In this document: one piece after another, positions 1 through 64,000 of the stretch
Numbering within the stretch: the first letter of the stretch is position 1
Layout: each line of letters opens with the position of its first letter
Assembly: GCF_009805585.1 (NCBI RefSeq)
Contig: NZ_VHIN01000017.1
Coordinates: 62,001-126,000, forward strand
Length of the DNA stretch: 64,000 bases
Source of the DNA: Glutamicibacter sp. JC586
GTDB taxonomy: Bacteria; Actinomycetota; Actinomycetes; Actinomycetales; Micrococcaceae
Direction of reading: 5' to 3'
Position numbers and translations under genes: made by a program
The notes under the pieces: model-generated
The model's input: only the letters and a program-made list of their open reading frames with translations
What the model was told of the DNA's origin: nothing
Database searches by the model: none

Positions 1-242
1 AAGCCACCGGACGTGCCGTACCTGCAACAATCATGTCGGCAGCCCAAGGGATCCTATTCATCCCCGCAGTGCTTCTGGGCAATCTTTGGTTCGGTTTCGC
101 TGGGATTATCTGGGCGCTAACAGCCACCGAAGTTTCGGTCCTTCTCATCGGGCTGGTTCTATGGGTTATCTCGCGGGGTGCAATCAATCGCGGGCTGGCC
201 GAGGGTTCTCCCGAGCGAGCAGAAGCCGCCCTAGACCAATAG
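1..242 (+). CDS. MATE family efflux transporter, C-terminal fragment
   Basis: The reading frame is open from the left edge (first full codon at base 3), so only about the last 80 residues are present. They contain two hydrophobic helices separated by a short loop, with a segment reading QGILFIPAVLLGNLWFGFAG followed by IIWALTATE. This pattern is typical of the last two helices of MATE (multidrug and toxic compound extrusion) cation antiporters in the plasma membrane. The tail is charged and cytoplasmic. No terminator is obvious in the 54 bases before the convergent acetyltransferase gene. The family call rests on a short fragment, so a related flippase of the MOP superfamily is possible. Confidence 0.7.
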   Translation, partial: ATGRAVPATIMSAAQGILFIPAVLLGNLWFGFAGIIWALTATEVSVLLIGLVLWVISRGAINRGLAEGSPERAEAALDQ

Positions 243-296
243 GTTAAGAGTGCGATGGATGGAGAACTCCCGCCCGGCAACCAATGTCAGAGAAGG

Positions 297-752
297 TTAG
301 AGCTTCCTGTTCCAAGCGACTTCATGTTCAAGTTGACCGGTTTCGGTAAATAGCTGAACCTGGTGCGTCGAGGCGAGGGCACCTGCAAGATCATCAGTGT
401 GTGCTGAGCTGAATCCAGCTTTCTGCCAAAACGGACCAGACCTGCGGCTAAACAGCCACGCTTGTTTTGCTCCAGCATCGACAGCTCGTTGCATCGCAGA
501 TTCTGCAAGATCCGAGCCGATTCCGCCCCCACGAAGTTCGGGAGCTACCGCGACACTTCGAATCAGTGCGTGCTCACTGTCTTCGCTGCTTTCATATCCT
601 GTGGTGGCAATAATGCGTCCCGTCGTTTCATCCCGCGAGATCCATAAATGCACGCTGGGCGAATCAAGCCCGCTCAAGGTGAGGTCAGCGATGCTGAGGA
701 ATTCCGAAACCTCGACGATGTCGGCGTTGGTCGCACGGGCAAGTTTGAGCAT
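297..752 (-). CDS. GNAT family N-acetyltransferase
   Basis: A 151-residue protein with the single-domain GNAT fold. Residues around 68-80 carry the acetyl-CoA pyrophosphate loop SVAVAPELRGGGIGSDL (motif A, R/Q-x-x-G-x-G/A), preceded by the beta strand ALIR. It should transfer an acetyl group from acetyl-CoA to a small amine. The arrangement, ending in a phenylalanine-rich GPFWQKAGF motif, resembles ArsN-type acetyltransferases that act on amino-acid analogues such as arsinothricin or phosphinothricin. The substrate cannot be read from the sequence. The start is the ATG at 752. A second GNAT gene lies 78 bases upstream on the same strand, so the two may be co-transcribed. Confidence 0.8.
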   Translation of the reverse strand: MLKLARATNADIVEVSEFLSIADLTLSGLDSPSVHLWISRDETTGRIIATTGYESSEDSEHALIRSVAVAPELRGGGIGSDLAESAMQRAVDAGAKQAWLFSRRSGPFWQKAGFSSAHTDDLAGALASTHQVQLFTETGQLEHEVAWNRKL

Positions 753-830
753 CCTTCAACGCTATCCACCCATGGTTCTTTCTTCGAATTATGACCAGGT
801 GCCAGCTTCACAACGAATGCAAACAGCTTG

Positions 831-1337
831 CTACAACCCTCGCTTTTCAAATCGGCGCACTGGAAACCACGTGGAATCAGGCCCGAAGTCAACGACTCCA
901 TGTTCTGAGTACCCCCGACTCATGTAGTACTGGCAAAGTGCCACATTTGAGGCGACACAATCGAGTCGAGCTATCGAATGGCCGTTGATAAGAATGGACT
1001 GCTCAGCCCATTCAAGAACCTGCTTCCCAATACTCCGCCCAGCTCGAGAACGGTCGACCATCAGCCCGTGAACGTAGGCAGCTTGTGGATCATCATCCGG
1101 CCAGATCAGTTCGTCAGTCTCAACGATACGAACCGTTGCAATGATCCTTCGCTCTTCCTCAAGGATCCACCACTCATTGCGACTAATCTGTTCTGCGACT
1201 TGCTCGATCGTCAGTTCGCCGGGTATCCACTGCTGTATTTGTTTTTGTTGCTGCCAATGTGCCAGAGAATCCCGGAGTCCAACGATGTCAGCAGCCACTT
1301 CTTCAGTGGCAAGATGCAGCAGGTTAGGGTCGGTCAT
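831..1337 (-). CDS. GNAT family N-acetyltransferase
   Basis: A 168-residue GNAT protein. The central strand is followed by YVHGLMVDRSRAGRSIGKQVL, the acetyl-CoA-binding motif A (R-x-x-G-x-G-like, here with S/I variation). After it come a helix and the ARLDCVASN strand with CQYYMSRGYSEHG, the usual GNAT C-terminal motif in which a tyrosine can act as general acid. The substrate is unknown. It is followed on the same strand by another GNAT gene and preceded by 123 bases containing no recognised gene. Start is the ATG at 1337. Confidence 0.8.
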   Translation of the reverse strand: MTDPNLLHLATEEVAADIVGLRDSLAHWQQQKQIQQWIPGELTIEQVAEQISRNEWWILEEERRIIATVRIVETDELIWPDDDPQAAYVHGLMVDRSRAGRSIGKQVLEWAEQSILINGHSIARLDCVASNVALCQYYMSRGYSEHGVVDFGPDSTWFPVRRFEKRGL

Positions 1338-1460
1338 GCATCGCAGTATTCCACGCAGGGGCTGCCAGTTCTAGTTTCCTAAGAGGTGCTTTCTAAGGTC
1401 GCTAGGTACAGCCCAAGCTGATGCTGGCCTGTTCGTCTCTTCGAGATTGCTGATCAAAAG

Positions 1461-2711
1461 TCACCAACTCTGGAAACCATACAAAGTTCCGGGATTCAGA
1501 AATTGTCGCCCCCACAGCAAACGCTTGTCAGCGTTGGTGAGCTTGCCAAAATCTGCAGCCTCGGTCCAATATTCACGGATCACATCTTCGATGCGGGCGA
1601 CGATAGTGTTGGCCTCGTTTTTTGTTAGATCGTAGAGACTGCATACGGAAATGAGATCGCTCAGGTTGTTCCGTTTTGTCCCGTTCCGGTCATATGCAAT
1701 CGCTTGTGAAGCAGTTTCACCGCTGCGTCGCATGGGTGACAGGTCATAGGCGGGGCTAAGTGCGGCTCTCACGCCGTTCCAGAGTGCGGCATGATTTCGC
1801 AGATGGTCGTCCGAGTTGGAGATCATCATGTTGAACGCGACGCGAGCGAAGAGCTCTGACGCTGTGCCAGCGGGGGCACCATTGTTTCGAAGAGCGTCGA
1901 GAAAATCTACATAGCTGCCACTGCGTGCCTGCAATTCATCCAAACCGGTCAGGGTCAAGGCACTCATCGCAAGGATGCGCCCTCCTTCGTCTGTCCGGTC
2001 GAAACGCTCAACTAATAGGACTGTTCTGCCCAAGACCTTTTCGACGCGAGTTAATGCAACATTGAGTCCGGCTTTCTCGGCGAGAAACATGCTGGCTGCC
2101 TCGGCCCCAACCACGGGGAAGTGGTCGTTGGATGCGGTGAATTTCGCGATGTACTCGCGACCATCGTCAACGATAATCGATTTTGGACGCGCGCCACCCA
2201 TCGCGGTGCCGCTCAGTAGGGCTCGCTCAAGTTCAAAGGGTAAATCGTCCCCAGCTTCAACGATGTCCGCCGCATTCATCAGGGTTTCCAGAGGGGCCGC
2301 ACCAACATTTCGCGGAACGTAGTCCGTGGCCGATCTCTGGAAATCGATCGCGCCGAAACGATTAGAACCGGAGTTCAAGAGATAGGTGCTTTCCTCCAGA
2401 TCACCAGTGTCAGATTGATTGCCACGGTCGCCGGTAACTTGATACTGCACAACTCGCCGACCCCATGCGTCTGGGGAAGCATCCCGAATGGCTCCAGGGA
2501 TGCCCATTGATCCCGTGGGGCCAAATGTTTGATCAGACAGAGGGAGAGTAGGAGCCAGCGAAACGGCGTTGCTCCGCTGAAGATAGCGCCGACCATAGTC
2601 AAACGAGAGCTGACCCTCTGCACCCTCTCGCAGTCGTCCTGCCGGCACTGGCACGGTTGTATTAGGTAGCCATACCCACACATAGATATCAGAAGTCGAG
2701 TTCATTGTCAT
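1461..2711 (-). CDS. hipA: HipA family toxin kinase
   Basis: A 416-residue HipA-family serine/threonine kinase, the toxin half of a type II toxin-antitoxin pair. In the best-studied case (Escherichia coli HipA) the target is glutamyl-tRNA synthetase, and phosphorylation halts translation. Visible landmarks in order are the N-terminal HipA_N region, the glycine-rich stretch SGTAMGGARPKS, the ATP-anchoring lysine in EYIAKF, the catalytic loop SNSDDHLRNHA and the metal-binding segment LSPAYDLSP. All kinase motifs are intact, so it is probably active. The start ATG at 2711 lies inside the end of hipB (23-base overlap), indicating translational coupling with the antitoxin made first. The actual target of this homologue is unknown. 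Confidence 0.9.
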   Translation of the reverse strand: MTMNSTSDIYVWVWLPNTTVPVPAGRLREGAEGQLSFDYGRRYLQRSNAVSLAPTLPLSDQTFGPTGSMGIPGAIRDASPDAWGRRVVQYQVTGDRGNQSDTGDLEESTYLLNSGSNRFGAIDFQRSATDYVPRNVGAAPLETLMNAADIVEAGDDLPFELERALLSGTAMGGARPKSIIVDDGREYIAKFTASNDHFPVVGAEAASMFLAEKAGLNVALTRVEKVLGRTVLLVERFDRTDEGGRILAMSALTLTGLDELQARSGSYVDFLDALRNNGAPAGTASELFARVAFNMMISNSDDHLRNHAALWNGVRAALSPAYDLSPMRRSGETASQAIAYDRNGTKRNNLSDLISVCSLYDLTKNEANTIVARIEDVIREYWTEAADFGKLTNADKRLLWGRQFLNPGTLYGFQSW

Positions 2712-3033
2712 CTGCTTTTCGTTCGTTGGATACGCGTGAAGGAAGCAATGCCAGTCGATCCTCGCCCCTACGCCGTAGCGCGATCAACTCACTGGGATCC
2801 TCAACGCCGAAGAGGGGAACTCCAATAATCGAAGCAATATTGAAGACGTTGCCGATACTGCTGGCCGCGCTTCCACGTTCAATGGCAGCCAAGGTTTTCC
2901 GCGTTATCCCCGCAGAGCCGGCCAGTTGCTCGGCGGTCATCCCACGTGCAATCCGAGCCATCCGAATTTGCTGCCCAAGAACGGCAAGCGCGTCCTCAGC
3001 TACTCGGGTTAGGCCCACTTCTCGTCGTCCCAT
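2689..3033 (-). CDS. hipB: HipB-like XRE antitoxin and autorepressor
   Basis: A 114-residue protein with a central helix-turn-helix of the XRE/Cro type (LGQQIRMARIARGMTAEQLA followed by GITRKTLAAIERG), the standard HipB architecture. It should bind HipA to neutralise it and repress its own promoter. The gene is first in the operon and overlaps hipA by 23 bases. Two palindromes of the same form, GGTA-N6-TACC, stand immediately upstream of its start codon and are the natural operators. The C-terminal tail is charged and probably flexible, as in antitoxins removed by proteolysis. Confidence 0.9.
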   Translation of the reverse strand: MGRREVGLTRVAEDALAVLGQQIRMARIARGMTAEQLAGSAGITRKTLAAIERGSAASSIGNVFNIASIIGVPLFGVEDPSELIALRRRGEDRLALLPSRVSNERKADDNELDF

Positions 3034-3083
3034 GGGTAATATTTTACCTCTTAAGTACTTTCATGGGTAGAGTATTACCCATG
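3031..3083 (-). promoter_or_regulatory. Probable hipBA operator region with two palindromes
   Basis: Two copies of GGTA-N6-TACC lie at 3035-3048 and 3066-3079. Their centres are 31 bases apart, about three helical turns on one face of the DNA. The second is embedded in a longer perfect inverted repeat, CATGGGTA (3062-3069) with TACCCATG (3076-3083). Between them, at 3053-3060, is another small palindrome AAGTACTT. The first copy touches the hipB start codon. HipB proteins are known to bind paired operators cooperatively, so autoregulation is the likely role; this is inference from spacing and symmetry. Confidence 0.65.
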
Positions 3084-3346
3084 CGCAAAGTCGAACTGTG
3101 GCTAATCTGTATCAGATTATGACGACATCAGCTTCTGTCGAACGAATCTACGCGACTGTTCTACGCACCCTTCCAAAGTACACAGAAGTACACCAAGTAC
3201 AGAGATATTCATCCGGGACGTCACAGACCGCCACCCAAGGGCTCGGAACCTAATCAACGTAGCGAGGCGAGCTGTCTCGACGGAGACAGACTCGTCATCG
3301 CTAGCCTGTTCCCGAACTGTCCTTTTGAGAACGTAGTATCGATTCT
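3084..3346. other. Intergenic region between divergent hipBA and lhr
   Basis: No gene was found here. The region should contain the start of the lhr transcript and the upstream part of the hipBA control region. Three copies of AAGTACA occur in direct orientation at 3176, 3186 and 3195, spaced 10 and 9 bases. A possible -10 element TAGTAT lies at about 3335, very close to the lhr start codon, but no convincing -35 partner was seen. Confidence 0.4.
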
Positions 3347-6300
3347 ATGAGTGATGTGCTTTCTCGGTTTGGTGCGGCCACCCGCAAGTGGTTCACCGAT
3401 GTCTTCTCTGCGCCCACGGTTGCGCAGAGCGGAGCTTGGGAATCCATCTCAGATGGCAAGCACACCCTGGTCATCGCTCCGACTGGTTCGGGCAAGACAC
3501 TGGCGGCCTTCCTTTGGGCTTTGGACCGGCTGCACCACGCGGAGCTGGATGCCCCAGCTTTGCCGGGTTTGGAATCCGATGCGGTTTATCCGGCAGACAA
3601 CGGCACCAAGGTCCTCTACATTTCTCCGCTGAAAGCCCTGGGCGTGGACGTTGAGCGCAACCTGCGCTCCCCGCTGGCCGGCATCCGCGCCACCGCCCAT
3701 GAAATGGGTTTGTCTCAGCCTTCGGTTTCGGTGGGCGTACGCTCCGGCGATACTCCAGCTAACGACCGGCGCAAGCTGCTCAAGGATCCACCGGAAATCC
3801 TGATCACTACGCCCGAGTCGTTGTACTTGATGCTCACCAGCCAAGCCCGCAAAACCTTGGCACAAGTACATACAGTGATCATCGATGAGGTCCACGCCAT
3901 CGCCAATACCAAGCGTGGCACCCACCTGGCACTGTCCTTGGAACGGCTCGATGCGTTGCTTCCCGCTCCGGCCCAACGCATTGGCCTGTCAGCTACGGTT
4001 GAGCCGCCCGAGGAAGTCGCGCGATTCCTGGCCGGTTCTGCACCGGTGAATATCGTGCGCCCTGAATCCACCAAGAAGTGGGAACTCGCGGTGCGCGTCC
4101 CAGTCGAGGACATGACCGATCTACCTTCGGCAGCCGGCGCACATGATCTTGGGCCGGGGTCTTCTCCTGCTGCCTCGGCCAGCATCTGGCCCCACGTGGA
4201 AAACCAGTTGGTGGACCTGGTGCTGGAAAACCACTCCACAATTATCTTCGCCAACTCCCGCCGATTGGCTGAACGTTTAACCGGACGGCTCAACGAAATC
4301 TACGCCGAACGCGAGGGATTCAGCGCCGAAGATACTTCCACCTCGACCCCGGCGGCGATGATGGCTCAGGCCGGATCCACCGCTGCCTCCAACCCGGAAG
4401 CCCCCCTGCTCGCCCGAGCCCACCACGGCTCGGTCTCCAAGGATGCACGCGCCCAGATTGAAGAGGATTTGAAGCTGGGCAAGCTACGTGCCGTGGTCGC
4501 CACCAGCTCGCTGGAACTGGGCATCGACATGGGTCTGGTTGACCTGGTCATCCAGGTCGAATCCCCCAACTCCGTCTCCTCCGGCCTGCAGCGCGTGGGC
4601 CGTGCCGGACACCAGGTTGGTTCTGTCTCCCAAGGCATTTTCTTCCCCAAGCACCGCGCCGACCTACTCTCCACCGCGCTGGTGGTCACGCGCATGCGCC
4701 AAGGTTCCATCGAAAAGATGGTCATCCCGGCCAACCCGCTGGACGTTTTGGCCCAGCAGACCTTGGCCGCAGTGGCCATGGAAGATCTGGAGGTCGAGAA
4801 GTGGTTTGAGACCGTACGCCGGTCCGCGCCCTACCAGCAGCTTCCGCGCAGTGCCTATCTAGCCACCTTGGACATGCTCTCGGGCAAGTACCCCTCCGAT
4901 GAATTCGCCACGCTCAAACCACGACTGATCTGGGACCGAGATGCCGGCACGCTCACTGCGCGCCCCGGAGCCCAACGTCTAGCGGTCATTTCCGGCGGCA
5001 CCATCCCGGACCGCGGGCTCTTTGGTGTGTTCCTGGCCGGAGCCGAAGATGACAAGGCACCCAAGCGCGTGGGCGAGCTGGATGAGGAAATGGTCTACGA
5101 GTCGCGAGTGGGTGACGTCTTTGCCCTGGGCGCGACCAGCTGGCGCATCGAAAACATCACCCATGACCGGGTATTGGTCACCCCAGCCTTCGGACAGCCC
5201 GGAAAGCTACCCTTCTGGCACGGTGACGGTTTGGGCCGCCCGGTAGAACTCGGCGAAGCCCTAGGTGAATTCACCACCAGCCTTCTGGCCAGCGAACGCA
5301 CCGAAGCGTCAGATCTCTTGCGTGCCGGCGGGCTCGATGACTTCGCGGCCAATAACCTGCTGAACTATCTGGGTGAGCAGCGCAGGGCTACCGGACAGGT
5401 GCCCAATCATCAGAACTTTGTGATCGAACGGTTCCATGATGAGCTCGGCGACTGGCGAGTCATCCTGCACTCCCCCTTCGGGCTGGCAGTCCACGCCCCG
5501 TGGGCGCTGGCCGTGGGTGCGCGCGTGCGCGAACGCTGGGGCCTGGATGCCTCAGCGATGGCTGCAGATGATGGCATCGTGCTGCGTATTCCAGCCATGG
5601 ATGACCAAGCGCCGGGTGCGGATCTTTTCGCCTTTGAATCCGATGAAATCATCGACGTAGTCACCTCGCAGGTCGCAAATTCTGCGCTGTTTGCCTCCCG
5701 CTTCCGCGAATGCGCGGCTCGCGCGTTGTTGCTTCCTCGGATCAATCCGAGCAAACGCACGCCATTGTGGCAACAGCGCCAGCGGGCTAGCCAGTTACTG
5801 GATGTCGCACGAAATTACCCCGACTTCCCAATCATCTTAGAAACCGTACGCGAGTGCCTGAACGATGTTTATGATCTTCCGGCCCTGACCTCGATCCTTT
5901 CCAAACTCTCTTCGCGCACTATCCGGCTGGTTGAAGTCACTACCGAGTTGCCTTCACCCTTCGCCCAGTCCCTGCTCTTTGGCTATGTTGCACAGTTCCT
6001 CTACGAATCTGATGCGCCGCTGGCCGAACGTCGCGCGGCCGCGTTGAGCCTGGATCCGGTGCTGCTTGGCGAATTGCTGGGACGCAATGACGTTCGTGAA
6101 ATCCTTGATCCTCAAGTCATCACCGGATTGCAGGAACAGTTGCAGTACCGGGCAGAGAACCGGCGCTTGGCTGGCATGGAAGGCGCAGCCGACCTGTTGC
6201 GCCTTCTGGGACCTTTGAGCATTGAACAGCTGGCCGCCCGACTCCGTGATCCGGATGATGACAGCGAGTCGCTGGATCCCGCTACGGCTCGGGAACATGC

Positions 6301-8011
6301 CGAGTCGCTGGTTGCCACCCGGCGAGCCTTCACCCTCCGTCAAAATGGGACCTTGGCCTACGCGGCGATCGAAGATGCTGGCAAGCTGCGCGATGCCCTG
6401 GGCACCCCATTGCCCACGGGAATACCGGCGGCGTTCCTGGAGCCGGCGGCTGACCCTATCCAGGATCTAATCTCGCGCTTCGCCCGAACCCACGTTCCTT
6501 TTACGCTCACCGAAATCGCGACCGAGCTCTCCCTAGGTGTTGCGGTACTACGACCAATACTCGACCAGCTGGTAACCGCTGGCCGACTATCGGTCGGTGC
6601 GTTCCGTCCGGTGGAAATTGTCCCCGAAGGCATTAGCGGTGATGAATACTGCGACGTCCAGGTGCTGCGCACCATCCGCACCAGGTCCTTGGCCGCCCTG
6701 CGCGCTGAGGTGGAACCTGTTGATCAAAATACCTATGCCCGGTTCCTTCCGGCCTGGCAGCTGGTAGGTTCAACGCTCAGCGGCGCCGACGGTGTATATG
6801 AAATAATCGCCCAACTCGCAGGCGCCGAAGTTCCCGCTTCAGCACTTGAGTCCTTCATCCTTCCTGCCCGGCTCAACGGGTATCAGGGCTCTTGGCTCGA
6901 TGAACTGTGCAGTGCCGGTGACGTTCTTGTTTGCGGGGCCGGCGCGTCCGGTGGCAAAGACGGCTGGTTGTCTTTGCATACTGCCGAGCACGCAGCGCTG
7001 TCCTTGCCCACCCCTGACGCGAGTGACCTGCAGGCGCTGGATCTGCGCGTACTTGAAGCCTTTGAATCAACCGGTGCTTACTTTGCTGAAGAACTCGCCG
7101 CCCGTATTCATCATCCCGATAAGCCTTCGATGAGCCCCACCGATATTTCCGAATCATGTTGGCGACTTTTCTGGGCCGGTTATATTTCTCCCGACACCCT
7201 CGCCCCGATTCGTGGGTACTTGGCGGGCGGAAGCACCGCACACAAGATCGCCAAGCCAGCACCGCGAGCCAGGGCCGCACGGCTGAATCGACTCTCGGGC
7301 CTGAATCGTTTGGCTCAAGATCAGGGCGGCTCCCCGATGCGTGGTCCTCGTGGTTCGGCACGTTGGTCCTTGCTTCCCCAGCCGGTGGCGGACCCGACTA
7401 TTTCCGCACACGCCACCGCAGAAATCATGCTGGAGCGTTATGGCGTACTGACCCGCGGCTCGGTCGCGGCTGAAGCGGTATCAGGAGGATTTGGCCAGCT
7501 ATACCGGGTGTTATCCAAGTTGGAAGAAGCCGGGCATGCCCGGCGCGGATACTTCGTGGAAAAGCTGGGCGCCGCCCAGTTCTCCACCTCCACCACCATT
7601 GACCGTTTGCGCGGATATCAGATATCCGAGGATCCGCGTCGCCAGCCGGTGGCGGTGGTCCTCGCATCCACCGACCCGGCCAACCCATACGGTGCTGCGC
7701 TGGGCTGGCCAGCCACGCAAACCGGGCATCGGCCCGGACGCAAAGCTGGAGCCATTGTCGGAATGTTGGACGGCCAGTTGTGCTTCTATCTGGAACGCGG
7801 GGGCCGCACAGTGTTGACCTTTGCCCAGCTTCCCGATGAGTCGTGGAACATGATTGCCGTGCACTTGGTAGCTGCCTTGCGCACTGCGAAAGTCGAGAAA
7901 ATCGCTATTGCCACCGTGGACGGACAGCCTGTCCTGGACCATCCGGTGGGAACTGCGCTGCTGGCTGCCGGCTTCTATTCAACGCCGCAAGGCATTAGAT
8001 TCCGCCGCTAA
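3347..8011 (+). CDS. lhr: Lhr-type ATP-dependent DNA helicase
   Basis: A 1554-residue superfamily 2 helicase of the Lhr (large helicase-related) family, which unwinds DNA or RNA:DNA duplexes in the 3'-5' direction in repair. Motifs in order are Walker A APTGSGKT (about residues 45-52), DEVH (about 179-182), SATVEPPEEVA (about 215), and TSSLELGIDMG with GRAGHQVG (about 385-425). Winged-helix and beta-barrel modules and a long C-terminal domain follow. The length matches full-size bacterial Lhr (about 1500 residues). A nei-type glycosylase starts 26 bases downstream, the same order as the mycobacterial lhr-nei pair, pointing to joint action in base-damage repair. The ATG at 3347 begins MSDVLSRFG, a normal family start. 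Confidence 0.93.
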   Translation: MSDVLSRFGAATRKWFTDVFSAPTVAQSGAWESISDGKHTLVIAPTGSGKTLAAFLWALDRLHHAELDAPALPGLESDAVYPADNGTKVLYISPLKALGVDVERNLRSPLAGIRATAHEMGLSQPSVSVGVRSGDTPANDRRKLLKDPPEILITTPESLYLMLTSQARKTLAQVHTVIIDEVHAIANTKRGTHLALSLERLDALLPAPAQRIGLSATVEPPEEVARFLAGSAPVNIVRPESTKKWELAVRVPVEDMTDLPSAAGAHDLGPGSSPAASASIWPHVENQLVDLVLENHSTIIFANSRRLAERLTGRLNEIYAEREGFSAEDTSTSTPAAMMAQAGSTAASNPEAPLLARAHHGSVSKDARAQIEEDLKLGKLRAVVATSSLELGIDMGLVDLVIQVESPNSVSSGLQRVGRAGHQVGSVSQGIFFPKHRADLLSTALVVTRMRQGSIEKMVIPANPLDVLAQQTLAAVAMEDLEVEKWFETVRRSAPYQQLPRSAYLATLDMLSGKYPSDEFATLKPRLIWDRDAGTLTARPGAQRLAVISGGTIPDRGLFGVFLAGAEDDKAPKRVGELDEEMVYESRVGDVFALGATSWRIENITHDRVLVTPAFGQPGKLPFWHGDGLGRPVELGEALGEFTTSLLASERTEASDLLRAGGLDDFAANNLLNYLGEQRRATGQVPNHQNFVIERFHDELGDWRVILHSPFGLAVHAPWALAVGARVRERWGLDASAMAADDGIVLRIPAMDDQAPGADLFAFESDEIIDVVTSQVANSALFASRFRECAARALLLPRINPSKRTPLWQQRQRASQLLDVARNYPDFPIILETVRECLNDVYDLPALTSILSKLSSRTIRLVEVTTELPSPFAQSLLFGYVAQFLYESDAPLAERRAAALSLDPVLLGELLGRNDVREILDPQVITGLQEQLQYRAENRRLAGMEGAADLLRLLGPLSIEQLAARLRDPDDDSESLDPATAREHAESLVATRRAFTLRQNGTLAYAAIEDAGKLRDALGTPLPTGIPAAFLEPAADPIQDLISRFARTHVPFTLTEIATELSLGVAVLRPILDQLVTAGRLSVGAFRPVEIVPEGISGDEYCDVQVLRTIRTRSLAALRAEVEPVDQNTYARFLPAWQLVGSTLSGADGVYEIIAQLAGAEVPASALESFILPARLNGYQGSWLDELCSAGDVLVCGAGASGGKDGWLSLHTAEHAALSLPTPDASDLQALDLRVLEAFESTGAYFAEELAARIHHPDKPSMSPTDISESCWRLFWAGYISPDTLAPIRGYLAGGSTAHKIAKPAPRARAARLNRLSGLNRLAQDQGGSPMRGPRGSARWSLLPQPVADPTISAHATAEIMLERYGVLTRGSVAAEAVSGGFGQLYRVLSKLEEAGHARRGYFVEKLGAAQFSTSTTIDRLRGYQISEDPRRQPVAVVLASTDPANPYGAALGWPATQTGHRPGRKAGAIVGMLDGQLCFYLERGGRTVLTFAQLPDESWNMIAVHLVAALRTAKVEKIAIATVDGQPVLDHPVGTALLAAGFYSTPQGIRFRR

Positions 8012-8037
8012 CGTGACCGGCAGAAGGAAGTGTGCTC

Positions 8038-8862
8038 ATGCCCGAAGGTGATTCCGTTTATCGTGCCACGGCCCGGCTTCATCACGCGCTGTCAGGTCAG
8101 TCCCTGCTGTCCTCGGACTTTCGCGTTCCAGCCTTGGCCACAACAGACCTTACGGGTTATGTGGTGCATGAAGTCGTTCCTGCAGGCAAGCACCTGCTGA
8201 TGCGGCTGCATCCTCCGACGGTTGATTCCCCTGTGTTTCCTGCCAAGCCCCTGACCTTGCATTCGCATCTATTGATGGAAGGCCGCTGGGATCTCTATTC
8301 GCCCAACGAGCGCTGGAAGAAACCGGCGCACACCGCACGAGTAGTACTCAGAACCGATGCGGTCAGCGCCGTGGGCTTTGATATTGCACAGGTGCGGTTG
8401 GTGCCCACCGAGCAAGAAGCAGATCTCGTCGGCCATTTGGGACCGGACCTGCTCGGTGCGAATTGGGATCCGGCATTGGCCCTAGAAAACCTGCGCCGCG
8501 ATCCACACCAGGGCATCGGTCAAGCGCTCTTGGATCAGCGGATCATGGCAGGCGTAGGAAATGTGTACCGTTGTGAGATCCTGTTCCTGAGGCGTTTGTA
8601 TCCATTGACCGAAGTCGGGCAGATTGCCGATCTACCAGCGGTAGTGCAGATCGCCCATCGTCTGTTAAACGTTAATAAGGACCGGGTGCGTCGTGTCACC
8701 ACCGGCCAAGAACGCACCCGGGAACCACTGTGGGTTTATGGCCGCGCCGGGAAACCTTGCCTTCGCTGCGGTACACGTATCGAGCTGCTCAAGATCCCTT
8801 CCACACCGGAAGGCGCCGAGCGGGATTGCTACTGGTGCCCGCGTTGCCAACCAGCGGTCTGA
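8038..8862 (+). CDS. nei: Fpg/Nei family DNA glycosylase (Nei2-like)
   Basis: A bifunctional DNA glycosylase/AP lyase of about 274 residues that removes oxidised bases. The start is the ATG at 8038, preceded by GGAAG seven bases upstream. After methionine removal the protein begins with the catalytic Pro-Glu of the family (MPEGDSVYRA). The upstream in-frame GTG at 8032 would bury that proline and is rejected. The conserved lysine occurs in VVPAGKHLL. The C-terminal zinc finger is complete, with cysteines in KPCLRCGTR and YWCPRCQ. The MPEGDSVYRA opening resembles the actinobacterial Nei2 branch rather than Fpg (MutM). It is co-transcribed with lhr. Confidence 0.88.
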   Translation: MPEGDSVYRATARLHHALSGQSLLSSDFRVPALATTDLTGYVVHEVVPAGKHLLMRLHPPTVDSPVFPAKPLTLHSHLLMEGRWDLYSPNERWKKPAHTARVVLRTDAVSAVGFDIAQVRLVPTEQEADLVGHLGPDLLGANWDPALALENLRRDPHQGIGQALLDQRIMAGVGNVYRCEILFLRRLYPLTEVGQIADLPAVVQIAHRLLNVNKDRVRRVTTGQERTREPLWVYGRAGKPCLRCGTRIELLKIPSTPEGAERDCYWCPRCQPAV

Positions 8863-8894
8863 AGCCCTAGTGCAAAGATGAAAGAATAGCCTTT

Positions 8895-9914
8895 ATGGCT
8901 ATGGAATCCCCGCTCCCCGTTCGCAACGGCGTGAATGCAACCCGTTTGCGTCTTCCCCGGGACGGTGCGTGGAATACTGTGGCTGATTATTTGCTGGAAC
9001 GTTTTGGCCATGTGGATCCCGAGGGCATCCTGCGCCGCTTCGACGATCAAGAAATTGTTGGGCTTGGCGGCGTGCCGCTGACCCGGCAAACCCCCATAGG
9101 TGAACACGAATTCATCTGGTATTACCGTTCGTTGCCGGTGGAAACACCGATCCCTTTTGAAGCGAAAATTCTGCATCAAGATGAGCATCTACTGGTCGTG
9201 GATAAGCCGCATTTTTTGCCGACCACCCCCGGCGGACGATTCATCCAGGAATCAGCTCTGGTGCGCCTACGCAACCAGACCGGCATCGATGATCTGGTGC
9301 CGATGCACCGGCTGGATCGGGCTACCGCCGGAGTCATTCTTTTTGCCGTCAACCCAGAAACCCGCGGCGCCTATCAGATGCTTTTTGAACGCCGTGAGAT
9401 CAGCAAACGGTACAAGGCTGTCGTCGCGCTGCAACCGGGTGAAGGCCTTGAAACCGGTCGCGTGCTCCAGCCCAACGGCGAACACACCCTAGTCAAAGGT
9501 GCAACGGAAATGCATGAGCTTCTTGAGCAGATGCCCATGATTTTCGAGAACCGCATGTCCAAAATCAAGGGACAGTTGCGTTCTGTCGTGGAAGAAGGCG
9601 CACCGAATGCGAAGACCTTCATCGATGTCGAAGCCGTTGGCCACAGCGCCGGCCACCATGCAGGAATAGAGGTGGCTTTGATGGATCTGAAACCTCATTC
9701 GGGCAAGACCCATCAGCTGCGCGTGCACCTAGCATCACTGGGTCTGGGTATTATCAATGACGCGTTTTACCCACGGTTATGGGATCTGGCACCCGATGAT
9801 TATCAGCGCCCGCTGCAGCTGCTGGCGCACACCATTTCCTTCACGGATCCGCTGACCGGGATCGAACGTAGTTTCAGTTCGGCTCAACAACTGGCCGAAG
9901 CACCGGTCGCCTAG
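8895..9914 (+). CDS. RluA family pseudouridine synthase
   Basis: A 339-residue tRNA/rRNA pseudouridine synthase of the RluA family. The catalytic motif MHRLDRATAGV is present, its aspartate being the nucleophile that isomerises uridine to pseudouridine in RNA. Upstream are the strand-forming segments HLLVVDKPHFLPTTP, and downstream KTHQLRVHLASLG, both family hallmarks. The N-terminal 80 residues do not show a clear S4 domain. The gene follows nei by 32 bases on the same strand and ends at a small stem-loop shared with the convergent VOC gene. The target uridine is not predictable from sequence. Confidence 0.88.
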   Translation: MAMESPLPVRNGVNATRLRLPRDGAWNTVADYLLERFGHVDPEGILRRFDDQEIVGLGGVPLTRQTPIGEHEFIWYYRSLPVETPIPFEAKILHQDEHLLVVDKPHFLPTTPGGRFIQESALVRLRNQTGIDDLVPMHRLDRATAGVILFAVNPETRGAYQMLFERREISKRYKAVVALQPGEGLETGRVLQPNGEHTLVKGATEMHELLEQMPMIFENRMSKIKGQLRSVVEEGAPNAKTFIDVEAVGHSAGHHAGIEVALMDLKPHSGKTHQLRVHLASLGLGIINDAFYPRLWDLAPDDYQRPLQLLAHTISFTDPLTGIERSFSSAQQLAEAPVA

Positions 9915-9923
9915 TCGTACTGC

Positions 9924-9942
9924 CTGAGCCATCAAGGCTCAG
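9924..9942. terminator. Short stem-loop between convergent genes
   Basis: A seven-base-pair stem, CTGAGCC and GGCTCAG, with a five-base loop lies between the ends of the pseudouridine synthase and VOC genes. There is no strong T run on either strand, so termination here would be weak or factor-assisted. Confidence 0.4.
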
Positions 9943-9965
9943 CATGGTCAGCGGACCCTTGCACA

Positions 9966-10331
9966 TCAGTCCACCGGAGAAACTCTGATGAGATTTCCGT
10001 CGGTGTCCGCGATCACGAATGTGCGGCCGAAAACTTCATCATATGGTTCCTCCACAACATGGACTCCCTTCTCGACCCAGTTTGCGAAGGTTTGATCAAC
10101 TGCCCGTGCTTCGCCCGACACCATCAGTCCGACCTCGCTGGTACGAGGCGTGCTCGGAGTCGCGTCTTTATTTCGTCCGGTCCACAGCGCGAACATAACC
10201 CCGGGGGCAACTTCGAAAGCAACATAACGTGGACTGGTGAAGACCGGCTCAATTTCGAGTAGGTCACGATAAAAGGCAGTAGCATTCTGCGCGTCACGGA
10301 CGTAGATCAGGAACAGGTTTGGGGCAGGCAT
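9966..10331 (-). CDS. VOC family (glyoxalase/bleomycin-resistance-like) protein
   Basis: A 121-residue protein made of two beta-alpha-beta-beta-beta repeats: LFLIYVRDAQNATAFYRDLL at the start and VVEEPYDEVFGRTFVIADTD with GNLIRV at the end. This is the vicinal-oxygen-chelate fold, used by metal-dependent isomerases, dioxygenases and antibiotic-binding proteins. Substrate unknown. The start ATG at 10331 has a good AAGGAG site. It is divergent from a WYL-type regulator starting 95 bases away, which makes that regulator a plausible controller of this gene. Confidence 0.8.
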   Translation of the reverse strand: MPAPNLFLIYVRDAQNATAFYRDLLEIEPVFTSPRYVAFEVAPGVMFALWTGRNKDATPSTPRTSEVGLMVSGEARAVDQTFANWVEKGVHVVEEPYDEVFGRTFVIADTDGNLIRVSPVD

Positions 10332-10426
10332 AGTGCGCTCCTTAGTGATTTGTTTTCTCGGTACAACACCAGTTGATCTTCAAATCACGACAAGACCTGT
10401 CACCTTTTCTGCAAAAATTAGTTCTC

Positions 10427-11386
10427 GTGAAGGCCTCAAGATTATTGCACCTGTTGCTGCTCCTGCAGACACGTCAGCGCATCACTACCACCGAGCTCGC
10501 CGAACGCTTGGAGGTGTCACGGCGCACCGTACTGCGCGACGTCGAAGCGCTGTCCGCTGCCGGTGTGCCCGTTTACGCCGAACGCGGTCGAAACGGTGGA
10601 ATCGTTCTGCTTCCCGGTGCACGGCTCAACGCATCGCACTTAGATCCAGGGGAGCTGGAAGCTTTATCCGTCACCGGCTTGGACGGCGCACAGCTTGAGA
10701 GCTTGAAACTTTCTGCGATGCGTAAGTCTGCGACGCTCAAGATCGCGGCCCGCCAGGGAACAATGATCGAGACTCGGCACGAACCTGCACTCGCGGACTT
10801 GGTGCTAGTGGAAGGCAGTGCGTGGTTTTCCGAATCGAACACCGGTGTTGACGTGGCGGACCTGGCATCAGCGTTGCGAGGCCGACACCAGATGCGCATT
10901 CTGTACCGGCGCAGCGCCGAGGAACAAGACTCCACGCTGGTGGTGGATCCCTACGGAATAGTGGCGAAATCCGGTCGCTGGTATCTCATCGCCGATGATC
11001 GTGGGACCACCCGGCTTTTTGCCCTGGAGCGCATGACAAGTTTCGAGGAACTCGACGCGCCTGCGGCCCTGAAGCCAGCGCAGACCCTGCGGACAATGTG
11101 GGCTGCGCTGAAGGAACGCACTGAAAATCTCGGCCACATTAGCGTGCGAGTCCGCCTTAAAGAAAACCGCCTTGACCTCGCGAGGCGTATCTTGGGCACC
11201 CGTATTCACGAGGTTTTCGACGCAGACAACGGCTGGTGCACCGCCGTCATCCGCTACCACGACATCGAGTCGGTGCGTCAGCTACTCCAATTTGGTAACA
11301 ATATCGAGATCCTTGCACCCCAGTCGGCGCGCGAACGCGTCCGTCAGCTCTCCCTTGACCTTGCTCAAAGGCACGGTGCCCAATAG
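10427..11386 (+). CDS. HTH and WYL domain transcriptional regulator (YafY family)
   Basis: About 319 residues. The N-terminus carries a DeoR-like winged helix (RITTTELAERLEVSRRTVLR) and the middle part the WYL domain, seen as RMRILYRRSAEEQDS, with the pocket segment GRWYLIADDRG. The domain senses ligands such as nucleotides or single-stranded nucleic acid in characterised relatives. I place the start at the GTG at 10427 (MKASRLLHL), because homologues begin at this point and the 18 upstream in-frame residues do not look coding. The gene is divergent from a VOC gene with a 95-base shared promoter region. The effector is unknown. Confidence 0.85.
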   Translation: MKASRLLHLLLLLQTRQRITTTELAERLEVSRRTVLRDVEALSAAGVPVYAERGRNGGIVLLPGARLNASHLDPGELEALSVTGLDGAQLESLKLSAMRKSATLKIAARQGTMIETRHEPALADLVLVEGSAWFSESNTGVDVADLASALRGRHQMRILYRRSAEEQDSTLVVDPYGIVAKSGRWYLIADDRGTTRLFALERMTSFEELDAPAALKPAQTLRTMWAALKERTENLGHISVRVRLKENRLDLARRILGTRIHEVFDADNGWCTAVIRYHDIESVRQLLQFGNNIEILAPQSARERVRQLSLDLAQRHGAQ

Positions 11387-11632
11387 GGTCGCGTCCCTCG
11401 ATTCATCGATCGTAGTCTTCAGAATCCAGCAGATACGCGCACCCCAAAGTTGAGAGATGCATTGGGTGCCGGGCTTATGCGATACCACTTTGGGCGAACG
11501 CGATCTGTCTTCTGATGTCTCTACTAGCGGTACCGATGGCCGAAAAGGGTGGTTTCAAATCAGCCACGCAGAACACCGCGCGCAGCACGGCAAGCACTTT
11601 GATTATTGGTGCCGACCACCGTTCCCAACTAC

Positions 11633-12409
11633 TCAGCGTGGAGCCATGCGAATGGCGCCATCCAATCGGATGGTTTCGCCGTTAAGCATCGGGTTTGCCA
11701 CGATGTGCTCCACCAACGCTGCATATTCTTCTGGCCGGCCCAACCTCGATGGGTGCGGCACCTGAGCACCCAAAGAATCCTGCGCAGCCTGAGGCAAGGA
11801 ATCCATCATAGGTGTGTGGAAGATTCCGGGCGCAATGGTCATCACCCTGATCTGGTGGCTGGCCAGCTCACGTGCCAGCGGCAAGGTCATTGCAGCCACC
11901 GCTCCCTTGGAAGCAGCGTATGCAGGCTGACCGATTTGACCGTCGAATGCCGCCACCGAGGCGGTGTTCACGATGACTCCACGCTCGGTGGTGCCTTGGT
12001 TATCGTCAATTCCTTCACTGTGCGCCATGGCCTCGGCGGCCAAACGGATCACGTTAAACGTGCCGTTGACGTTGATGTCCAGAACTTTTGAGAAGCGCTC
12101 TAACGGTAGCACCCCCTCACGGCCCAGTACCTTGCCCGGGGTGGCTACTCCTGCGCAGTTCACCACGACCCGTAACACACCCAGCTCTTTGCATCGTTCG
12201 ATGGCGGTAGCAACTTGCTGCGCATCGGTAACATCGGCCGGGGCGTAACGAACGTTTGCCCCAATTTGTGCCGCAATTTCATCACCGTCATCACGCGGAA
12301 GGTCTACGACTAACACGTGCTTGGCCTTCGAAGCCAACTTCTGGGCGGTGGCTTTGCCCAAACCCGAGAGCCCACCGGTGACCAAAACAACCGAATCGTC
12401 CAACTGCAT
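11633..12409 (-). CDS. SDR family dehydrogenase, 3-hydroxyacyl-CoA dehydrogenase type
   Basis: A short-chain dehydrogenase of about 258 residues. Features are the NAD-binding TGGLSGLGKAT motif near the N-terminus, ADVTD for the adenine pocket, NCAG, the active-site serine in VNTASVAAF and the YAASKG catalytic tyrosine/lysine pair. The spacing and the SVAAFDGQIGQPAYAASKG block resemble the type II 3-hydroxyacyl-CoA dehydrogenase (HSD17B10-like) group involved in fatty-acid or branched-chain oxidation. The start is the ATG at 12409, directly preceded by AAGGGGTAAG; the upstream in-frame extension to 12457 is rejected. It is a single gene with no obvious partners. Confidence 0.85.
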   Translation of the reverse strand: MQLDDSVVLVTGGLSGLGKATAQKLASKAKHVLVVDLPRDDGDEIAAQIGANVRYAPADVTDAQQVATAIERCKELGVLRVVVNCAGVATPGKVLGREGVLPLERFSKVLDINVNGTFNVIRLAAEAMAHSEGIDDNQGTTERGVIVNTASVAAFDGQIGQPAYAASKGAVAAMTLPLARELASHQIRVMTIAPGIFHTPMMDSLPQAAQDSLGAQVPHPSRLGRPEEYAALVEHIVANPMLNGETIRLDGAIRMAPR

Positions 12410-12496
12410 GCTTACCCCTTTGTACCGCCTACATTTATCAGCCAGCCTACTGCCCAATGAGCTGGTCTAAAAGCTCCTGAACCAGCGCAAATAAAA

Positions 12497-12530
12497 ACTG
12501 CCGGATGCTCTTTCAAGAGCAACCGGCAGT
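12497..12530 (-). terminator. Intrinsic terminator of the DHA2 exporter gene
   Basis: The stem ACTGCCGG/CCGGCAGT is extended by GCTCTT/AAGAGC, with a tiny TC loop. On the minus strand it is followed by a TTTTTAT run. It lies 16 bases beyond the stop of the exporter gene. Confidence 0.85.
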
Positions 12531-12546
12531 TCGAGAGTGAATTTAT

Positions 12547-13995
12547 TTAGTGCTGCGGAGTCACTGCTTCTTCTGCCCCGAGACTGACTATCTCCTTCTT
12601 GCCACCAAGCAAGAAGCCGATCACAACGATGCCAACACTGCAGGCCGCACCGATCATGAAGCCGGGCTGGAATCCCTCAACGCTAGCAGTGACTTGATCA
12701 CTGCCCGAAGCAATTTTTGCCGCGGTGGTTGCTGCCACGACGCCTACCAACAGTGCTGTGCCCATAGCACCGGCCAGCTGCTGCAGCGTAGAGAGCAAAG
12801 CCGAACCGTGTGAGTGCAGGTGGTGTGGCAATGGGTTCAAAGCTGTGGTGAAAGCCGGGGTAAAGATGAATGCCAAGCCCAGGCTCATCACAAGGTGCAG
12901 AACCACCAGCAGCCAGATTGGGGTGTTCTGATCCAAGATCAGTGCATAGCCCAACAGCGAGATCAGCAAGATGATGGCGCCCGGAACGATCAGTGGACGT
13001 GCACCCACTCTGTCGTAAAGTTTGCCCACCCATGGCGCTAGTACACCCATGAGCAGACCGCCTGGAAGCATGATCAGGCCGGTAGTCAGGGTGTCGATGC
13101 CCAGAACATTGGTGAAGAACATTGGCAGCAGAATGATGACGCCAAACAGGGAAATCATCGCGAACATCATCAACAATAGTGAGAGCGTGAAGTCCTTGTA
13201 GTTCAACGGACGCAGGTCCAGAAGGGCCTTATCTGACTTCTGCAAACGCAACTGTAGGTAGACGAAGACGGCCAAGCACAGTAGCGCGATAATCAGGATG
13301 CCAACATTCATCGCAGTTGCGCCGGAAGATAGGCGGCTGAGGCCAAAGACCAATCCACCAAATCCTGGGATCGCCAGAATCAGTGATGGGATGGACAACG
13401 GAGTTGATGCACCATCCACTTCTGTGGAAAGACGTGGAGTGCCAATAATCAGCGCGGCCACAGCAATCGGGATGATCACGATAAACATGAAACGCCACGA
13501 GAGGTACTGCAGGATCAACCCGGAGAGCGTAGGACCAATGGCTGGAGCTACAGAAATCACGATGGAGACGTTACCCATCAGCACGCCACGACGTTCAGCC
13601 GGGACCAAGTGCAAAATGGTGGTCATCAGCAGTGGCATCATGATGGCGGTACCACTGGCCTGAATCACACGGGCAATGAGCAGCACCGGTAGTCCCGGAG
13701 CTAACGCTGCAAGAACAGTGCCCAAGGTAAATAGACCAATGGCCAGCACAAAAACGTTGCGGACACTGAGTCGTTGAAGCAGAAAACCAGTCATCGGAAT
13801 GACCACTGCCATGGTGAGCATGAAAATGGTGGACAGCCACTGAATAGCGTCAGCGGTTACGTTGAATTCATGCATCAGAACAGGTAAGGCCACGTTCATG
13901 ATGGTTTCGTTCAGGATGACCACGAAGCTGGATACGATCAGCACCGTAATCGTGGTGAAGTTCTTTTTGCTCAGTCGTTCTGGCGCGTTCGTCAC
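12547..13995 (-). CDS. MFS transporter, DHA2 (EmrB/QacA) drug exporter family
   Basis: A 482-residue membrane protein with about 14 hydrophobic helices, as expected for proton-driven drug exporters of the DHA2 branch. The opening helices include VVILNETIMNVALPVLMHEF and WLSTIFMLTMAVVIPMTGFL, the latter with the motif C-like proline/glycine arrangement of exporters. The large middle segment and the C-terminal helix pair are normal. The start is the GTG at 13995. No adjacent regulator of the TetR or MarR type is present, which is unusual for this family. A terminator follows. Substrate unknown. Confidence 0.88.
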   Translation of the reverse strand: MTNAPERLSKKNFTTITVLIVSSFVVILNETIMNVALPVLMHEFNVTADAIQWLSTIFMLTMAVVIPMTGFLLQRLSVRNVFVLAIGLFTLGTVLAALAPGLPVLLIARVIQASGTAIMMPLLMTTILHLVPAERRGVLMGNVSIVISVAPAIGPTLSGLILQYLSWRFMFIVIIPIAVAALIIGTPRLSTEVDGASTPLSIPSLILAIPGFGGLVFGLSRLSSGATAMNVGILIIALLCLAVFVYLQLRLQKSDKALLDLRPLNYKDFTLSLLLMMFAMISLFGVIILLPMFFTNVLGIDTLTTGLIMLPGGLLMGVLAPWVGKLYDRVGARPLIVPGAIILLISLLGYALILDQNTPIWLLVVLHLVMSLGLAFIFTPAFTTALNPLPHHLHSHGSALLSTLQQLAGAMGTALLVGVVAATTAAKIASGSDQVTASVEGFQPGFMIGAACSVGIVVIGFLLGGKKEIVSLGAEEAVTPQH

Positions 13996-14202
13996 GGCTG
14001 GGTTCTGCTTCCACGAGTAATGAAAAAGGGAGGTGCCTTCCGGTGCCTGGGTTCAGTGCACAGAAGTAAGATTGGGAAAGCTCAATCAATATTATCCTCA
14101 GATCCGCAGACACACTAGAGCACAGCAACAGCTTGTAGGTGAGTTCCGCAACACAGACACAGCTTCATGCATTGTCCGAGGTTTGTGTACGAAGATAGAA
14201 CC

Positions 14203-14742
14203 ATGAACGTGCGCACACCAGATCCGTATCCCGGATGGCTCTCCGAAGAAGATCTTTATGAAGCGCGACAGCGCCTTCCGATGCTTTATGTTGAAGCGAT
14301 TCCGGTTCGTCTTGACCCGCTGGGCTACGTCAATGAAGTCGGATTGTTGCTCACCGGTGATGATGATGGGCAGATGCTGCGCACCTTCGTTTCGGGTCGA
14401 GTCATGTACCGCGAGACCATTCGTGCCGCTCTGATTCGACATATTGAAAAGGATTTGGGAACCATGGTGCTACCCCAGCTACCGGCTTCCCCAGTCCCTT
14501 TTACTGTGGCCGAATACTTCCCCGCTCCTAGCGAAACTGGGCTGACCGATGATCGCCAGCACGCGGTATCCATGTGTTATATCGTTCCGGTCCGCGGAGA
14601 ATCTTCCCCACGCCAAGATGCTTTGGAACTCACCTGGCTAACTCCCGCCGAAGCTTTGAGCCCGGATATCCAAGGAGCGTTTGCTGGTGGCAGAGAAAAT
14701 ATTCTCCGTCAGGCATTAGCCCACGTGGGAATCAATATCTAA
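14203..14742 (+). CDS. NUDIX-like conserved protein (DUF4916 type)
   Basis: About 179 residues. The N-terminal part (PGWLSEEDLYEARQRLPMLY) and the central EAIPVRLDPLGYVNEVGLLL match a conserved actinobacterial family annotated as NUDIX-hydrolase-like, DUF4916. A canonical NUDIX box is not obvious. I see REIRAAL-like helices (RETIRAALIRHIEKDLG) but not the full G-x5-E-x7-REUxEExGU pattern, so hydrolase activity is doubtful. The start ATG at 14203 is chosen because homologues begin near the PYPGWL segment; the frame is open back to 14167. It is convergent with the FUSC gene, two bases apart. Confidence 0.65.
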   Translation: MNVRTPDPYPGWLSEEDLYEARQRLPMLYVEAIPVRLDPLGYVNEVGLLLTGDDDGQMLRTFVSGRVMYRETIRAALIRHIEKDLGTMVLPQLPASPVPFTVAEYFPAPSETGLTDDRQHAVSMCYIVPVRGESSPRQDALELTWLTPAEALSPDIQGAFAGGRENILRQALAHVGINI

Positions 14743-14744
14743 GT

Positions 14745-15836
14745 TTAGCTTTCGCTCTTGGGAACGATACCCTGCCTGCGTTTAAGAAGCATGCCGAACC
14801 AGCTTCCCAAGAGCACGCCAAGCATACCTACGGCACAACCAATCAGTGTTTCGACTACGCGGTCGTACATCACTGCTCCATTCAGGCCAGTGGACAGCGA
14901 GACACCCACCAATGCCATCGGCGTGATGAAGATTTGGGCCATGAAGTAATTGCGCATCACAAGCATCTCGGCCAAGAACTGACAAACGCCGATAAAGGCC
15001 AGCAATAGCCATACCTGAGGATTAATCCAGATCAGTAGCGCTATCAAGATCATTCCCACTAAAGTACCGAGCACACGGTGAAGGCCTCGACGGATACGCA
15101 ACTTGGATGTATGCCCCACCAGCGGGACTACCGCAGCAACCATCGCCCAATAGTTGTGTCCCGCGGATAGTTCACTTCCAAGGGTGTTGGCCAAGATTCC
15201 GGCCACACCTGCGGTCAGTACGTGAAAGAGTCCTTCCCACCAGATCGCCTTACGCACGTTATCTGACAACGGTGGAAGCGGGGTGCGTTGCCATATGTTG
15301 GCCCACTGGCCCAGTGCACCGGCGGCACCAATAATCAGCGCCAGCACGATGGTCAGCCCCGCGACTAAGAGCGCTTCCCCCATGGGCGCTGCATGCGGAA
15401 TTGAGGCGATGGCAGCAAAAGCAAAGATGTGAAAGAGGGAGCCGCCAGGTCGTAGACGCAGGAAGCCTGCCAAGACTGAGCAGAATCCAGCGATCAACGT
15501 CGTGGCTCCGACGATCTGCCATTTCATGGTCTCGGGGTTCTCGTGGTCCACCCACCAATAAGAGGCAGCTAGCGCCAAAGCGATAATTGCGAAGAATAGA
15601 AGACCCGAACGAATCTGCATACGCAGACGATTCCAGTATCCATCGACTCGGCCATAGACCCCGGTGAAAGCCCCAAAGACCGCGAAAACCACCAAGTCCA
15701 TTCGGTCTATAGCGAAGAGGGTGATCAGCGGCGCGAAGATACCGATGGCTGTACGCAACCCGATCCAATGATCCTTGCGGGCCGGTCCAAGAGTTACCAG
15801 CGACTTCGTTGATTCCTTCAGTTTCTCCAGGCCCAC
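14745..15836 (-). CDS. FUSC family membrane protein
   Basis: About 363 residues with two blocks of hydrophobic helices, the second containing HNYWAMVAAVVPLVGHTSKLR and RGLHRVLGTLVGMILIALLI. The latter pattern (R-x-x-HR-x-x-GT-x-x-G) is the signature of the FUSC/aromatic-acid-exporter family (YccS, AaeB, fusaric acid resistance). Members export aromatic acids or have unknown cargo. The start is placed at the GTG at 15836, which has a strong GGAAGG site five bases upstream; the frame is open for ten more codons. It ends two bases from the convergent NUDIX-like gene. Confidence 0.8.
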   Translation of the reverse strand: MGLEKLKESTKSLVTLGPARKDHWIGLRTAIGIFAPLITLFAIDRMDLVVFAVFGAFTGVYGRVDGYWNRLRMQIRSGLLFFAIIALALAASYWWVDHENPETMKWQIVGATTLIAGFCSVLAGFLRLRPGGSLFHIFAFAAIASIPHAAPMGEALLVAGLTIVLALIIGAAGALGQWANIWQRTPLPPLSDNVRKAIWWEGLFHVLTAGVAGILANTLGSELSAGHNYWAMVAAVVPLVGHTSKLRIRRGLHRVLGTLVGMILIALLIWINPQVWLLLAFIGVCQFLAEMLVMRNYFMAQIFITPMALVGVSLSTGLNGAVMYDRVVETLIGCAVGMLGVLLGSWFGMLLKRRQGIVPKSES

Positions 15837-15906
15837 AGTTTCCTTCCGTCGTGTTGGACACAACACGTGTTTCCCATTATTCGCTCTTTGCCATGTGAGG
15901 GGCTAG

Positions 15907-17268
<1,362 letters not shown>

Positions 17269-17285
17269 CCAGCAATATACGAAAT

Positions 17286-17327
17286 GAGGCATCAATTTCC
17301 TACCGCAGGTTAGGAAATTGATGCCTC
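17286..17327 (+). terminator. Intrinsic terminator of tgt
   Basis: A 17-base-pair perfect stem, GAGGCATCAATTTCCTA with its complement, has an eight-base loop and is followed by TTGTCGTTGTT. It lies 17 bases after the tgt stop codon. Confidence 0.85.
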
Positions 17328-17685
17328 TTGTCGTTGTTAGACCACGGCCCAGTCAGCTTTTCTCATCATCGGCAGATGCATGATCCCTGCGCCATCAAAG
17401 TCTTCACCACAGCGTTCAAAAACGAATTTTTCCTACCAGCTTTCTAACTGACTTCGCGCCTCGAGAAGAATCAGCGAATCCTCACGGAACTATGCAACAA
17501 CTTACTCCAGGAGTTGTCCGGCAGGTCCTCAGCTGCGGGCTTCGAATTTTGCCCCACCCGTCCGATCCATGTAGGTTTCACCCGAACATCTAGGACGCGA
17601 CGGGATCATGCCGGTCGGCCCCGTGGTCCTCCAGCTCTTGCATTGATATCTCAAAACTGACGGGCTCGTTCGCTCCGACCGGGAG
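17328..17685. other. Gene-free stretch between tgt and the ABC membrane gene
   Basis: About 360 bases with no plausible reading frame, RNA or repeat that I could recognise. It separates convergent transcripts. No clear terminator for the minus-strand ABC operon is visible. Confidence 0.5.
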
Positions 17686-19272
17686 TTAGAATTTTCGCCC
17701 CACAATGAGCCGAAGGGCAGGAAGGGTGAACAACAAGGAGATCACCCATAACGGCCAGGGAATATCGGCGTCTGGGCTGAGAATCATTGAGAATAACGGA
17801 GCGAGTGGTGCCACGGCGCGCACCAACGTGGACAATTCACCGTAGAGGACAATAGCTACGCTCGTATCGCTGGTAGCGGACCCGAGCAGGCTCTCCCAGT
17901 CGCGTTCGTTTCGCTGGGCATGTCCGAGGCTGGCAGCGGCAGCGCCGAGGGACCCAGCGAAGACCGCAGCGCACCACCACCAAAAGTTGCTCAGATCCAC
18001 AACGCCGAGCAGCCCTAGTCCGCCGGTTAATAAGCTCAGTGTTGCAACGCTGTAAATCACGGCAAAAAGAGCTGCGGTTCGTTCCAATTTTGCAGATGGC
18101 TGCCCCAGGTGCTGCGTCAGTTGTCGCTGTGTCAGCATCGGCGCGATGACACCCGAGAGATTAAGAGGCAACAGCACCCCGACCATCAGGTAGAAGACCA
18201 GCATGCTCAATGGGTTCGCGATTTGTTCAACGGTGGCAGTCAAGCCCAGAACTAGAAGTAGGTAGCCAGCGATGCTCTGCCAATAGCCGCCTCGAATCAG
18301 ACGAAGTACCAAGATCCGCCAGGCTATTGTTAGATTCGCTGCGATCCGTCTGCCCCGACGTCGCCGATAGCCAAGGACGGTTGCTGAAGGAGCACCAATG
18401 CTCCGACTGTCCGCCTGCATCAGAACACCTAATACCCGTTGCTGCTTCTCGCCCGAAGATCTCAGGGACCGGGAAGTAATCTTTAGATTGCGCTGTGCGG
18501 CCCACCAGGTAAATATGACGCTCAGGACTAGCAGTACCGTAGCTGCACAGATCCAAGTAGGTAAGTGAAGAACGGAACTACCCACGTTTTCTACCACGCT
18601 CTTGGCCCATTGCTTCCCCATTGCCAGCAAACCCCAGAAGATCATGAGGAGAGCACCAATGGCCACTAGGCATCCGTCGATCCAGTGTTGGACAAGTCGT
18701 TGCAGCCCGTAGCTTTGAACCACAACTCCCACACTGGCTATAAAGACTCCAGCAAGGACAAAACACACCACTGCGCAACCTGCAACAAGCGGGTGGAAAG
18801 CACCGGCAAGACCATAGAGCACAATAAGCCACAGCACCCCAACGAAGGTGCTCGAGAGCATGCCGACAATAAGGGCGTTGCGAAGGGCACCGCTTCGAAG
18901 GACGGCTAAACCAAGTGGCAGTGGCAACCACCAGTCAGCTTTGGCAGCGTTTATCCCCACCGGGCCTAGATGCAAGAACAACCGCAACAAGTAGATCGCA
19001 CCAAGCGCCAGCAGGATTGGTGATAGTTCTTGAAGACTCCACACTGCTGCCGGCATTTTCTGGTGAGCTACGCCCTGCCCAAGCAGGGCAAAAATCAGAC
19101 CGAAGATCGCACTGAATAAATAAGCTAGAGCCACAATCGCAGCCAGTACCCAGACGTAAGCGTCCGAGAAACTCTCAAAGCGTTCGGAAAAGTTCCGTCG
19201 GCGTTTAGCTCGGAGAATCAGTTGTTGCGGATCGAATTCGGATTCTTGGACCGATACGTCATTATCGTTCAA
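17686..19272 (-). CDS. ABC exporter membrane protein (DUF6297-like)
   Basis: About 528 residues with ten or more hydrophobic helices. It resembles actinobacterial membrane partners of stand-alone ABC ATPases. The segment AKADWWLPLPLGLAVLR recalls the family annotated DUF6297, a label I give with modest confidence. The gene overlaps the end of the upstream ATPase gene. The start is either TTG at 19272 (GGAG nine bases upstream) or TTG at 19299; I chose the shorter form. The overlap implies translational coupling and one transporter complex. Cargo is unknown. Its position next to tgt and yhhQ is suggestive but not evidence of a role in queuosine. Confidence 0.65.
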   Translation of the reverse strand: MNDNDVSVQESEFDPQQLILRAKRRRNFSERFESFSDAYVWVLAAIVALAYLFSAIFGLIFALLGQGVAHQKMPAAVWSLQELSPILLALGAIYLLRLFLHLGPVGINAAKADWWLPLPLGLAVLRSGALRNALIVGMLSSTFVGVLWLIVLYGLAGAFHPLVAGCAVVCFVLAGVFIASVGVVVQSYGLQRLVQHWIDGCLVAIGALLMIFWGLLAMGKQWAKSVVENVGSSVLHLPTWICAATVLLVLSVIFTWWAAQRNLKITSRSLRSSGEKQQRVLGVLMQADSRSIGAPSATVLGYRRRRGRRIAANLTIAWRILVLRLIRGGYWQSIAGYLLLVLGLTATVEQIANPLSMLVFYLMVGVLLPLNLSGVIAPMLTQRQLTQHLGQPSAKLERTAALFAVIYSVATLSLLTGGLGLLGVVDLSNFWWWCAAVFAGSLGAAAASLGHAQRNERDWESLLGSATSDTSVAIVLYGELSTLVRAVAPLAPLFSMILSPDADIPWPLWVISLLFTLPALRLIVGRKF

Positions 19273-19957
19273 GCCACTGCGCTCCAACCGCGGCCTCAAT
19301 CAGCTCTCCGTGGTCTTCGTTCAGCAGGAGGGCCTGACCCAAACTGTGCCGGAGCAACTGCGGATCATGCGTCACAGCCAGTACCGTTGTGCCTGATTTT
19401 CTGAGCGTGGCCAATCGGTCGTAAAGCTTGGCTTTGATGCGCAAATCCAGACGCTGCTCTGGTTCGTCAAGGATCAACAGCTGAGCCGGTCGGATGAGGG
19501 AGGCAGCCAGCAGTAACTTACGACGCTGGCCCGAAGAGAGCTCATGGGGCAACAGATCAGCGACAAGATGTAGTTCGAAGAACTCCAATTCTTCGGCAAC
19601 CAGACTTTTCCAAGAACTCAGCTTGTGCCCACGAGCCACCAATTCGAGATGCTCGGCCACGGTGAGTTCTTCGAAGAATGTTCCGTCGGTGACTTGGACG
19701 GCGACGAGCTGGCGGAATGACAAAGAATCCTCGTTTACCGGGAGCCCCAGAAATCTAACCTCACCGGCCACCGGCATCAAGTGTCCCAAGATGGTGCGTA
19801 GCAAGGTAGATTTACCGCTGCCATTGGCACCGATAATGCCTAAGCCATCGCCTTGAGAAATGTGCAGATTCAGGGGGCCGCTAATGGTTCGCTGCGGATA
19901 TCCGATGATCAGTTCACGAGCTTCCAACAAATATTTTTGGCTCTGACCTGTCTGCAT
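19262..19957 (-). CDS. ABC transporter ATP-binding protein
   Basis: A 231-residue ABC ATPase. Walker A is GANGSGKST, the signature is LSSGQRRK, Walker B is LLILDEPE, and the switch histidine is in AVTHDP. The Walker B glutamate is present; the following region EQRLDLRIK replaces the more usual P-x-GLD D-loop, a mild variation. It energises the overlapping downstream membrane protein. It starts 65 bases after the yhhQ stop with a hairpin between, so it may form a sub-operon. Confidence 0.85.
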   Translation of the reverse strand: MQTGQSQKYLLEARELIIGYPQRTISGPLNLHISQGDGLGIIGANGSGKSTLLRTILGHLMPVAGEVRFLGLPVNEDSLSFRQLVAVQVTDGTFFEELTVAEHLELVARGHKLSSWKSLVAEELEFFELHLVADLLPHELSSGQRRKLLLAASLIRPAQLLILDEPEQRLDLRIKAKLYDRLATLRKSGTTVLAVTHDPQLLRHSLGQALLLNEDHGELIEAAVGAQWLER

Positions 19958-19986
19958 GATGACAACTTTAGTCTTTACTTATAACT

Positions 19987-20016
19987 GTGGGCATCGTCCA
20001 TACGGATGATGCCCAC
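19987..20016 (-). terminator. Stem-loop downstream of yhhQ
   Basis: GTGGGCATCGTCC and GGATGATGCCCAC form a 13-base-pair stem with one G-U pair and a four-base loop, six bases after the yhhQ stop. The following minus-strand bases are A/T rich but not a clean T run, so partial read-through into the ABC genes is likely. Confidence 0.55.
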
Positions 20017-20022
20017 TAGTTG

Positions 20023-20733
20023 TTACTTTTCGCTGGCTGCTTGGATATAGCCTGGTTCGCGTTTCTTGAACCACTTGATCACCAAGGATGTCACCGGCAC
20101 AAGAATAATCTCGACCGCGGTCTTGTAGATAAATCCAACCACGACGTAGTTGATGAAGCTCGGTGCATCACTAATGCCAATCACCGGGGCTGCGATGGTG
20201 CAGAAGATGAGCGTATCGAGGAATTCACCGACGCCACTGGAGCCGATCAAACGCCCGATCAATCCACGTTCACCGGTGCGCTCCTTGAGCTTTACCAGCA
20301 CCCACGAGTTGGCAAACTGCCCTACCAAGAAACCGCAGGCGGAAGCGAGCACAATTTGCCAGATTGGGCCAAGGGTGCGTTCGAGCGCTTCTTGTCCGTC
20401 GTAAAAGTCGGCAGAAGGAAGATGGATCATGATCCAGAAGGAAACCACTGCAAAGAAGGCGAGCGCGAAGGTGAGAATGATTGAGCGTCGTGCAGCTTTC
20501 AGACCATAGACCTCTGAAATGACGTCACCGAGGATGTAGGCCAGCGGGAAGAGGAAGAATCCCCCATCGGTGATGATTGGCCCGAAGCTGACCCCCTTGG
20601 AAGCACCGATATTCGAGAGGATCACGATGGCACCCATCAAGGTGAGCACCGTAGAGAAGTAGGGTGAACCTGCCGAAGCGAAGATCGCCTTGTTGGTTCT
20701 AGTCAGGTTTTTGTCGGCGTTAATCTCGCCCAT
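20023..20733 (-). CDS. yhhQ: Queuosine precursor transporter, YhhQ (VUT) family
   Basis: A 236-residue inner-membrane protein with about six helices and the family blocks GGFFLFPLAYILGDVISEVY and ASACGFLVGQFANSW. YhhQ proteins import queuosine precursors (preQ0, preQ1 or queuine, depending on the organism). Proximity to tgt fits a salvage pathway in which the imported base is inserted into tRNA. The start is the ATG at 20733 (MGEINADKN). The gene faces tgt across the ABC pair. No queuosine-sensing riboswitch was seen in its leader. Confidence 0.85.
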   Translation of the reverse strand: MGEINADKNLTRTNKAIFASAGSPYFSTVLTLMGAIVILSNIGASKGVSFGPIITDGGFFLFPLAYILGDVISEVYGLKAARRSIILTFALAFFAVVSFWIMIHLPSADFYDGQEALERTLGPIWQIVLASACGFLVGQFANSWVLVKLKERTGERGLIGRLIGSSGVGEFLDTLIFCTIAAPVIGISDAPSFINYVVVGFIYKTAVEIILVPVTSLVIKWFKKREPGYIQAASEK

Positions 20734-21024
20734 GTAATTGTCCTTGTCAAAGTGGTTCGCCAGAACATCGCTTTATTGGCATGCCTCTACCCCGGCGTTA
20801 GAAAAGGAAGAAGATACCAGCGTGCAGCTCCGCTGTATTAGCACTTACCCACTAAGTATCCCACGCTGGCGCTCTTGCATTGATAATCAGTTTGCCTTGG
20901 AAGTTAGTTCCCAGATCGCCATATCTGAAAATTTTGCATCTCACTTGCAATTCTTCGAAACAGTAAATAGACGAATCTAATCTCAGCGTGACCACCCTCC
21001 CGCACATCCGCATGAATATTTTGG
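20734..21024. other. Gene-free stretch between yhhQ and the tetR operator
   Basis: About 290 bases. An 80-codon frame at 20738-20980 has no ribosome-binding site and an unnatural composition, and is not called. The region should contain the yhhQ promoter; no convincing -35/-10 pair was identified. Confidence 0.4.
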
Positions 21025-21046
21025 TTTTTTGAACGCGTTCAAAAAA
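21025..21046 (+). promoter_or_regulatory. Perfect palindrome, probable TetR operator
   Basis: Six T, then GAACGCGTTC, then six A form a 22-base perfect palindrome. It overlaps a likely -35 (TTGAAC at 21029) of a promoter whose -10 is TAGAAT at 21050-21055, just ahead of the TetR gene. This layout is that of an autorepressor operator. Confidence 0.75.
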
Positions 21047-21091
21047 TGATAGAATTTACTCTCATACGCTCACTTTGAAAGGCAGACGAAA

Positions 21092-21793
21092 ATCCAACCA
21101 CGCACCGAAAAAGGTCGTCTGACGCAGGCTAAGCTCTTGGCAACTGCGCTAGATTGTTTTGCCTCCGAGGGCTACCGAGCCTCCAGCATGCGAGTCATTG
21201 CTGCTAATGCCGGTGTGTCACTTTCGCATGCGTACTACTATTTCGAATCCAAAGAAGACATCGTCGCTCAACTACTGCTAAATCTTCGTCAGGAGCAACT
21301 ACAGCTCTGCCAAGATTTGCTGGATGAGGGCAATACTTTGGAATCAAATATCCGTATTGTTTTGGAAGCTGGCGTCCAGTGCCTTGCTCCGTATCACGAG
21401 TTCGGTCCGCCGTTCTTAAAAGTTCTCCTCTCCGGTGAGCACGCCAACGAAGAAGTGACCAGAATCGAATTGCTCATGTGGGAACTAGCTGTGGGCGGCG
21501 CACGCCCGTTACCTCCGCTGGGCATTCGACGAGATCTCCCCCGATTCCTGCTTCTTGTCGCTCGACAGATTTTCACTACTTGGGCCTTCGATCAGTCTTC
21601 ACAGCAACGTCGCTCGCACACGCTGATCAAGAATTTAGCCCCAGTCGTGGCCAAGTTCGCTGTACTGTGCAGACTGCCAGTAGTTCGCTCACTCTTCGAA
21701 GACATCTTGGCGCTCATGGATCCAAGAACCTCCGACATCGTTGAGCAAGATCGAGCACCACGGATGGCTCTGCGTAAGCCCAAAGCCTCATAA
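21092..21793 (+). CDS. TetR family transcriptional regulator, apparent AUC start
   Basis: About 233 residues. The N-terminus shows a complete TetR helix-turn-helix: the first helix LTQAKLLATALDCFASEG, then SSMRVIAANAGVSLSHAYYYF and ESKEDIVAQLL. The C-terminal ligand domain is unrecognised. The frame is open from a TAG at 21050 but contains no ATG, GTG or TTG before 21137, which would cut off half of the first helix. An ATC codon at 21092 has a good GAAAGG site nine bases upstream and begins XQPRTEKGRLTQAK, the expected N-terminus. I therefore place the start at this ATC. A mutation of ATG to ATC or a sequence error would look the same. A perfect operator palindrome lies just upstream. Confidence 0.75.
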   Translation: MQPRTEKGRLTQAKLLATALDCFASEGYRASSMRVIAANAGVSLSHAYYYFESKEDIVAQLLLNLRQEQLQLCQDLLDEGNTLESNIRIVLEAGVQCLAPYHEFGPPFLKVLLSGEHANEEVTRIELLMWELAVGGARPLPPLGIRRDLPRFLLLVARQIFTTWAFDQSSQQRRSHTLIKNLAPVVAKFAVLCRLPVVRSLFEDILALMDPRTSDIVEQDRAPRMALRKPKAS

Positions 21794-21918
21794 GATTTGG
21801 TCAGCGACGCCACCGGCGAGCAACCCAGAAACACAGTTGAGTATTGCCCGGATTTTAGGCGTAAAGTCAGTGATGCCGATAGGTAACCCCTAGCGATTCA
21901 AAAGGAGAACTCAGCACA

Positions 21919-22533
21919 ATGAGCGGAACTGCGCGAGCGCTGCCAGGTTGGGCCAGCGACTATGCCTTACTGCGAGATCGCATTGCGTCCTTCCCTAACC
22001 AACAGGAAATTCGTTCAGTGAATCAAAGCGGTGAGGACGTAGAAATCCTGCGCTACTGGCCCGATGAGTCATGGAGTGCTCCAGCCGACGCCCAACGTTT
22101 GATCTTCTTGGGGCCAGCCAGCAGTAGCGTGAGTGCAAAACTGGAAAACGACGGCTGGACTCAGACCGCCACCATGCACTTGTTGGCAGGCAAACCCGAT
22201 GATGTTGAGCAGGTCGTCCAATTGCCGGACACCTCTGGGCTTTTTGAAGCACCCATGGATAACTACGATGTAGTTGAGGTGACCGATTTCGACCGTCCGG
22301 TAGCACGAGGACGCATGCATTTTGGCGCAACCTACGGACTGCTCCACGATCCAGATCTGTTTTCTCCTAGTAATCCAGATGTTGCTCGCCGAGCAGTACT
22401 GGCCAACTTTGCGGGCTCTGCCTACAGCCATGGACTGCCCTGGCTACTCTTAGTAGCTACTGAAGAACATGCTGCGCAATTGCCAGCTGGTTGGTCCAAG
22501 GCGACCGAGCTGACTTTTTGGCAGCACAACTAA
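21919..22533 (+). CDS. Conserved hypothetical protein
   Basis: A 204-residue soluble protein I do not recognise with certainty. It has no signal peptide or membrane helix. The C-terminal half (RPVARGRMHFGATYGLLHDP, then VARRAVLANFAGSAYSHGLP and WLLLVATEEHAAQLPAGWSK) has the rhythm of a GNAT-like acetyltransferase domain, but the acetyl-CoA loop is not canonical. The start ATG at 21919 has AAAAGGAG upstream. It ends 35 bases before the pyridoxal kinase gene on the same strand, so the two are probably co-transcribed. Confidence 0.7.
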   Translation: MSGTARALPGWASDYALLRDRIASFPNQQEIRSVNQSGEDVEILRYWPDESWSAPADAQRLIFLGPASSSVSAKLENDGWTQTATMHLLAGKPDDVEQVVQLPDTSGLFEAPMDNYDVVEVTDFDRPVARGRMHFGATYGLLHDPDLFSPSNPDVARRAVLANFAGSAYSHGLPWLLLVATEEHAAQLPAGWSKATELTFWQHN

Positions 22534-22568
22534 TCAATTCCCAATCCGCACTACTTCCAATTGAGACT

Positions 22569-23390
22569 ATGACTAATACAAACACTGTTGCTCCAGCCAT
22601 AACCTTGACCATCGCAGGTTCAGAAGCCACCGGTGGTGCCGGTGCACAGGCTGACTTGAAGACGTTCCAGGAACTGGGCACCTACGGCATCGTAGCCCTG
22701 ACCTGCATCGTCTCCTTCGATCCAAAAGATTCTTGGAACCACCGCTTCGTACCAGTGGATCAGCAGGTCATCGCTGATCAGCTCGAAGCCATCCAAACGT
22801 GTTACGAAGACAAGCTGGGCACCGTCAAGCTTGGCATGATGGGTTCACCGGAAACCATCAACACCGTGGCCACCGCACTGAAGTCGCAGAAGTGGGACAA
22901 CGTACTGCTAGACCCAGTACTGATCTGCAAGGGACAAGAACCAGGTCACGCGCTAGACACCGATGAAGCGCTCAAGTCCGAACTACTTCCGCTGGCCACC
23001 TTCGTCACCCCAAATCACTTTGAAGCTGAGCAGCTCTCGGGCCTGAAGATCAACACTGAAGAGGATCTCATCGCGGCAGCGAAGAAGATCCATGAGGTCT
23101 CTGGAGCAGCAGTTCTAGCCAAGGGCGGCGTGCGTATCGCTGGCGAGGACGCAGTCGATGTCTTCTACGATGGCAGCACCCTAGAAGTACTGCGTGAAAA
23201 GAAGATCGGCGAAGTCGCTGTTTCTGGCGCCGGCTGTTCACTGGCTGCGGCAGTGACCGCGGAACTGGCCAAGGGTGCCACCGCCTTGGAAGCGGCTCGC
23301 ACCGCTAAGGCCTTTGTCACTGAAGGTATCCGTAACCGCGTTTCGGGCAATACCCCATTTGATGCCCTGTGGCAGGGTGGACGCCGCTAA
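22569..23390 (+). CDS. pdxK: Pyridoxine/pyridoxal kinase, PdxK (ThiD-like) type
   Basis: A 273-residue ribokinase-fold enzyme. The opening TIAGSEATGGAGAQADLKTF, the segment FDPKDSWNHRFVPVD, the block LDPVLICKGQE and the C-terminal SGAGCSLAAAVTAELAKGA match the Bacillus-type PdxK, a ThiD relative that phosphorylates B6 vitamers rather than thiamine pyrimidine. The WNH segment and the GAGC anion-hole cysteine distinguish it from ThiD by eye. The start is the ATG at 22569 (MTNTNT). The frame extends back to 22491 into the upstream gene and is rejected there. A terminator hairpin follows. Confidence 0.82.
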   Translation: MTNTNTVAPAITLTIAGSEATGGAGAQADLKTFQELGTYGIVALTCIVSFDPKDSWNHRFVPVDQQVIADQLEAIQTCYEDKLGTVKLGMMGSPETINTVATALKSQKWDNVLLDPVLICKGQEPGHALDTDEALKSELLPLATFVTPNHFEAEQLSGLKINTEEDLIAAAKKIHEVSGAAVLAKGGVRIAGEDAVDVFYDGSTLEVLREKKIGEVAVSGAGCSLAAAVTAELAKGATALEAARTAKAFVTEGIRNRVSGNTPFDALWQGGRR

Positions 23391-23419
23391 ACACTGGGGT
23401 CAATCAGTAAACTAACTTA

Positions 23420-23455
23420 GGATCGGTCGCATTCTGCCATGGATGCGACCGATCC
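23420..23455 (+). terminator. Stem-loop after pdxK
   Basis: A 13-base-pair perfect stem, GGATCGGTCGCAT with ATGCGACCGATCC, has a ten-base loop and lies 29 bases after the pdxK stop. The following bases CATGTTTAAG form only a weak T tract. Confidence 0.6.
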
Positions 23456-23761
23456 CATGTTTAAGCGTGATCATGCTCATTGGCAACATTCGATCACTCT
23501 TGCTACGGTAGTTTTTGTACAAATATTTCGACGCGTGACGATTCACGGGAAAGGGCGGTCGGCTATGCAAGCCACTTTGACGCTGAACCCGTTCGCCTGC
23601 GCGTCGAACGGGATTAGCCACTAAGTTTTCACCTGTTGCTCTACGCTTCAGTCACTTTTTGCGCACCCATTTCTTACCTTTCGTTGCAGGCCTCAGTTTG
23701 AATTTTTGACTATTAGTATCGCGCGCCCATTTTCAGTGCGCGAACTCATTTGAGGATTATC
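23456..23761. other. Leader of the FBP gene with an inverted repeat
   Basis: About 300 bases without a credible gene; a 61-codon frame at 23439-23624 overlaps the pdxK terminator and is not called. Close to the FBP start, TCGCGC (23719) and GCGCGA (ending 23743) form an inverted repeat that could fold in the mRNA leader. Promoter elements are ambiguous. Confidence 0.4.
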
Positions 23762-24250
23762 ATGCAGCCCTTGACCGAAAAAACCATTCGTTCATCGTTC
23801 GTCAACGCCAGCCGTCAAGAAGCTAAAAAGCTGACGCTACCGGAGAACTTCGCGACCTTAGACTGGGACTCCATCGAGTACCTCGGTTGGCGCGATCCGA
23901 AGATACAGCAGCGCGGTTACCTGTTCCATACCGATGAAACCGGCACTACCCGTGGCATCTTGCTACGTCCCTCCGATGGCGGACGCAAACCAAATAACGT
24001 AACCATGTGTGAAATGTGCCGAGACGTCAACATTCCAGCCGCCGTGGGCATGTGGACCACCCGCAAGGCCGGTCAGGCAGGCCGCGACGGCGACACCCTA
24101 GGCACGTTAATTTGCTTGAACTTCGAGTGCTCACGCAATGTACGCATTCCACCTCCAAAGAATCCGATTTACCCGGATCCGATGGTTGTTGTGGCCGAGC
24201 GTATCGAGCTGCTCGACGAACGAGTACACAGCTTCTTGAACCGCCTCTAA
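23762..24250 (+). CDS. FBP domain (EF-G-binding, FusB-like) zinc protein
   Basis: A protein of about 162 residues. The C-terminal half has a treble-clef zinc finger: MCEMC, then CLNFEC. This matches the FBP/FusB C-terminal domain, which in FusB-type proteins binds elongation factor G on the ribosome and in staphylococci gives fusidic acid resistance. The N-terminal helical part (PLTEKTIRSSFVNASRQEAK) also fits actinobacterial members. The start is the ATG at 23762 (MQPLTEK); an in-frame upstream start at 23750 is possible. It is a single gene with a strong long-range hairpin after the stop codon. The role in this organism is inferred, not shown. Confidence 0.8.
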   Translation: MQPLTEKTIRSSFVNASRQEAKKLTLPENFATLDWDSIEYLGWRDPKIQQRGYLFHTDETGTTRGILLRPSDGGRKPNNVTMCEMCRDVNIPAAVGMWTTRKAGQAGRDGDTLGTLICLNFECSRNVRIPPPKNPIYPDPMVVVAERIELLDERVHSFLNRL

Positions 24251-24284
24251 AGCACGACTAACGGCCCAACGGTCGGCAAGATGC

Positions 24285-24375
24285 CCCGCCCAGGGTTAGC
24301 GAACTACTGAGTAACAAAGCATCGAATTTTTCTAAAAAATCTTTGCACTCTCTCGCTAACGCTGGGCGGGTTTTT
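24285..24375 (+). terminator. Long-stem terminator-like structure after the FBP gene
   Basis: CCCGCCCAGGGTTAGCGA (24285-24302) pairs with TCGCTAACGCTGGGCGGG (24353-24370), 18 base pairs with one mismatch, followed by TTTTT. The loop is about 50 bases and contains a second small A/T-rich foldback. Normal terminator loops are 3-10 bases, so a structured small RNA 3' end is an alternative. Confidence 0.6.
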
Positions 24376-24453
24376 CGCAGTGGTGCGCGGATTTTATTGT
24401 GAAAACCCCACACAAGCTAAAAAGCCGTTTACAGAAAATTATTCAACAACCCC

Positions 24454-24481
24454 TTGATATATGCTGTGGGTCACTTAGGAT
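24454..24481 (+). promoter_or_regulatory. Probable sigma-70-type promoter of the subtilase gene
   Basis: TTGATA at 24454-24459 and TAGGAT at 24476-24481 are separated by 16 bases. The transcript would start near 24488, leaving a leader of about 120 bases that contains an imperfect inverted repeat around AGGCCT (near 24492 and 24512). Confidence 0.5.
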
Positions 24482-24608
24482 TCCTAGCTATAGGCCTTCG
24501 TACCAGCGGACGTAGGCCTCGGACGATCATCAAGGCTCGCACCGCTTTGCCATTTTCGCCCGCCCGGTGACGGGAGCATTACCGCTACCCAGCCCAGCTA
24601 GGAGAATC

Positions 24609-27600
24609 ATGGTCACTCGGCGCACGCAACGAGTGCCGCGTCTGATCTTGGGGTCAGCCACTGCACTCGCAATGGCTGTCACCTTGTCAGGACCGGCAAG
24701 TGCAGCAGGTATTCCTCAACCAGCAGATGGCGAGCAAGCCTTCTCACTACCTATTAGCGACACTCAGGCGCTATCAAAGCTAAAGGTCGCAGGGCCATTA
24801 GCTAAGGCCTCCGGCAAGGTTTCGGTCTTTGTTCAGCTCAAAGGTGACGGAGCATTTGAAACCGTCAAGAAGTCCGGAAAGAAAAAGGACGCAGCCAAGG
24901 TCAAGAAGATGAATAAGGACGTGAAGGCTAAGGGCAAACAACTTGCCGCCGAGTCTCAGTCCTCAATCATCTACACCACCCACAACGCATTGCAGGGTGT
25001 GGCACTGACCGGCGACGCAGATGATTTGCGAAAGCTCGCCGAGCGCAGTGACGTAGCAAAGATCAGCTCCATTGTTCCCAAGAAGACTTCCAACCGATCT
25101 TCGGTTGTTGACACCGGTGCCCTGGAATCATGGAAGTCTCTGGACAAGACCGGCAAGGGCGTGAAGGTTGCGGTATTGGATACCGGCGTTGATTACACCC
25201 ACGCTAGCTTCGGTGGACCTGGCACCCTAGAAGCCTACAAAGAAGCCCAAGCATCCACCGAACTTCCATCGGCAGAATCCAAACTGCGTGACGGCAACAA
25301 GTTCATCGGTGGCTGGGACCTGGTCGGCGATGACTACAATGCCAATGACGAAGATGATACCTACCAGCCGATCCCGCACCCAGATCCGAACCCATTGGAC
25401 TGTGAAGCAGCAGGACACGGTTCTCACGTTGCCGGCACCACCGCTGGTTATGGTGTGAATGCCGATGGCTCCACCTTCAAGGGAAAATACTCGGATCTTG
25501 ATGCCAAGGCTTTGGCAGAAATGAAGGTTGGCCCTGGTTCTGCACCAGAAGCACAGCTGATCGGCATTCGCGTCTTCGGCTGTGGTGGCTCTTCCTCCGT
25601 GGTGGGCCAGGCTCTTGACTACGTCTTGGACCCTAACGGCGACGGTGATTTCTCCGACCGCGCCAACGTCGTGAACATGTCTCTGGGTTCAGATCACTCC
25701 CCTACCGAGGATCCTGAAAACGACATCGTTGATGAACTGACCAAAGCGGGCATTCTCTCGGTGGTTGCTTCGGGCAACGCAGGCGATGTCACCGACGTGG
25801 GCGGTTCTCCAGGTAACTCCCGCTCCTCGCTGACTGTCGCTAACTCGGTTGGCTCGCATGTCACCTTGGACAAGATCCAGGTTGATGCTCCGAGCGATCT
25901 CGCCGGTGCTGCATCGGGTCAGTACTCCTCAAACTTCAACTACACCAAGGCCGACGCTGCTGCGCTGACTGGTGAAGTCGTGGTAGCTCCAGCTGGCAAC
26001 GAATACGGTTGTGAGCCATTCGAAGCAGGTTCTTTGGAGGGCAAGTGGGTTTGGCTTAAATGGAGCGAGAACGGCGAATTCCCTTGTGGATCCGGCGCTC
26101 GTTTCAACAATGCTGAAGCCGCCGGTGCCACCGGAGTGCTCTTGGATTCCGAGGCTAACCTCTTCGATGCTGGTATCGCCGGCAACGCAACGATCCCAGG
26201 TGCTCAGTTCACCTTGGATCAGTCCACTAAGCTACGTCCAGCTGCGCAGGCCGGTACGTTGAAGGTCACCCTGTCCCCCGATTTTGTTGGAGCTTCCTCC
26301 AGCGAATCGGGCGCGGGTGACACCCTGAACTCTTCCTCATCGCGTGGCGTTCACGGCTCCAATGGCGTAGTGAAGCCAGATGTGGCCGCGCCAGGTACAC
26401 AAATTGGTTCAGTTGGCGTGGGCACCGGTACCGGTACCGCGGTCATGTCCGGTACCTCCATGGCTACTCCACTGGTTGCCGGTATCGCAGCCCTCGTTCT
26501 TGAAGGCAGCGACTACACCCCTTACCAAGCCAAATCAGTCATCATGAATACCGCTGCTACCGACATCAAGGCTGCCAATGGCAAGGCTTACGGGCCAAAC
26601 CGCGTGGGTTCCGGCCGGGTGATGGCTGATGCAGCCATCGAAACTCCAGCCTTCGCCTACGATTCGCAGGCACCTGATCTGACCAGCGTAGTCTTCGGAG
26701 TTATTGAGCTCGACGGCAAAAAAGGCTACACCGCCAAGCGCAAGATCACCGTACAAAACACCAGTGACAAGGCACAGACCTACAAAGCTAACTACGTTGC
26801 GGCCACCGAAATCCCTGGAGCAAGCTACTCATTGGATCGCAAGAGCGTCACCGTTGCGGCCGGCGGCACCGCTGAGCTGACCGTCACTTTGAAGGTTGAT
26901 CCCAAGAAGTGGGCTAAGACCATTGACCCAACCATGGAAACCACACAGTCGGGTCTGGCTCGCGCTTGGGTTGCCGATACTACTGGTCGCGTTGAACTGA
27001 CTAGCTCCACGGCGCCCACGCTGCGTATTCCCGTTCAGGCAGCTCCTAAGCTGACTTCGGATATGACCGGTAAGGTCAAGAAGCTGAAGAAGGGGTCAAA
27101 CACCACGACCCTAGATCTGAAAGGTAAGCACATCACCGCTGGTGAAGGTGCTACCGAGGTCACTTCGTTGCTCGGCGCCTTTGAATTGGGTGCTTCCAGC
27201 GGACGCGGCGATGCATCGCTGGATGCCATTCCAGCTGCTCGGTCCATGGATCTGCAGTACGTTGGTGCATCGAGCACCGCGCCACGCACCGGTATCGCCG
27301 ATGGTCAGCTGAACATCGGTATCTCTACTTGGGAGAACTGGGCTCACCTAGCCGGTGGCACTGAGTTGGATGTAGAGATCGATACCAATTCTGATGGCAA
27401 GGCCGACTTCGTCACCTTCACTACCGTAATCGACGAGCTGGATCTTGATCTGGCTGCTACCTACGATCTGAACACCGGCAAGCAGGTTGATCTTCAGCCA
27501 GTGAACGGTGCACTCGGAGATGTTGATACCAATACCTACGACACCAATACGGCGATCCTGCCAGTTTCTCTCTCGGCTCTTGGCCTAGGCGAGGACGCTG

Positions 27601-27896
27601 CGGATATCTCTTACCGCGTCTTTGGTTACTCCTGGTACAACACCGACGAGGGCGGCTCGATGGTTCCGGTAGATCAGACCGATTGGATCAACTTCAACGT
27701 GGCAACACCACAGGTTGATTTTGGTGCAGAGGGTTCACTGTTCACCGATCTGAAGGGCAACAAGATTCCAGTCACCGTTGCAGATAGCGCCAAAGACTCC
27801 AAGGCTCTACTGCTCCACCTGCACAATGCGGATTCCAAGCGTGCACAGGTACTAGATGTTGTGTCCGGTAAAAACGGAAAGCCGAAGAGTAAGTAG
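24609..27896 (+). CDS. Secreted S8 (subtilisin-like) serine protease with PA insert
   Basis: About 1095 residues. An arginine-rich n-region, a hydrophobic core and the cleavage motif GPASA give a Sec signal peptide of about 32 residues. An I9-like propeptide follows (FVQLKG... ALQGVALTGD). The catalytic triad is D191 (VAVLDTGVDYTH), H270 (GHGSHVAGTTAG) and S617 (SGTSMATPLVAG). A protease-associated (PA) domain is inserted between H and S (roughly residues 450-560). A long beta-rich C-terminal region follows the catalytic domain, with no LPXTG anchor. The start is the ATG at 24609 with GGAGAATC upstream. A strong terminator follows. It is probably an extracellular broad-specificity protease. 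Confidence 0.92.
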   Translation: MVTRRTQRVPRLILGSATALAMAVTLSGPASAAGIPQPADGEQAFSLPISDTQALSKLKVAGPLAKASGKVSVFVQLKGDGAFETVKKSGKKKDAAKVKKMNKDVKAKGKQLAAESQSSIIYTTHNALQGVALTGDADDLRKLAERSDVAKISSIVPKKTSNRSSVVDTGALESWKSLDKTGKGVKVAVLDTGVDYTHASFGGPGTLEAYKEAQASTELPSAESKLRDGNKFIGGWDLVGDDYNANDEDDTYQPIPHPDPNPLDCEAAGHGSHVAGTTAGYGVNADGSTFKGKYSDLDAKALAEMKVGPGSAPEAQLIGIRVFGCGGSSSVVGQALDYVLDPNGDGDFSDRANVVNMSLGSDHSPTEDPENDIVDELTKAGILSVVASGNAGDVTDVGGSPGNSRSSLTVANSVGSHVTLDKIQVDAPSDLAGAASGQYSSNFNYTKADAAALTGEVVVAPAGNEYGCEPFEAGSLEGKWVWLKWSENGEFPCGSGARFNNAEAAGATGVLLDSEANLFDAGIAGNATIPGAQFTLDQSTKLRPAAQAGTLKVTLSPDFVGASSSESGAGDTLNSSSSRGVHGSNGVVKPDVAAPGTQIGSVGVGTGTGTAVMSGTSMATPLVAGIAALVLEGSDYTPYQAKSVIMNTAATDIKAANGKAYGPNRVGSGRVMADAAIETPAFAYDSQAPDLTSVVFGVIELDGKKGYTAKRKITVQNTSDKAQTYKANYVAATEIPGASYSLDRKSVTVAAGGTAELTVTLKVDPKKWAKTIDPTMETTQSGLARAWVADTTGRVELTSSTAPTLRIPVQAAPKLTSDMTGKVKKLKKGSNTTTLDLKGKHITAGEGATEVTSLLGAFELGASSGRGDASLDAIPAARSMDLQYVGASSTAPRTGIADGQLNIGISTWENWAHLAGGTELDVEIDTNSDGKADFVTFTTVIDELDLDLAATYDLNTGKQVDLQPVNGALGDVDTNTYDTNTAILPVSLSALGLGEDAADISYRVFGYSWYNTDEGGSMVPVDQTDWINFNVATPQVDFGAEGSLFTDLKGNKIPVTVADSAKDSKALLLHLHNADSKRAQVLDVVSGKNGKPKSK

Positions 27897-27917
27897 TCTC
27901 TAGCTTTTTCGAGACCA

Positions 27918-27963
27918 GGCCCCGGATTCTTCCTAGCGAGTAGGAAGAATCCGGGGCCTTTTT
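27918..27963 (+). terminator. Intrinsic terminator of the subtilase gene
   Basis: An 18-base-pair perfect stem, GGCCCCGGATTCTTCCTA and its complement, has a five-base loop and is followed by TTTTTA. It lies 21 bases after the stop codon. Confidence 0.92.
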
Positions 27964-27982
27964 ATGCCTTGGGTCGGTGACC

Positions 27983-29227
27983 TTATGAGCGTTGGCGGAG
28001 TTTAGCTTCCAACACCAAAGTTGCAGCCGCACGCACTTGCTTGGCAAACTTTGGATTTGCTTTGGCTTCTTTGCCCAGTGCTTGAACCATGGTGATTGCT
28101 TTGCCTGATTTAACGCACAGTGGAACGGTACCGCCGGCGGCAACAAACTTTATGGCCCTTTGACCCACGGGAGTCTGCGCTACCTGTTTCGCTTCACACA
28201 GATCGTCGGAAATCACGACTCCCTGGTAACCCAGCTCGTTGCGCAGCAGTCCGGAAATAAGCTTCGACGAAAATGGTGCGTCATTGGCGGCATCGATCTT
28301 CGTGTAGCGGGCGTTGGAAATCATGACCCAGGAATTATCCTGAGCGATCGCCTGCTTGAACGGCTCAAGGTCGGAAGCATCGATGCCGATCACGGTATCG
28401 GTGACGCCGCTGGACACATCGGTATTTTTTGCCACTCGTCCCAGACCTGGGAAATGCTTGACCACCGGTTGCACACCCGCGTCGTTCAGTGCGTCATTCA
28501 CGGTGGTAATGGCGGTGGAAACCTCGCCGGAAGTGGCGCCGTATTCCCTCCCAAAGTAGCCGATGGGCGCATTGCCAGTGCCAACCTTTGCGGGCACGAC
28601 ATCGGCGACTGGCGCCAAGTTCAGGTTAATCCCGGCGTCAGTCAGTTCTTCACCGACCTGCTTGATAGCCGAGGACAGTTTGTCCTCTGGCCATTGCCCC
28701 TGCTTGGATGCGGTCGGCAACTTCGTGAATCCGTCACCCTGCAGCACACGCACGAACCCACCTTCTTGGTCAGTGGCCACCCAGACCGGCAGATCATGAG
28801 GAACATTGGATTTCAAAGCCTTGGTGATGGCTGCGACTTCGACCGCCGTCTGCTTAATCGAGAGGTGCGACCTACCTCGCAAGAACACGTTACTCAAGCC
28901 TTGCTTCTTCATAGCTTTCAGCTCACTGCTACCCGCACCCGTTGCCGAGACGCCGGCCATCACCAGACTTGCTGCCTGTTGCTCCGTCGAGAGCTGGTCA
29001 GCGAGTTCTTCGGCCTGCTGGCGAAGCGTAGGCTGTTGGCTTGGAGCAGGCGTAGGTTCCTCGCGGTCCGCAGTGCCCGGTGCCTGGCTTGTTTGCGAAG
29101 ATGATGTTGATGGCGAAGGGTTTTGCGAGCTTGGAGCGTTCGTCTGCGAACTGGGTGCACTGCAACTACTGAGCAGCAACATCGAGAGCAAGCCCAATGA
29201 CATGATCTGTCTGACGTGAGTAGTCAT
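27983..29227 (-). CDS. Glycoside hydrolase family 3 lipoprotein (NagZ-like)
   Basis: A 414-residue GH3 N-terminal-domain protein. The signal peptide ends in the lipobox LLSSC (cysteine about 22), followed by a Ser/Thr/Gln/Pro-rich linker, so it is membrane-anchored outside the cell. Family motifs are WVATDQEGGFVRVL, KHFPGLGR and the nucleophile D341 in VISDDL. Beta-N-acetylglucosaminidases of the NagZ type have KHFPGHG...DSH with an Asp-His acid/base dyad. Here the equivalent stretch reads KHFPGLGRVAKNTDVSSG, so the loop histidine is missing. Activity or specificity may differ. The start is the ATG at 29227 with AGGATG upstream. Confidence 0.85.
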   Translation of the reverse strand: MTTHVRQIMSLGLLSMLLLSSCSAPSSQTNAPSSQNPSPSTSSSQTSQAPGTADREEPTPAPSQQPTLRQQAEELADQLSTEQQAASLVMAGVSATGAGSSELKAMKKQGLSNVFLRGRSHLSIKQTAVEVAAITKALKSNVPHDLPVWVATDQEGGFVRVLQGDGFTKLPTASKQGQWPEDKLSSAIKQVGEELTDAGINLNLAPVADVVPAKVGTGNAPIGYFGREYGATSGEVSTAITTVNDALNDAGVQPVVKHFPGLGRVAKNTDVSSGVTDTVIGIDASDLEPFKQAIAQDNSWVMISNARYTKIDAANDAPFSSKLISGLLRNELGYQGVVISDDLCEAKQVAQTPVGQRAIKFVAAGGTVPLCVKSGKAITMVQALGKEAKANPKFAKQVRAAATLVLEAKLRQRS

Positions 29228-29269
29228 TGTTTCATCCTCTCACTCAGTTCTGCGAAGACGCCGAAAGTC

Positions 29270-30562
29270 TTATGCGCGGACTTCCAAGAGCTCATCCCAT
29301 TCGGTGGTGTAGCGCTGGGAAATGTGTTCGCGTTTCATGGTCCAGGATGGGCTTTGGGCCATACCGGCTGGTCCCAAGCCGATTGATTTCGCCCCGAAGC
29401 GGGCGGAAATATCCTGCACTACCGAAGAGACATTTTTCTGTTCTTCCTCGTCGTGGTCGTCACCGAGATCAAAAAGATCCAGTTGCTTTTCACCTGGCGA
29501 ATCGCTGAGCCCGGAAAGGATTACTCCGCCGCGCACATAGTCCATGCCCGGATGCATCAAATCTGCCATTGCAGCGATGGCCAACTTGCTAAGCAAAATA
29601 GGATCTCTTGTGGGTCGCGGCAGTCGTACCTGCGCACTGGGGAAAGACGATTCACCTTGGGCAAATCGGCTGGTTCCTGCAGTAACGGTTAGGAGTGAGG
29701 CATAACGACCCTCACTAGCCAAACGGCTGGCGGCTTTTTGCGCATAGATGGACATGACTTCTTCCATGGCCTCGCGGGTACGTACCGGGGTCGAGAAGGA
29801 CCGGGTGAACATGACCTGCCCACGATCCGCGCGCTCTTCCACCGGTCCGATGCAGCGCTGTCCATTGAGTTCGAAGACGGTCCGCTGCATAACCACAGAG
29901 AATTTCTTGCGGATGACCAGCGGGTCAGCGTCACGCAAATCCGCGATGGTTTCAATACCCATGCTGGCCAGTTTGGCACCTGATTTGCGTCCAACGCCCC
30001 ACACGTCGGTGACTGGAACACGAGAAAGAATGTTGTCCAGAACCTGCTGGTCCATCAACTGCTGAACGCAGACGCCGCCGAGCCCGGGGTTGTGCTTGGC
30101 GATATGGTTGGCCAGCTTGGCTAGGGTCTTGGTGGTGGACACTCCCACGCAGAGCGGCACGCCAATGGTCTTATCGATTGCCTTTCGGATCTGAGCGGCG
30201 GTACTACGCGCCTGTTCCAGATTGCCTTCCAGGCCAATGAACGATTCGTCAATGGAGTAAACCTCATGCCAAGTTCCGTAACGGCCGAGTAGTTCCATGA
30301 CGCGGGCCGACATGTCTCCATAAAGTTCGTAATTGCTCGAGCGAACGGCCAAGTTGTGGCTGTCCATCAATCGTTGGATCTTGAAGAATGGCTCCCCTGT
30401 GGCAATGCCAAGGTCCTTGGCTTCTTGAGAGCGTGCGACCACACAGCCGTCATTATTGGACAGGACGACTACCGGACGGTTGCGCAGGGAATAGTCGAAG
30501 GCTCGCTCGCAGGAGACGTAGAAGTTGTTCACGTCGACCAGCGACACGTGATCAGCGGACAT
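29270..30562 (-). CDS. umuC: Y-family DNA polymerase, UmuC type
   Basis: About 430 residues. This is the catalytic subunit of a translesion polymerase: [15 protein letters not shown] with the first metal aspartate, the [11 protein letters not shown] segment, and [10 protein letters not shown] with the DE metal pair. HhH and little-finger domains and a UmuC-specific C-terminal part follow. A beta-clamp binding motif QLDLF is present in [10 protein letters not shown]. The ATG at 30562 lies inside the 3' end of umuD, an overlap of 11 bases that implies coupled translation. Together the pair encodes an error-prone, damage-inducible polymerase. Confidence 0.9.
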
Positions 30563-30968
30563 GATGCAAACACCTAGTAATGACTCCGAAGACTCCGACT
30601 TCATCGCCTTCGGTCAGCCAAACGGGAAGGGGTGATTCGTCACTGAGCAACCCGACGTTGGAACCGTCGATGTGCCAGCGCCGCACCAGCATTTGGCCAT
30701 TGAGATTCACGATAACCACCGAGCCATCGCGGACCGAAAGCGCACGGTCGACGATTACTTCATCTCCGTCAAAGATTCCTGCCGATTGCATAGCGTGCCC
30801 GCTCACTCGCATGATGAAGGTCGACACCCGATCCCGGACCAGTAGTCGGTTCAGATCCAGGCCGCCGTCAAAGTAGTCACGTGCTGGCGAGGGGAATCCC
30901 ATGGCAGATACGGCTTGCACCGGGCCCTGAGAGGCACCAGGGGGCAACAAATCTGGTTCATCAGCCAC
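30552..30968 (-). CDS. umuD: UmuD-like S24 autoprotease
   Basis: About 138 residues with the LexA/UmuD peptidase S24 fold. The self-cleavage site region is [12 protein letters not shown]; UmuD proteins cleave at Cys-Gly or Ala-Gly, and here the nearest match is less typical. The catalytic serine is in [15 protein letters not shown] and the lysine in VRRWH-adjacent strands. After cleavage the product would assemble with UmuC. The start is the GTG at 30968 (MADEPDLL). A degenerate SOS-box-like sequence lies 24 bases upstream. Confidence 0.85.
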
Positions 30969-30991
30969 TCTCAGCACCCCTAACCACAAAC

Positions 30992-31007
30992 TAGTACAAA
31001 TATTCGA
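30992..31007 (-). promoter_or_regulatory. Candidate LexA (SOS) box upstream of umuDC
   Basis: On the minus strand the sequence is TCGAATATTTGTACTA. It matches 9 of 12 informative positions of the actinobacterial SOS box TCGAAC-N4-GTTCGA. Position and gene content support it, but the second half-site is weak. Confidence 0.4.
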
Positions 31008-31045
31008 ATACTAGAATTGTACAGCCCCAAGACAGGTGCTCGGAA

Positions 31046-32185
31046 CTAGCCTGCCTTAGGTAGCTCTCGTGGCTTGGAAACCAAAGCAAGAACCAGGCAC
31101 AACACCATGCCCACTACCGGAATGGCTGGCCAAATGTACCACCCGCTCGCCAACTCATGATCCGGATGGATACCAAAGAATCTAATGGCCCACTTAGCCG
31201 AAATCATCAACTCAACGCTGAACAACACCAATACCACCAGCATGATCCGACGAGGCAAAGCGTCAAGGCGTAGAGCAACAACCACCCATGCGTAGGCCAT
31301 AACAGGACCCCACACCCAGTGATGAGACCAGCTCACCGGCGACACCAACAACGGACAGGTTGCTGCAATACCCAAAAGCACCACCGGCTCAACAGCGCCG
31401 TCTAGCTTGTATAGCAAGACAATAAAGGCGAGCCCCACGGCGAGCGCCAGCACGAACCAAACTAACGAACCAGCACCCAAACGGGTCAGGAAACCCTGTA
31501 GGGAAATATTGTCGATATAGCCAACGTTGCCCACACGCGACGGATCGCGCACCACGTCGAACCAGTAGTCCACGGTGTTACGCCATTGGAAAATCAGCCC
31601 AAGGATCTGAGTTCCTAAGAACGTCAGGGTTCCAATAATGACCGCTTTCCATCTGCGCAAGGCCAAAGGCAGAATCAGCAGGGCAATTGGGGTGAGCTTG
31701 ATCCCGGCACAAATACCCACCGCTACAACAAACGGTGTCATTGATTTAGAATTCACCAACGCTAAATAACAAGCACCAAGAATCAAAATGTTGATCTGGC
31801 CAAACCAAATAGTGTCTCTAAATGGACCGGAGATCAGCATCAAACTGGTCAGGGTGAGTGGGGTGACCCAGCGTCCAAGTTGCGGCCAACGGCGGGCTAT
31901 GCGGTTCGCCAAGTCCTTACCAACAAAGAACGTCAGAACGATCGAGGCGATCATGGTCACCGTCACCGACACCCAGTACGGGAACATCGCCATAGGTAAG
32001 AACATGATGGCCGCGAACGTAGGATAGGTGAACGGCAACCCCGGGGCATTGATGGGTCCGACGAAGGGTCCGTAAAGATCCTGCGGTTCACGCAACAACG
32101 TCAACGCACCTTCGCGATACACCGACAGATCCCAGCCGGTGGGCTCTATGGTGATCAACGTCCAAACCAAAAGCAACACCATCAC
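31046..32185 (-). CDS. GT87-type membrane glycosyltransferase (DUF2029)
   Basis: About 379 residues with ten or so hydrophobic helices. The N-terminal WDLSVYREGALTLL, with the catalytic-type aspartate, and QINILILGACYLAL with GIKLTPI match GT-C glycosyltransferases of family 87. These are polyprenyl-phosphate-mannose-dependent mannosyltransferases in actinobacterial envelope glycolipid synthesis. The start called is GTG at 32185 (ATG follows). The frame remains open for about 17 further residues (IIRSAIFRPVHRSTAILEI) without a standard start codon. That stretch looks like the missing cytoplasmic N-terminus. Acceptor unknown. Confidence 0.8.
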   Translation of the reverse strand: MMVLLLVWTLITIEPTGWDLSVYREGALTLLREPQDLYGPFVGPINAPGLPFTYPTFAAIMFLPMAMFPYWVSVTVTMIASIVLTFFVGKDLANRIARRWPQLGRWVTPLTLTSLMLISGPFRDTIWFGQINILILGACYLALVNSKSMTPFVVAVGICAGIKLTPIALLILPLALRRWKAVIIGTLTFLGTQILGLIFQWRNTVDYWFDVVRDPSRVGNVGYIDNISLQGFLTRLGAGSLVWFVLALAVGLAFIVLLYKLDGAVEPVVLLGIAATCPLLVSPVSWSHHWVWGPVMAYAWVVVALRLDALPRRIMLVVLVLFSVELMISAKWAIRFFGIHPDHELASGWYIWPAIPVVGMVLCLVLALVSKPRELPKAG

Positions 32186-32543
32186 TATTTCTAGGATGGC
32201 CGTTGACCGATGAACTGGCCTGAAAATTGCAGAACGGATAATTCATCACCCTAGCGTTGGTGGATAAGATAACCGAGACGCTGAAGCATCTGGTAGCAGT
32301 AAAGGTATTCAGTGAGCGTCAAAGAATTCTTAGCCAGTACGACATTCACCTTCGGTATCGCACCGTGCCAATTCGTCCTTTGTGCCCGCCATTAACCCTA
32401 GAGCAAAAACTACAAGTTCATCTCCGTTGCTCTTTTCCCGTCAAGTGAGAAGCATTGTTATGACGGCTTTGCCTCTAGTGGAGGTGTCGCTATTGGAAAT
32501 AGCTCTACTCTTGAAGTACAAGAAGTGCCATTCGAGGAGCGCA
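32186..32543. other. Divergent promoter region between GT87 and epimerase genes
   Basis: About 358 bases. The GT87 frame continues into it without a normal start codon, and the epimerase frame is open back to 32382 but does not look coding. No RNA or repeat was recognised. Confidence 0.4.
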
Positions 32544-33398
32544 GTGAAAGTATTACTGGTCAGTTGTGGCGATGTCGCCACCGAAGCAGGATTGCGATTC
32601 CACGCTCAGGGTCATGAGATCACAGGGTGGCGGCGCAATAGCTCAAAACTTCCCGACGCTTTTTCCAGGCAGGACGTAGATCTGTTGGAATCAGATACCT
32701 GGCCGATCATAGATCCTGAAACCGAAATCGTACTCCTCACGCCAGTCCCTGTTTCCCGCGACGTTCAAGGTTATGAGCGAAGCTACCTGCAGGTGGCCCA
32801 GGAACTCTGCCTACGGTTGCGCGAACAAGCGCCACAATTGCGCCGACTAATCTACGTATCCTCCACCGCAGTGATGGGCGGAGATAATGGCGAATGGGTC
32901 GATGAGCAGGCGCCGATCACTGCCACACGTGAGACTGCGAAGGTCTTGGCTCGTACCGAAGCAGCGCTCGCCGAGAGCTTCCTGCCGGTAACTATCCTGC
33001 GCGCCTCGGGAATCTACGGACCAGGACGAACCCGACTCATTGACCTGGTCACTTCCGGTTCAGCGAAGATTCCCGGTCAATCACACTGGACCAACCGAAT
33101 TCATCGTGATGACCTTGCTGCAGCCATCGTGCACGTGGCGGACTTGGGCGATCAAGCGGCGGACCTATATTTGGCCACTGACAACACTCCCGCCCAACTA
33201 GGTGAGGTATATAAATTCCTTGCCGCCGAGCTTGGAGCAGAATCACCACAGGCGGAAGCCACCCAGGCCACACGACGTGCCGGGGATCGGCGCTTGGATA
33301 ACTCCCGGTTGCTCAACAGCGGACTGACATTACAGTACCCAAGTTACGTTGAAGGCTACCGACAGATGCTCTCCGGTATTGCCACCCGGCACGCCTAA
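32544..33398 (+). CDS. NAD-dependent epimerase/dehydratase family protein
   Basis: About 284 residues with an extended-SDR Rossmann fold. The N-terminal strand is VLLVSCGDVATEAGLRF (atypical glycine pattern), the catalytic serine/threonine region is IYVSSTAVMGG, and ILRASGIYGPGR is the late-family motif. A YxxxK is not visible, so it resembles YeeZ-type or atypical SDRs without a canonical active site. The GTG start at 32544 has GAGGAGC three bases upstream. The gene is alone, followed by the convergent dadA. Substrate unknown. Confidence 0.78.
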   Translation: MKVLLVSCGDVATEAGLRFHAQGHEITGWRRNSSKLPDAFSRQDVDLLESDTWPIIDPETEIVLLTPVPVSRDVQGYERSYLQVAQELCLRLREQAPQLRRLIYVSSTAVMGGDNGEWVDEQAPITATRETAKVLARTEAALAESFLPVTILRASGIYGPGRTRLIDLVTSGSAKIPGQSHWTNRIHRDDLAAAIVHVADLGDQAADLYLATDNTPAQLGEVYKFLAAELGAESPQAEATQATRRAGDRRLDNSRLLNSGLTLQYPSYVEGYRQMLSGIATRHA

Positions 33399-33449
33399 AG
33401 GACACCGCCAGCTCTGCTCCTAGTCCTTGTCCCCCGCCGATCGCTGGGA

Positions 33450-34724
33450 TCAGAATCCTTTGCGTAGCGGATTGAAGTGACGGGCAAGAGTCGAAACCGA
33501 CTGGCCGGTAATCTGCGCAGCAAGAATCTTTCCGCTCAATGGCCCCAGAGCCACTCCCCACATGCCGTGGCCACCAGCAACAGACACGTTTTCAGATCCC
33601 GTCTGGCCAATCAGCGGTAGTCCGTCTGCCGTACATGGGCGTCCACCGACCCATTCCTCTTTGCGCTGTTCCCAGTTAATCCCTTTGTAGACGGGGGTCG
33701 CTGCGGCCACGATAGCTTCGATGCGCTTCGGTTCAAGCTTGTGGTTGACGTCCCGGAACTCCATGGTTCCCGCAATGCGGAATCGATCCCCTAACGGGGT
33801 GCAAGCCACGCGCTGAGCTGGGAAGTAGATCGGATGGGTAGGCATATGCTCGGGCTCCACCGTGAACGAGTAGCCTCGCCCGGCTTGCACCACTACATTC
33901 ACACCAAATTTCTGAGCCATGTCAGTCATCCAGGCTCCGGTTGCCAGCACCACATGATCCGCGGTGATGGCTCGTCCCTCAGATCCAATGACCGTCACCG
34001 AGTTCTTATTGTCGCGAACATCGGTGACGTTGAAGGCACCGATAATATCGCCACCGCGGGCTACAACGGATTCACCGAGCGAAGCCATAAACTTCGGTGG
34101 GTTAATGTAGCGCTGATTCTTAATTGCCACACCAGCTGCCACCGATTCAGAGAGCGTCGGTTCGATGCCCCGTAGCTGCTCGCCGCTAAGCAGCTCGTAC
34201 TCGACATTCCCTCCGGTCTTCTCGATCATCTCAAACTCATGCAACAAGGCATCCCGGTCCTTGAGCGAAGTGAACCCGGTAAGGAACGGGTCCGCTGATT
34301 TAGTGTGCTCGGCCACCCCTGGACCCGCGTGTGTATCTTGGGCAATTTCGTCAAAAGCATCCAGACCCTGAACACCGATTTCAGAAAAGATCCGCATCGC
34401 AGCTTCCCAGCGCTTAGGCATTGAATGCCAGGTGAAGCCCAGCAGGAAGCGCAAGAGCTTAGCGTCGGCGCGCAACGGAATGTACAGCGGAGAGGTTGGA
34501 TCAAGCATCATCTTCAGCCCGTTGGAGAAGATCGAAGGCTCCGCGATCGGCAAAGTGAGGGCGGGAGTCAACCAGCCCGCGTTGCCCCATGACGAACCGG
34601 ATGCAACACCGCCACGGTCAACAACTGTGACCTTGACACCTGCTTCCTGCAGGTACCAGGCAGTCGACAGCCCGACGAACCCCGCACCGACAACAACTAC
34701 ATGTTCTGGCGTTGTTTTGGCCAT
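33450..34724 (-). CDS. dadA: D-amino acid dehydrogenase, DadA type FAD oxidoreductase
   Basis: A 424-residue flavoprotein. The FAD dinucleotide motif is VVVVGAGFVGLSTAWYLQEA, followed by VVDRGGVASGSSWGNAGWL, which is characteristic of DadA. The C-terminal GGRPCTADGLPLIGQT and GHGMWGVALGPLSGK blocks complete the DAO fold. It oxidises D-amino acids, mainly D-alanine, to 2-oxoacids, feeding electrons to the respiratory chain. No catabolic alanine racemase or Lrp regulator is adjacent. The start is the ATG at 34724 with GAGGAGAG upstream. Confidence 0.88.
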   Translation of the reverse strand: MAKTTPEHVVVVGAGFVGLSTAWYLQEAGVKVTVVDRGGVASGSSWGNAGWLTPALTLPIAEPSIFSNGLKMMLDPTSPLYIPLRADAKLLRFLLGFTWHSMPKRWEAAMRIFSEIGVQGLDAFDEIAQDTHAGPGVAEHTKSADPFLTGFTSLKDRDALLHEFEMIEKTGGNVEYELLSGEQLRGIEPTLSESVAAGVAIKNQRYINPPKFMASLGESVVARGGDIIGAFNVTDVRDNKNSVTVIGSEGRAITADHVVLATGAWMTDMAQKFGVNVVVQAGRGYSFTVEPEHMPTHPIYFPAQRVACTPLGDRFRIAGTMEFRDVNHKLEPKRIEAIVAAATPVYKGINWEQRKEEWVGGRPCTADGLPLIGQTGSENVSVAGGHGMWGVALGPLSGKILAAQITGQSVSTLARHFNPLRKGF

Positions 34725-35048
34725 GATGCACTCTCCTCGTAGATCACTGACCTCGTCGTGAGAGGCCCCATGTGTTCACTCTCGCGCGATCTTCAACTAA
34801 ATTCAACGCATCCTGAGGATTCAACGGTGAGCGCCACCACATTGCAGTGTGATCTGCATTTTTTGCGGAAATTCACTATGAAGTCCGCATCTATTGCAAC
34901 GAGTCAACGTCTCGACATTCTTTTGTACCGTTGGACCACGTCAGACTCCTCACAAGAAGTCCGCACGAACAGCACTCTGCGTAGACTGAAAGGAAGCGAT
35001 TATTCATCTTTTACGACCAGCCATTTCAAAAGGATCACCACCACACAC
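34725..35048. other. Divergent region with a symmetrical repeat
   Basis: About 324 bases between dadA and the next gene. TGCGGA (34864-34869) and TCCGCA (34884-34889) form an inverted repeat around a 14-base centre, and the outer TGCA pairs on both sides extend the symmetry. It could be a regulatory site for dadA or its neighbour. The upstream open frame from 34758 does not look coding. Confidence 0.4.
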
Positions 35049-36257
35049 ATGGCCTCACGAAAACCAGCTAAGAAGAAAACCTCCCAGGGACACCCGGCTC
35101 GCCGGAAGGGAGCAAGCACCGTACCTTTCGAGTCAGACGTACGCCAGGCGCTGCAGCCTTTTAAGTCTCAGCTATTCCGCCACTTCCAAGAAGATGGGCA
35201 GTCTGCCAGCGATACACGCATGGCCATTGAAAGCCTCACCACTTTGCTCACCGTCCATGCACAGTTGCGCAAGAGCGTTGATGTGCAGTCGTTTGACCCC
35301 ACCGTTTTGGGTGAGCAGCTTGGACACCTTTCTTCTTTGGGCAAGGAAGTTTCAGAGGCGAGCGCTGCGATCCTCAAGCACTATCTGACCTTCTTGGGTA
35401 CCACTGCGAATTTCGGTGGCAGCGTCGAAGATTTCAAACAGAGCTTTGAATTCCTCTCACGGATGGCCGGGGACTCTCCTATCGTCGCGCCCTATCTCGA
35501 AGATGAAGAAGCCAATGGCTCGTTCGAATCCATGCCTTTTGTTTTTGCAGCCCGAGAACTCATCCAGTGGGTCGGCCAAGGGAAGCCAACGACCGCCGCT
35601 GGCGTGCTGACCGGTGAAACGTTGCAGGATGCCGCCGCTGCACTAGGCCTGTTCATCAAGGTCGATGACGACGCCGAAGTTACCGAGCATCCCGAGTGGG
35701 AGCCAGAAGACGGAACACTCGTCGCTTCGCTGGCAGAGGTTCCACGTCTATCCGCCTACTGGGACGCACTGATCGGGACAGCGTTACTGCGCTACCAAGC
35801 ACCTAACGCTACTCCAACCGAGCCCCTGAGCGACGCATTGTTGGCGACCAACGGCCCCGGCTCCCGACTAATCAAAGAATTAATTGCCGAGGTGCTGTTC
35901 TCACACATCCTAATCAATACTTTGGAAAAGCCTGGTCAAGCTCAGATCGCCGAAATGGTGGCGGGTGTTTTGAGCAACGCGGCATCGAGCAACACCGTTC
36001 GCACCGAGTTTGCCCTGCAGATCCCTACCACCGAGGATCTTCCAGAAGAGCAGCATCACCTGATTCCTCAGCTCGAAGAGGTTGTACCGCAGGTGGAATC
36101 CTTGTTGCGCATCTTCGAACGCGAAGGACTGGTTCAGATCACCGACGAGATCAACGTTCCTATCGTGCTGCGTTCTTCTCTCGAACGCGCGCTAGGCAAA
36201 GTTTCCGACCACGTTCTGAAATCCACAGCCGACTCCAGCGAGGCTGACGCGGACTAA
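35049..36257 (+). CDS. Large hypothetical protein, helical
   Basis: About 402 residues that I do not recognise. It has no signal peptide, no membrane helix, and a lysine-rich N-terminus (MASRKPAKKKTSQG and RKGAST) of the kind seen in nucleic-acid-binding tails. The rest is predicted mostly helical and acidic, with amphipathic segments such as VFAARELIQWVGQGK and LIKELIAEVLFSHILINTLE. The start is placed at the ATG at 35049, because the upstream open frame to 34758 has low-quality composition. A strong terminator follows. It stands alone, divergent from dadA. Confidence 0.7.
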   Translation: MASRKPAKKKTSQGHPARRKGASTVPFESDVRQALQPFKSQLFRHFQEDGQSASDTRMAIESLTTLLTVHAQLRKSVDVQSFDPTVLGEQLGHLSSLGKEVSEASAAILKHYLTFLGTTANFGGSVEDFKQSFEFLSRMAGDSPIVAPYLEDEEANGSFESMPFVFAARELIQWVGQGKPTTAAGVLTGETLQDAAAALGLFIKVDDDAEVTEHPEWEPEDGTLVASLAEVPRLSAYWDALIGTALLRYQAPNATPTEPLSDALLATNGPGSRLIKELIAEVLFSHILINTLEKPGQAQIAEMVAGVLSNAASSNTVRTEFALQIPTTEDLPEEQHHLIPQLEEVVPQVESLLRIFEREGLVQITDEINVPIVLRSSLERALGKVSDHVLKSTADSSEADAD

Positions 36258-36271
36258 CGGCCAAAAACAAG

Positions 36272-36313
36272 AAAGTGATGGCCTCGGAGCATCTCCGAGG
36301 CCATCACTTTTTC
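36272..36313 (+). terminator. Intrinsic terminator
   Basis: AAAGTGATGGCCTCGGAG and CTCCGAGGCCATCACTTT form an 18-base-pair perfect stem with a three-base loop, and the T run continues to TTTTT. It terminates the large hypothetical gene. Confidence 0.92.
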
Positions 36314-36602
36314 GAATCATCCGTATCGGCATCCTTGCATCAGGGAACAAGGATTGACTTCAAGTTATAAAAGGTACGTCACACTGCTGACAGACAACGA
36401 CTTGCGATGGGGGCGCACTGCCGCTGAAAGATCAGTCCGTCCACACAATGCAACGTACCTTCTAATCACCTTCAGGTCCTCGATGATGCCACTCGCAAAA
36501 CACCACCAAGTACCTCATTGGTGATCGGTTCTTCACCGATACATGTTTAACCTATCGCGTTCGGCAGAAATCCGAAATCATACTTTAGTAGGAGGGTAAG
36601 CG
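36314..36602. other. Gene-free stretch with nested inverted repeats
   Basis: About 290 bases without a gene. AAGGTACGT (36371) and ACGTACCTT (36453) form an inverted repeat 73 bases apart. Closer to the kinase gene, CACCAA/TTGGTG (36504-36523) and ATCGGT/ACCGAT (36524-36540) form two tandem hairpins. On the minus strand the first is followed by GTGTTTTGC and may terminate the peptide-kinase operon. Confidence 0.45.
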
Positions 36603-37787
36603 TTAGAAGGGGATACTGGCCCTAAGGGTCCAAATTCCTTGCTCTTGGCTAGTTGAGAATTTTCCACCAAAAGCTCGCATCCTGTCAGCCATGCCAATAA
36701 GGCCACTACCACCAGCCGGAAACCCCGCCACTTTCTTACCCGAAACATCTACCTGATTAGTAATTTCTAACGATGCTTCGCTTCCATTTACAGCGAGCTC
36801 AAGAGAGCAGCGACCACCTGGCGCGCCATGCTTCAATACATTCGTTGTACCTTCTTGCATTACTCGATAGACCGCAGTCTGCGCCGAGCGAGGCAACTCT
36901 GAAATTTTTTCATCCGTGATGGAGGTCACGACAAAATTCGCGTCTTTGAGCCTTTGAACAAACAATTCAGCGCCTTGAAGCACGTTAACTGTGGTTGCCG
37001 CGGGCTTGTCAGTACCTTCTCCTGCGTCCGCGGACATCGTCCCATCGGCGCGTAATACGTTAAGCATCAAACGGAGGTCGTGCAATGTTTCGGAACTTAA
37101 CTTGGAGATGATATCCAACGCCTCAAGTGCAACATTTCCGTCATTGGCAAACTTTGCCGCCTTCGACTGCATGGCCACGATCGTAATGTCGTGAGCGACG
37201 ATGTCATGCAAATCGCGGGCGATATTCTTACGCTCCCGGTCAATAGATGCGCGCGTCTGCTCTCTCGCCCTTTCCACCTGCTCCACAGCTTCAGCACTTT
37301 TCTCGCGCAGCTGAGAGATACTCCGCGTCACCACATAGGCCATAGCCGTTAAAGGAATCAGCGCCACCAGTAAAACTGCATCCTGATGAGCCTGAAGTCC
37401 AAATTGAACCATCCAGGCAGCGGAGAGTGTGAGGAACAATCCACGCACGCTACGTGAGGTCGCAGTAGCCGCAAGGGCGGCAAAAATCATGAACGCGATC
37501 AACGTCCAGAACACCAGCACACCGTCATTCAGGAAAAAGAACGCGACCGCCACAAAGAGGCCCAGGGAGAGGGAGACCCAACGAAGCCCCAAAGCCAAGA
37601 TCGCGCAGAGCGCAAGCCCAATGAGTGCCCCTAGAACCGAAGCCGCAGGGGCTCCGCTAAACCCGTCTTTCAGGATCGTAATTACTTCACTGCTCGATAG
37701 AACAAGAAGAATCGCAATTCCAGCCCAAATAATGACACCCCGGCCAGCAAGGTGCTTGGTCAGGGTGCCCTTTAGTCGTTCACTCAT
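36603..37787 (-). CDS. NarL-type sensor histidine kinase, six-helix
   Basis: A 394-residue kinase. Six hydrophobic segments (about residues 17-35, 46-65, 67-86, 88-107, 115-130 and 137-153) with short loops form a membrane sensor without an extracellular domain. A coiled-coil and a HisKA_3 domain follow, with the phosphorylated H194 in IARDLHDIVAHD. The HATPase domain shows VMQEGTTNVLKHG (N box) and GSGLIGMADRM (G box). This multi-helix layout is shared with AgrC/ComD-like peptide sensors, although those belong to other HisKA groups. The gene for a small secreted peptide lies 46 bases upstream on the same strand, and the response regulator is divergent. Confidence 0.9.
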   Translation of the reverse strand: MSERLKGTLTKHLAGRGVIIWAGIAILLVLSSSEVITILKDGFSGAPAASVLGALIGLALCAILALGLRWVSLSLGLFVAVAFFFLNDGVLVFWTLIAFMIFAALAATATSRSVRGLFLTLSAAWMVQFGLQAHQDAVLLVALIPLTAMAYVVTRSISQLREKSAEAVEQVERAREQTRASIDRERKNIARDLHDIVAHDITIVAMQSKAAKFANDGNVALEALDIISKLSSETLHDLRLMLNVLRADGTMSADAGEGTDKPAATTVNVLQGAELFVQRLKDANFVVTSITDEKISELPRSAQTAVYRVMQEGTTNVLKHGAPGGRCSLELAVNGSEASLEITNQVDVSGKKVAGFPAGGSGLIGMADRMRAFGGKFSTSQEQGIWTLRASIPF

Positions 37788-37833
37788 ACGCCGAATAATT
37801 CATGGCATCGGCAGTCAAGTCAAATAAGACGGA

Positions 37834-38016
37834 TCAACCGCAACTTACGCCATAACGCTCGCAAAGCCATTTGGCGAAGTCCGTACTAAAACCTGCCGGA
37901 GTCGCGACGGAACCGGAATTGATCGATTGGCTCTGCGCCGCGGATGCGGGAGCCGCCACAGCGGTCAATGGTGCCAAAGCCAGCGCGGCAACAGCCAGCA
38001 TTTTTAAGCCTTTCAT
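37834..38016 (-). CDS. Small secreted peptide precursor, candidate signal for the adjacent kinase
   Basis: A 60-residue protein. A Sec signal peptide (MKGLKMLAVAALALAPLTAV, then AAPASA) should be cut after residue 26, leaving a 34-residue product. Its end reads STDFAKWLCERYGVSCG with cysteines at 52 and 59 and a terminal glycine. The two cysteines could form a disulfide loop of six residues. No immunity, modification or export gene is adjacent. It is transcribed with the downstream histidine kinase (46-base gap) and is divergent from the response regulator, so it is likely the signal or a regulated product of this circuit. The start is the ATG at 38016 with a GGGG upstream; the GTG at 38028 is less likely. 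An antimicrobial peptide is an alternative. Confidence 0.7.
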   Translation of the reverse strand: MKGLKMLAVAALALAPLTAVAAPASAAQSQSINSGSVATPAGFSTDFAKWLCERYGVSCG

Positions 38017-38100
38017 AACAAACCCCACATCTCGAGAACTTATATACTTTCAAGTGAGCAGGCCCTTTGGTGGCTTGCAGCATCGATCCAAAGGATTCAG
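38017..38100. promoter_or_regulatory. Shared promoter region of peptide-kinase and regulator genes
   Basis: These 84 bases separate the divergent genes. The A/T-rich block TTATATACTTTC at about 38040-38051 can serve as -10 in both directions (TATACT on plus, TATATA on minus). ACTT...AAGT half-sites around it and the palindrome TCTCGAGA next to it are candidate regulator sites. No strong -35 was found on either strand, as expected for an activator-dependent promoter. Confidence 0.4.
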
Positions 38101-38775
38101 ATGGAGCAGATTAAGGTCCTAATCGTTGATGATGAGCCACTCATCAGGCATGCGTTGGGGACAATCTTAGCAACGGATTCTGGAATTGTGACCGTATTTT
38201 CTGCAGAAAATGGACGGGCAGCAGTCGAGTTTTGTAATGACAATGAAGTCGACGTTGTTTTGATGGATTTACAGATGCCTGTCATGGATGGGGTTAACGC
38301 AACTCGCGCCATTAAATCACGTGAAGACAGCCCTGCAATCCTTGCAATTACGGCGTTCTCGTCGGATGACTACTTGGTGCCAGTGCTCACCGCCGGGGCT
38401 AGCGGTTACCTTGTAAAAGATTCTGAACCTTCAGAAATAATTGATGCTGTCCACGCAGTTCACCAAGGCACCGCCGCTATTTCTCCTTCCGTTTCTGCCG
38501 ACCTCATTTCGGCAGTGCGCGATGCCTACGTCGATAATTCTCAAGAGGTTGATGATCTCATTTATGATCTTGGGCTCACGAATAGAGAAGTCCAAATTCT
38601 AAAACTACTTGCTCAGGGATTTAATAATCCCGAAGTTTCCAAAACTCTAGGAATCACCGAAACAACTGTCAAAACTCATATGGCTAAAATCTTCGTCAAA
38701 CTTGGCGTCCGCGATCGCGTACAGGCACTGGTTGCTGCTGCACGCATGGGAATCGTCGAAATTCCAAAGGGTTGA
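38101..38775 (+). CDS. NarL/FixJ family response regulator
   Basis: A 224-residue two-domain regulator. The receiver has D10, D11, the phosphorylated D56 (VVLMDLQMP), T84 and K106. The C-terminal LuxR-type helix-turn-helix reads GLTNREVQILKLLAQGFNNP, then VSKTLGITETTVKTHMAKIF. All key residues are present. It should be phosphorylated by the divergent NarL-type kinase. The start is the ATG at 38101 with AAAGGA six bases upstream. Its third codon positions are visibly richer in A/T than the neighbours, like the kinase and peptide genes. Confidence 0.93.
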   Translation: MEQIKVLIVDDEPLIRHALGTILATDSGIVTVFSAENGRAAVEFCNDNEVDVVLMDLQMPVMDGVNATRAIKSREDSPAILAITAFSSDDYLVPVLTAGASGYLVKDSEPSEIIDAVHAVHQGTAAISPSVSADLISAVRDAYVDNSQEVDDLIYDLGLTNREVQILKLLAQGFNNPEVSKTLGITETTVKTHMAKIFVKLGVRDRVQALVAAARMGIVEIPKG

Positions 38776-38841
38776 CCCGTCCTCCAACGTCACACGAATA
38801 GGTGTGATCTAGAGCCCTGAACTAGAAATTTTGAGATCCTC

Positions 38842-38870
38842 GGGAATATCTTGAACTCCCAAGCGTTGAA
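38842..38870 (+). promoter_or_regulatory. SigH-type stress promoter of the Clp ATPase gene
   Basis: GGGAATA at 38842-38848 and CGTTGAA at 38864-38870 have the spacing between GGAA and GTT (18 bases) expected for actinobacterial SigH/SigR promoters of the heat and thiol-stress regulons. They lie 40 bases before the TTG start codon of the Clp gene. Confidence 0.65.
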
Positions 38871-38910
38871 CATGAGCATAGACCGCTCAAGTTTCTACTA
38901 GGAGGCTCAC

Positions 38911-41469
38911 TTGCCAGCATTTTTTGGTGCCCCATCAGACGGCTCGTTCGAGGAGTTCCTCTCACGGTTCCTCTCTTCACGGGCTCAGGCAGCACGTCCC
39001 ATTGACATCACGCGTCTGCTTTCCAGCCGCACTCATGAGGCAGTAGCGACGGCAGCCGCAATCTCACAGGAGCACGGCCACGATGAGATTGACTCATTGC
39101 ACCTGCTCACCGCATTGATACGTACAGAGCCAGTAGGCGAGCACCTAACTGCCATGGGAATCGACATCGAAGCCCTGGCTAAGGACGCAATCGCGCACAT
39201 GCCAAAGAGCTCCGAGCAGGGCGAAAAGCCATCCCGGCTCTCCTCAGCAGCCCAGCGTAGCCTCTTTGACGCCTACCAGGTAGCGCGTAACTACGGATCA
39301 ACTTACATTGATCCAGACCACCTGTTCCTGGCCTTTGTTTTTAACCCGGAATCTCCGGTTAACAACTTGTTGGCCCAGCATGGCATCACCGGTCAGTCGC
39401 TACAGCAGGCTGCCATGGAGCAGGCCCAGCGTGCCCAAAACGGTGGGCAGGATCAGGGGCAGGAGGACTCCGATGCCTCGATGCTTGAACGCTACGGAAC
39501 CGACTTGACCGCGCTGGCTGCCGACGGTCAGATTGATCCGGTCATCGGCCGCGAGGACGAGCTGGATCAGGTTGTTGAAATCCTGGCTCGACGTACCAAA
39601 AACAACCCGGTACTGATCGGTGAAGCCGGCGTGGGTAAAACTGCCATCGCCGAGGGACTTGCACGCGCCATCGTCGATGACGAGGTACCAGAACAGATCC
39701 GCGGTGCACGTCTGATCTCCATAGACCTGCCCGGCATGCTCGCCGGTACCCGCTATCGCGGTGACTTTGAGCAGCGCCTGACCGGCCTACTGGAAGAAAT
39801 TGCCGACTCCGAAGGTCAGGTGCTGGTCTTCATCGACGAGATGCACCTGCTAGTGGGTGCCGGCTCGGGCGAGTCCGGAAACATGGACGCAGCGAACATC
39901 CTCAAACCACGCTTGGCTCGTGGTGAGCTGCACCTGATCGGTGCCACCACGCTGGATGAATTCCGAAAGGTGGAGAAAGACAGCGCCTTGGCCCGTCGCT
40001 TCGGCAAAGTCACCGTGGATGAGCCTACGCAGGAAGTCGCCTTGGCTATTTTGGAGGGCCTGCGCGAATCCTACGAAGACCACCACCAGGTGCAGTACAC
40101 CCCGGCGGCGCTCAAGGCCGCGGTGTCACTTTCGGCTCGGTACCTGACCGATCGTCAGCTGCCAGATAAGGCCATTGACCTAATTGACATCGCTGGCGCC
40201 CGTCGCTCGATCGCCGCCGGTGATACCGAAGACGTGCAGTCACTACGGGCTGACCTGATGGAAGCAGAACGCGAAAAGTCCCGCGCCATCGGCGAGGAAC
40301 GCTATGAGGATGCCAGCGCGTGGCGGGATCACATCGCTGAGCTGGCCAACCGGATTAGTGCTGCGGAGGCTTCGGGCGATGCCAGCATCACCCGGGTGGT
40401 TGATGAAGCTCAGATCTCTGAGGTCATTTCCCGCTCTACCGGCATTCCGACCTCGCGAATTACGGGCGATGATAAGTCCCGCCTGGCAACGCTCGAAGAG
40501 TCCTTGCACGCTTCGGTGATCGGTCAAAAGGATGCCGTCGCCGCGGTGGCCCGTGCGGTGCGACGCAACCGTACTGGTTTGTCTCCCGCCGGTCGTCCGA
40601 TCGGTTCGTTCCTGTTCTTGGGTCCAACCGGTGTGGGTAAAACCGAGCTGGCTAAGGCTTTGGCAACCAACCTATTTGGTTCGGCAGATTCACTGGTCCG
40701 CGTGGACATGAGCGAATACGGCGAGAAGCACACCGTAGCTCGCTTGATCGGAGCTCCTCCAGGATACGTTGGCCACGACGAGCCCGGTCAGCTGACTGAG
40801 AAGGTACGCCGCAACCCGTACTCGGTGATCCTGCTTGATGAGATCGAAAAGGCTCACCCAGACGTGTTCAACGTGTTGCTACAGGTGCTCGACGATGGAC
40901 GTTTGACCGACTCGGCCGGACGCACCGTGGACTTCTCCAACACGCTGATCTTGATGACCAGTAACCTCGGCGGCGAGTACCTGGCCAACAAGGCCGGAAA
41001 CTTCGGCTTCACCTCGGCCAAGGCCACCAGCGAGGACTCAGAGATCCGTGCCAAGGTGATGAGCAAGGTGCGTGAGTTCATGCGCCCCGAGTTCCTGAAC
41101 CGTCTGGATGAGGTGTTGCTCTTCTCGAAGCTTTCGCAGTCGGAGATCGGCCAGATCGTCAAGCTGGTCATCTCAGATACGCAGAAGCGTCTGGTGGATC
41201 AAGAACTAGATCTGGAGGTCAGCGATGCTGCCGTGAACTGGTTGGCTACCGAGGGCTACGACCCAGAGTTTGGTGCCCGTCCGTTGCGCCGATTGGTGCA
41301 GCGCAAGGTACAGGACGCCATCGCCGATCTGTTGATCGACGATTCGCTGACTGCCGGTGACACCGTCTTGGTGGACTATGCACAGGACAAGCTGGTGGTG
41401 CGTAAGAAGGTGGAGGAACCAACTCCACCTGCGCAGAACGAGCACGTACCTAGCTTCTTCGACAACTAG
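38911..41469 (+). CDS. Clp ATPase (ClpC/ClpB-like chaperone)
   Basis: An 852-residue two-ring AAA+ unfoldase. The N-terminal Clp_N repeats are present, and the first Walker A is GEAGVGKT with Walker [11 protein letters not shown] short middle domain contains a UVR-like [18 protein letters not shown] pattern. The second Walker A is GPTGVGKTE with ILLDEIEKA, followed by the D2-small domain. The short middle domain resembles ClpC rather than ClpB. A tripeptide IGF/LGF loop for ClpP docking is not evident by eye. The start TTG at 38911 has GGAGG at ideal distance. The SigH-type promoter implies heat or oxidative-stress induction. Confidence 0.88.
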
Positions 41470-41483
41470 GTCGTACTGGCCTC

Positions 41484-41533
41484 AAGGGGCTTGATGCCCG
41501 AAGCGTTTGCTTCTGGCATCAAGCCCCTTTTTC
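41484..41533 (+). terminator. Intrinsic terminator of the Clp ATPase gene
   Basis: AAGGGGCTTGATGCC and GGCATCAAGCCCCTT form a 15-base-pair stem, with GAAGC/GCTTC folding inside the loop, followed by TTTTTC. Confidence 0.9.
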
Positions 41534-41558
41534 TGTGCGTGAACTAGGCTGTAGAGCC

Positions 41559-41975
41559 ATGGAGATATCCACGACTAAAGTTCCCTATCAGGAGCAAGTT
41601 CTCGCGCTCTACGATTGTGTGGGCTGGACTTCCTATACGAAGGAACCTGAGGTACTCGCCAGGGCGCACGCCAATTCCGACTTTCTTGTCTACGCCTACA
41701 ACGATGACCATCAACTCATCGGCTTGGCTCGCGCAATTTCTGATGACGCGACCATCTGCTATGTCCAAGACATTTTGGTCCGCCCGGAAGCACAACGTAC
41801 TGGTGCCGGTCGAAAGCTCTTCGCTGCGGTCCAAGAAAGATTTGAACATCTGCGTCAGTTTGTCCTCATTACCGATGATGATCCGGGACAACGCGCGTTT
41901 TATGAATCGATGGGGTTGAGAGAGGGCAACAATTTCCACCCTGGCGTGATTCGCGTATTTGCACGGTTCAGCTAA
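41559..41975 (+). CDS. GNAT family N-acetyltransferase
   Basis: About 138 residues. The acetyl-CoA loop is VQDILVRPEAQRTGAGRKL, followed by the ITDDDPGQRAFYESMGL motif B region. The compact single-domain form with the DILVRP strand is widespread in actinobacteria, and its substrate is not predictable. The start is the ATG at 41559 (MEISTTKVPYQ); the frame is open to 41535. It begins 26 bases after the Clp terminator and may have its own promoter. Confidence 0.82.
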   Translation: MEISTTKVPYQEQVLALYDCVGWTSYTKEPEVLARAHANSDFLVYAYNDDHQLIGLARAISDDATICYVQDILVRPEAQRTGAGRKLFAAVQERFEHLRQFVLITDDDPGQRAFYESMGLREGNNFHPGVIRVFARFS

Positions 41976-42015
41976 CCAGAGTCAGTGAGGTCCGCTCACC
42001 GATTAGGCTTGAGCC

Positions 42016-42678
42016 ATGACCCAAGAACTGGCCATCCCTTTTAATGACGTTGAACTCAGTGCCTCATGGACACCAGCCTCCAACGCCACATCGCTCATGA
42101 TTCTGGCTCACGGTTCCGGCGCCGGCAAAGATCATGAGTTCATGACCGGCTATGCTCGAGCAGTCGCCAATCTGGGGATCAGTGTCTTGAGCTTCAATTT
42201 TCCTTATATGGATGCAGGCAAGAAATTCCCGGACAAGGCGCCCACCGCGATTGAGGCCTGGCATCAGGTCCATGCTTGGGCAGATGAACGATTGGCCGAC
42301 GGCCTACCCATCGTTGTTGCCGGGAAGTCGTTTGGCGGACGAATGGCATCGCTGGCTGTCGCCGAAGGAATGCCCGCGAAGGCACTGATCTTCTTGGGCT
42401 ATCCGTTGCACGCTTCAAAGAAGGAAGACAAGCTTCGCGATGAGCACCTCTACCCGTTGACGATTCCGATGCTGTTTTTGGAAGGCACCAAAGACCCCTT
42501 CGCAAACCCCGAAAAGATAGAAGCCGTCGTTGCCAAGCTCAACAGCTCTTCAGAACTTGTCTGGTTTGAAGGTGGCAATCACTCCTTCAAAGGGGCACGC
42601 TCCGGAAGAACTGTGGCCCAAGACGGCGCATGGCTAAGCAACACGACTGCTGAGTTCATTTCGAAACACGTTGCCTAA
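42016..42678 (+). CDS. Alpha/beta hydrolase (KANL3/Tex30-like)
   Basis: A 220-residue hydrolase. The nucleophile elbow is GKSFGGR, the oxyanion region LMILAHGSGAGK, the acid EGTKDPFA and the histidine GGNHSF. The N-terminal HGSGAGKDHEFM stretch is typical of the KANL3/Tex30-type group of small cytosolic hydrolases. Substrate unknown. Its stop overlaps the stop of the convergent AAA ATPase gene by four bases. Confidence 0.82.
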   Translation: MTQELAIPFNDVELSASWTPASNATSLMILAHGSGAGKDHEFMTGYARAVANLGISVLSFNFPYMDAGKKFPDKAPTAIEAWHQVHAWADERLADGLPIVVAGKSFGGRMASLAVAEGMPAKALIFLGYPLHASKKEDKLRDEHLYPLTIPMLFLEGTKDPFANPEKIEAVVAKLNSSSELVWFEGGNHSFKGARSGRTVAQDGAWLSNTTAEFISKHVA

Positions 42679-43400
42679 CTTTGACGACGTTTCCAGTAGC
42701 TTCGGGGGTCCTCGAAGAATTCTTGCCATCCTCGCACAAGCTCAAGATGCTCAAATTCGCGCTCGCGTAGCCCCCATGATCCGACCTCCAGAATCTGTGC
42801 GCCTGGGAAGGTTGCCAGCATGGGTGAATGAGTGGAGAAAATTAACTGCGATCCCCCGTCAACGATGGTTTGAAGCAGTTTCATCAGCTTCACGCAGCCC
42901 GCCATTGACAATGCTGCCTCTGGCTCGTCCAAGATCCATAAGCCTTTGATAAACGGGATTCGCTCCTCCACGAGGTCAAGAAATGACTCGCCATGACTGC
43001 GCTCGTGCAATTTAGTCTTAAACTTGGATTCTTCGAGATAGGTGTAGAAGTTGTGCATGGTTTCTGCGCGCAGGAAGAATCCCTTGCGCGAAGCCGCGGC
43101 ACCACGCTGGAGCTTGAGCTGTCGCCACAGCTCGGATTCGCTCGTTCTCGTCGTATTCATCGCGCCCGTCGAACCACCTTCGGCGTTCATGCCATAAGCC
43201 ATCGCCAGCGCTTCAACGAGAGTCGACTTTCCAGTGCCGTTTTCACCGACGATGACGGTGACTTGTCCCAGGTCCAGCCCTTCATGAAGCAGCTGGCGCA
43301 CCGGCGGCAGCACCAAGGGCCACCGTTGATTTCCAAGCAACGCCTCAGCGTCAATAGCCTCGACTCGTCTCACCGGCATGAACATCTGTGAAAATTCCAC
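42675..43400 (-). CDS. AAA family ATPase (P-loop)
   Basis: About 242 residues. The P-loop is GENGTGKST, the ABC-like Walker B is LWILDEPEAALS and the switch region FSTHSPMLATFP. Together with the RecF/SMC-like organisation this suggests a single-domain overcoming-lysogenization-type or RecF-like ATPase. The GTG start at 43400 is preferred because GAGGA eight bases upstream overlaps the end of ramB. ATG codons at 43385 and 43379 are alternatives. It is directly downstream of ramB, so it is co-transcribed with that acetate regulator. Its function is unknown. Confidence 0.78.
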   Translation of the reverse strand: MEFSQMFMPVRRVEAIDAEALLGNQRWPLVLPPVRQLLHEGLDLGQVTVIVGENGTGKSTLVEALAMAYGMNAEGGSTGAMNTTRTSESELWRQLKLQRGAAASRKGFFLRAETMHNFYTYLEESKFKTKLHERSHGESFLDLVEERIPFIKGLWILDEPEAALSMAGCVKLMKLLQTIVDGGSQLIFSTHSPMLATFPGAQILEVGSWGLREREFEHLELVRGWQEFFEDPRSYWKRRQS

Positions 43401-43404
43401 AGGC

Positions 43405-44868
43405 TCAGTCCTCTTGGCGTTGCAAGAAACTATAAACCTCGGTCTCATCCACGCCGGGGAAGGCGCCGGTAGGCATCGCTGCGAGCAGGTGCGTGTTGGC
43501 ACGCGTGGAAGGCCAAGCGTTGCCAAACCACTGGTTAGACAGGTCAGCTGGTGGACGGCGGCAGCAGTTTTCATCCGGGCAAGTGGACTGGCATCGTTCT
43601 TTGGTATCGCGGCCACGGAACCACTTCACGTGCTCAAAGGGAACCCCGATGGACAGCGAATACAGTCCTGAAGAGTGCCGCTCGGTACGAGCCGTGCACC
43701 AATAGGTTCCGTTGACCGTATCGGTGTATTGCTCAAAGGAGCGGAACTTGTCCATCTGTTCAAAGACGACTCGACTGGTCCAATAGCGGCAAATGCTCTG
43801 CCCTTCGATGGCGCCAGTGTGATCCGCCGGGAAATTCACGCGGTCGTTTTCATAGGCCTTGTGCAAAATGCCCGACTCGTGCACTTTCTGGAAGTGGCAA
43901 GTCATGCCCAGATGCTCGGTGGCGAGATTAGTGAAGCGGTGCGCTGCCGACTCATAAGACACGGCAAACGCGTCTCGCAGGTCCTCGATCGCCAGCTCGC
44001 GATTGTTCTTGGCACGGCGCAGATACTCGACTGTTGATTTCTCCGGCATCATCAACGCAGCAGCGAAGTAATTGGTCGCTACGCGCTGGGAGAGGAAATC
44101 AGAGTAATCGGTCGGTGGCTTATGGCCGAGTACATGATGTCCCAAGGCTTGCAATAGCACTGACCGCGGATCATGCTCGGTTCGGTTGGCCTGCGTCAGG
44201 TAGATGCGCATATTTTTCAGGTCAGTCACCGAACGCGTGGAATGCGGCAAATTCCCGACGAAGCGCAGGCTGAAGCCAAGGTGTTCAGCAATATCGGCCG
44301 CACGGTGATGAGACAGTGGCCCCGAATCGTGGCCGACGGCAGAAAGTACCTTGGATGCTTCCTGCTCAATCTCCTTGTAATAGTTATTGCGGCTTCGCAT
44401 CTCGTGGCGCAGGGCAGTATTGGCCCGTCGGGCTTCTTCGGGCGTGGCTGCCTGTTCGTTCAAACGACGTTCAAGTTCGTGCTGCAATCCCACCAAAGAT
44501 TCGAGCACATCCATTGGAAGACGGGTGCCCACGCGTACGGTCGGTAGTCCCAAAGATTCATAGAGTGGACCGCGTTGAGCACGCTCCAACTCAATTTCTA
44601 GGGCCGCCCTGCGTGAAGGAGGTTCTGTACCCAACAGGTCATCAACGCCGACGTCGAAAGCTCCTGCCAGTGCCTTGAGCAGCGAAAGTTTTGGCTCACG
44701 CTTCCCGTTTTCGATCAGGGAAAGCTGGCTCGGCGCAGTGTCGACCACGGCCGATATGTCGTCCAAAGTCATCTGCTTACTTTTGCGCAGGAATCGAATC
44801 CTTCGCCCCAGAGCAATGGCATCCATCTCCGGGGTTTCTCCGGACCCATTGCCATTTTCCGGCTTCAT
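43405..44868 (-). CDS. ramB: RamB-type acetate metabolism regulator
   Basis: About 487 residues. An N-terminal XRE helix-turn-helix (MDAIALGRRIRFLRKSKQMT, DDISAVVDTAPSQLSLIENG) is followed by an ImmA/IrrE-like region with HHVLGHKP and a long C-terminal ligand domain with clustered cysteines (RCQSTCPDENCC). This architecture is that of RamB (Corynebacterium, Mycobacterium Rv0465c), which represses acetate and glyoxylate genes. The isocitrate lyase and malate synthase genes lie 2-4 kb away in divergent orientation. The ATG at 44868 is chosen (MKPENGNG); GTG at 44895 is possible. Confidence 0.88.
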   Translation of the reverse strand: MKPENGNGSGETPEMDAIALGRRIRFLRKSKQMTLDDISAVVDTAPSQLSLIENGKREPKLSLLKALAGAFDVGVDDLLGTEPPSRRAALEIELERAQRGPLYESLGLPTVRVGTRLPMDVLESLVGLQHELERRLNEQAATPEEARRANTALRHEMRSRNNYYKEIEQEASKVLSAVGHDSGPLSHHRAADIAEHLGFSLRFVGNLPHSTRSVTDLKNMRIYLTQANRTEHDPRSVLLQALGHHVLGHKPPTDYSDFLSQRVATNYFAAALMMPEKSTVEYLRRAKNNRELAIEDLRDAFAVSYESAAHRFTNLATEHLGMTCHFQKVHESGILHKAYENDRVNFPADHTGAIEGQSICRYWTSRVVFEQMDKFRSFEQYTDTVNGTYWCTARTERHSSGLYSLSIGVPFEHVKWFRGRDTKERCQSTCPDENCCRRPPADLSNQWFGNAWPSTRANTHLLAAMPTGAFPGVDETEVYSFLQRQED

Positions 44869-45107
44869 TGCGCGGTTCCATGTGGTTGCAGTCACACACC
44901 CAGAGTACGTGAAGAACTTTGAACTTTTCCATAAGTTGGCGAGAAAAGATACTCTTGCGCCGCAATGATCTACCACTGAACATAAAAATCTTCACTTCTT
45001 CCACTGGTCCAAACCTTCACCACTCATACCAAATGCACAGCGCTCCAGCGGAATCATGCTGACCGGTCGCTCGTTGAACTAGGCAATACCAATCTCAAAG
45101 GAGCGCC

Positions 45108-45728
45108 ATGACCGTCATAGCCGAAAAAGTACTCTCCGCTAAAAACTCAGCCCATGATCCACCCAAGACCATTGTCGTAATGGGCATTGACGGCGCAGGC
45201 AAGAGCACAGCCATCGCCACCCTAGTCCAGGAACTACGCAGCGAACAGATCCCTGCACGCCGACTCGCGAATGCAGCCGGTCGTCGTTGGCTCAATAACT
45301 TTTCCCAGAGCTCAAACATCCAAATTCCACGCCGATTCCAGGATCTGATTGAAACTACCCTCCGCGTCCTTAACGTAGCTCGAAACACTTTCATGACTGC
45401 GCAGACGCCAGGGCTTACGGTGATGGACCGCCACCTTTATTGCCAGTTGGTTCTACGCCACCTCCGCGGCCACAAGCCTGGCGCACTGCTGCAATGGCTT
45501 GCTCAAAAAAGCACCGAGCAGACAACGGTTGTACTTCTGGATATTGACCCGTTCCTTGCCTATGAACGCATTAATGCAAGAGCCGAAGACGAAGAACCCT
45601 TGGGATATCTACAGGAAGCCCGTACTGAATACCGTCGCCTGGCGCAGCTCCATGATTGGTTGGTGCTTGATGCATCGGTGCCCACGACACAACTTGTTGA
45701 TCAGTTACGCATGATCGCCGGCAAGTAG
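45108..45728 (+). CDS. Thymidylate-kinase-like P-loop nucleotide kinase
   Basis: A 206-residue protein. The P-loop is MGIDGAGKSTAI, the thymidylate kinase-type arginine-rich and DRH segments are VMDRHLYCQLVL, and a lid region with QEARTEYRRLAQ follows. It resembles dTMP kinases and related putative nucleoside kinases. It is not the essential tmk, which usually sits beside holB, so its role may be different. The start is the ATG at 45108 with AAAGGAG upstream. The HutD gene starts nine bases after the stop. Confidence 0.8.
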   Translation: MTVIAEKVLSAKNSAHDPPKTIVVMGIDGAGKSTAIATLVQELRSEQIPARRLANAAGRRWLNNFSQSSNIQIPRRFQDLIETTLRVLNVARNTFMTAQTPGLTVMDRHLYCQLVLRHLRGHKPGALLQWLAQKSTEQTTVVLLDIDPFLAYERINARAEDEEPLGYLQEARTEYRRLAQLHDWLVLDASVPTTQLVDQLRMIAGK

Positions 45729-45737
45729 ACTCGACTC

Positions 45738-46340
45738 ATGAGCGAAGCACAGGGCACTTTTGCACCAGAGACCATCCTTGAGCTATCCAAGAGTGCCAAG
45801 AGGCAATGGGAGCTCGGGCAGGTTCGACGCATTGCCATTGGAACCTTGGCACAGAACGGGACCTTGCAGCAATGTTCCGAAACCGAAGCAACATGGCAAG
45901 TGTCCATTCGCTCCATAGAGAAAGAAGCATCCTTCTCCTCTGCGCTTCCAACTCAAATAGTCACCCTGATTGCCGGTGATTTTATTGAACTCACCGTGGA
46001 TGGCGAACAGCACGGTTTAGAGCCCTTGCGACCTCTGAAGTTCACTACCAATGCCCCGGTTGAAGCCAGCCAGCCCACCGAAGAACTACTCGCTGTATAC
46101 GTCGCCGCCGATCCACAGAATGTTCGCCCAACGGTGCGCATTGTGGAGCTGTCGAAAAAGCGTGAGCAGCACCTCTTTGATGGCCAGCTTGGCATCCTGC
46201 TCCAAGGCTCGGCGCTACTGCTGCTTGGCGATCAGCAGCAGCCTGTGAATCTTCGCGACACCGTGGCAGGTTCAGATGCGCAAGAGCCACGTATTTCTGG
46301 TCGTGGCGTTATGGCCGTCGTTTCTTTCGATCCGGCCTAA
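45738..46340 (+). CDS. HutD/Ves family protein
   Basis: A 200-residue protein with the cupin-like HutD pattern. The start of the domain is ATWQVSIRSIEKEASFSSAL, then the LIAGDFIELTVDGE strand, and the late LRPLKFTTNAPV. HutD/Ves proteins occur in histidine catabolism or cold-stress contexts and have no proven reaction. No hut genes are nearby. It is probably co-transcribed with the kinase-like gene nine bases upstream. No signal peptide. Confidence 0.7.
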   Translation: MSEAQGTFAPETILELSKSAKRQWELGQVRRIAIGTLAQNGTLQQCSETEATWQVSIRSIEKEASFSSALPTQIVTLIAGDFIELTVDGEQHGLEPLRPLKFTTNAPVEASQPTEELLAVYVAADPQNVRPTVRIVELSKKREQHLFDGQLGILLQGSALLLLGDQQQPVNLRDTVAGSDAQEPRISGRGVMAVVSFDPA

Positions 46341-46876
46341 CTCTCGCCCGATACCAGAACTGCGACGATCCTTCTGGGCAAGAACGTAGTTTATTCGCGT
46401 CGCTAACCTGCGCAACGCACCATCTTTGGAGTCAGACTTCTTCCTCCTCGGGCAATTTGGTCCACGCGAAATTACCGTGGCCAAACCAACGGCACTTCAT
46501 ATTTTCTGCTACGTGCGTGTAACTGCTACTCGATCCCATTTCGGCATATATCAGTTAACTTCCTACTCAGATGATGGTCAAGTACTGCCCAAACATGTAG
46601 CCCAATCTCTCTCCTACCCGTACGGGCACGATCAGAAAACTAAAGTTTCACATTTTTTCACGTCAATTTTTCTTGATACAGCGAATTTTGAGCGTTCTGG
46701 CTCACATCTAGCCCAAGAAGTGCAAAACTTTCAGATTTGCGAAGAAGTGAAAATCTTAATCCTAAAAACCTCTGTTTTGGCCCTTGCGCTTGAGGAAAAG
46801 TAGTTGTCACGAAGAAGTTCACAAGATCACCTAACGATCAATATGAACCCGGAACTTGCGCGAAGGAGCCAAGGCA
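46341..46876. other. Long upstream region of aceA, probable RamB-controlled promoter
   Basis: About 540 bases. A 125-codon frame at 46426-46803 has poor composition and is not called. Stretches such as GTGCAAAACTTTCAGATTTGC (46721-46741) and AAAGTTTCACATTTTTTCAC near 46643 are A/T-rich and contain AAACTTT and TTTGC units like those in corynebacterial RamB sites. This assignment is from memory of the motif and tentative. Confidence 0.35.
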
Positions 46877-48190
46877 ATGACAACCGAGAACACCAACGCA
46901 AACTCGATCGACAACCGCATCGCAGCCATCGAGACCGACTGGGAAAACAATCCTCGTTGGAGTGGCGTCACCCGAGACTACAGCGCAGCCGACGTCGTCA
47001 AGCTACAGGGACGGGTTCAGGAAGAACACACCCTAGCCAAGCGAGGATCGGAAAAGCTGTGGAAGCAGCTCACCGAGGAAACCCCAACCGGCGGCTACAC
47101 CAACGCATTGGGCGCACTGACCGGTAACCAGGCAGTACAGCAGGTCAAAGCCGGACTTCGAGCAATCTACCTGTCGGGCTGGCAGGTTGCAGCAGATGCC
47201 AACCTCTCAGGCCAGACCTACCCAGACCAGTCGCTCTACCCAGCAAACTCGGTCCCACAGGTAGTTCGCCGGATCAACAACGCGCTGCAGCGTGCCGACC
47301 AGATCGAATTCTCCGAAGGCGTTCAGAGCGTTGAAGACTGGATGGTTCCAATCGTCGCTGACGCAGAGGCCGGCTTTGGTGGCCCGCTAAATGCGTACGA
47401 GCTGATGAAATCCATGATTGCGGCCGGCGCCTCAGGCGTTCACTGGGAAGACCAGCTGGCCAGCGAAAAGAAGTGCGGCCACCTCGGCGGCAAGGTGCTG
47501 ATCCCAACTCAACAACATATCCGCACCCTGAACGCGGCCCGCCTGGCCGCCGATGTGGCTGGCACACCCTCCGTGGTCATCGCCCGCACCGATGCTGAAG
47601 CAGCAACCTTGATCACCTCGGATGTTGATGAGCGAGATCAGCAGTTCATCACCGGCGAGCGCACCCCCGAAGGCTTCTACAAGGTCACCAACGGAATCGA
47701 ACCTTGTATCGCCCGTGCTAAAGCCTACGCACCATATTCGGACCTGATCTGGATGGAGACCGGCACCCCTGACTTGGAGCTGGCCCGCAAGTTCGCTGAA
47801 GCGGTCAAGAAGGACTTCCCGGATCAGATGCTCTCCTACAACTGCTCGCCATCGTTCAACTGGAAGAAGCACTTGGATGATGCCACCATCGCCAAGTTCC
47901 AGCGCGAACTCGGTGCCATGGGCTTCAGCTTCCAGTTCATCACCCTGGCTGGTTTCCACGCATTGAACCACTCAATGTTCGATCTGGCCCAGGGTTACGC
48001 AAAGGACGGCATGAGCGCCTACGTCGAACTGCAGGAACGCGAATTCGCTTCCGAGGCTGCCGGCTACACCGCCACCAAGCACCAGCGCGAAGTCGGCACC
48101 GGCTACTTCGACGCAATCTCCACGGCGCTGAACCCAAATGCCTCCACTCTGGCCTTGGTGGGTTCCACCGAAGAAGGCCAATTCCATTAG
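46877..48190 (+). CDS. aceA: Isocitrate lyase
   Basis: A 437-residue isocitrate lyase that splits isocitrate into glyoxylate and succinate. The catalytic block is KKCGH with C200; [10 protein letters not shown] binds magnesium and glyoxylate; [11 protein letters not shown] and the flexible C-terminal tail are present. The length is that of the short bacterial/fungal-unlike isoform. The start is the ATG at 46877 with AAGGAG upstream; the frame is open to 46856. The malate synthase gene follows on the same strand after a hairpin. Together they form the glyoxylate shunt for growth on acetate or fatty acids. Confidence 0.96.
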
Positions 48191-48206
48191 ACCCTAATGG
48201 GTCGAT

Positions 48207-48238
48207 GGTGCTAGCCGGCATTGCTGCCGGCTAGCACC
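48207..48238 (+). terminator. Stem-loop between aceA and aceB
   Basis: GGTGCTAGCCGGCA and TGCCGGCTAGCACC form a 14-base-pair stem with a four-base loop. The T run that follows is at a distance (ATTTTTAA near 48245). It may attenuate transcription into aceB rather than stop it. Confidence 0.6.
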
Positions 48239-48269
48239 ACCACCATTTTTAATCTTTAAGGACGCTGCC

Positions 48270-49907
48270 ATGAACTCCCCGATCACCCTGAACAACATCA
48301 CTATCACTGCTACCCGCGTTCGCTATCAGGAGCAGATCCTTTCCGGCGACGCATTGGATTTCTTGTCTTCCCTGCACAACGCTTTTGAAACCCGTCGTGC
48401 CGAACTGATGCAGCGTCGCCAGCTCAACCGGGCCCGCATTGCCAATGGCCGTGATCCAAAGTTCTTGGAAGAGACCCGCAGCATTCGCGAAGATGATTCA
48501 TGGCAGGTTGCCCCCATTGCGCCGGGTCTGGAAGATCGCCGAGTAGAAATCACCGGTCCGATCGAACGCAAGATGGCCATCAATGCACTGAACTCCGGCG
48601 CGAACGTATGGCTGGCCGACATGGAGGATGCTTGCTCCCCCACCTGGCAGAACGTAATCAAGAACCAGGTCAATCTCATCCGTATTCTGGACCAGGATCT
48701 GGACTTCACCGCACCGGATGGTCGTGAGTACAAGCTGAACAGCCACGAGCTGAGCGAACTGCCCACCATTGTGGTTCGTCCTCGTGGATGGCACCTTCCA
48801 GAAAAGCACTTGCTAGTTGGTGGCACTCCGATGTCGGGGGCTTTGGTGGACTTCGGCTTGCACTTCTTCCACAACGCTAAGCGTCTGCTGGCTGCTGGCC
48901 GTGGCCCGTACTACTACCTGCCAAAGCTGGAGAACCATCTGGAAGCACGGTTGTGGAACGATGTGTTCAACATGGCCCAGGATTTGCTGGGGATCGACCG
49001 CGGCACTATTCGTGCCACGGTACTGATCGAAACCATCACCGCAGCTTTCGAGATGGAAGAAATCCTTTATGAGCTGCGTGAACACTCCTCGGGTTTGAAC
49101 GCAGGACGCTGGGACTACATCTTCTCGATCATCAAGACTTTCCGCTCCCGCGGACCACGCTTTGTCTTCCCTGATCGCGACACCGTGACCATGAGCGCAC
49201 CGTTTATGCGGGCCTACACCGAGCAGCTGGTTCGGGCTTGTCACCGCCGTGGTGCAACGGCTATCGGTGGGATGAGCGCCTTTGTTCCAAGTCGCAAGGA
49301 TGCCTCGATTAATGAGATCGCTTTCGGCAAGGTACGTGAGGACAAGGCTCGTGAAGCAGCAGATGGTTTTGACGGTTCCTGGGTGGCTCACCCGGACCTG
49401 GTGTCGGTAGCCCGCGAGGTCTACGACGAGGTGTTGGGTGAGAACCCGAACCAGTTGCAGCGCACCCGTGAGGATGTTGAAGTTTCCGATAGCGCATTGC
49501 TCAACATTCACAGTGTGACCGGCAAGATCACCGAGCGAGGTATTCGCGACAATATCGAGATCGGTATCCGCTACATCGAGTCCTGGCTGCGCGGTAATGG
49601 TGCAGTGGCCCTGCGTAACTTGATGGAAGATGCCGCAACAGCAGAGATCTCCCGGTCCCAGCTGTGGCAGTGGATTCATCAGTCGGCCATCACCGATGAG
49701 GGTGAGATCATCACCCGCCGTTGGGTTCAAGAATTGGCTGAAGAGACCATGGACAACTTAGAACGATTCGAAGGCGACCGTTTTGAAGAAGCCTTGGAAA
49801 TCTTTGAAGCCTGTGCCCTGCGTGATGACTTCCCGACCTTCCTGACCAAGAACGCTTACCTGCGGTACCTGGATGCACCAGCCCGTACCTTTGAAATGGC
49901 AGGATAA
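48270..49907 (+). CDS. aceB: Malate synthase A
   Basis: A 545-residue malate synthase of the A isoform, condensing glyoxylate and acetyl-CoA to malate. The catalytic base region is IRATVLIETITAAFEMEEIL, the active-site arginine is in VVRPRGWHLPEKH, the acetyl-CoA-binding part contains MSAFVPSRKD, and the C-terminal HWQ-like block reads SQLWQWIHQS. The start is the ATG at 48270 (MNSPITL) with AAGGA upstream. It follows aceA by 79 bases, and a strong terminator ends the unit. Confidence 0.95.
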   Translation: MNSPITLNNITITATRVRYQEQILSGDALDFLSSLHNAFETRRAELMQRRQLNRARIANGRDPKFLEETRSIREDDSWQVAPIAPGLEDRRVEITGPIERKMAINALNSGANVWLADMEDACSPTWQNVIKNQVNLIRILDQDLDFTAPDGREYKLNSHELSELPTIVVRPRGWHLPEKHLLVGGTPMSGALVDFGLHFFHNAKRLLAAGRGPYYYLPKLENHLEARLWNDVFNMAQDLLGIDRGTIRATVLIETITAAFEMEEILYELREHSSGLNAGRWDYIFSIIKTFRSRGPRFVFPDRDTVTMSAPFMRAYTEQLVRACHRRGATAIGGMSAFVPSRKDASINEIAFGKVREDKAREAADGFDGSWVAHPDLVSVAREVYDEVLGENPNQLQRTREDVEVSDSALLNIHSVTGKITERGIRDNIEIGIRYIESWLRGNGAVALRNLMEDAATAEISRSQLWQWIHQSAITDEGEIITRRWVQELAEETMDNLERFEGDRFEEALEIFEACALRDDFPTFLTKNAYLRYLDAPARTFEMAG

Positions 49908-49964
49908 GCCCCTCTAAGACCGGGCCGATTGTCACCAGTCGTCCGAAAGATCGGCCACGAAAAG

Positions 49965-50012
49965 CGGCATTCATCCGTTGGTAACCAGTCCAACGGGCGG
50001 ATGCCGTTTTTT
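49965..50012 (+). terminator. Intrinsic terminator of aceB
   Basis: CGGCATTCATCCGTTGG and CCAACGGGCGGATGCCG form a near-perfect 17-base-pair stem, followed by TTTTTT. Confidence 0.9.
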
Positions 50013-50036
50013 GTGCGCAGTGACTAGGCTGTAGCC

Positions 50037-51116
50037 ATGGCATTCCAGTTTAAGAACCCGGCAGAAGATCTCTGGCAGCCTGACCTATTGGGCGAGGATT
50101 TCTCGTATCGCTCGCTACCGTTGACCGACGGTTCCACCGCGACCTTGGTGCGACACCGCCCGCGTAAAAAACTGCGCCTTCCACCACCGTTGCGTGGCAT
50201 CGCGGTGCTCTACGTGCATGGCTGGTCTGATTACTTCTTTCAGAAGGAACTGGCCGAATTTCTTAGCGAAGCCGGTACAGACTTCTATGCCTTAGACCTG
50301 CGCCACTACGGACGGAATCTTCCTGTCGATAAAGCCAGCGGCCTCGCGCAGAGTATTAGCCCCGGATTCACCACGGATTTGCAGGAGTACTTTGAGGAAT
50401 TTGATGCCGCGCATCGGATCATCTCCAGTGCCCACCCGGGAACCAGATTCGTAATGCTCGCCCATTCCACCGGAGGACTCAGCGCGTCAATGTATGCGGC
50501 AGCGAACCCCAACAAAGTCGATGCGTTGGCGCTGAACAGCCCCTGGCTTGAATTTCAGGCCAGTGAAATCGGGCGCACCGCTCTGGCGCGCATCATCCAA
50601 GCGGCCAGCACACGTAATCCCCACCGTTACCTGCCCACCGTAGATCCGGGGTTCTACACCCGCACCGTCTCCAACCAGTTCAACGGCGAGTGGGACTATG
50701 ACTTGAGTTGGCGGCCAGTGACTGGTTTTAGACTCACCGCCGGATTTATCGCCGCAGTTTTCAACGCGCAAGCCAAGGTGAAAAAGGGCCTCGACCTTCA
50801 GATGCCTACCCTAGTCATGCTCTCGGCCGAAGATTACCTCTTGCCGCGTTGGAAAGACTCGGCCACGCGCGCCGACGTAGCACTAAACGTGCAAGTGGTG
50901 GCACAACGCAGCCTAGACCTAGGGCGAGAATTACACGTTCTGCGTTTGCCCGGCGCACTGCATGACATTTTTCTCTCGGCCCCCACCGTACGTGCCAAGG
51001 CCTATAGGTCGCTGGGTTCCTGGTTGGCAGCGCTCAAGACCCGACAACGCGATTCGCAGCTTGCCCACTGCATCCGCACGGTACTGCCCGAAAGTAGCCA
51101 GGCTTTGGACTTCTAG
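50037..51116 (+). CDS. Alpha/beta hydrolase (serine aminopeptidase-like)
   Basis: A 359-residue hydrolase. HGWSDYFFQK forms the oxyanion-hole strand, MLAHSTGGLSAS the nucleophile elbow (S in HSTGG) and LPGALHDIFLSAP the catalytic histidine. It is similar to lysophospholipase/monoacylglycerol-lipase type serine hydrolases. It has no signal peptide, so cytosolic. The start is the ATG at 50037. The stop overlaps the convergent phosphatase gene by four bases. Confidence 0.82.
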   Translation: MAFQFKNPAEDLWQPDLLGEDFSYRSLPLTDGSTATLVRHRPRKKLRLPPPLRGIAVLYVHGWSDYFFQKELAEFLSEAGTDFYALDLRHYGRNLPVDKASGLAQSISPGFTTDLQEYFEEFDAAHRIISSAHPGTRFVMLAHSTGGLSASMYAAANPNKVDALALNSPWLEFQASEIGRTALARIIQAASTRNPHRYLPTVDPGFYTRTVSNQFNGEWDYDLSWRPVTGFRLTAGFIAAVFNAQAKVKKGLDLQMPTLVMLSAEDYLLPRWKDSATRADVALNVQVVAQRSLDLGRELHVLRLPGALHDIFLSAPTVRAKAYRSLGSWLAALKTRQRDSQLAHCIRTVLPESSQALDF

Positions 51117-51682
51117 TAGACCAGCTTTTCCGGTACTTCATCGTTGACCAGTTCCAGTTGCCAATCCCCTGCTTTGTCCTGGCCCACGATGGCGACTGAC
51201 CCATTACGGATGGTGTCCAGTTTGTACCCGGCCAAGTGCGACAGCGTGTATCGAATGATGGTGCCGTGGCAGACAATGGCAACGTTCTTGCCTGGGTAGT
51301 CTGCAGCGATTTGATCGATGGCGCGCAGTCCGCGGTCCACTACTGAATCCAGTGGTTCAATGCCACCACCGTTTTTATCCGGCCACAGTGCCAGTGCTTC
51401 GGTTTCAACCATGCCCTCGCCCTGAGCGTAGTCACGCTCGATCAGCAGGTCGTAGCTCGGGCCCAATTCCATGCCCAGTCCCTCAGCAATAATCTGCGCG
51501 GTTTCACGAGCGCGGGATAGCGGCGAGGAGACGATAACATCCCAGTCTCCGGAGGCCAAGACGTTCACGGCCTCACGTGCTTGGGCTCGGCCAGTGTCGT
51601 TCAGTGGTGTATTGCTCGATCCTTGTAGTCGGCCTTCGAGGTTCCACTGCGTCTGTCCATGGCGGACGAATCCTAGTTTCAT
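51113..51682 (-). CDS. Histidine phosphatase family (phosphoglycerate-mutase-like) protein
   Basis: A 189-residue branch-1 histidine phosphatase. The phosphoacceptor is H8 in FVRHGQTQWN, and the second catalytic histidine is in IVCHGTIIR. It hydrolyses phosphate esters; specificity ranges from 3-phosphoglycerate to sugar or nucleotide phosphates and is not determined by sequence. The start is the ATG at 51682 (MKLGFVRHG) with GGAGAA upstream; the frame is open to 51739. It is convergent with the hydrolase gene. Confidence 0.88.
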   Translation of the reverse strand: MKLGFVRHGQTQWNLEGRLQGSSNTPLNDTGRAQAREAVNVLASGDWDVIVSSPLSRARETAQIIAEGLGMELGPSYDLLIERDYAQGEGMVETEALALWPDKNGGGIEPLDSVVDRGLRAIDQIAADYPGKNVAIVCHGTIIRYTLSHLAGYKLDTIRNGSVAIVGQDKAGDWQLELVNDEVPEKLVY

Positions 51683-51868
51683 GAGCCAATTCTCCCACTT
51701 CATGGGTGGGCACCGGCAATCACTGGTGCTTAAGCTCACGGTAGACCTATGCCACGTTCTTCACATTTGACCTGTGTCAGCACATAGGATTTTCTCGGCT
51801 GAATTCTGTTGTCGACAGCTTGCAGGCCCAGATCGAACGCACCCGAAAAGGATCCGAGCAATACTATC

Positions 51869-53275
51869 GTGACCGATATCAAGGCCTCACTTGCCCGCGG
51901 GCTCACGGCCCGCCACATCCGCTTCATGGCCCTGGGATCAGCGATCGGAACGGGCCTATTCTATGGCTCTTCCTCCGCTATCCAGGCCGCTGGTCCCGCA
52001 GTACTCTTTGCATACATGATCGGCGGCGCAGCCGTATTCATCGTCATGCGTGCCATGGGCGAGATGGCTGTTAAGCATCCGGTCTCCGGTTCCTTCGCCC
52101 ATTACGCCTCACGCTATCTAGGCAACTTCGCAGGATTTGTTACCGGGTGGACCTTCAGCTTTGAAATGGCCATTGTGGCCATCGCGGATGTCACGGCCTT
52201 CGGTATCTACATGGGGTTCTGGTTCCCCCAGGTACCGCAATGGATCTGGGTGTTAGTGGTGGTTCTGCTTATCGCCAGCATTAATCTGATGAAGGTGAAA
52301 GTCTTTGGCGAAACCGAATTTTGGTTGGCCATAGTGAAAGTCACCGCGATTGTTGCCATGATCGCAGGCGGTGTACTGCTGATCATCTTCGGCTTTAACG
52401 CCCCCGATACGGATACGGCCACGGGCTTCGCCACGCTGATGAGCGCCGGTACGTTGTTCCCCAATGGTTTTATGGGGCTGTTATTGTCCTTCGCCGTAGT
52501 GATGTTTGCCTTTGGTGGCATTGAAACCATCGGCATTACCGCAGGCGAAGCGGACAATCCGTCAAAGTCAGTCCCAGAAGCCATTAATACCGTGCCGTGG
52601 CGCATTTTGATCTTCTACGTAGCTTCACTTGCTGTGGTCATGATGCTCTTTGATTGGCGTCAGATTGATGGTTCGGCTTCCCCATTTGTGCAGATTTTTG
52701 ACGGTCTCGGACTCCCCGCGGCCGCACATATCTTGAACGCCGTGGTGATCACCGCAGCCATCTCCGCCATCAATGCCGACACCTTTGGCGCGGGCCGAAT
52801 GCTGTACGCCATGTCGGTTGCAGGCCACGCACCAAAGTCCTTCGGCCGTGTTTCTCGCAACGGGGTCCCTTGGATGTCAGTTATCGTCATGGCGATCGTC
52901 TTACTGGTCGGCGTGGTACTTAACGCGTTGCTCCCCGAAGCCCTGTTCACCATTATTGCCTCGATCGCTACCTTCGCAACGGTGTGGGTCTGGATCATGA
53001 TTTTGGCTTCCTACTTAGCGATGCGTAGGCAGGAAGCTAAGTCTGGTCGCGATGGGTCGGTAGCTCGCGAATACACTGTGCCTGGCGGAACTGCGGCTGC
53101 TTGGGCAGCGCTGATCTTCATGGCGTTTGTCGTTGTTCTACTGGCCTTGAGCGCTGAGACTCGCGTTGCTTTGTACACCGGTGTTGTCTGGTTGGTGTTG
53201 CTCGGGGTCCTCTATAAATTCATGGTTCGCCCGGTTGAACCGGCCAAGAACGATAGTGACTCGTTGCTGGGCTAA
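51869..53275 (+). CDS. Amino acid permease, APC family
   Basis: About 468 residues with twelve helices. The opening block [20 protein letters not shown] and the conserved [18 protein letters not shown] are typical of the AAT group (AnsP, ProY, CycA) importing neutral or aromatic amino acids with protons. The substrate is not predictable. The start is GTG at 51869, where the cytoplasmic N-terminus begins; the frame is open to 51809. It is a single gene with a terminator. Confidence 0.9.
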
Positions 53276-53292
53276 ACTCCCTGCGACGGTCT

Positions 53293-53323
53293 GGCGCTCA
53301 GCTTCTCCACGAAGCTGAGCGCC
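53293..53323 (+). terminator. Intrinsic terminator of the permease gene
   Basis: GGCGCTCAGCTTC and GAAGCTGAGCGCC form a 13-base-pair perfect stem with a five-base loop, followed by ATTTTCG. Confidence 0.85.
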
Positions 53324-53354
53324 ATTTTCGTTAGACCAGACTCCCAGAATTGGC

Positions 53355-54074
53355 CTAGTCGATCCTCCGGCGTACCCCGGTACGGTCGGCAATGGACTGG
53401 GGATCACCCACGGTGCGCAGTTCTTGGAGTAGGGCCAGGGATGCCCAGAGCAACATGGCCAGTCCAACGATCCACAAACTCGTTAGGTTCAGGTGCAAGT
53501 AGGCAAGAACTCCGCCCAGCGAACCAAGGGTGATCATTAGCCACAGCAGTGCGTAGCGCAACCACAACAGCCGGACTGCCGACCGCTGAGTGCCGGCCAA
53601 CAGACCAAGCAGTGCACCGCCGATTGCTTGGCCAAGTTTGACCAAGGTGCCGGTCATATAGGTCAGTCCCAATGACACTTCACCCGAACGGGAGTAAGAA
53701 ACATTAACTACGCCCATCGCTGCGGCCAAAAGTAAGGCAGTGACGTGCGGGTGAGCTGCTCCCGTAACAGCTGCAGTCAGAAGCAGTGCCGAACTGAAAT
53801 ACATGGCTACAGGTCTGCGTAGGGCCGTCAGTGGCGTTGTGATCAGCGTGGCGATGACTACACCGATAACAAAACTGGCTACCAGCGACATTGCGTTGAT
53901 CCAGCCGGTAACATCTCCGCTCATCAGTGCCGCGGAGGAACGGGTGGAGTTACCGGACATGAACGATAAGAAGTAGCCACCAAAGTGGACAAAGCCAACA
54001 CCGTCGACAAATCCTGCCATGGCGGTGATGGTTCCCGCGAAGAGGATCTCACGCCAACGAAGATTCTTTGCCAC
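53355..54074 (-). CDS. YoaK family (DUF1275) membrane protein
   Basis: About 239 residues with six or seven helices. The TITAMAGFVDGVGFVHFGGY start and the FMSGNSTRSSAAL motif are the hallmarks of DUF1275/YoaK, a family of small membrane proteins of unknown function. The start is GTG at 54074 (MAKNLRWREI) with AAAGGAAG upstream. It is divergent from the FrnE gene with a shared promoter region of 124 bases. Confidence 0.82.
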   Translation of the reverse strand: MAKNLRWREILFAGTITAMAGFVDGVGFVHFGGYFLSFMSGNSTRSSAALMSGDVTGWINAMSLVASFVIGVVIATLITTPLTALRRPVAMYFSSALLLTAAVTGAAHPHVTALLLAAAMGVVNVSYSRSGEVSLGLTYMTGTLVKLGQAIGGALLGLLAGTQRSAVRLLWLRYALLWLMITLGSLGGVLAYLHLNLTSLWIVGLAMLLWASLALLQELRTVGDPQSIADRTGVRRRID

Positions 54075-54099
54075 TGCAGTTGCTTCCTTTTCTTGTCTT

Positions 54100-54125
54100 G
54101 GAACGTGTCTCCGACCAATCCCGTT
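54100..54125 (+). promoter_or_regulatory. Candidate SigH-type promoter of the FrnE gene
   Basis: TGGAAC (GGAA at 54100-54103) and CCGTTATT (GTT at 54123-54125) are 19 bases apart, within the range seen for SigH/SigR promoters. FrnE-type thiol oxidoreductases belong to such regulons in other actinobacteria. The match is weaker than that of the Clp gene. Confidence 0.35.
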
Positions 54126-54198
54126 ATTCCAGCGATAGGTGGAAGCCGACACTCAAGGCCACCGGAATGCAATCAGAGAAAAAGTTGTTAGCTCAACT

Positions 54199-54885
54199 AT
54201 GAGTGAAAATACTGGCCATCAGCCTCTCGAATCCAAGCGTTTACGTGTCGACATCTTCTCCGATATCGCCTGCCCATGGTGCTTCATCGGCAAGCGTCGT
54301 TTTGAAAAGGGCGTAGAAGCTTTTGAATTCTCCAATAACGTTGACGTCTTCTGGCACGCCTATCAGCTAGATCCATCATTGCCAGATAGCTATGACGGTA
54401 GCGAAGCAGATTACCTCTCGGCAATGAAGGGACTAGATCAGTCTCAGGTTCAGCAAATGCTGGAGCATGTCACCGCCCAGGCCGCTTCGGAAGGTCTGAG
54501 CTACGACTTTGCGAACCTCAAAGTTGCCAACTCCTTCACCGCCTTGCGAGTCCTTGAATACGCAAAGCGGCACGATGCTGGCAATGAAATGAAGGAAGCG
54601 TTGCTCTCCGCGCACTTTGAAAAGGGCCTGGATACAGGTGATACTCAGACCTTGCTTGAGATTGCAGAATCTCTAGGACTAAACGCCAAGGATCTGGCTG
54701 CGCAATTGGAGGCTGGTGCATTCGCTGACGACGTCAAGGCAGATATTTCGCAGGCTCAGCAAATTGGCGTGACAGGTGTTCCGTTCTTCATTCTGGACGG
54801 CAAGTACGGAATTTCTGGAGCGCAGCCAGCCGAAGTCTTTACCAATGCACTCAACGAGGTCTATGCAGAGAGCGTTGACGTCTAG
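54199..54885 (+). CDS. DsbA family oxidoreductase, FrnE type
   Basis: A 228-residue thioredoxin-fold protein. The active site is CPWC in DIACPWCFIGKRRFE, and the cis-proline loop is TGVPFFILDGKYGISGAQ. It is a cytosolic (no signal peptide) FrnE-like dithiol oxidoreductase or isomerase, likely in thiol stress. The start is the ATG at 54199 (MSENTGH); the frame is open to 54139. Convergent with the LytR_C gene 13 bases away. Confidence 0.88.
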   Translation: MSENTGHQPLESKRLRVDIFSDIACPWCFIGKRRFEKGVEAFEFSNNVDVFWHAYQLDPSLPDSYDGSEADYLSAMKGLDQSQVQQMLEHVTAQAASEGLSYDFANLKVANSFTALRVLEYAKRHDAGNEMKEALLSAHFEKGLDTGDTQTLLEIAESLGLNAKDLAAQLEAGAFADDVKADISQAQQIGVTGVPFFILDGKYGISGAQPAEVFTNALNEVYAESVDV

Positions 54886-54898
54886 CCGATAACTTCGG

Positions 54899-55516
54899 CT
54901 ATTCGCAGACGAGCTTGCCTGCAGAGGTATCAAGCTTACGGTCCTTCTGCAGGCTCTCGAATTTTTCTCCGAGAGCCAGATCCACGTTGGAACCATACTT
55001 CTTTTCATCAAAAATGAAGACGGTACCCGGTACCTGGCGCTGCACGGTGAACGCCTGAGCATATCCATCGGGTCCGGCAATGACCGCCCCTACAGTTCCA
55101 GATAGCGACTCCCATCCGGAAGTTAGCGAAGAGATCTTAAATCCGCGGTCTTCTAAGGATTTGGCGGTGTTTCCAGCCAACCCTGTGATGTCAGTGGTGT
55201 TCAGAACTCGGATTCGGAAGCTTGTCGGATCCTGATATGTAAAATCCACTTCGGGGCACTTAGCATTTTTGATACTTGCCGGGGTTTGAATTGGATCAGC
55301 TACCGCACTGGGCTTGACGCCCGGCGTCCATTTTCCGGTGGTGATCAGCAGCGCGCCAACGGTCACTGCCAGAACTAATGCCGCAAGGCCCAAGAAAAAG
55401 GCATTGTGTCTTCTTCTCGCAGATTTCTTGACGTGATCGTCTGAGCTAAAGCTCAAGTCCTCACCGTTGACGATGTGCGTCCCGTGCCATTGCTCCGGGT
55501 CCTCACCTGTACGCAT
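54899..55516 (-). CDS. LytR C-terminal domain-containing membrane protein
   Basis: A 205-residue protein. A charged cytoplasmic N-terminus with SARRRHNAFFLGLAALVLAV forms one transmembrane helix (about residues 38-58), followed by an extracytoplasmic LytR_C domain: FRIRVLNTTDITGLAGNTAK and ISSLTSGWESLSGTVGAVIAG. This domain occurs in LCP-type cell-wall ligases and stand-alone proteins. Function unknown, probably cell-envelope related. The stop is 13 bases from the FrnE stop, and the VapB-labelled gene ends 80 bases upstream on the same strand. Confidence 0.82.
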   Translation of the reverse strand: MRTGEDPEQWHGTHIVNGEDLSFSSDDHVKKSARRRHNAFFLGLAALVLAVTVGALLITTGKWTPGVKPSAVADPIQTPASIKNAKCPEVDFTYQDPTSFRIRVLNTTDITGLAGNTAKSLEDRGFKISSLTSGWESLSGTVGAVIAGPDGYAQAFTVQRQVPGTVFIFDEKKYGSNVDLALGEKFESLQKDRKLDTSAGKLVCE

Positions 55517-55596
55517 TCTCCACCTTGCTCTCGGCAGCCTATCGGCTATGTCAACCCCACGAGTGACACGTGTTCATCCTCGTGGCGTTAGCTTAT

Positions 55597-55899
55597 CTAA
55601 TTGGCGTCCAAATCCAATATCCGTGCGTGAATTACAGATCGATGATGCAGTGCCGACCTTAAGGCCCGATGCACTCCGTCTTCGAGATACAAGACTCCTT
55701 CATAACGAACCACGTGTGAAAACAGATCACCGTAGAACGTGGAGTCTTCAGAGAGCAAAGTTTCAAGATCTAGTGTCGACTTGGTAGTGACCAGTTGATC
55801 CAGCTTCACCTGCTGCGGCGGTATATCGCTCCAATCACGCGAAGATACCAACCCATGTTCAGGGTATGGACGGCCGTCGCCTACTGCTCGAAATATCAC
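55597..55899 (-). CDS. Small conserved protein, often labelled VapB-type antitoxin
   Basis: A 100-residue protein. The conserved parts are DQLVTTKSTLDLETLLSEDS and VRYEGVLYLEDGVHRALRSA. This actinobacterial family is frequently annotated as a type II VapB antitoxin, but no PIN toxin is adjacent. The LYLEDGVHRALR block is more like a ParB/sulfiredoxin-type phosphate-binding motif. The label is kept with low confidence. The start is GTG at 55899. The gene precedes the LytR_C gene on the same strand. Confidence 0.65.
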   Translation of the reverse strand: MIFRAVGDGRPYPEHGLVSSRDWSDIPPQQVKLDQLVTTKSTLDLETLLSEDSTFYGDLFSHVVRYEGVLYLEDGVHRALRSALHHRSVIHARILDLDAN

Positions 55900-56256
55900 C
55901 CATTAAGCATACTTGCCAGATGATCAAATGATTGGAATGAACAGGACTACTGCCCATGTGCGCTTAAGCAAGTTCTAGGCCAGAATCTCCGTTTTCGAGA
56001 ACGTTACATTACCGCGTAACTCGTGCCAAACAATCAGAACCACACCCCTATGCTGATGATTGCTTGAATATTCAGCGCGACTCTACAACGCATTTCCCCG
56101 AAGATTCAGGGGTTCCCGGATGACGCTGATCACCAAAAATGGCATTATCATCCTCATCTAGACACTTTGCAAGTATTGTTACGAGGCACGAAATCTGAAG
56201 GAACCGGGCGTAACTTTAGCTGGTAACAGTCGCGTCACAAGGTGCACTCTGGGGAT
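55900..56256. other. Gene-free divergent region upstream of the dioxygenase
   Basis: About 357 bases between divergent genes, A/T richer than the coding flanks. No gene, RNA or strong repeat was recognised. The small IR TCCCCGAAGATTCAGGGG (56094) is a possible hairpin. Confidence 0.4.
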
Positions 56257-57297
56257 ATGAAAAATGTAGTCACCGAGATCCCAGTCCTCGACATTTCTAC
56301 TTCGCGTAACGCGGACGGCAGCTTCAACGAAGACTTCGTCAACGCGCTTCGCGATGCAGCCCATCGTGTTGGATTCTTCCAGATCGTTGGCTACAGCTCC
56401 CACGAGGGCCAAGACCAAGAACTGTTGGACACCATCGCCGAGTTCTTCGACAAGCCGGTAGAGCAGAAGACCAAGCTCGATAACCGCAACAGCGCACAGT
56501 TTCGTGGTTACACCCGCATGGGCACCGAAATTACCCGCGGTCGTGCCGACGCTCGCGAGCAGATCGACTACGGACCCGAGCGCGACACCCTGGCGGTCGT
56601 GCCGGCTGATAAGCCTTATTTGAACCTCCAGGGCCCTAACCAGTTCCCTGAAGATTTCCCAAAGCTCGAAGAACGGGCCATGGCATGGGCCGACTTGATG
56701 AACAAGACGGGCCATGAGCTACTTTCAGCTATCGCTGTTGGCCTAGGCCTGCCCGAGGATCACTTCGATGAGCCCTTCGCCGACACCCCATCATGGATGG
56801 GCAAGTTGGTTCACTACGTATCCGGCGATGTCGTGCCTGAATCCGGCAACCAGGGCGTAGGCCTTCACGCAGACTACGGATTTGTCACCCTACTGCTTCA
56901 AGATCAGGTCGGCGGTCTCCAGGTTCAGCCATACGGTCAGGAGGAGTGGATTGAAGTTCCACCAACCCCGGGAGCTTTGGTTGTGAACCTCGGCGAAATG
57001 CTAGAAGTTGCTACCGACGGCTACCTCATGGCAACGATCCACCGTGTGATCGCTCCGCCTGCAGGCGTAGATCGCTATTCGGTCCCATTCTTCTACTCAC
57101 CACGCCTCGACGCAGTAATCGACAAGGTTGAGTTGCCAGCGGAGCTTGCAGCCGAGGCCCGCGGCGTCTCTGACGATCCACAGAACCCAATGCTCGCTTC
57201 CTACGGCGCCAACGTGCTTAAGGGTTGGTTACGCGCCCACCCACAGACCGCCGCTATCCACTATCCAGAGGTAGTGAAGGCCAAGAAGAGCGCTTAG
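56257..57297 (+). CDS. 2-oxoglutarate/Fe(II) dioxygenase (isopenicillin N synthase-like)
   Basis: A 346-residue dioxygenase. The iron site is GLHADYGFVTLL (HxD) with the distal histidine in MATIHRVIAPP, and the 2-oxoglutarate arginine follows in RYSVPFFYSP (RxS). The N-terminal DIOX_N region PVLDISTS is normal. Such enzymes hydroxylate or desaturate small molecules; the substrate is not predictable. The start is the ATG at 56257 with GGGGAT upstream; the frame is open to 56242. Confidence 0.88.
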   Translation: MKNVVTEIPVLDISTSRNADGSFNEDFVNALRDAAHRVGFFQIVGYSSHEGQDQELLDTIAEFFDKPVEQKTKLDNRNSAQFRGYTRMGTEITRGRADAREQIDYGPERDTLAVVPADKPYLNLQGPNQFPEDFPKLEERAMAWADLMNKTGHELLSAIAVGLGLPEDHFDEPFADTPSWMGKLVHYVSGDVVPESGNQGVGLHADYGFVTLLLQDQVGGLQVQPYGQEEWIEVPPTPGALVVNLGEMLEVATDGYLMATIHRVIAPPAGVDRYSVPFFYSPRLDAVIDKVELPAELAAEARGVSDDPQNPMLASYGANVLKGWLRAHPQTAAIHYPEVVKAKKSA

Positions 57298-57336
57298 CTT
57301 TTCCGCACTCCCTTAGACGTCAGGGAGACAAACCAG

Positions 57337-57394
57337 AAAGACCTACTGGCTTCAGTTCGAAATTATTTTGGAGTTGCTGCCGGTAGGTCTTTTT
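57337..57394. terminator. Bidirectional-type terminator between dioxygenase and VOC genes
   Basis: AAAGACCTACTGGC and GCCGGTAGGTCTTT form a 14-base-pair stem with one G-T pair and a long loop of about 27 bases, followed by TTTTTG on the plus strand and by T-rich sequence on the minus strand. Confidence 0.65.
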
Positions 57395-57407
57395 GTTCTC
57401 CGTGGCG

Positions 57408-57773
57408 CTACCCAATGCCAGACAGTACGCAGAACTCGTTACCCTCCGGATCGGCAAGTACCACCCAGCTAACGTCGTCGTCCTGCCCAACGTCCGCATA
57501 CGAAGCACCGAGGGAGAGCAGTCGATCGACTTCTTCTTGCTGTTGTGCGCCATGAGGTCGCACATCAAGATGCAGCCGGTTTTTGATTGACTTCGATTCT
57601 GGAACCTGTGCAAAGGTCAACACGATGGCCGACTCATTCTCAGCGGGCGAGCCAATGCTGACAAGTCCTGCTTCTTCTTCCCGTACTTCGTAGTCCAACG
57701 CTTCGCACCAGAAGCGTGCCAGAAGCATCGGGTTCGCGCAGTCTACAGAAATCTCGCTCAATACACTTGTCAT
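57408..57773 (-). CDS. VOC family protein (glyoxalase-like)
   Basis: A 121-residue VOC protein. The ISVDCANPMLLARFWCEALD start and the WVVLADPEGNEFCVL end are the classic glyoxalase/dioxygenase-type half repeats, typical of actinobacterial single-domain VOC proteins of unknown substrate. The start is the ATG at 57773. Convergent with the dioxygenase gene. Confidence 0.82.
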   Translation of the reverse strand: MTSVLSEISVDCANPMLLARFWCEALDYEVREEEAGLVSIGSPAENESAIVLTFAQVPESKSIKNRLHLDVRPHGAQQQEEVDRLLSLGASYADVGQDDDVSWVVLADPEGNEFCVLSGIG

Positions 57774-57856
57774 GATCTTGCCTCGTCGAAAGAATGATCG
57801 TCAGATGGTTCGGATCATACCGGCAATAATCCTTCTACGTCAGAAGGTAAAAAAAT

Positions 57857-57896
57857 AATGTCCTGGTTCATCGTTTACACGACGAACCAGGACATT
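57857..57896 (-). terminator. Terminator of tRNA-Ser
   Basis: AATGTCCTGGTTC and GAACCAGGACATT form a 13-base-pair perfect stem with a 14-base loop. On the minus strand it is followed by ATTTTTTT. Confidence 0.85.
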
Positions 57897-57901
57897 AAAA
57901 T

Positions 57902-57989
57902 TGGCGGAGGATAGGGGATTTGAACCCCTGAGGGCGTTAACCCAACACGCGTTCCAGGCGTGCGCCATAGGCCGCTAGGCGAATCCTCC
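57902..57989 (-). tRNA. tRNA-Ser(GGA)
   Basis: An 88-base tRNA on the minus strand. The acceptor stem is GGAGGAT/ATCCTCC with an encoded CCA after a G discriminator. The anticodon stem-loop is CACGC-CTGGAAC-GCGTG with anticodon GGA, reading UCC/UCU serine codons. The long variable arm typical of class II tRNAs is present, and the T arm is AGGGG-TTCAAAT-CCCCT. Confidence 0.97.
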
Positions 57990-58177
57990 TCAGTTTGCTC
58001 CGTGGAGCAGGATCCAGCATATCTAAATTTTCGCTCAATAACGAATCGGGCGCTCCCCCGGCAGAATCGACCACCCATTCTTGATGCCCAACCCCTGAAA
58101 TTCAGCGATCTTGAGGGTTATACCCATCTCGAAGAATTCCTGTTTTCCGCCACAAGCGACCACGGATACTGCTGTTT

Positions 58178-59710
58178 ATGAGTAAAAGAGAGGTATTTCA
58201 CAGCAGCGATGATCCTCGTCGCCTCCCCCTGAGCCCTCCCGGCACCCGTCCAACACCGACGGATTTCGGCTTGTGGGCAGCGCACCTTGATCAAGACAAT
58301 CTCTTCACTCAAATCGCTGCCACGGCTCGGCGGCTTTATGAGCAACCGCCAGTATCCACCACCGCGCAAGGATTAGATGCGCTCAAGAACATGTCTCGAT
58401 TGCGCAGCATGCTCGATGCTGCGCAGGCTGCCATCTTGGCGGACTCTTTTGAGCATGCGGTGAAACAATCATCTGAGCAAGGCACCCAAGAGCTGCTCCA
58501 CGATTCATTGCGAGATCCGCTTCAAGAGCCATCAACCCGGTTCTACAGCGTCAACCCAAACGATGAGGCCGTCGTGCGGTCGTCATTTGTGGCAGAAGCT
58601 TCCATCGCGATGCGCGTGACAGAAGCAAACCTGCGGGACCAACTGTTTTTCGCTGAGGGGTTGCGCCATGTGTGCCCGCAGACCCTCGAAGAACTCAGTT
58701 GCGGCGAGATCACCACGCGAACCGCACAAGAAATCGTTAAACAGTCCCAAGATCTTGAACCCGATGACGTGCAGCATCTGCAACAAACCCTGTTGCCCAT
58801 TGCGCGGACCGCTGCAGATTCTGCTGTTGCTCATAGGGCGCGAAAAATCCATGAACGCTTGCACCCGCAGCCCATCGAAGAGCGACATAAGAAGGGTGCT
58901 CAGGACCGTAAGGTCACCTACTGGAACGAACCGAACGGAATGTCAGCTCTGCAATTGTATTTGCCGGCAGAAAAAGCCCTGAGCATCATTAATACGGTCA
59001 ATTGGCATGCAACACAACATGATGACCCGGACGACGAACGCACCGAACAGCAACGCCGACTGGACATCATTTGTGATGCGTTGATCGACGGCTGGCCTGC
59101 CACGCCTGGCACACCACTGAAAGCACGCGTCGCGGTCACCATACCTGCCCTTGAGATGCTCGCCAACCCGAAGCGAGCCTTAGCAGACCTAGAAGGGTAT
59201 GGACCCATCCCTATTGGGACGGCACTGCGCATCGCCCAGGATGCACCATCCTTCATGAAGGTACTTACCGATCCTTGGTCCGGCGCAGTCATTGATGTTG
59301 GAAGGGAAAAGTATCGGCCGTCAAAAGCGCTACGCGACTTGCTGCGCAACAGAGATATTTGCTGCCGGTTCCCCGGATGTAATCGACCGGCTGAAACCTC
59401 AGAAATTGATCACATTGAGGCGTGGGCTGCCGGAGGACATACTTCCCGAAGTAATACCCACTTGTTATGTAAAAGGCACCAGATGTTCAAGCACGCACTG
59501 GGATGGCAAGCAACGTACTTGGCCGATGGATCAGTGAACTGGCGTTCACCGCATGGAGTGATCTGCATAGAACTGCCCGGCAGCGTCACCAATGTGCAGA
59601 ATTTTGATTTTGAAAGAGACCAGACCCCAATGCTTCCCCCAGTACAGCTTACTGATCGCGTACGCAGAGTTCTCGGTTGGTTTGATCCGTCAGATCCAGA
59701 GACAGGATGA
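58178..59710 (+). CDS. DUF222 and HNH endonuclease domain protein (13E12 type)
   Basis: A 510-residue protein. The N-terminal helical DUF222 region is followed by an HNH nuclease domain with two zinc-type cysteines in RDICCRFPGCNRPAETSEIDHI, then AGGHTSRSNTHLLCKRHQ. It belongs to the 13E12 repeat family, abundant and variable in number in actinobacteria; its biological role is unknown. The start is the ATG at 58178. It sits between tRNA-Ser and the SRP RNA gene. A hairpin terminator follows. Confidence 0.9.
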   Translation: MSKREVFHSSDDPRRLPLSPPGTRPTPTDFGLWAAHLDQDNLFTQIAATARRLYEQPPVSTTAQGLDALKNMSRLRSMLDAAQAAILADSFEHAVKQSSEQGTQELLHDSLRDPLQEPSTRFYSVNPNDEAVVRSSFVAEASIAMRVTEANLRDQLFFAEGLRHVCPQTLEELSCGEITTRTAQEIVKQSQDLEPDDVQHLQQTLLPIARTAADSAVAHRARKIHERLHPQPIEERHKKGAQDRKVTYWNEPNGMSALQLYLPAEKALSIINTVNWHATQHDDPDDERTEQQRRLDIICDALIDGWPATPGTPLKARVAVTIPALEMLANPKRALADLEGYGPIPIGTALRIAQDAPSFMKVLTDPWSGAVIDVGREKYRPSKALRDLLRNRDICCRFPGCNRPAETSEIDHIEAWAAGGHTSRSNTHLLCKRHQMFKHALGWQATYLADGSVNWRSPHGVICIELPGSVTNVQNFDFERDQTPMLPPVQLTDRVRRVLGWFDPSDPETG

Positions 59711-59763
59711 GCAATCACCTTCCGTGAAGTGCACGCGGCCGGTAAAAGTTGGTGTTCAAAGTT

Positions 59764-59790
59764 GAGAGCAAGCGCACGCTCTCCGATTTT
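59764..59790 (+). terminator. Terminator after the HNH gene
   Basis: GAGAGC and GCTCTC form a six-base-pair stem with an eight-base loop, followed by CGATTTTTAT. It lies just upstream of the SRP RNA promoter. Confidence 0.6.
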
Positions 59791-59819
59791 TATCGGACAC
59801 AAGTCTCGGGTAGTATTTT

Positions 59820-59915
59820 GGGTGACCCCTCGTGTGGTGTCATCCTGTTGAACTCCCCCAGGACCGGAAGGTAGCAAGGGTAGATGGGCTCTGGCAGGTG
59901 CATGAGGGGTCTTTA
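59820..59915 (+). ncRNA. ffs: 4.5S-type signal recognition particle RNA
   Basis: The small bacterial SRP RNA of about 90-96 bases. The terminal stem GACCCCTC (59824) pairs with GAGGGGTC (ending 59911). The conserved apical part contains CTGTTGAACTCCCCCAGGAC, then CGGAAGGTAGCAAGGGTA, which forms the Ffh-binding symmetric and asymmetric loops with the GGAA-type tetraloop. It forms the SRP with Ffh and directs membrane proteins to FtsY. A possible -10 (TAGTAT at 59810) lies just upstream, and a short T run follows. Confidence 0.93.
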
Positions 59916-59944
59916 CTTTTTCACGCAAGCCGAATGGAGTCCAC

Positions 59945-60865
59945 GTGGGCGCTGGCCGTTTCGCCCCAAGCCCCTCAGGGCCACTCCACCTTGGCAATTT
60001 GCGCACTGCAATTCTTGCTTGGCTTTTTGCCCGCTCCACCCAGCGAGATTTTTTACTGCGCGTTGAAGACCTCGATAGAGTTCGCTCCGGTGCTGAAGCC
60101 ACCCAAATCGCTGAACTAGAAGCAGTGGGCTTGAACTTTGATGGGACGATTCTTCGCCAGTCGGAACGCTTCGGTCTCTACTTTGATGTTGTTGAAGACC
60201 TGAAAAAGCGCAACCTCGTCTACCCATGCTTCTGCTCTCGCAAAGACATCGCCGAAGCTGGCAGCGCTCCTCATGCCGCGCCTGGCGCCTACCCCGGAAC
60301 TTGCCGCAATCTGAGCCCAGACGAACGTGAAGCCAAAGCAAAAATCCGTCCCGCAGCCCTGCGCCTACGCTCAGAAGTGAACGAATATTCCGTTCACGAC
60401 GTGTTGGCCGGTAAATACACCAGCACCGTTGACGATTTTGTATTGGTCCGCAACGATGGTGCTCCGGCGTACAACTTGGCTGTAGTGATTGACGACGCGC
60501 TCTCTGGCATTGATCAGGTGGTACGTGGCGATGATTTACTTTCCTCAGCACCACGCCAGGCGTATTTGGCCTCGCTCTTGGGATACCAAATCCCCGACTA
60601 TGTCCACGTGGCACTGGCACTGAATAGCAAAGGTCAGCGGTTAGCCAAACGCGATGGTGCGGTGACACTCGAAGAGATCACCGAACATGGAGTGCGTCCA
60701 GCCGATGTTGTGGCAATTTTGCTAGAGTCGTTGGGCTTGCCAAGCACAAGTTTGCAGGCGGCCCTAGAAGCTTTCGATCCGGCGAACTTACCTCGTGAAC
60801 CGTGGATCGTAGAACCTGAAAAGATCGTCCAACAGCTGATGTCTCAGGCATCACGCAACCGATAG
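59945..60865 (+). CDS. gluQ: Glutamyl-Q tRNA(Asp) synthetase
   Basis: A 306-residue truncated GluRS-like enzyme lacking the anticodon-binding domain. The HIGH-type motif reads PSPSGPLHLGNLRTAIL and the KMSKS-type LAKRDGAVTL. The zinc site cysteines are in YPCFCSRKD and YPGTCR. It attaches glutamate to queuosine 34 of tRNA-Asp, so it requires Q-modified tRNA. The start is the GTG at 59945. It lies 30 bases after the SRP RNA and nine bases before dnaX, probably as one operon. It complements tgt and yhhQ elsewhere in the window. Confidence 0.9.
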   Translation: MGAGRFAPSPSGPLHLGNLRTAILAWLFARSTQRDFLLRVEDLDRVRSGAEATQIAELEAVGLNFDGTILRQSERFGLYFDVVEDLKKRNLVYPCFCSRKDIAEAGSAPHAAPGAYPGTCRNLSPDEREAKAKIRPAALRLRSEVNEYSVHDVLAGKYTSTVDDFVLVRNDGAPAYNLAVVIDDALSGIDQVVRGDDLLSSAPRQAYLASLLGYQIPDYVHVALALNSKGQRLAKRDGAVTLEEITEHGVRPADVVAILLESLGLPSTSLQAALEAFDPANLPREPWIVEPEKIVQQLMSQASRNR

Positions 60866-60874
60866 GGAACCGGT

Positions 60875-63800
60875 GTGAGTACAGCGCTATATCGCAGGTA
60901 TCGTCCCGATACATTTGCCGATGTTATCGGACAAGAGCACGTTACTGCTCCGCTGATGACTGCCTTGGAGAAAAACCGTGTGAACCACGCGTACCTTTTC
61001 TCTGGCCCACGCGGTTGCGGTAAAACCACCTCGGCTCGAATCTTGGCTCGCTGCCTGAACTGCGAGCAAGGACCGACGCCGGTACCTTGTGGCACCTGCC
61101 CAAGTTGTGTTGAGTTGGCCAATGGTGGCCCGGGCTCCCTTGACGTCATCGAAATCGACGCCGCCAGCCATGGTGGTGTCGATGACGCGCGTGACCTTCG
61201 TGAACGCGCCACTTTCGCACCGACGCGTGACCGCTACAAGATCTTCATCATCGATGAGGCTCACATGGTTACCGCAGCAGGCTTTAATGCGCTGCTGAAG
61301 ATCGTTGAAGAGCCACCAGCTCATATCAAGTTCATTTTCGCTACTACCGAGCCCGAAAAGGTTATCGGGACCATCCGTTCGCGTACCCACCATTACCCGT
61401 TCCGTTTGGTCCCGCCAGAGGCACTGTTGGCCTACCTACAGGTTCTGTGCGAACGCGAAAATGTTGCGGTTGCCGAAGGTGTACTTCCGTTGGTGATTCG
61501 CGCAGGTGGCGGCTCGGTCCGCGATACTCTTTCCGTGCTTGACCAGCTGATGGCTGGTGCCCGCGAAGGAACGCTGGACTATGAAACCGCTATTGCGCTG
61601 CTGGGCTACACTCATTCAACGTTGCTGGATGAAGTCACCCTGTCACTACATGAGGCTGACGGTGCTGGGCTCTTTGGCGCCATCGACCGCATCATTCAAA
61701 CTGGCCTAGATCCGCGACGCTTCGTTGAAGATATTCTTGATCGCTTCCGCGACCTGATCATTGCCAAGGCCATGCCTGAAGGTTTAGAAAAGATCCTGCG
61801 TGGTGTTCCCGAGGACCAGCTTGAGGCATTGCGGTTGCAGGCTGGTTTGGTTGGGGCTGGCGAACTTTCTCGCTGGGCTGATGTCACCAACAAGGCTCTG
61901 AGCGACATGACCGGAGCAACTTCGCCACGTCTGCACTTAGAGTTGCTCGCAGCCAGACTGATGCTGCCAGGTTCAGAGAATTCTGCTTCTGCTTTTGCCG
62001 CCCGGTTGGATCGACTGGAACGTCAGGCAATGACCGGTGGCCCGCTGCCGGCACTTGAAGAATCTGATGCCTCCGGTGCTTCATCTTCGGTCAGTGCACC
62101 GGTTAATCCCGTGGCAGCGCGTCAAGGTGCCGCCGCAGTTCGTGAAGCGTTGGCTGCGGCTAAGGCTCGTCGCGAAGGTGCTCCGATGCCGGTTGCCGCC
62201 GAAACCCCCGCTGAGCCTGAAGAGCAGCAACCTGTTCAAGCGCCAGCTCAGCAGCAGCCTCCCGTTCAGCAACCAGTTCAGCAGCAACCCGCTCAGCCAG
62301 CCGAGCAGGAGCCTGCAGAAGCTCAGGCACCAGCTGTCGAGAATGAAGATCCCAATGCGCCGCTGGACCCAGGGGCCAATTCGTCTCTGAATACCGGCGA
62401 AGCCGCTGACTGGGGAGCAACTTGGGGTCCGAAGGACGATAGCCGCTCGGTCACCACCGAAGTTCAGCCTGGCCCTAGCGTTCCTGCAGCACGTCCAGAA
62501 GGGGTGGCGCCATTTAGTTTGGTTCCTGACCCATCTAGTGGTGAAGACCTGTCGTTTGGCACGGGAGTTTCCATTGATGACGTCAAGCAGAACCCTGCGA
62601 TGGCAGAATTTGCTCGACGAACCGCTGCTACTCGAAGCCAGCAACCAGCAGCACCAGCAGCAGCACCCGCAGCACCCGCAGCACAGCAAGCCTCACAGGC
62701 TCCGGAGCCTGAACAGGTCCAGGCCCCGACGCAACCTGTCGCATCCGCGCCAGCACAACAGCAGCCTTCACAGGCTCAAATTGATGCACAGCGCCAGGCA
62801 GCTCAGCAGGAGCAGGCACAACGTGAACAAGCTGCGCGAGCGCAGGCCGAACGTGAGGCTCAAGAATCTGCCGCTCGTGAGCAAGCCCAGCGCCAGCAAG
62901 CCGAACGAGAAGCTGCTGAGCGTGCTGCTCGCGAGCAAGCACAGCAACAACAACAGGCTCAACCAGCAGCTGCGCAAGCTCAAGTTCAGAACGCAAGTTC
63001 TGGCGTGCAGAAGTTCCAGCAGGCTTGGCCAATGATCTTGGAGCAGCTCCAGGGTAGCTCGCGAGTTCTGCATTCGATGGTCGCCACTTATGGTTCGGTG
63101 GCCGGTTTTGATGGCCGTACGCTCACTTTGGGCTTCAGCAATACCGGCCCCATTGTGAACCTGCGTAACCGACCAGATTTGATGAACATCTTGACCGGTG
63201 TGCTGTCCCAAGTCGCTGGGGCGCCGATTGAGATTGTCTTGACCGAAGGCGGTTCCAACCCGGCTGGCGGTGGTTCCCCAAAAGGTGAGCGCCGGCCACT
63301 ACCGGCGCCAATCCCAGCACCAACTAAGTTCAACAAGCCTGTAACTTCTGCTGGGGTTGCTGCTCGTGCTGCTGCGCGCGCCCAAGCCGCAGCTCCTGCG
63401 CCAACGGCTCAATCGCCGGTTGCCCCGCAGCCCGCTGCGCCAGTGGCACCACAACCTGTTGCGCCTCGTTCAGGTTCAACCGATGGCTATGTCAGTTCCT
63501 ACGACGACGTTCCACCGCCGCTGGATGAACCGTACATGGACGAGCCGCCGTACCCAGACGATCCTTATTACTCTGCGGCACCCGTCGCTCAAGCGCCAGC
63601 GACAGCTGAGCCAACCCGACCGGTTGAAGTTCGACGCCCTACCTCCACTGCCGAGCCAGAAACGAGCACTCAGCCCAGCGAGCCGCGCAGTTTTGGCGGT
63701 CCACCAGTGGCGCCTAAGCCACGCATGACTGCTGGCATGAGCGCGCGTCAGGCCGAGGAGGGAACCGCCAATATTCCGCGCCCGGTTTCTTCCACGCCCT

Positions 63801-64000
63801 TGCATCCGCAGAGCACTACCGAGTCTTTCCAGAACTTGGCTGCGCGCGAGCAAGAACCCGCCACTAACCAGGAACCAGAGGTTTCGGCTCCCGCACCTAC
63901 AGCGCAACCCGTTGTAGCACCGGTCGAACAGCGACAGCCAGTTCCCGAGCAGCAGGCGCCTGCCCAGGTAGCACCTGTTGCCTCCCCCGCGCCAGAAGCG
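60875..64000 (+). CDS. dnaX: DNA polymerase III subunit gamma/tau, partial
   Basis: The first 1042 codons of dnaX; the frame is open to the window end. The clamp-loader AAA+ core is complete, with Walker A GPRGCGKTT (about residues 44-52), the zinc module CLNC...CGTCPSC, IIDEAHM, the sensor FATTEPEK and the domain III arginine region. From about residue 390 it becomes Ala/Gln/Pro-rich. A charged Gln/Arg/Glu coiled-coil-like stretch lies at about 610-705. It is followed by a small folded domain (about 710-790, VQKFQQAWPMILEQLQGSSR) that resembles the tau region contacting the polymerase. A further proline-rich tail follows. The start is GTG at 60875 with AGGGAA upstream. The length already exceeds E. 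coli tau (643). Confidence 0.93.
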   Translation, partial: MSTALYRRYRPDTFADVIGQEHVTAPLMTALEKNRVNHAYLFSGPRGCGKTTSARILARCLNCEQGPTPVPCGTCPSCVELANGGPGSLDVIEIDAASHGGVDDARDLRERATFAPTRDRYKIFIIDEAHMVTAAGFNALLKIVEEPPAHIKFIFATTEPEKVIGTIRSRTHHYPFRLVPPEALLAYLQVLCERENVAVAEGVLPLVIRAGGGSVRDTLSVLDQLMAGAREGTLDYETAIALLGYTHSTLLDEVTLSLHEADGAGLFGAIDRIIQTGLDPRRFVEDILDRFRDLIIAKAMPEGLEKILRGVPEDQLEALRLQAGLVGAGELSRWADVTNKALSDMTGATSPRLHLELLAARLMLPGSENSASAFAARLDRLERQAMTGGPLPALEESDASGASSSVSAPVNPVAARQGAAAVREALAAAKARREGAPMPVAAETPAEPEEQQPVQAPAQQQPPVQQPVQQQPAQPAEQEPAEAQAPAVENEDPNAPLDPGANSSLNTGEAADWGATWGPKDDSRSVTTEVQPGPSVPAARPEGVAPFSLVPDPSSGEDLSFGTGVSIDDVKQNPAMAEFARRTAATRSQQPAAPAAAPAAPAAQQASQAPEPEQVQAPTQPVASAPAQQQPSQAQIDAQRQAAQQEQAQREQAARAQAEREAQESAAREQAQRQQAEREAAERAAREQAQQQQQAQPAAAQAQVQNASSGVQKFQQAWPMILEQLQGSSRVLHSMVATYGSVAGFDGRTLTLGFSNTGPIVNLRNRPDLMNILTGVLSQVAGAPIEIVLTEGGSNPAGGGSPKGERRPLPAPIPAPTKFNKPVTSAGVAARAAARAQAAAPAPTAQSPVAPQPAAPVAPQPVAPRSGSTDGYVSSYDDVPPPLDEPYMDEPPYPDDPYYSAAPVAQAPATAEPTRPVEVRRPTSTAEPETSTQPSEPRSFGGPPVAPKPRMTAGMSARQAEEGTANIPRPVSSTPLHPQSTTESFQNLAAREQEPATNQEPEVSAPAPTAQPVVAPVEQRQPVPEQQAPAQVAPVASPAPEA

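Follow-up and report, generated by a model that had tools for sequence, protein, structure and literature searches.

What is the role of a gene for a 60-residue, two-cysteine peptide that lies between a sensor histidine kinase and a divergently transcribed response regulator? The locus that raises this question is in a 64,000-nucleotide stretch of Glutamicibacter sp. JC586 (contig NZ_VHIN01000017.1, positions 62,001 to 126,000), the whole of which is called the window here. The peptide is found beside such a kinase and regulator in many relatives, and it is probably a signal for sensing their own kind. The features of the locus, in window coordinates, are as follows.

37834-38016, minus strand: two-cysteine peptide precursor gene, 60 aa, ATG at 38016, tail WLCERYGVSCG
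37939..38016, minus strand: putative signal peptide (residues 1-26, with A-S-A at its end), assigned by visual inspection of the sequence
37834..37908, minus strand: conserved C-terminal core VATPAG...C, residues 37-60 plus stop, with both cysteines, from the genus comparison
36603..37787, minus strand: six-helix HisKA_3 sensor histidine kinase, 394 aa, with a DesK-like core and key residues intact
38101..38775, plus strand: divergent NarL-type response regulator, 224 aa, with receiver and GerE domains by Pfam

The peptide stop codon is 46 bases from the kinase start, and 84 bases separate the regulator from the peptide start. The coordinates that an earlier note on this DNA had given for the peptide, the kinase, the regulator and both gaps were all exact. 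The order regulator, peptide, kinase is constant in 18 loci of the genus, and the same Clp-type ATPase gene adjoins. A Pfam scan of the window neighbours gave that ATPase (with an ortholog in locus L118), a 499-aa open reading frame and an FAD oxidoreductase. The 499-aa frame, at window positions 34758-36257 on the far side of the kinase, has no Pfam family.

The kinase and regulator

The Pfam matches are all above cut-off, with HisKA_3 at 56.4 bits in the kinase, and Response_reg at 104.4 and GerE at 65 in the regulator; the pair is a NarL-type two-component system. The key residues of the kinase had been described as intact, and H194, N316, G362, G374 and G375 are indeed invariant among the relatives aligned. 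Also borne out, by an AlphaFold2 model, is the description of a kinase with six membrane helices and no extracellular domain: helices are predicted at residues 16-41, 48-66, 71-85, 89-107, 112-132 and from 134 onward, with mean pLDDT of 77-92 per ten-residue block over residues 11 to 160. A fold search puts the kinase core nearest to DesK, in a match to the cytoplasmic part only. The membrane domain is more variable than the catalytic part, with a mean distance of 0.46 versus 0.27. In partial Mantel tests, the mature peptide scored r 0.27 (p 0.01) against the membrane domain and the signal peptide scored r 0.22 (p 0.04). Covariation of peptide and kinase was accordingly rejected as support, being weak and non-specific in that the signal peptide covaries too.

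The peptide gene and its product

Peptide and kinase are present in 18 of 18 Glutamicibacter genomes. A comparison of 153 pairs, in which dS is near saturation, puts dN/dS at about 0.09 for the signal peptide, 0.56 for the linker and about 0.11 for the C-terminal core; third codon positions are the most variable in all three segments, least clearly in the linker. Full presence in the genus together with these codon-position and dN/dS signs of coding takes the 60-residue frame beyond chance; it is a real coding gene under purifying selection. The core consensus is approximately VATPAG-W/F-G-x-D-F-x-x-W-x-C-x-x-Y-G-x-x-C, and a mature peptide of 34 residues would follow from a putative AxA-type site after residue 26. 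A structure model of the peptide has low confidence (mean pLDDT 60.8) and places a helix at 43-55. No Pfam family was assigned to the window peptide, and plasmid and phage records contain nothing similar to it at E up to 1. For six peptides drawn from as many genera, Pfam gave nothing up to E 1 and NCBIfam nothing above its cut-off.

For the anatomy of the family, we compiled 48 peptides, with starts chosen manually: those of 43 kinase-drawn divergent loci, of L168 and L171, and of 3 loci from the order-level survey (see below). The list was selected for a C-terminal cysteine pair, so the pair itself is not an independent finding. What does count as independent is that it sits so near the end and is joined by no other cysteine: the last cysteine is within two residues of the end in 47 of 48, and the presumed mature part has exactly two cysteines in 48 of 48. 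Cysteine spacing is x6 in 31 peptides, x5 in 6, x8 in 6, x7 in 2, x9 in 2 and x10 in 1. The peptides diverge strongly between genera, and the terminal C-x5-10-C persists. In 42 of 48, residues 17-44 contain a site that loosely resembles AxA ([AVSGTC]-x-A). Six Nesterenkonia peptides (L146, L147, L152, L153, L155, L157) have a long N-terminal hydrophobic stretch with no AxA-like site, and these may be anchored in the membrane. Several of these six have upstream inverted repeats, such as GCCTAAATCTAGGC.

Distribution beyond the genus

A full-peptide profile found 38 of 395 family genomes at E 5.3e-7 or better, and most of the weaker family matches among those listed cover mainly the signal part. 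The same profile at class level gave, besides the window's own, listed matches of E 1.1e-5 or weaker, again mostly to the signal part. Among 20 family and class match regions examined, 18 (G020 and G684 among them) have regulator on the minus strand and peptide and kinase on the plus strand; in G684, the one class-level match followed, which belongs to another family, this gene order is present and the kinase is a weak match (3.4e-17). Two doubtful family matches, L116 and L117, were rejected, with no kinase or regulator seen there and with L117 being a 4.1-kb contig.

A set drawn by the kinase alone is blind to the peptide. Its 80 named loci, the best 80 of 288, have the regulator divergent upstream in 60, downstream in 17 and, by the rule applied, in neither position in 3 (L144, L168, L171). 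The candidate rule, the same for all loci, was a frame of 38-110 aa with an N-terminal hydrophobic stretch and a C-terminal C-x4-10-C. Under this rule, whose cysteine spacing was widened after the Nesterenkonia peptides had been seen, a candidate is present in 43 of the 60 divergent loci, 0 of the 17 regulator-downstream loci and 2 of the 3 others (L168 and L171), compared with 67 of 1200 shuffled gaps (5.6%). Every one of the 22 loci in the Glutamicibacter and Paeniglutamicibacter groups (L118-L139) has a candidate, as do 21 of the 38 other divergent loci; among the genera represented are Paeniglutamicibacter, Micrococcus, Citricoccus, Kocuria, Rothia and Nesterenkonia. One locus, L170, has two candidates, of which one is probably spurious. 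At L171, from Arthrobacter, no regulator was found at the threshold used. On a tree of 77 kinases, which leaves out L144, L188 and L197, 4 changes suffice for the peptide label (45 rows), whereas shuffled labels need 24.7 on average and 0 of 500 shuffles come as low. At order level, 28 loci (L200-L227, from 297 genomes) were examined; 9 have clear divergent regulators, and 3 of these have a candidate (L202, L203 and L208, in two other families), as compared with 0 of the 19 remaining loci. The outer neighbours of the unit differ between several genera. Co-occurrence of the peptide with the kinase and a divergent NarL-type regulator, as the earlier note had proposed, is thus strongly supported by 18 of 18 genus genomes and 43 of 60 kinase-drawn divergent loci.

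The 17 divergent loci with no candidate are 12 from Nesterenkonia, 3 from Microbacterium, L176 from Ornithinimicrobium and L197 from a MAG. Absence of the peptide beside kinases of relatives had been named in advance as an observation that would count against the idea; it is seen outside the genus (the 12 Nesterenkonia loci, the 3 Microbacterium loci and L176 versus L177), while within the genus no peptide is missing. The twelve peptide-less Nesterenkonia kinases belong to one kinase clade. In the nine of these loci that were inspected, the open kinase frame starts at most about 160 bases from the regulator start, which leaves little room for a peptide. Three of the 12 loci are from genomes with a second, peptide-bearing unit (L141/L168, L148/L170 and L149/L175). 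In Nesterenkonia cremea (NZ_BMIS01000007.1), the unit with no peptide gene in its gap, L148, and the unit with one, L170, are about 6 kb apart. The Ornithinimicrobium kinases of L176 and L177 are nearly identical, and the frame in L176 continues differently, so that only L177 of these near-twins ends in the cysteine pair, making the Ornithinimicrobium case doubtful.

Regulatory DNA

Two blocks stand out in the genus alignment.

38038..38054, minus strand: CTTGAAAGTATATAAGT, a conserved block that lies 21 bases upstream of the peptide ATG
37795..37823, minus strand: TTGACT (37818-37823), a 17-base spacer and AATTAT (37795-37800), directly before the kinase ATG

The first belongs to a GTATATAAG-like block that is conserved before the peptide start in the genus, and 38038-38054 is probably the -10 and activator region of the peptide promoter. 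A search of the 18 genus genomes with the block, aimed at a wider regulon, gave no match in three of them and 24 matches overall, 12 at the peptide promoter and 12 at a recurrent near-match, CCTTAAAGTATGTAAGT, located elsewhere; the wider regulon was rejected. The TTGACT with AATTAT or a variant of it is found in 16 of 18 genus loci (absent in L017 and L018), and 37795-37823 is probably a separate kinase promoter, giving a leaderless transcript that starts at or next to the start codon. As the kinase seems to own a conserved promoter, autoinduction would act on the peptide first.

Antibiotic clusters beside the unit

Flanks were partly scanned by Pfam at 16 loci, with L165 read from its list of open reading frames. 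Azole-RiPP clusters adjoin 4 loci, three of them with thiopeptide precursors (two in Kocuria, one in Nesterenkonia); the 4 is not a frequency, since the choice of the Kocuria genomes was prompted by a dehydratase already noticed in them. That lanthipeptide-type dehydratase is encoded beyond the regulator in Kocuria atrinae and Kocuria sp. cx-455 and is the sole PF14028 copy in each genome. The cx-455 cluster also encodes an ABC transporter, an M50-type protease and nitroreductase/SagB-like proteins (SagB below cut-off), as well as YcaO/SagD and a leader-binding protein that both pass the cut-off. Its precursor is over the cut-off of NF033482, the thiocillin family, at 3.4e-14, and the matching precursor in K. 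atrinae scores 1.2e-14. The cx-455 thiopeptide-type cluster is tail to tail with the regulator of the unit, and K. atrinae has its counterparts of the precursor and the dehydratase (L230:4948-17509 and L231).

Downstream of the kinase in Nesterenkonia alkaliphila, on one strand, are YcaO/SagD, a leader-binding protein, a SagB-like protein (below cut-off) and a thiocillin-type precursor (1.1e-17), with a thiopeptide-type protein (2.8e-22) further on. This thiopeptide-type cluster occupies L236:2923-12850, directly downstream of peptide and kinase, and its precursor is at 8140-8304 on the minus strand. In Arthrobacter sp. H35-D1, the genes after peptide and kinase encode an ABC ATPase, YcaO (PF02624 over cut-off, the SagD model below), a leader-binding protein (below) and SagB (over); no azole-RiPP precursor was found at this locus.

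YcaO is present in 4 of 14 genomes searched, with 2 of 5 copies at the peptide locus. In Glutamicibacter, one of 18 genomes has YcaO over cut-off, about 426 kb from its peptide locus, and the genome of the window lacks it. An operator shared by the peptide and thiopeptide-precursor promoters of Kocuria was sought and rejected, the best scores being within the range of shuffled sequences. A pattern built from two L231 sites fared similarly, being exact once in L230 and giving 6 matches with up to 3 mismatches versus 3.5 expected.

Interpretation

The reading we favour, and hold to be somewhat probable, is an undescribed family of Sec-exported pheromones with a six-helix receptor, read by NarL-type pairs. 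The 60-residue precursor would be exported via the general Sec pathway, cut after ASA and released. Its two-cysteine C-terminal segment, probably closed as a disulfide ring, would bind the six-helix membrane domain of the adjacent kinase as a ligand outside the cell, and the kinase would phosphorylate the NarL-type regulator. The regulator would act at the peptide's own promoter, in a positive feedback amounting to autoinduction, and at other targets; in two Kocuria, a Nesterenkonia and an Arthrobacter, the likely targets would be the neighbouring azole-peptide antibiotic genes. What argues for a pheromone is the presence in 18 of 18 genus genomes, the 43 of 60 divergent loci versus 67 of 1200 shuffled gaps and 0 of 17 regulator-downstream loci, the kinase-tree label, the purifying selection, the divergence of the peptide about a constant cysteine end, the variability of the membrane domain and the four azole-RiPP neighbours. 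The antibiotic clusters beside these four relatives fit a pheromone. On the other side are the 17 of 60 divergent loci with no candidate, the L176 and L177 pair, the non-specific covariation, the lack of YcaO in the window's genome, the six Nesterenkonia peptides with no AxA-like site, the Kocuria operator lead that was not above chance and the regulator not found at L171.

The main rival is a feedback modulator of the MgrB kind. Here, the peptide would be induced by the regulator, stay at the membrane or wall of the cell that made it, and damp or, through the cysteine pair, redox-tune the adjacent kinase, whose true stimulus would be something else, for instance membrane state as for DesK. 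A precedent, listed among the references of PMC8534201, is the feedback of a membrane peptide on PhoQ, and MgrB contains cysteines. A kinase core nearest to DesK, the possibly anchored peptides of Nesterenkonia and the existence of kinases with no detectable peptide, which can probably sense without one, all point in this direction. What tells against it is that 42 of 48 peptides carry an AxA-like site, loosely defined, and that the strong divergence between genera and the antibiotic neighbours at four loci are a better fit to a pheromone. We consider such a modulator unlikely, if still a serious contender.

Considerably less probable is that the peptide is an antimicrobial or another secreted effector under control of the kinase rather than its ligand. 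It is short and export-like with two cysteines, and residues 1-48 resemble lactococcin 972 below the cut-off (14 bits where 32.1 are required, E 0.046). Against this, the Pfam scan of the window neighbours revealed no gene for immunity or transport, and 3 of the 4 antibiotic clusters have a different precursor of their own. That a conserved small secreted protein merely happens to sit between regulator and kinase is very improbable. The conserved gene order around the unit makes linkage alone weak evidence within the genus, but several other genera retain the unit amid outer genes that differ, and the peptide label follows the kinase tree.

The pheromone reading can be extended to a Micrococcales-wide class, to which we would give an even chance: Sec-exported peptides with a C-terminal disulfide ring and no dedicated processing or export genes, sensed by six-helix DesK-like kinases with divergent NarL-type regulators, with specificities that differ by genus, and wired in several lineages to thiopeptide or azole-peptide production. 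Cell-cell signalling in Actinobacteria is little known; according to one survey, quorum sensing is reported in only 25 of 342 genera, nine of these with experimental evidence (PMC4748050). If the pheromone reading is true, so simple an architecture would provide testable signals in genera including Glutamicibacter, Micrococcus, Kocuria and Rothia; it might also offer a way to switch on thiopeptide clusters.

Relation to known systems

A search by title and the start of the abstract, with most subscription journals and preprints outside its scope, found no published system of this kind. ComQXPA of Bacillus is alike in having a peptide gene by a multi-helix NarL-family kinase and a GerE-type regulator, and ComX and the ComP membrane domain vary most within it (PMC4008528, PMC8895600). 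ComX is isoprenylated by ComQ, the four genes are on one strand, and the census has none outside Firmicutes (PMC4008528). Here, by contrast, there is a Sec-like leader and a cysteine pair, the regulator is divergent rather than on one strand, and no ComQ-like gene was found among the window neighbours scanned by Pfam.

Agr needs AgrB and a LytTR regulator, whereas the regulator here is of the GerE type; AgrB (PF04647) was found in 0 of 18 genus genomes, in a search for which control genomes gave one sub-cutoff match only. The likeness to Agr and Fsr (AgrC-AIP, FsrC-GBAP) is in AgrC, which has six helices and no extracellular domain and which senses a ring-shaped peptide (PMC8534201). Double-glycine pheromones (ComC/BlpC, GSP) are secreted, sensed by a kinase and induce bacteriocin genes, and their leader is cut by an ABC transporter (PMC8545107). 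The peptide here is likewise presumed to be secreted and sensed by a kinase, but its leader reads from the sequences as AxA-type, and no such transporter is in the unit.

MgrB is a small exported peptide with cysteines acting on the kinase PhoQ; it is uncleaved and its gene is outside the regulator-kinase gap, whereas the peptide gene here is inside that gap. DesK-DesR shares the HisKA_3 kinase core and the lack of an extracellular domain, and no peptide partner is known for DesK. DesK senses low temperature with five helices and no extracellular domain (PMC8534201), as against the six helices predicted here. ComQXPA, Agr and the double-glycine systems each fail a tested defining feature; the reading that stands is of a unit that would work like a peptide quorum sensor without belonging to any of these three.
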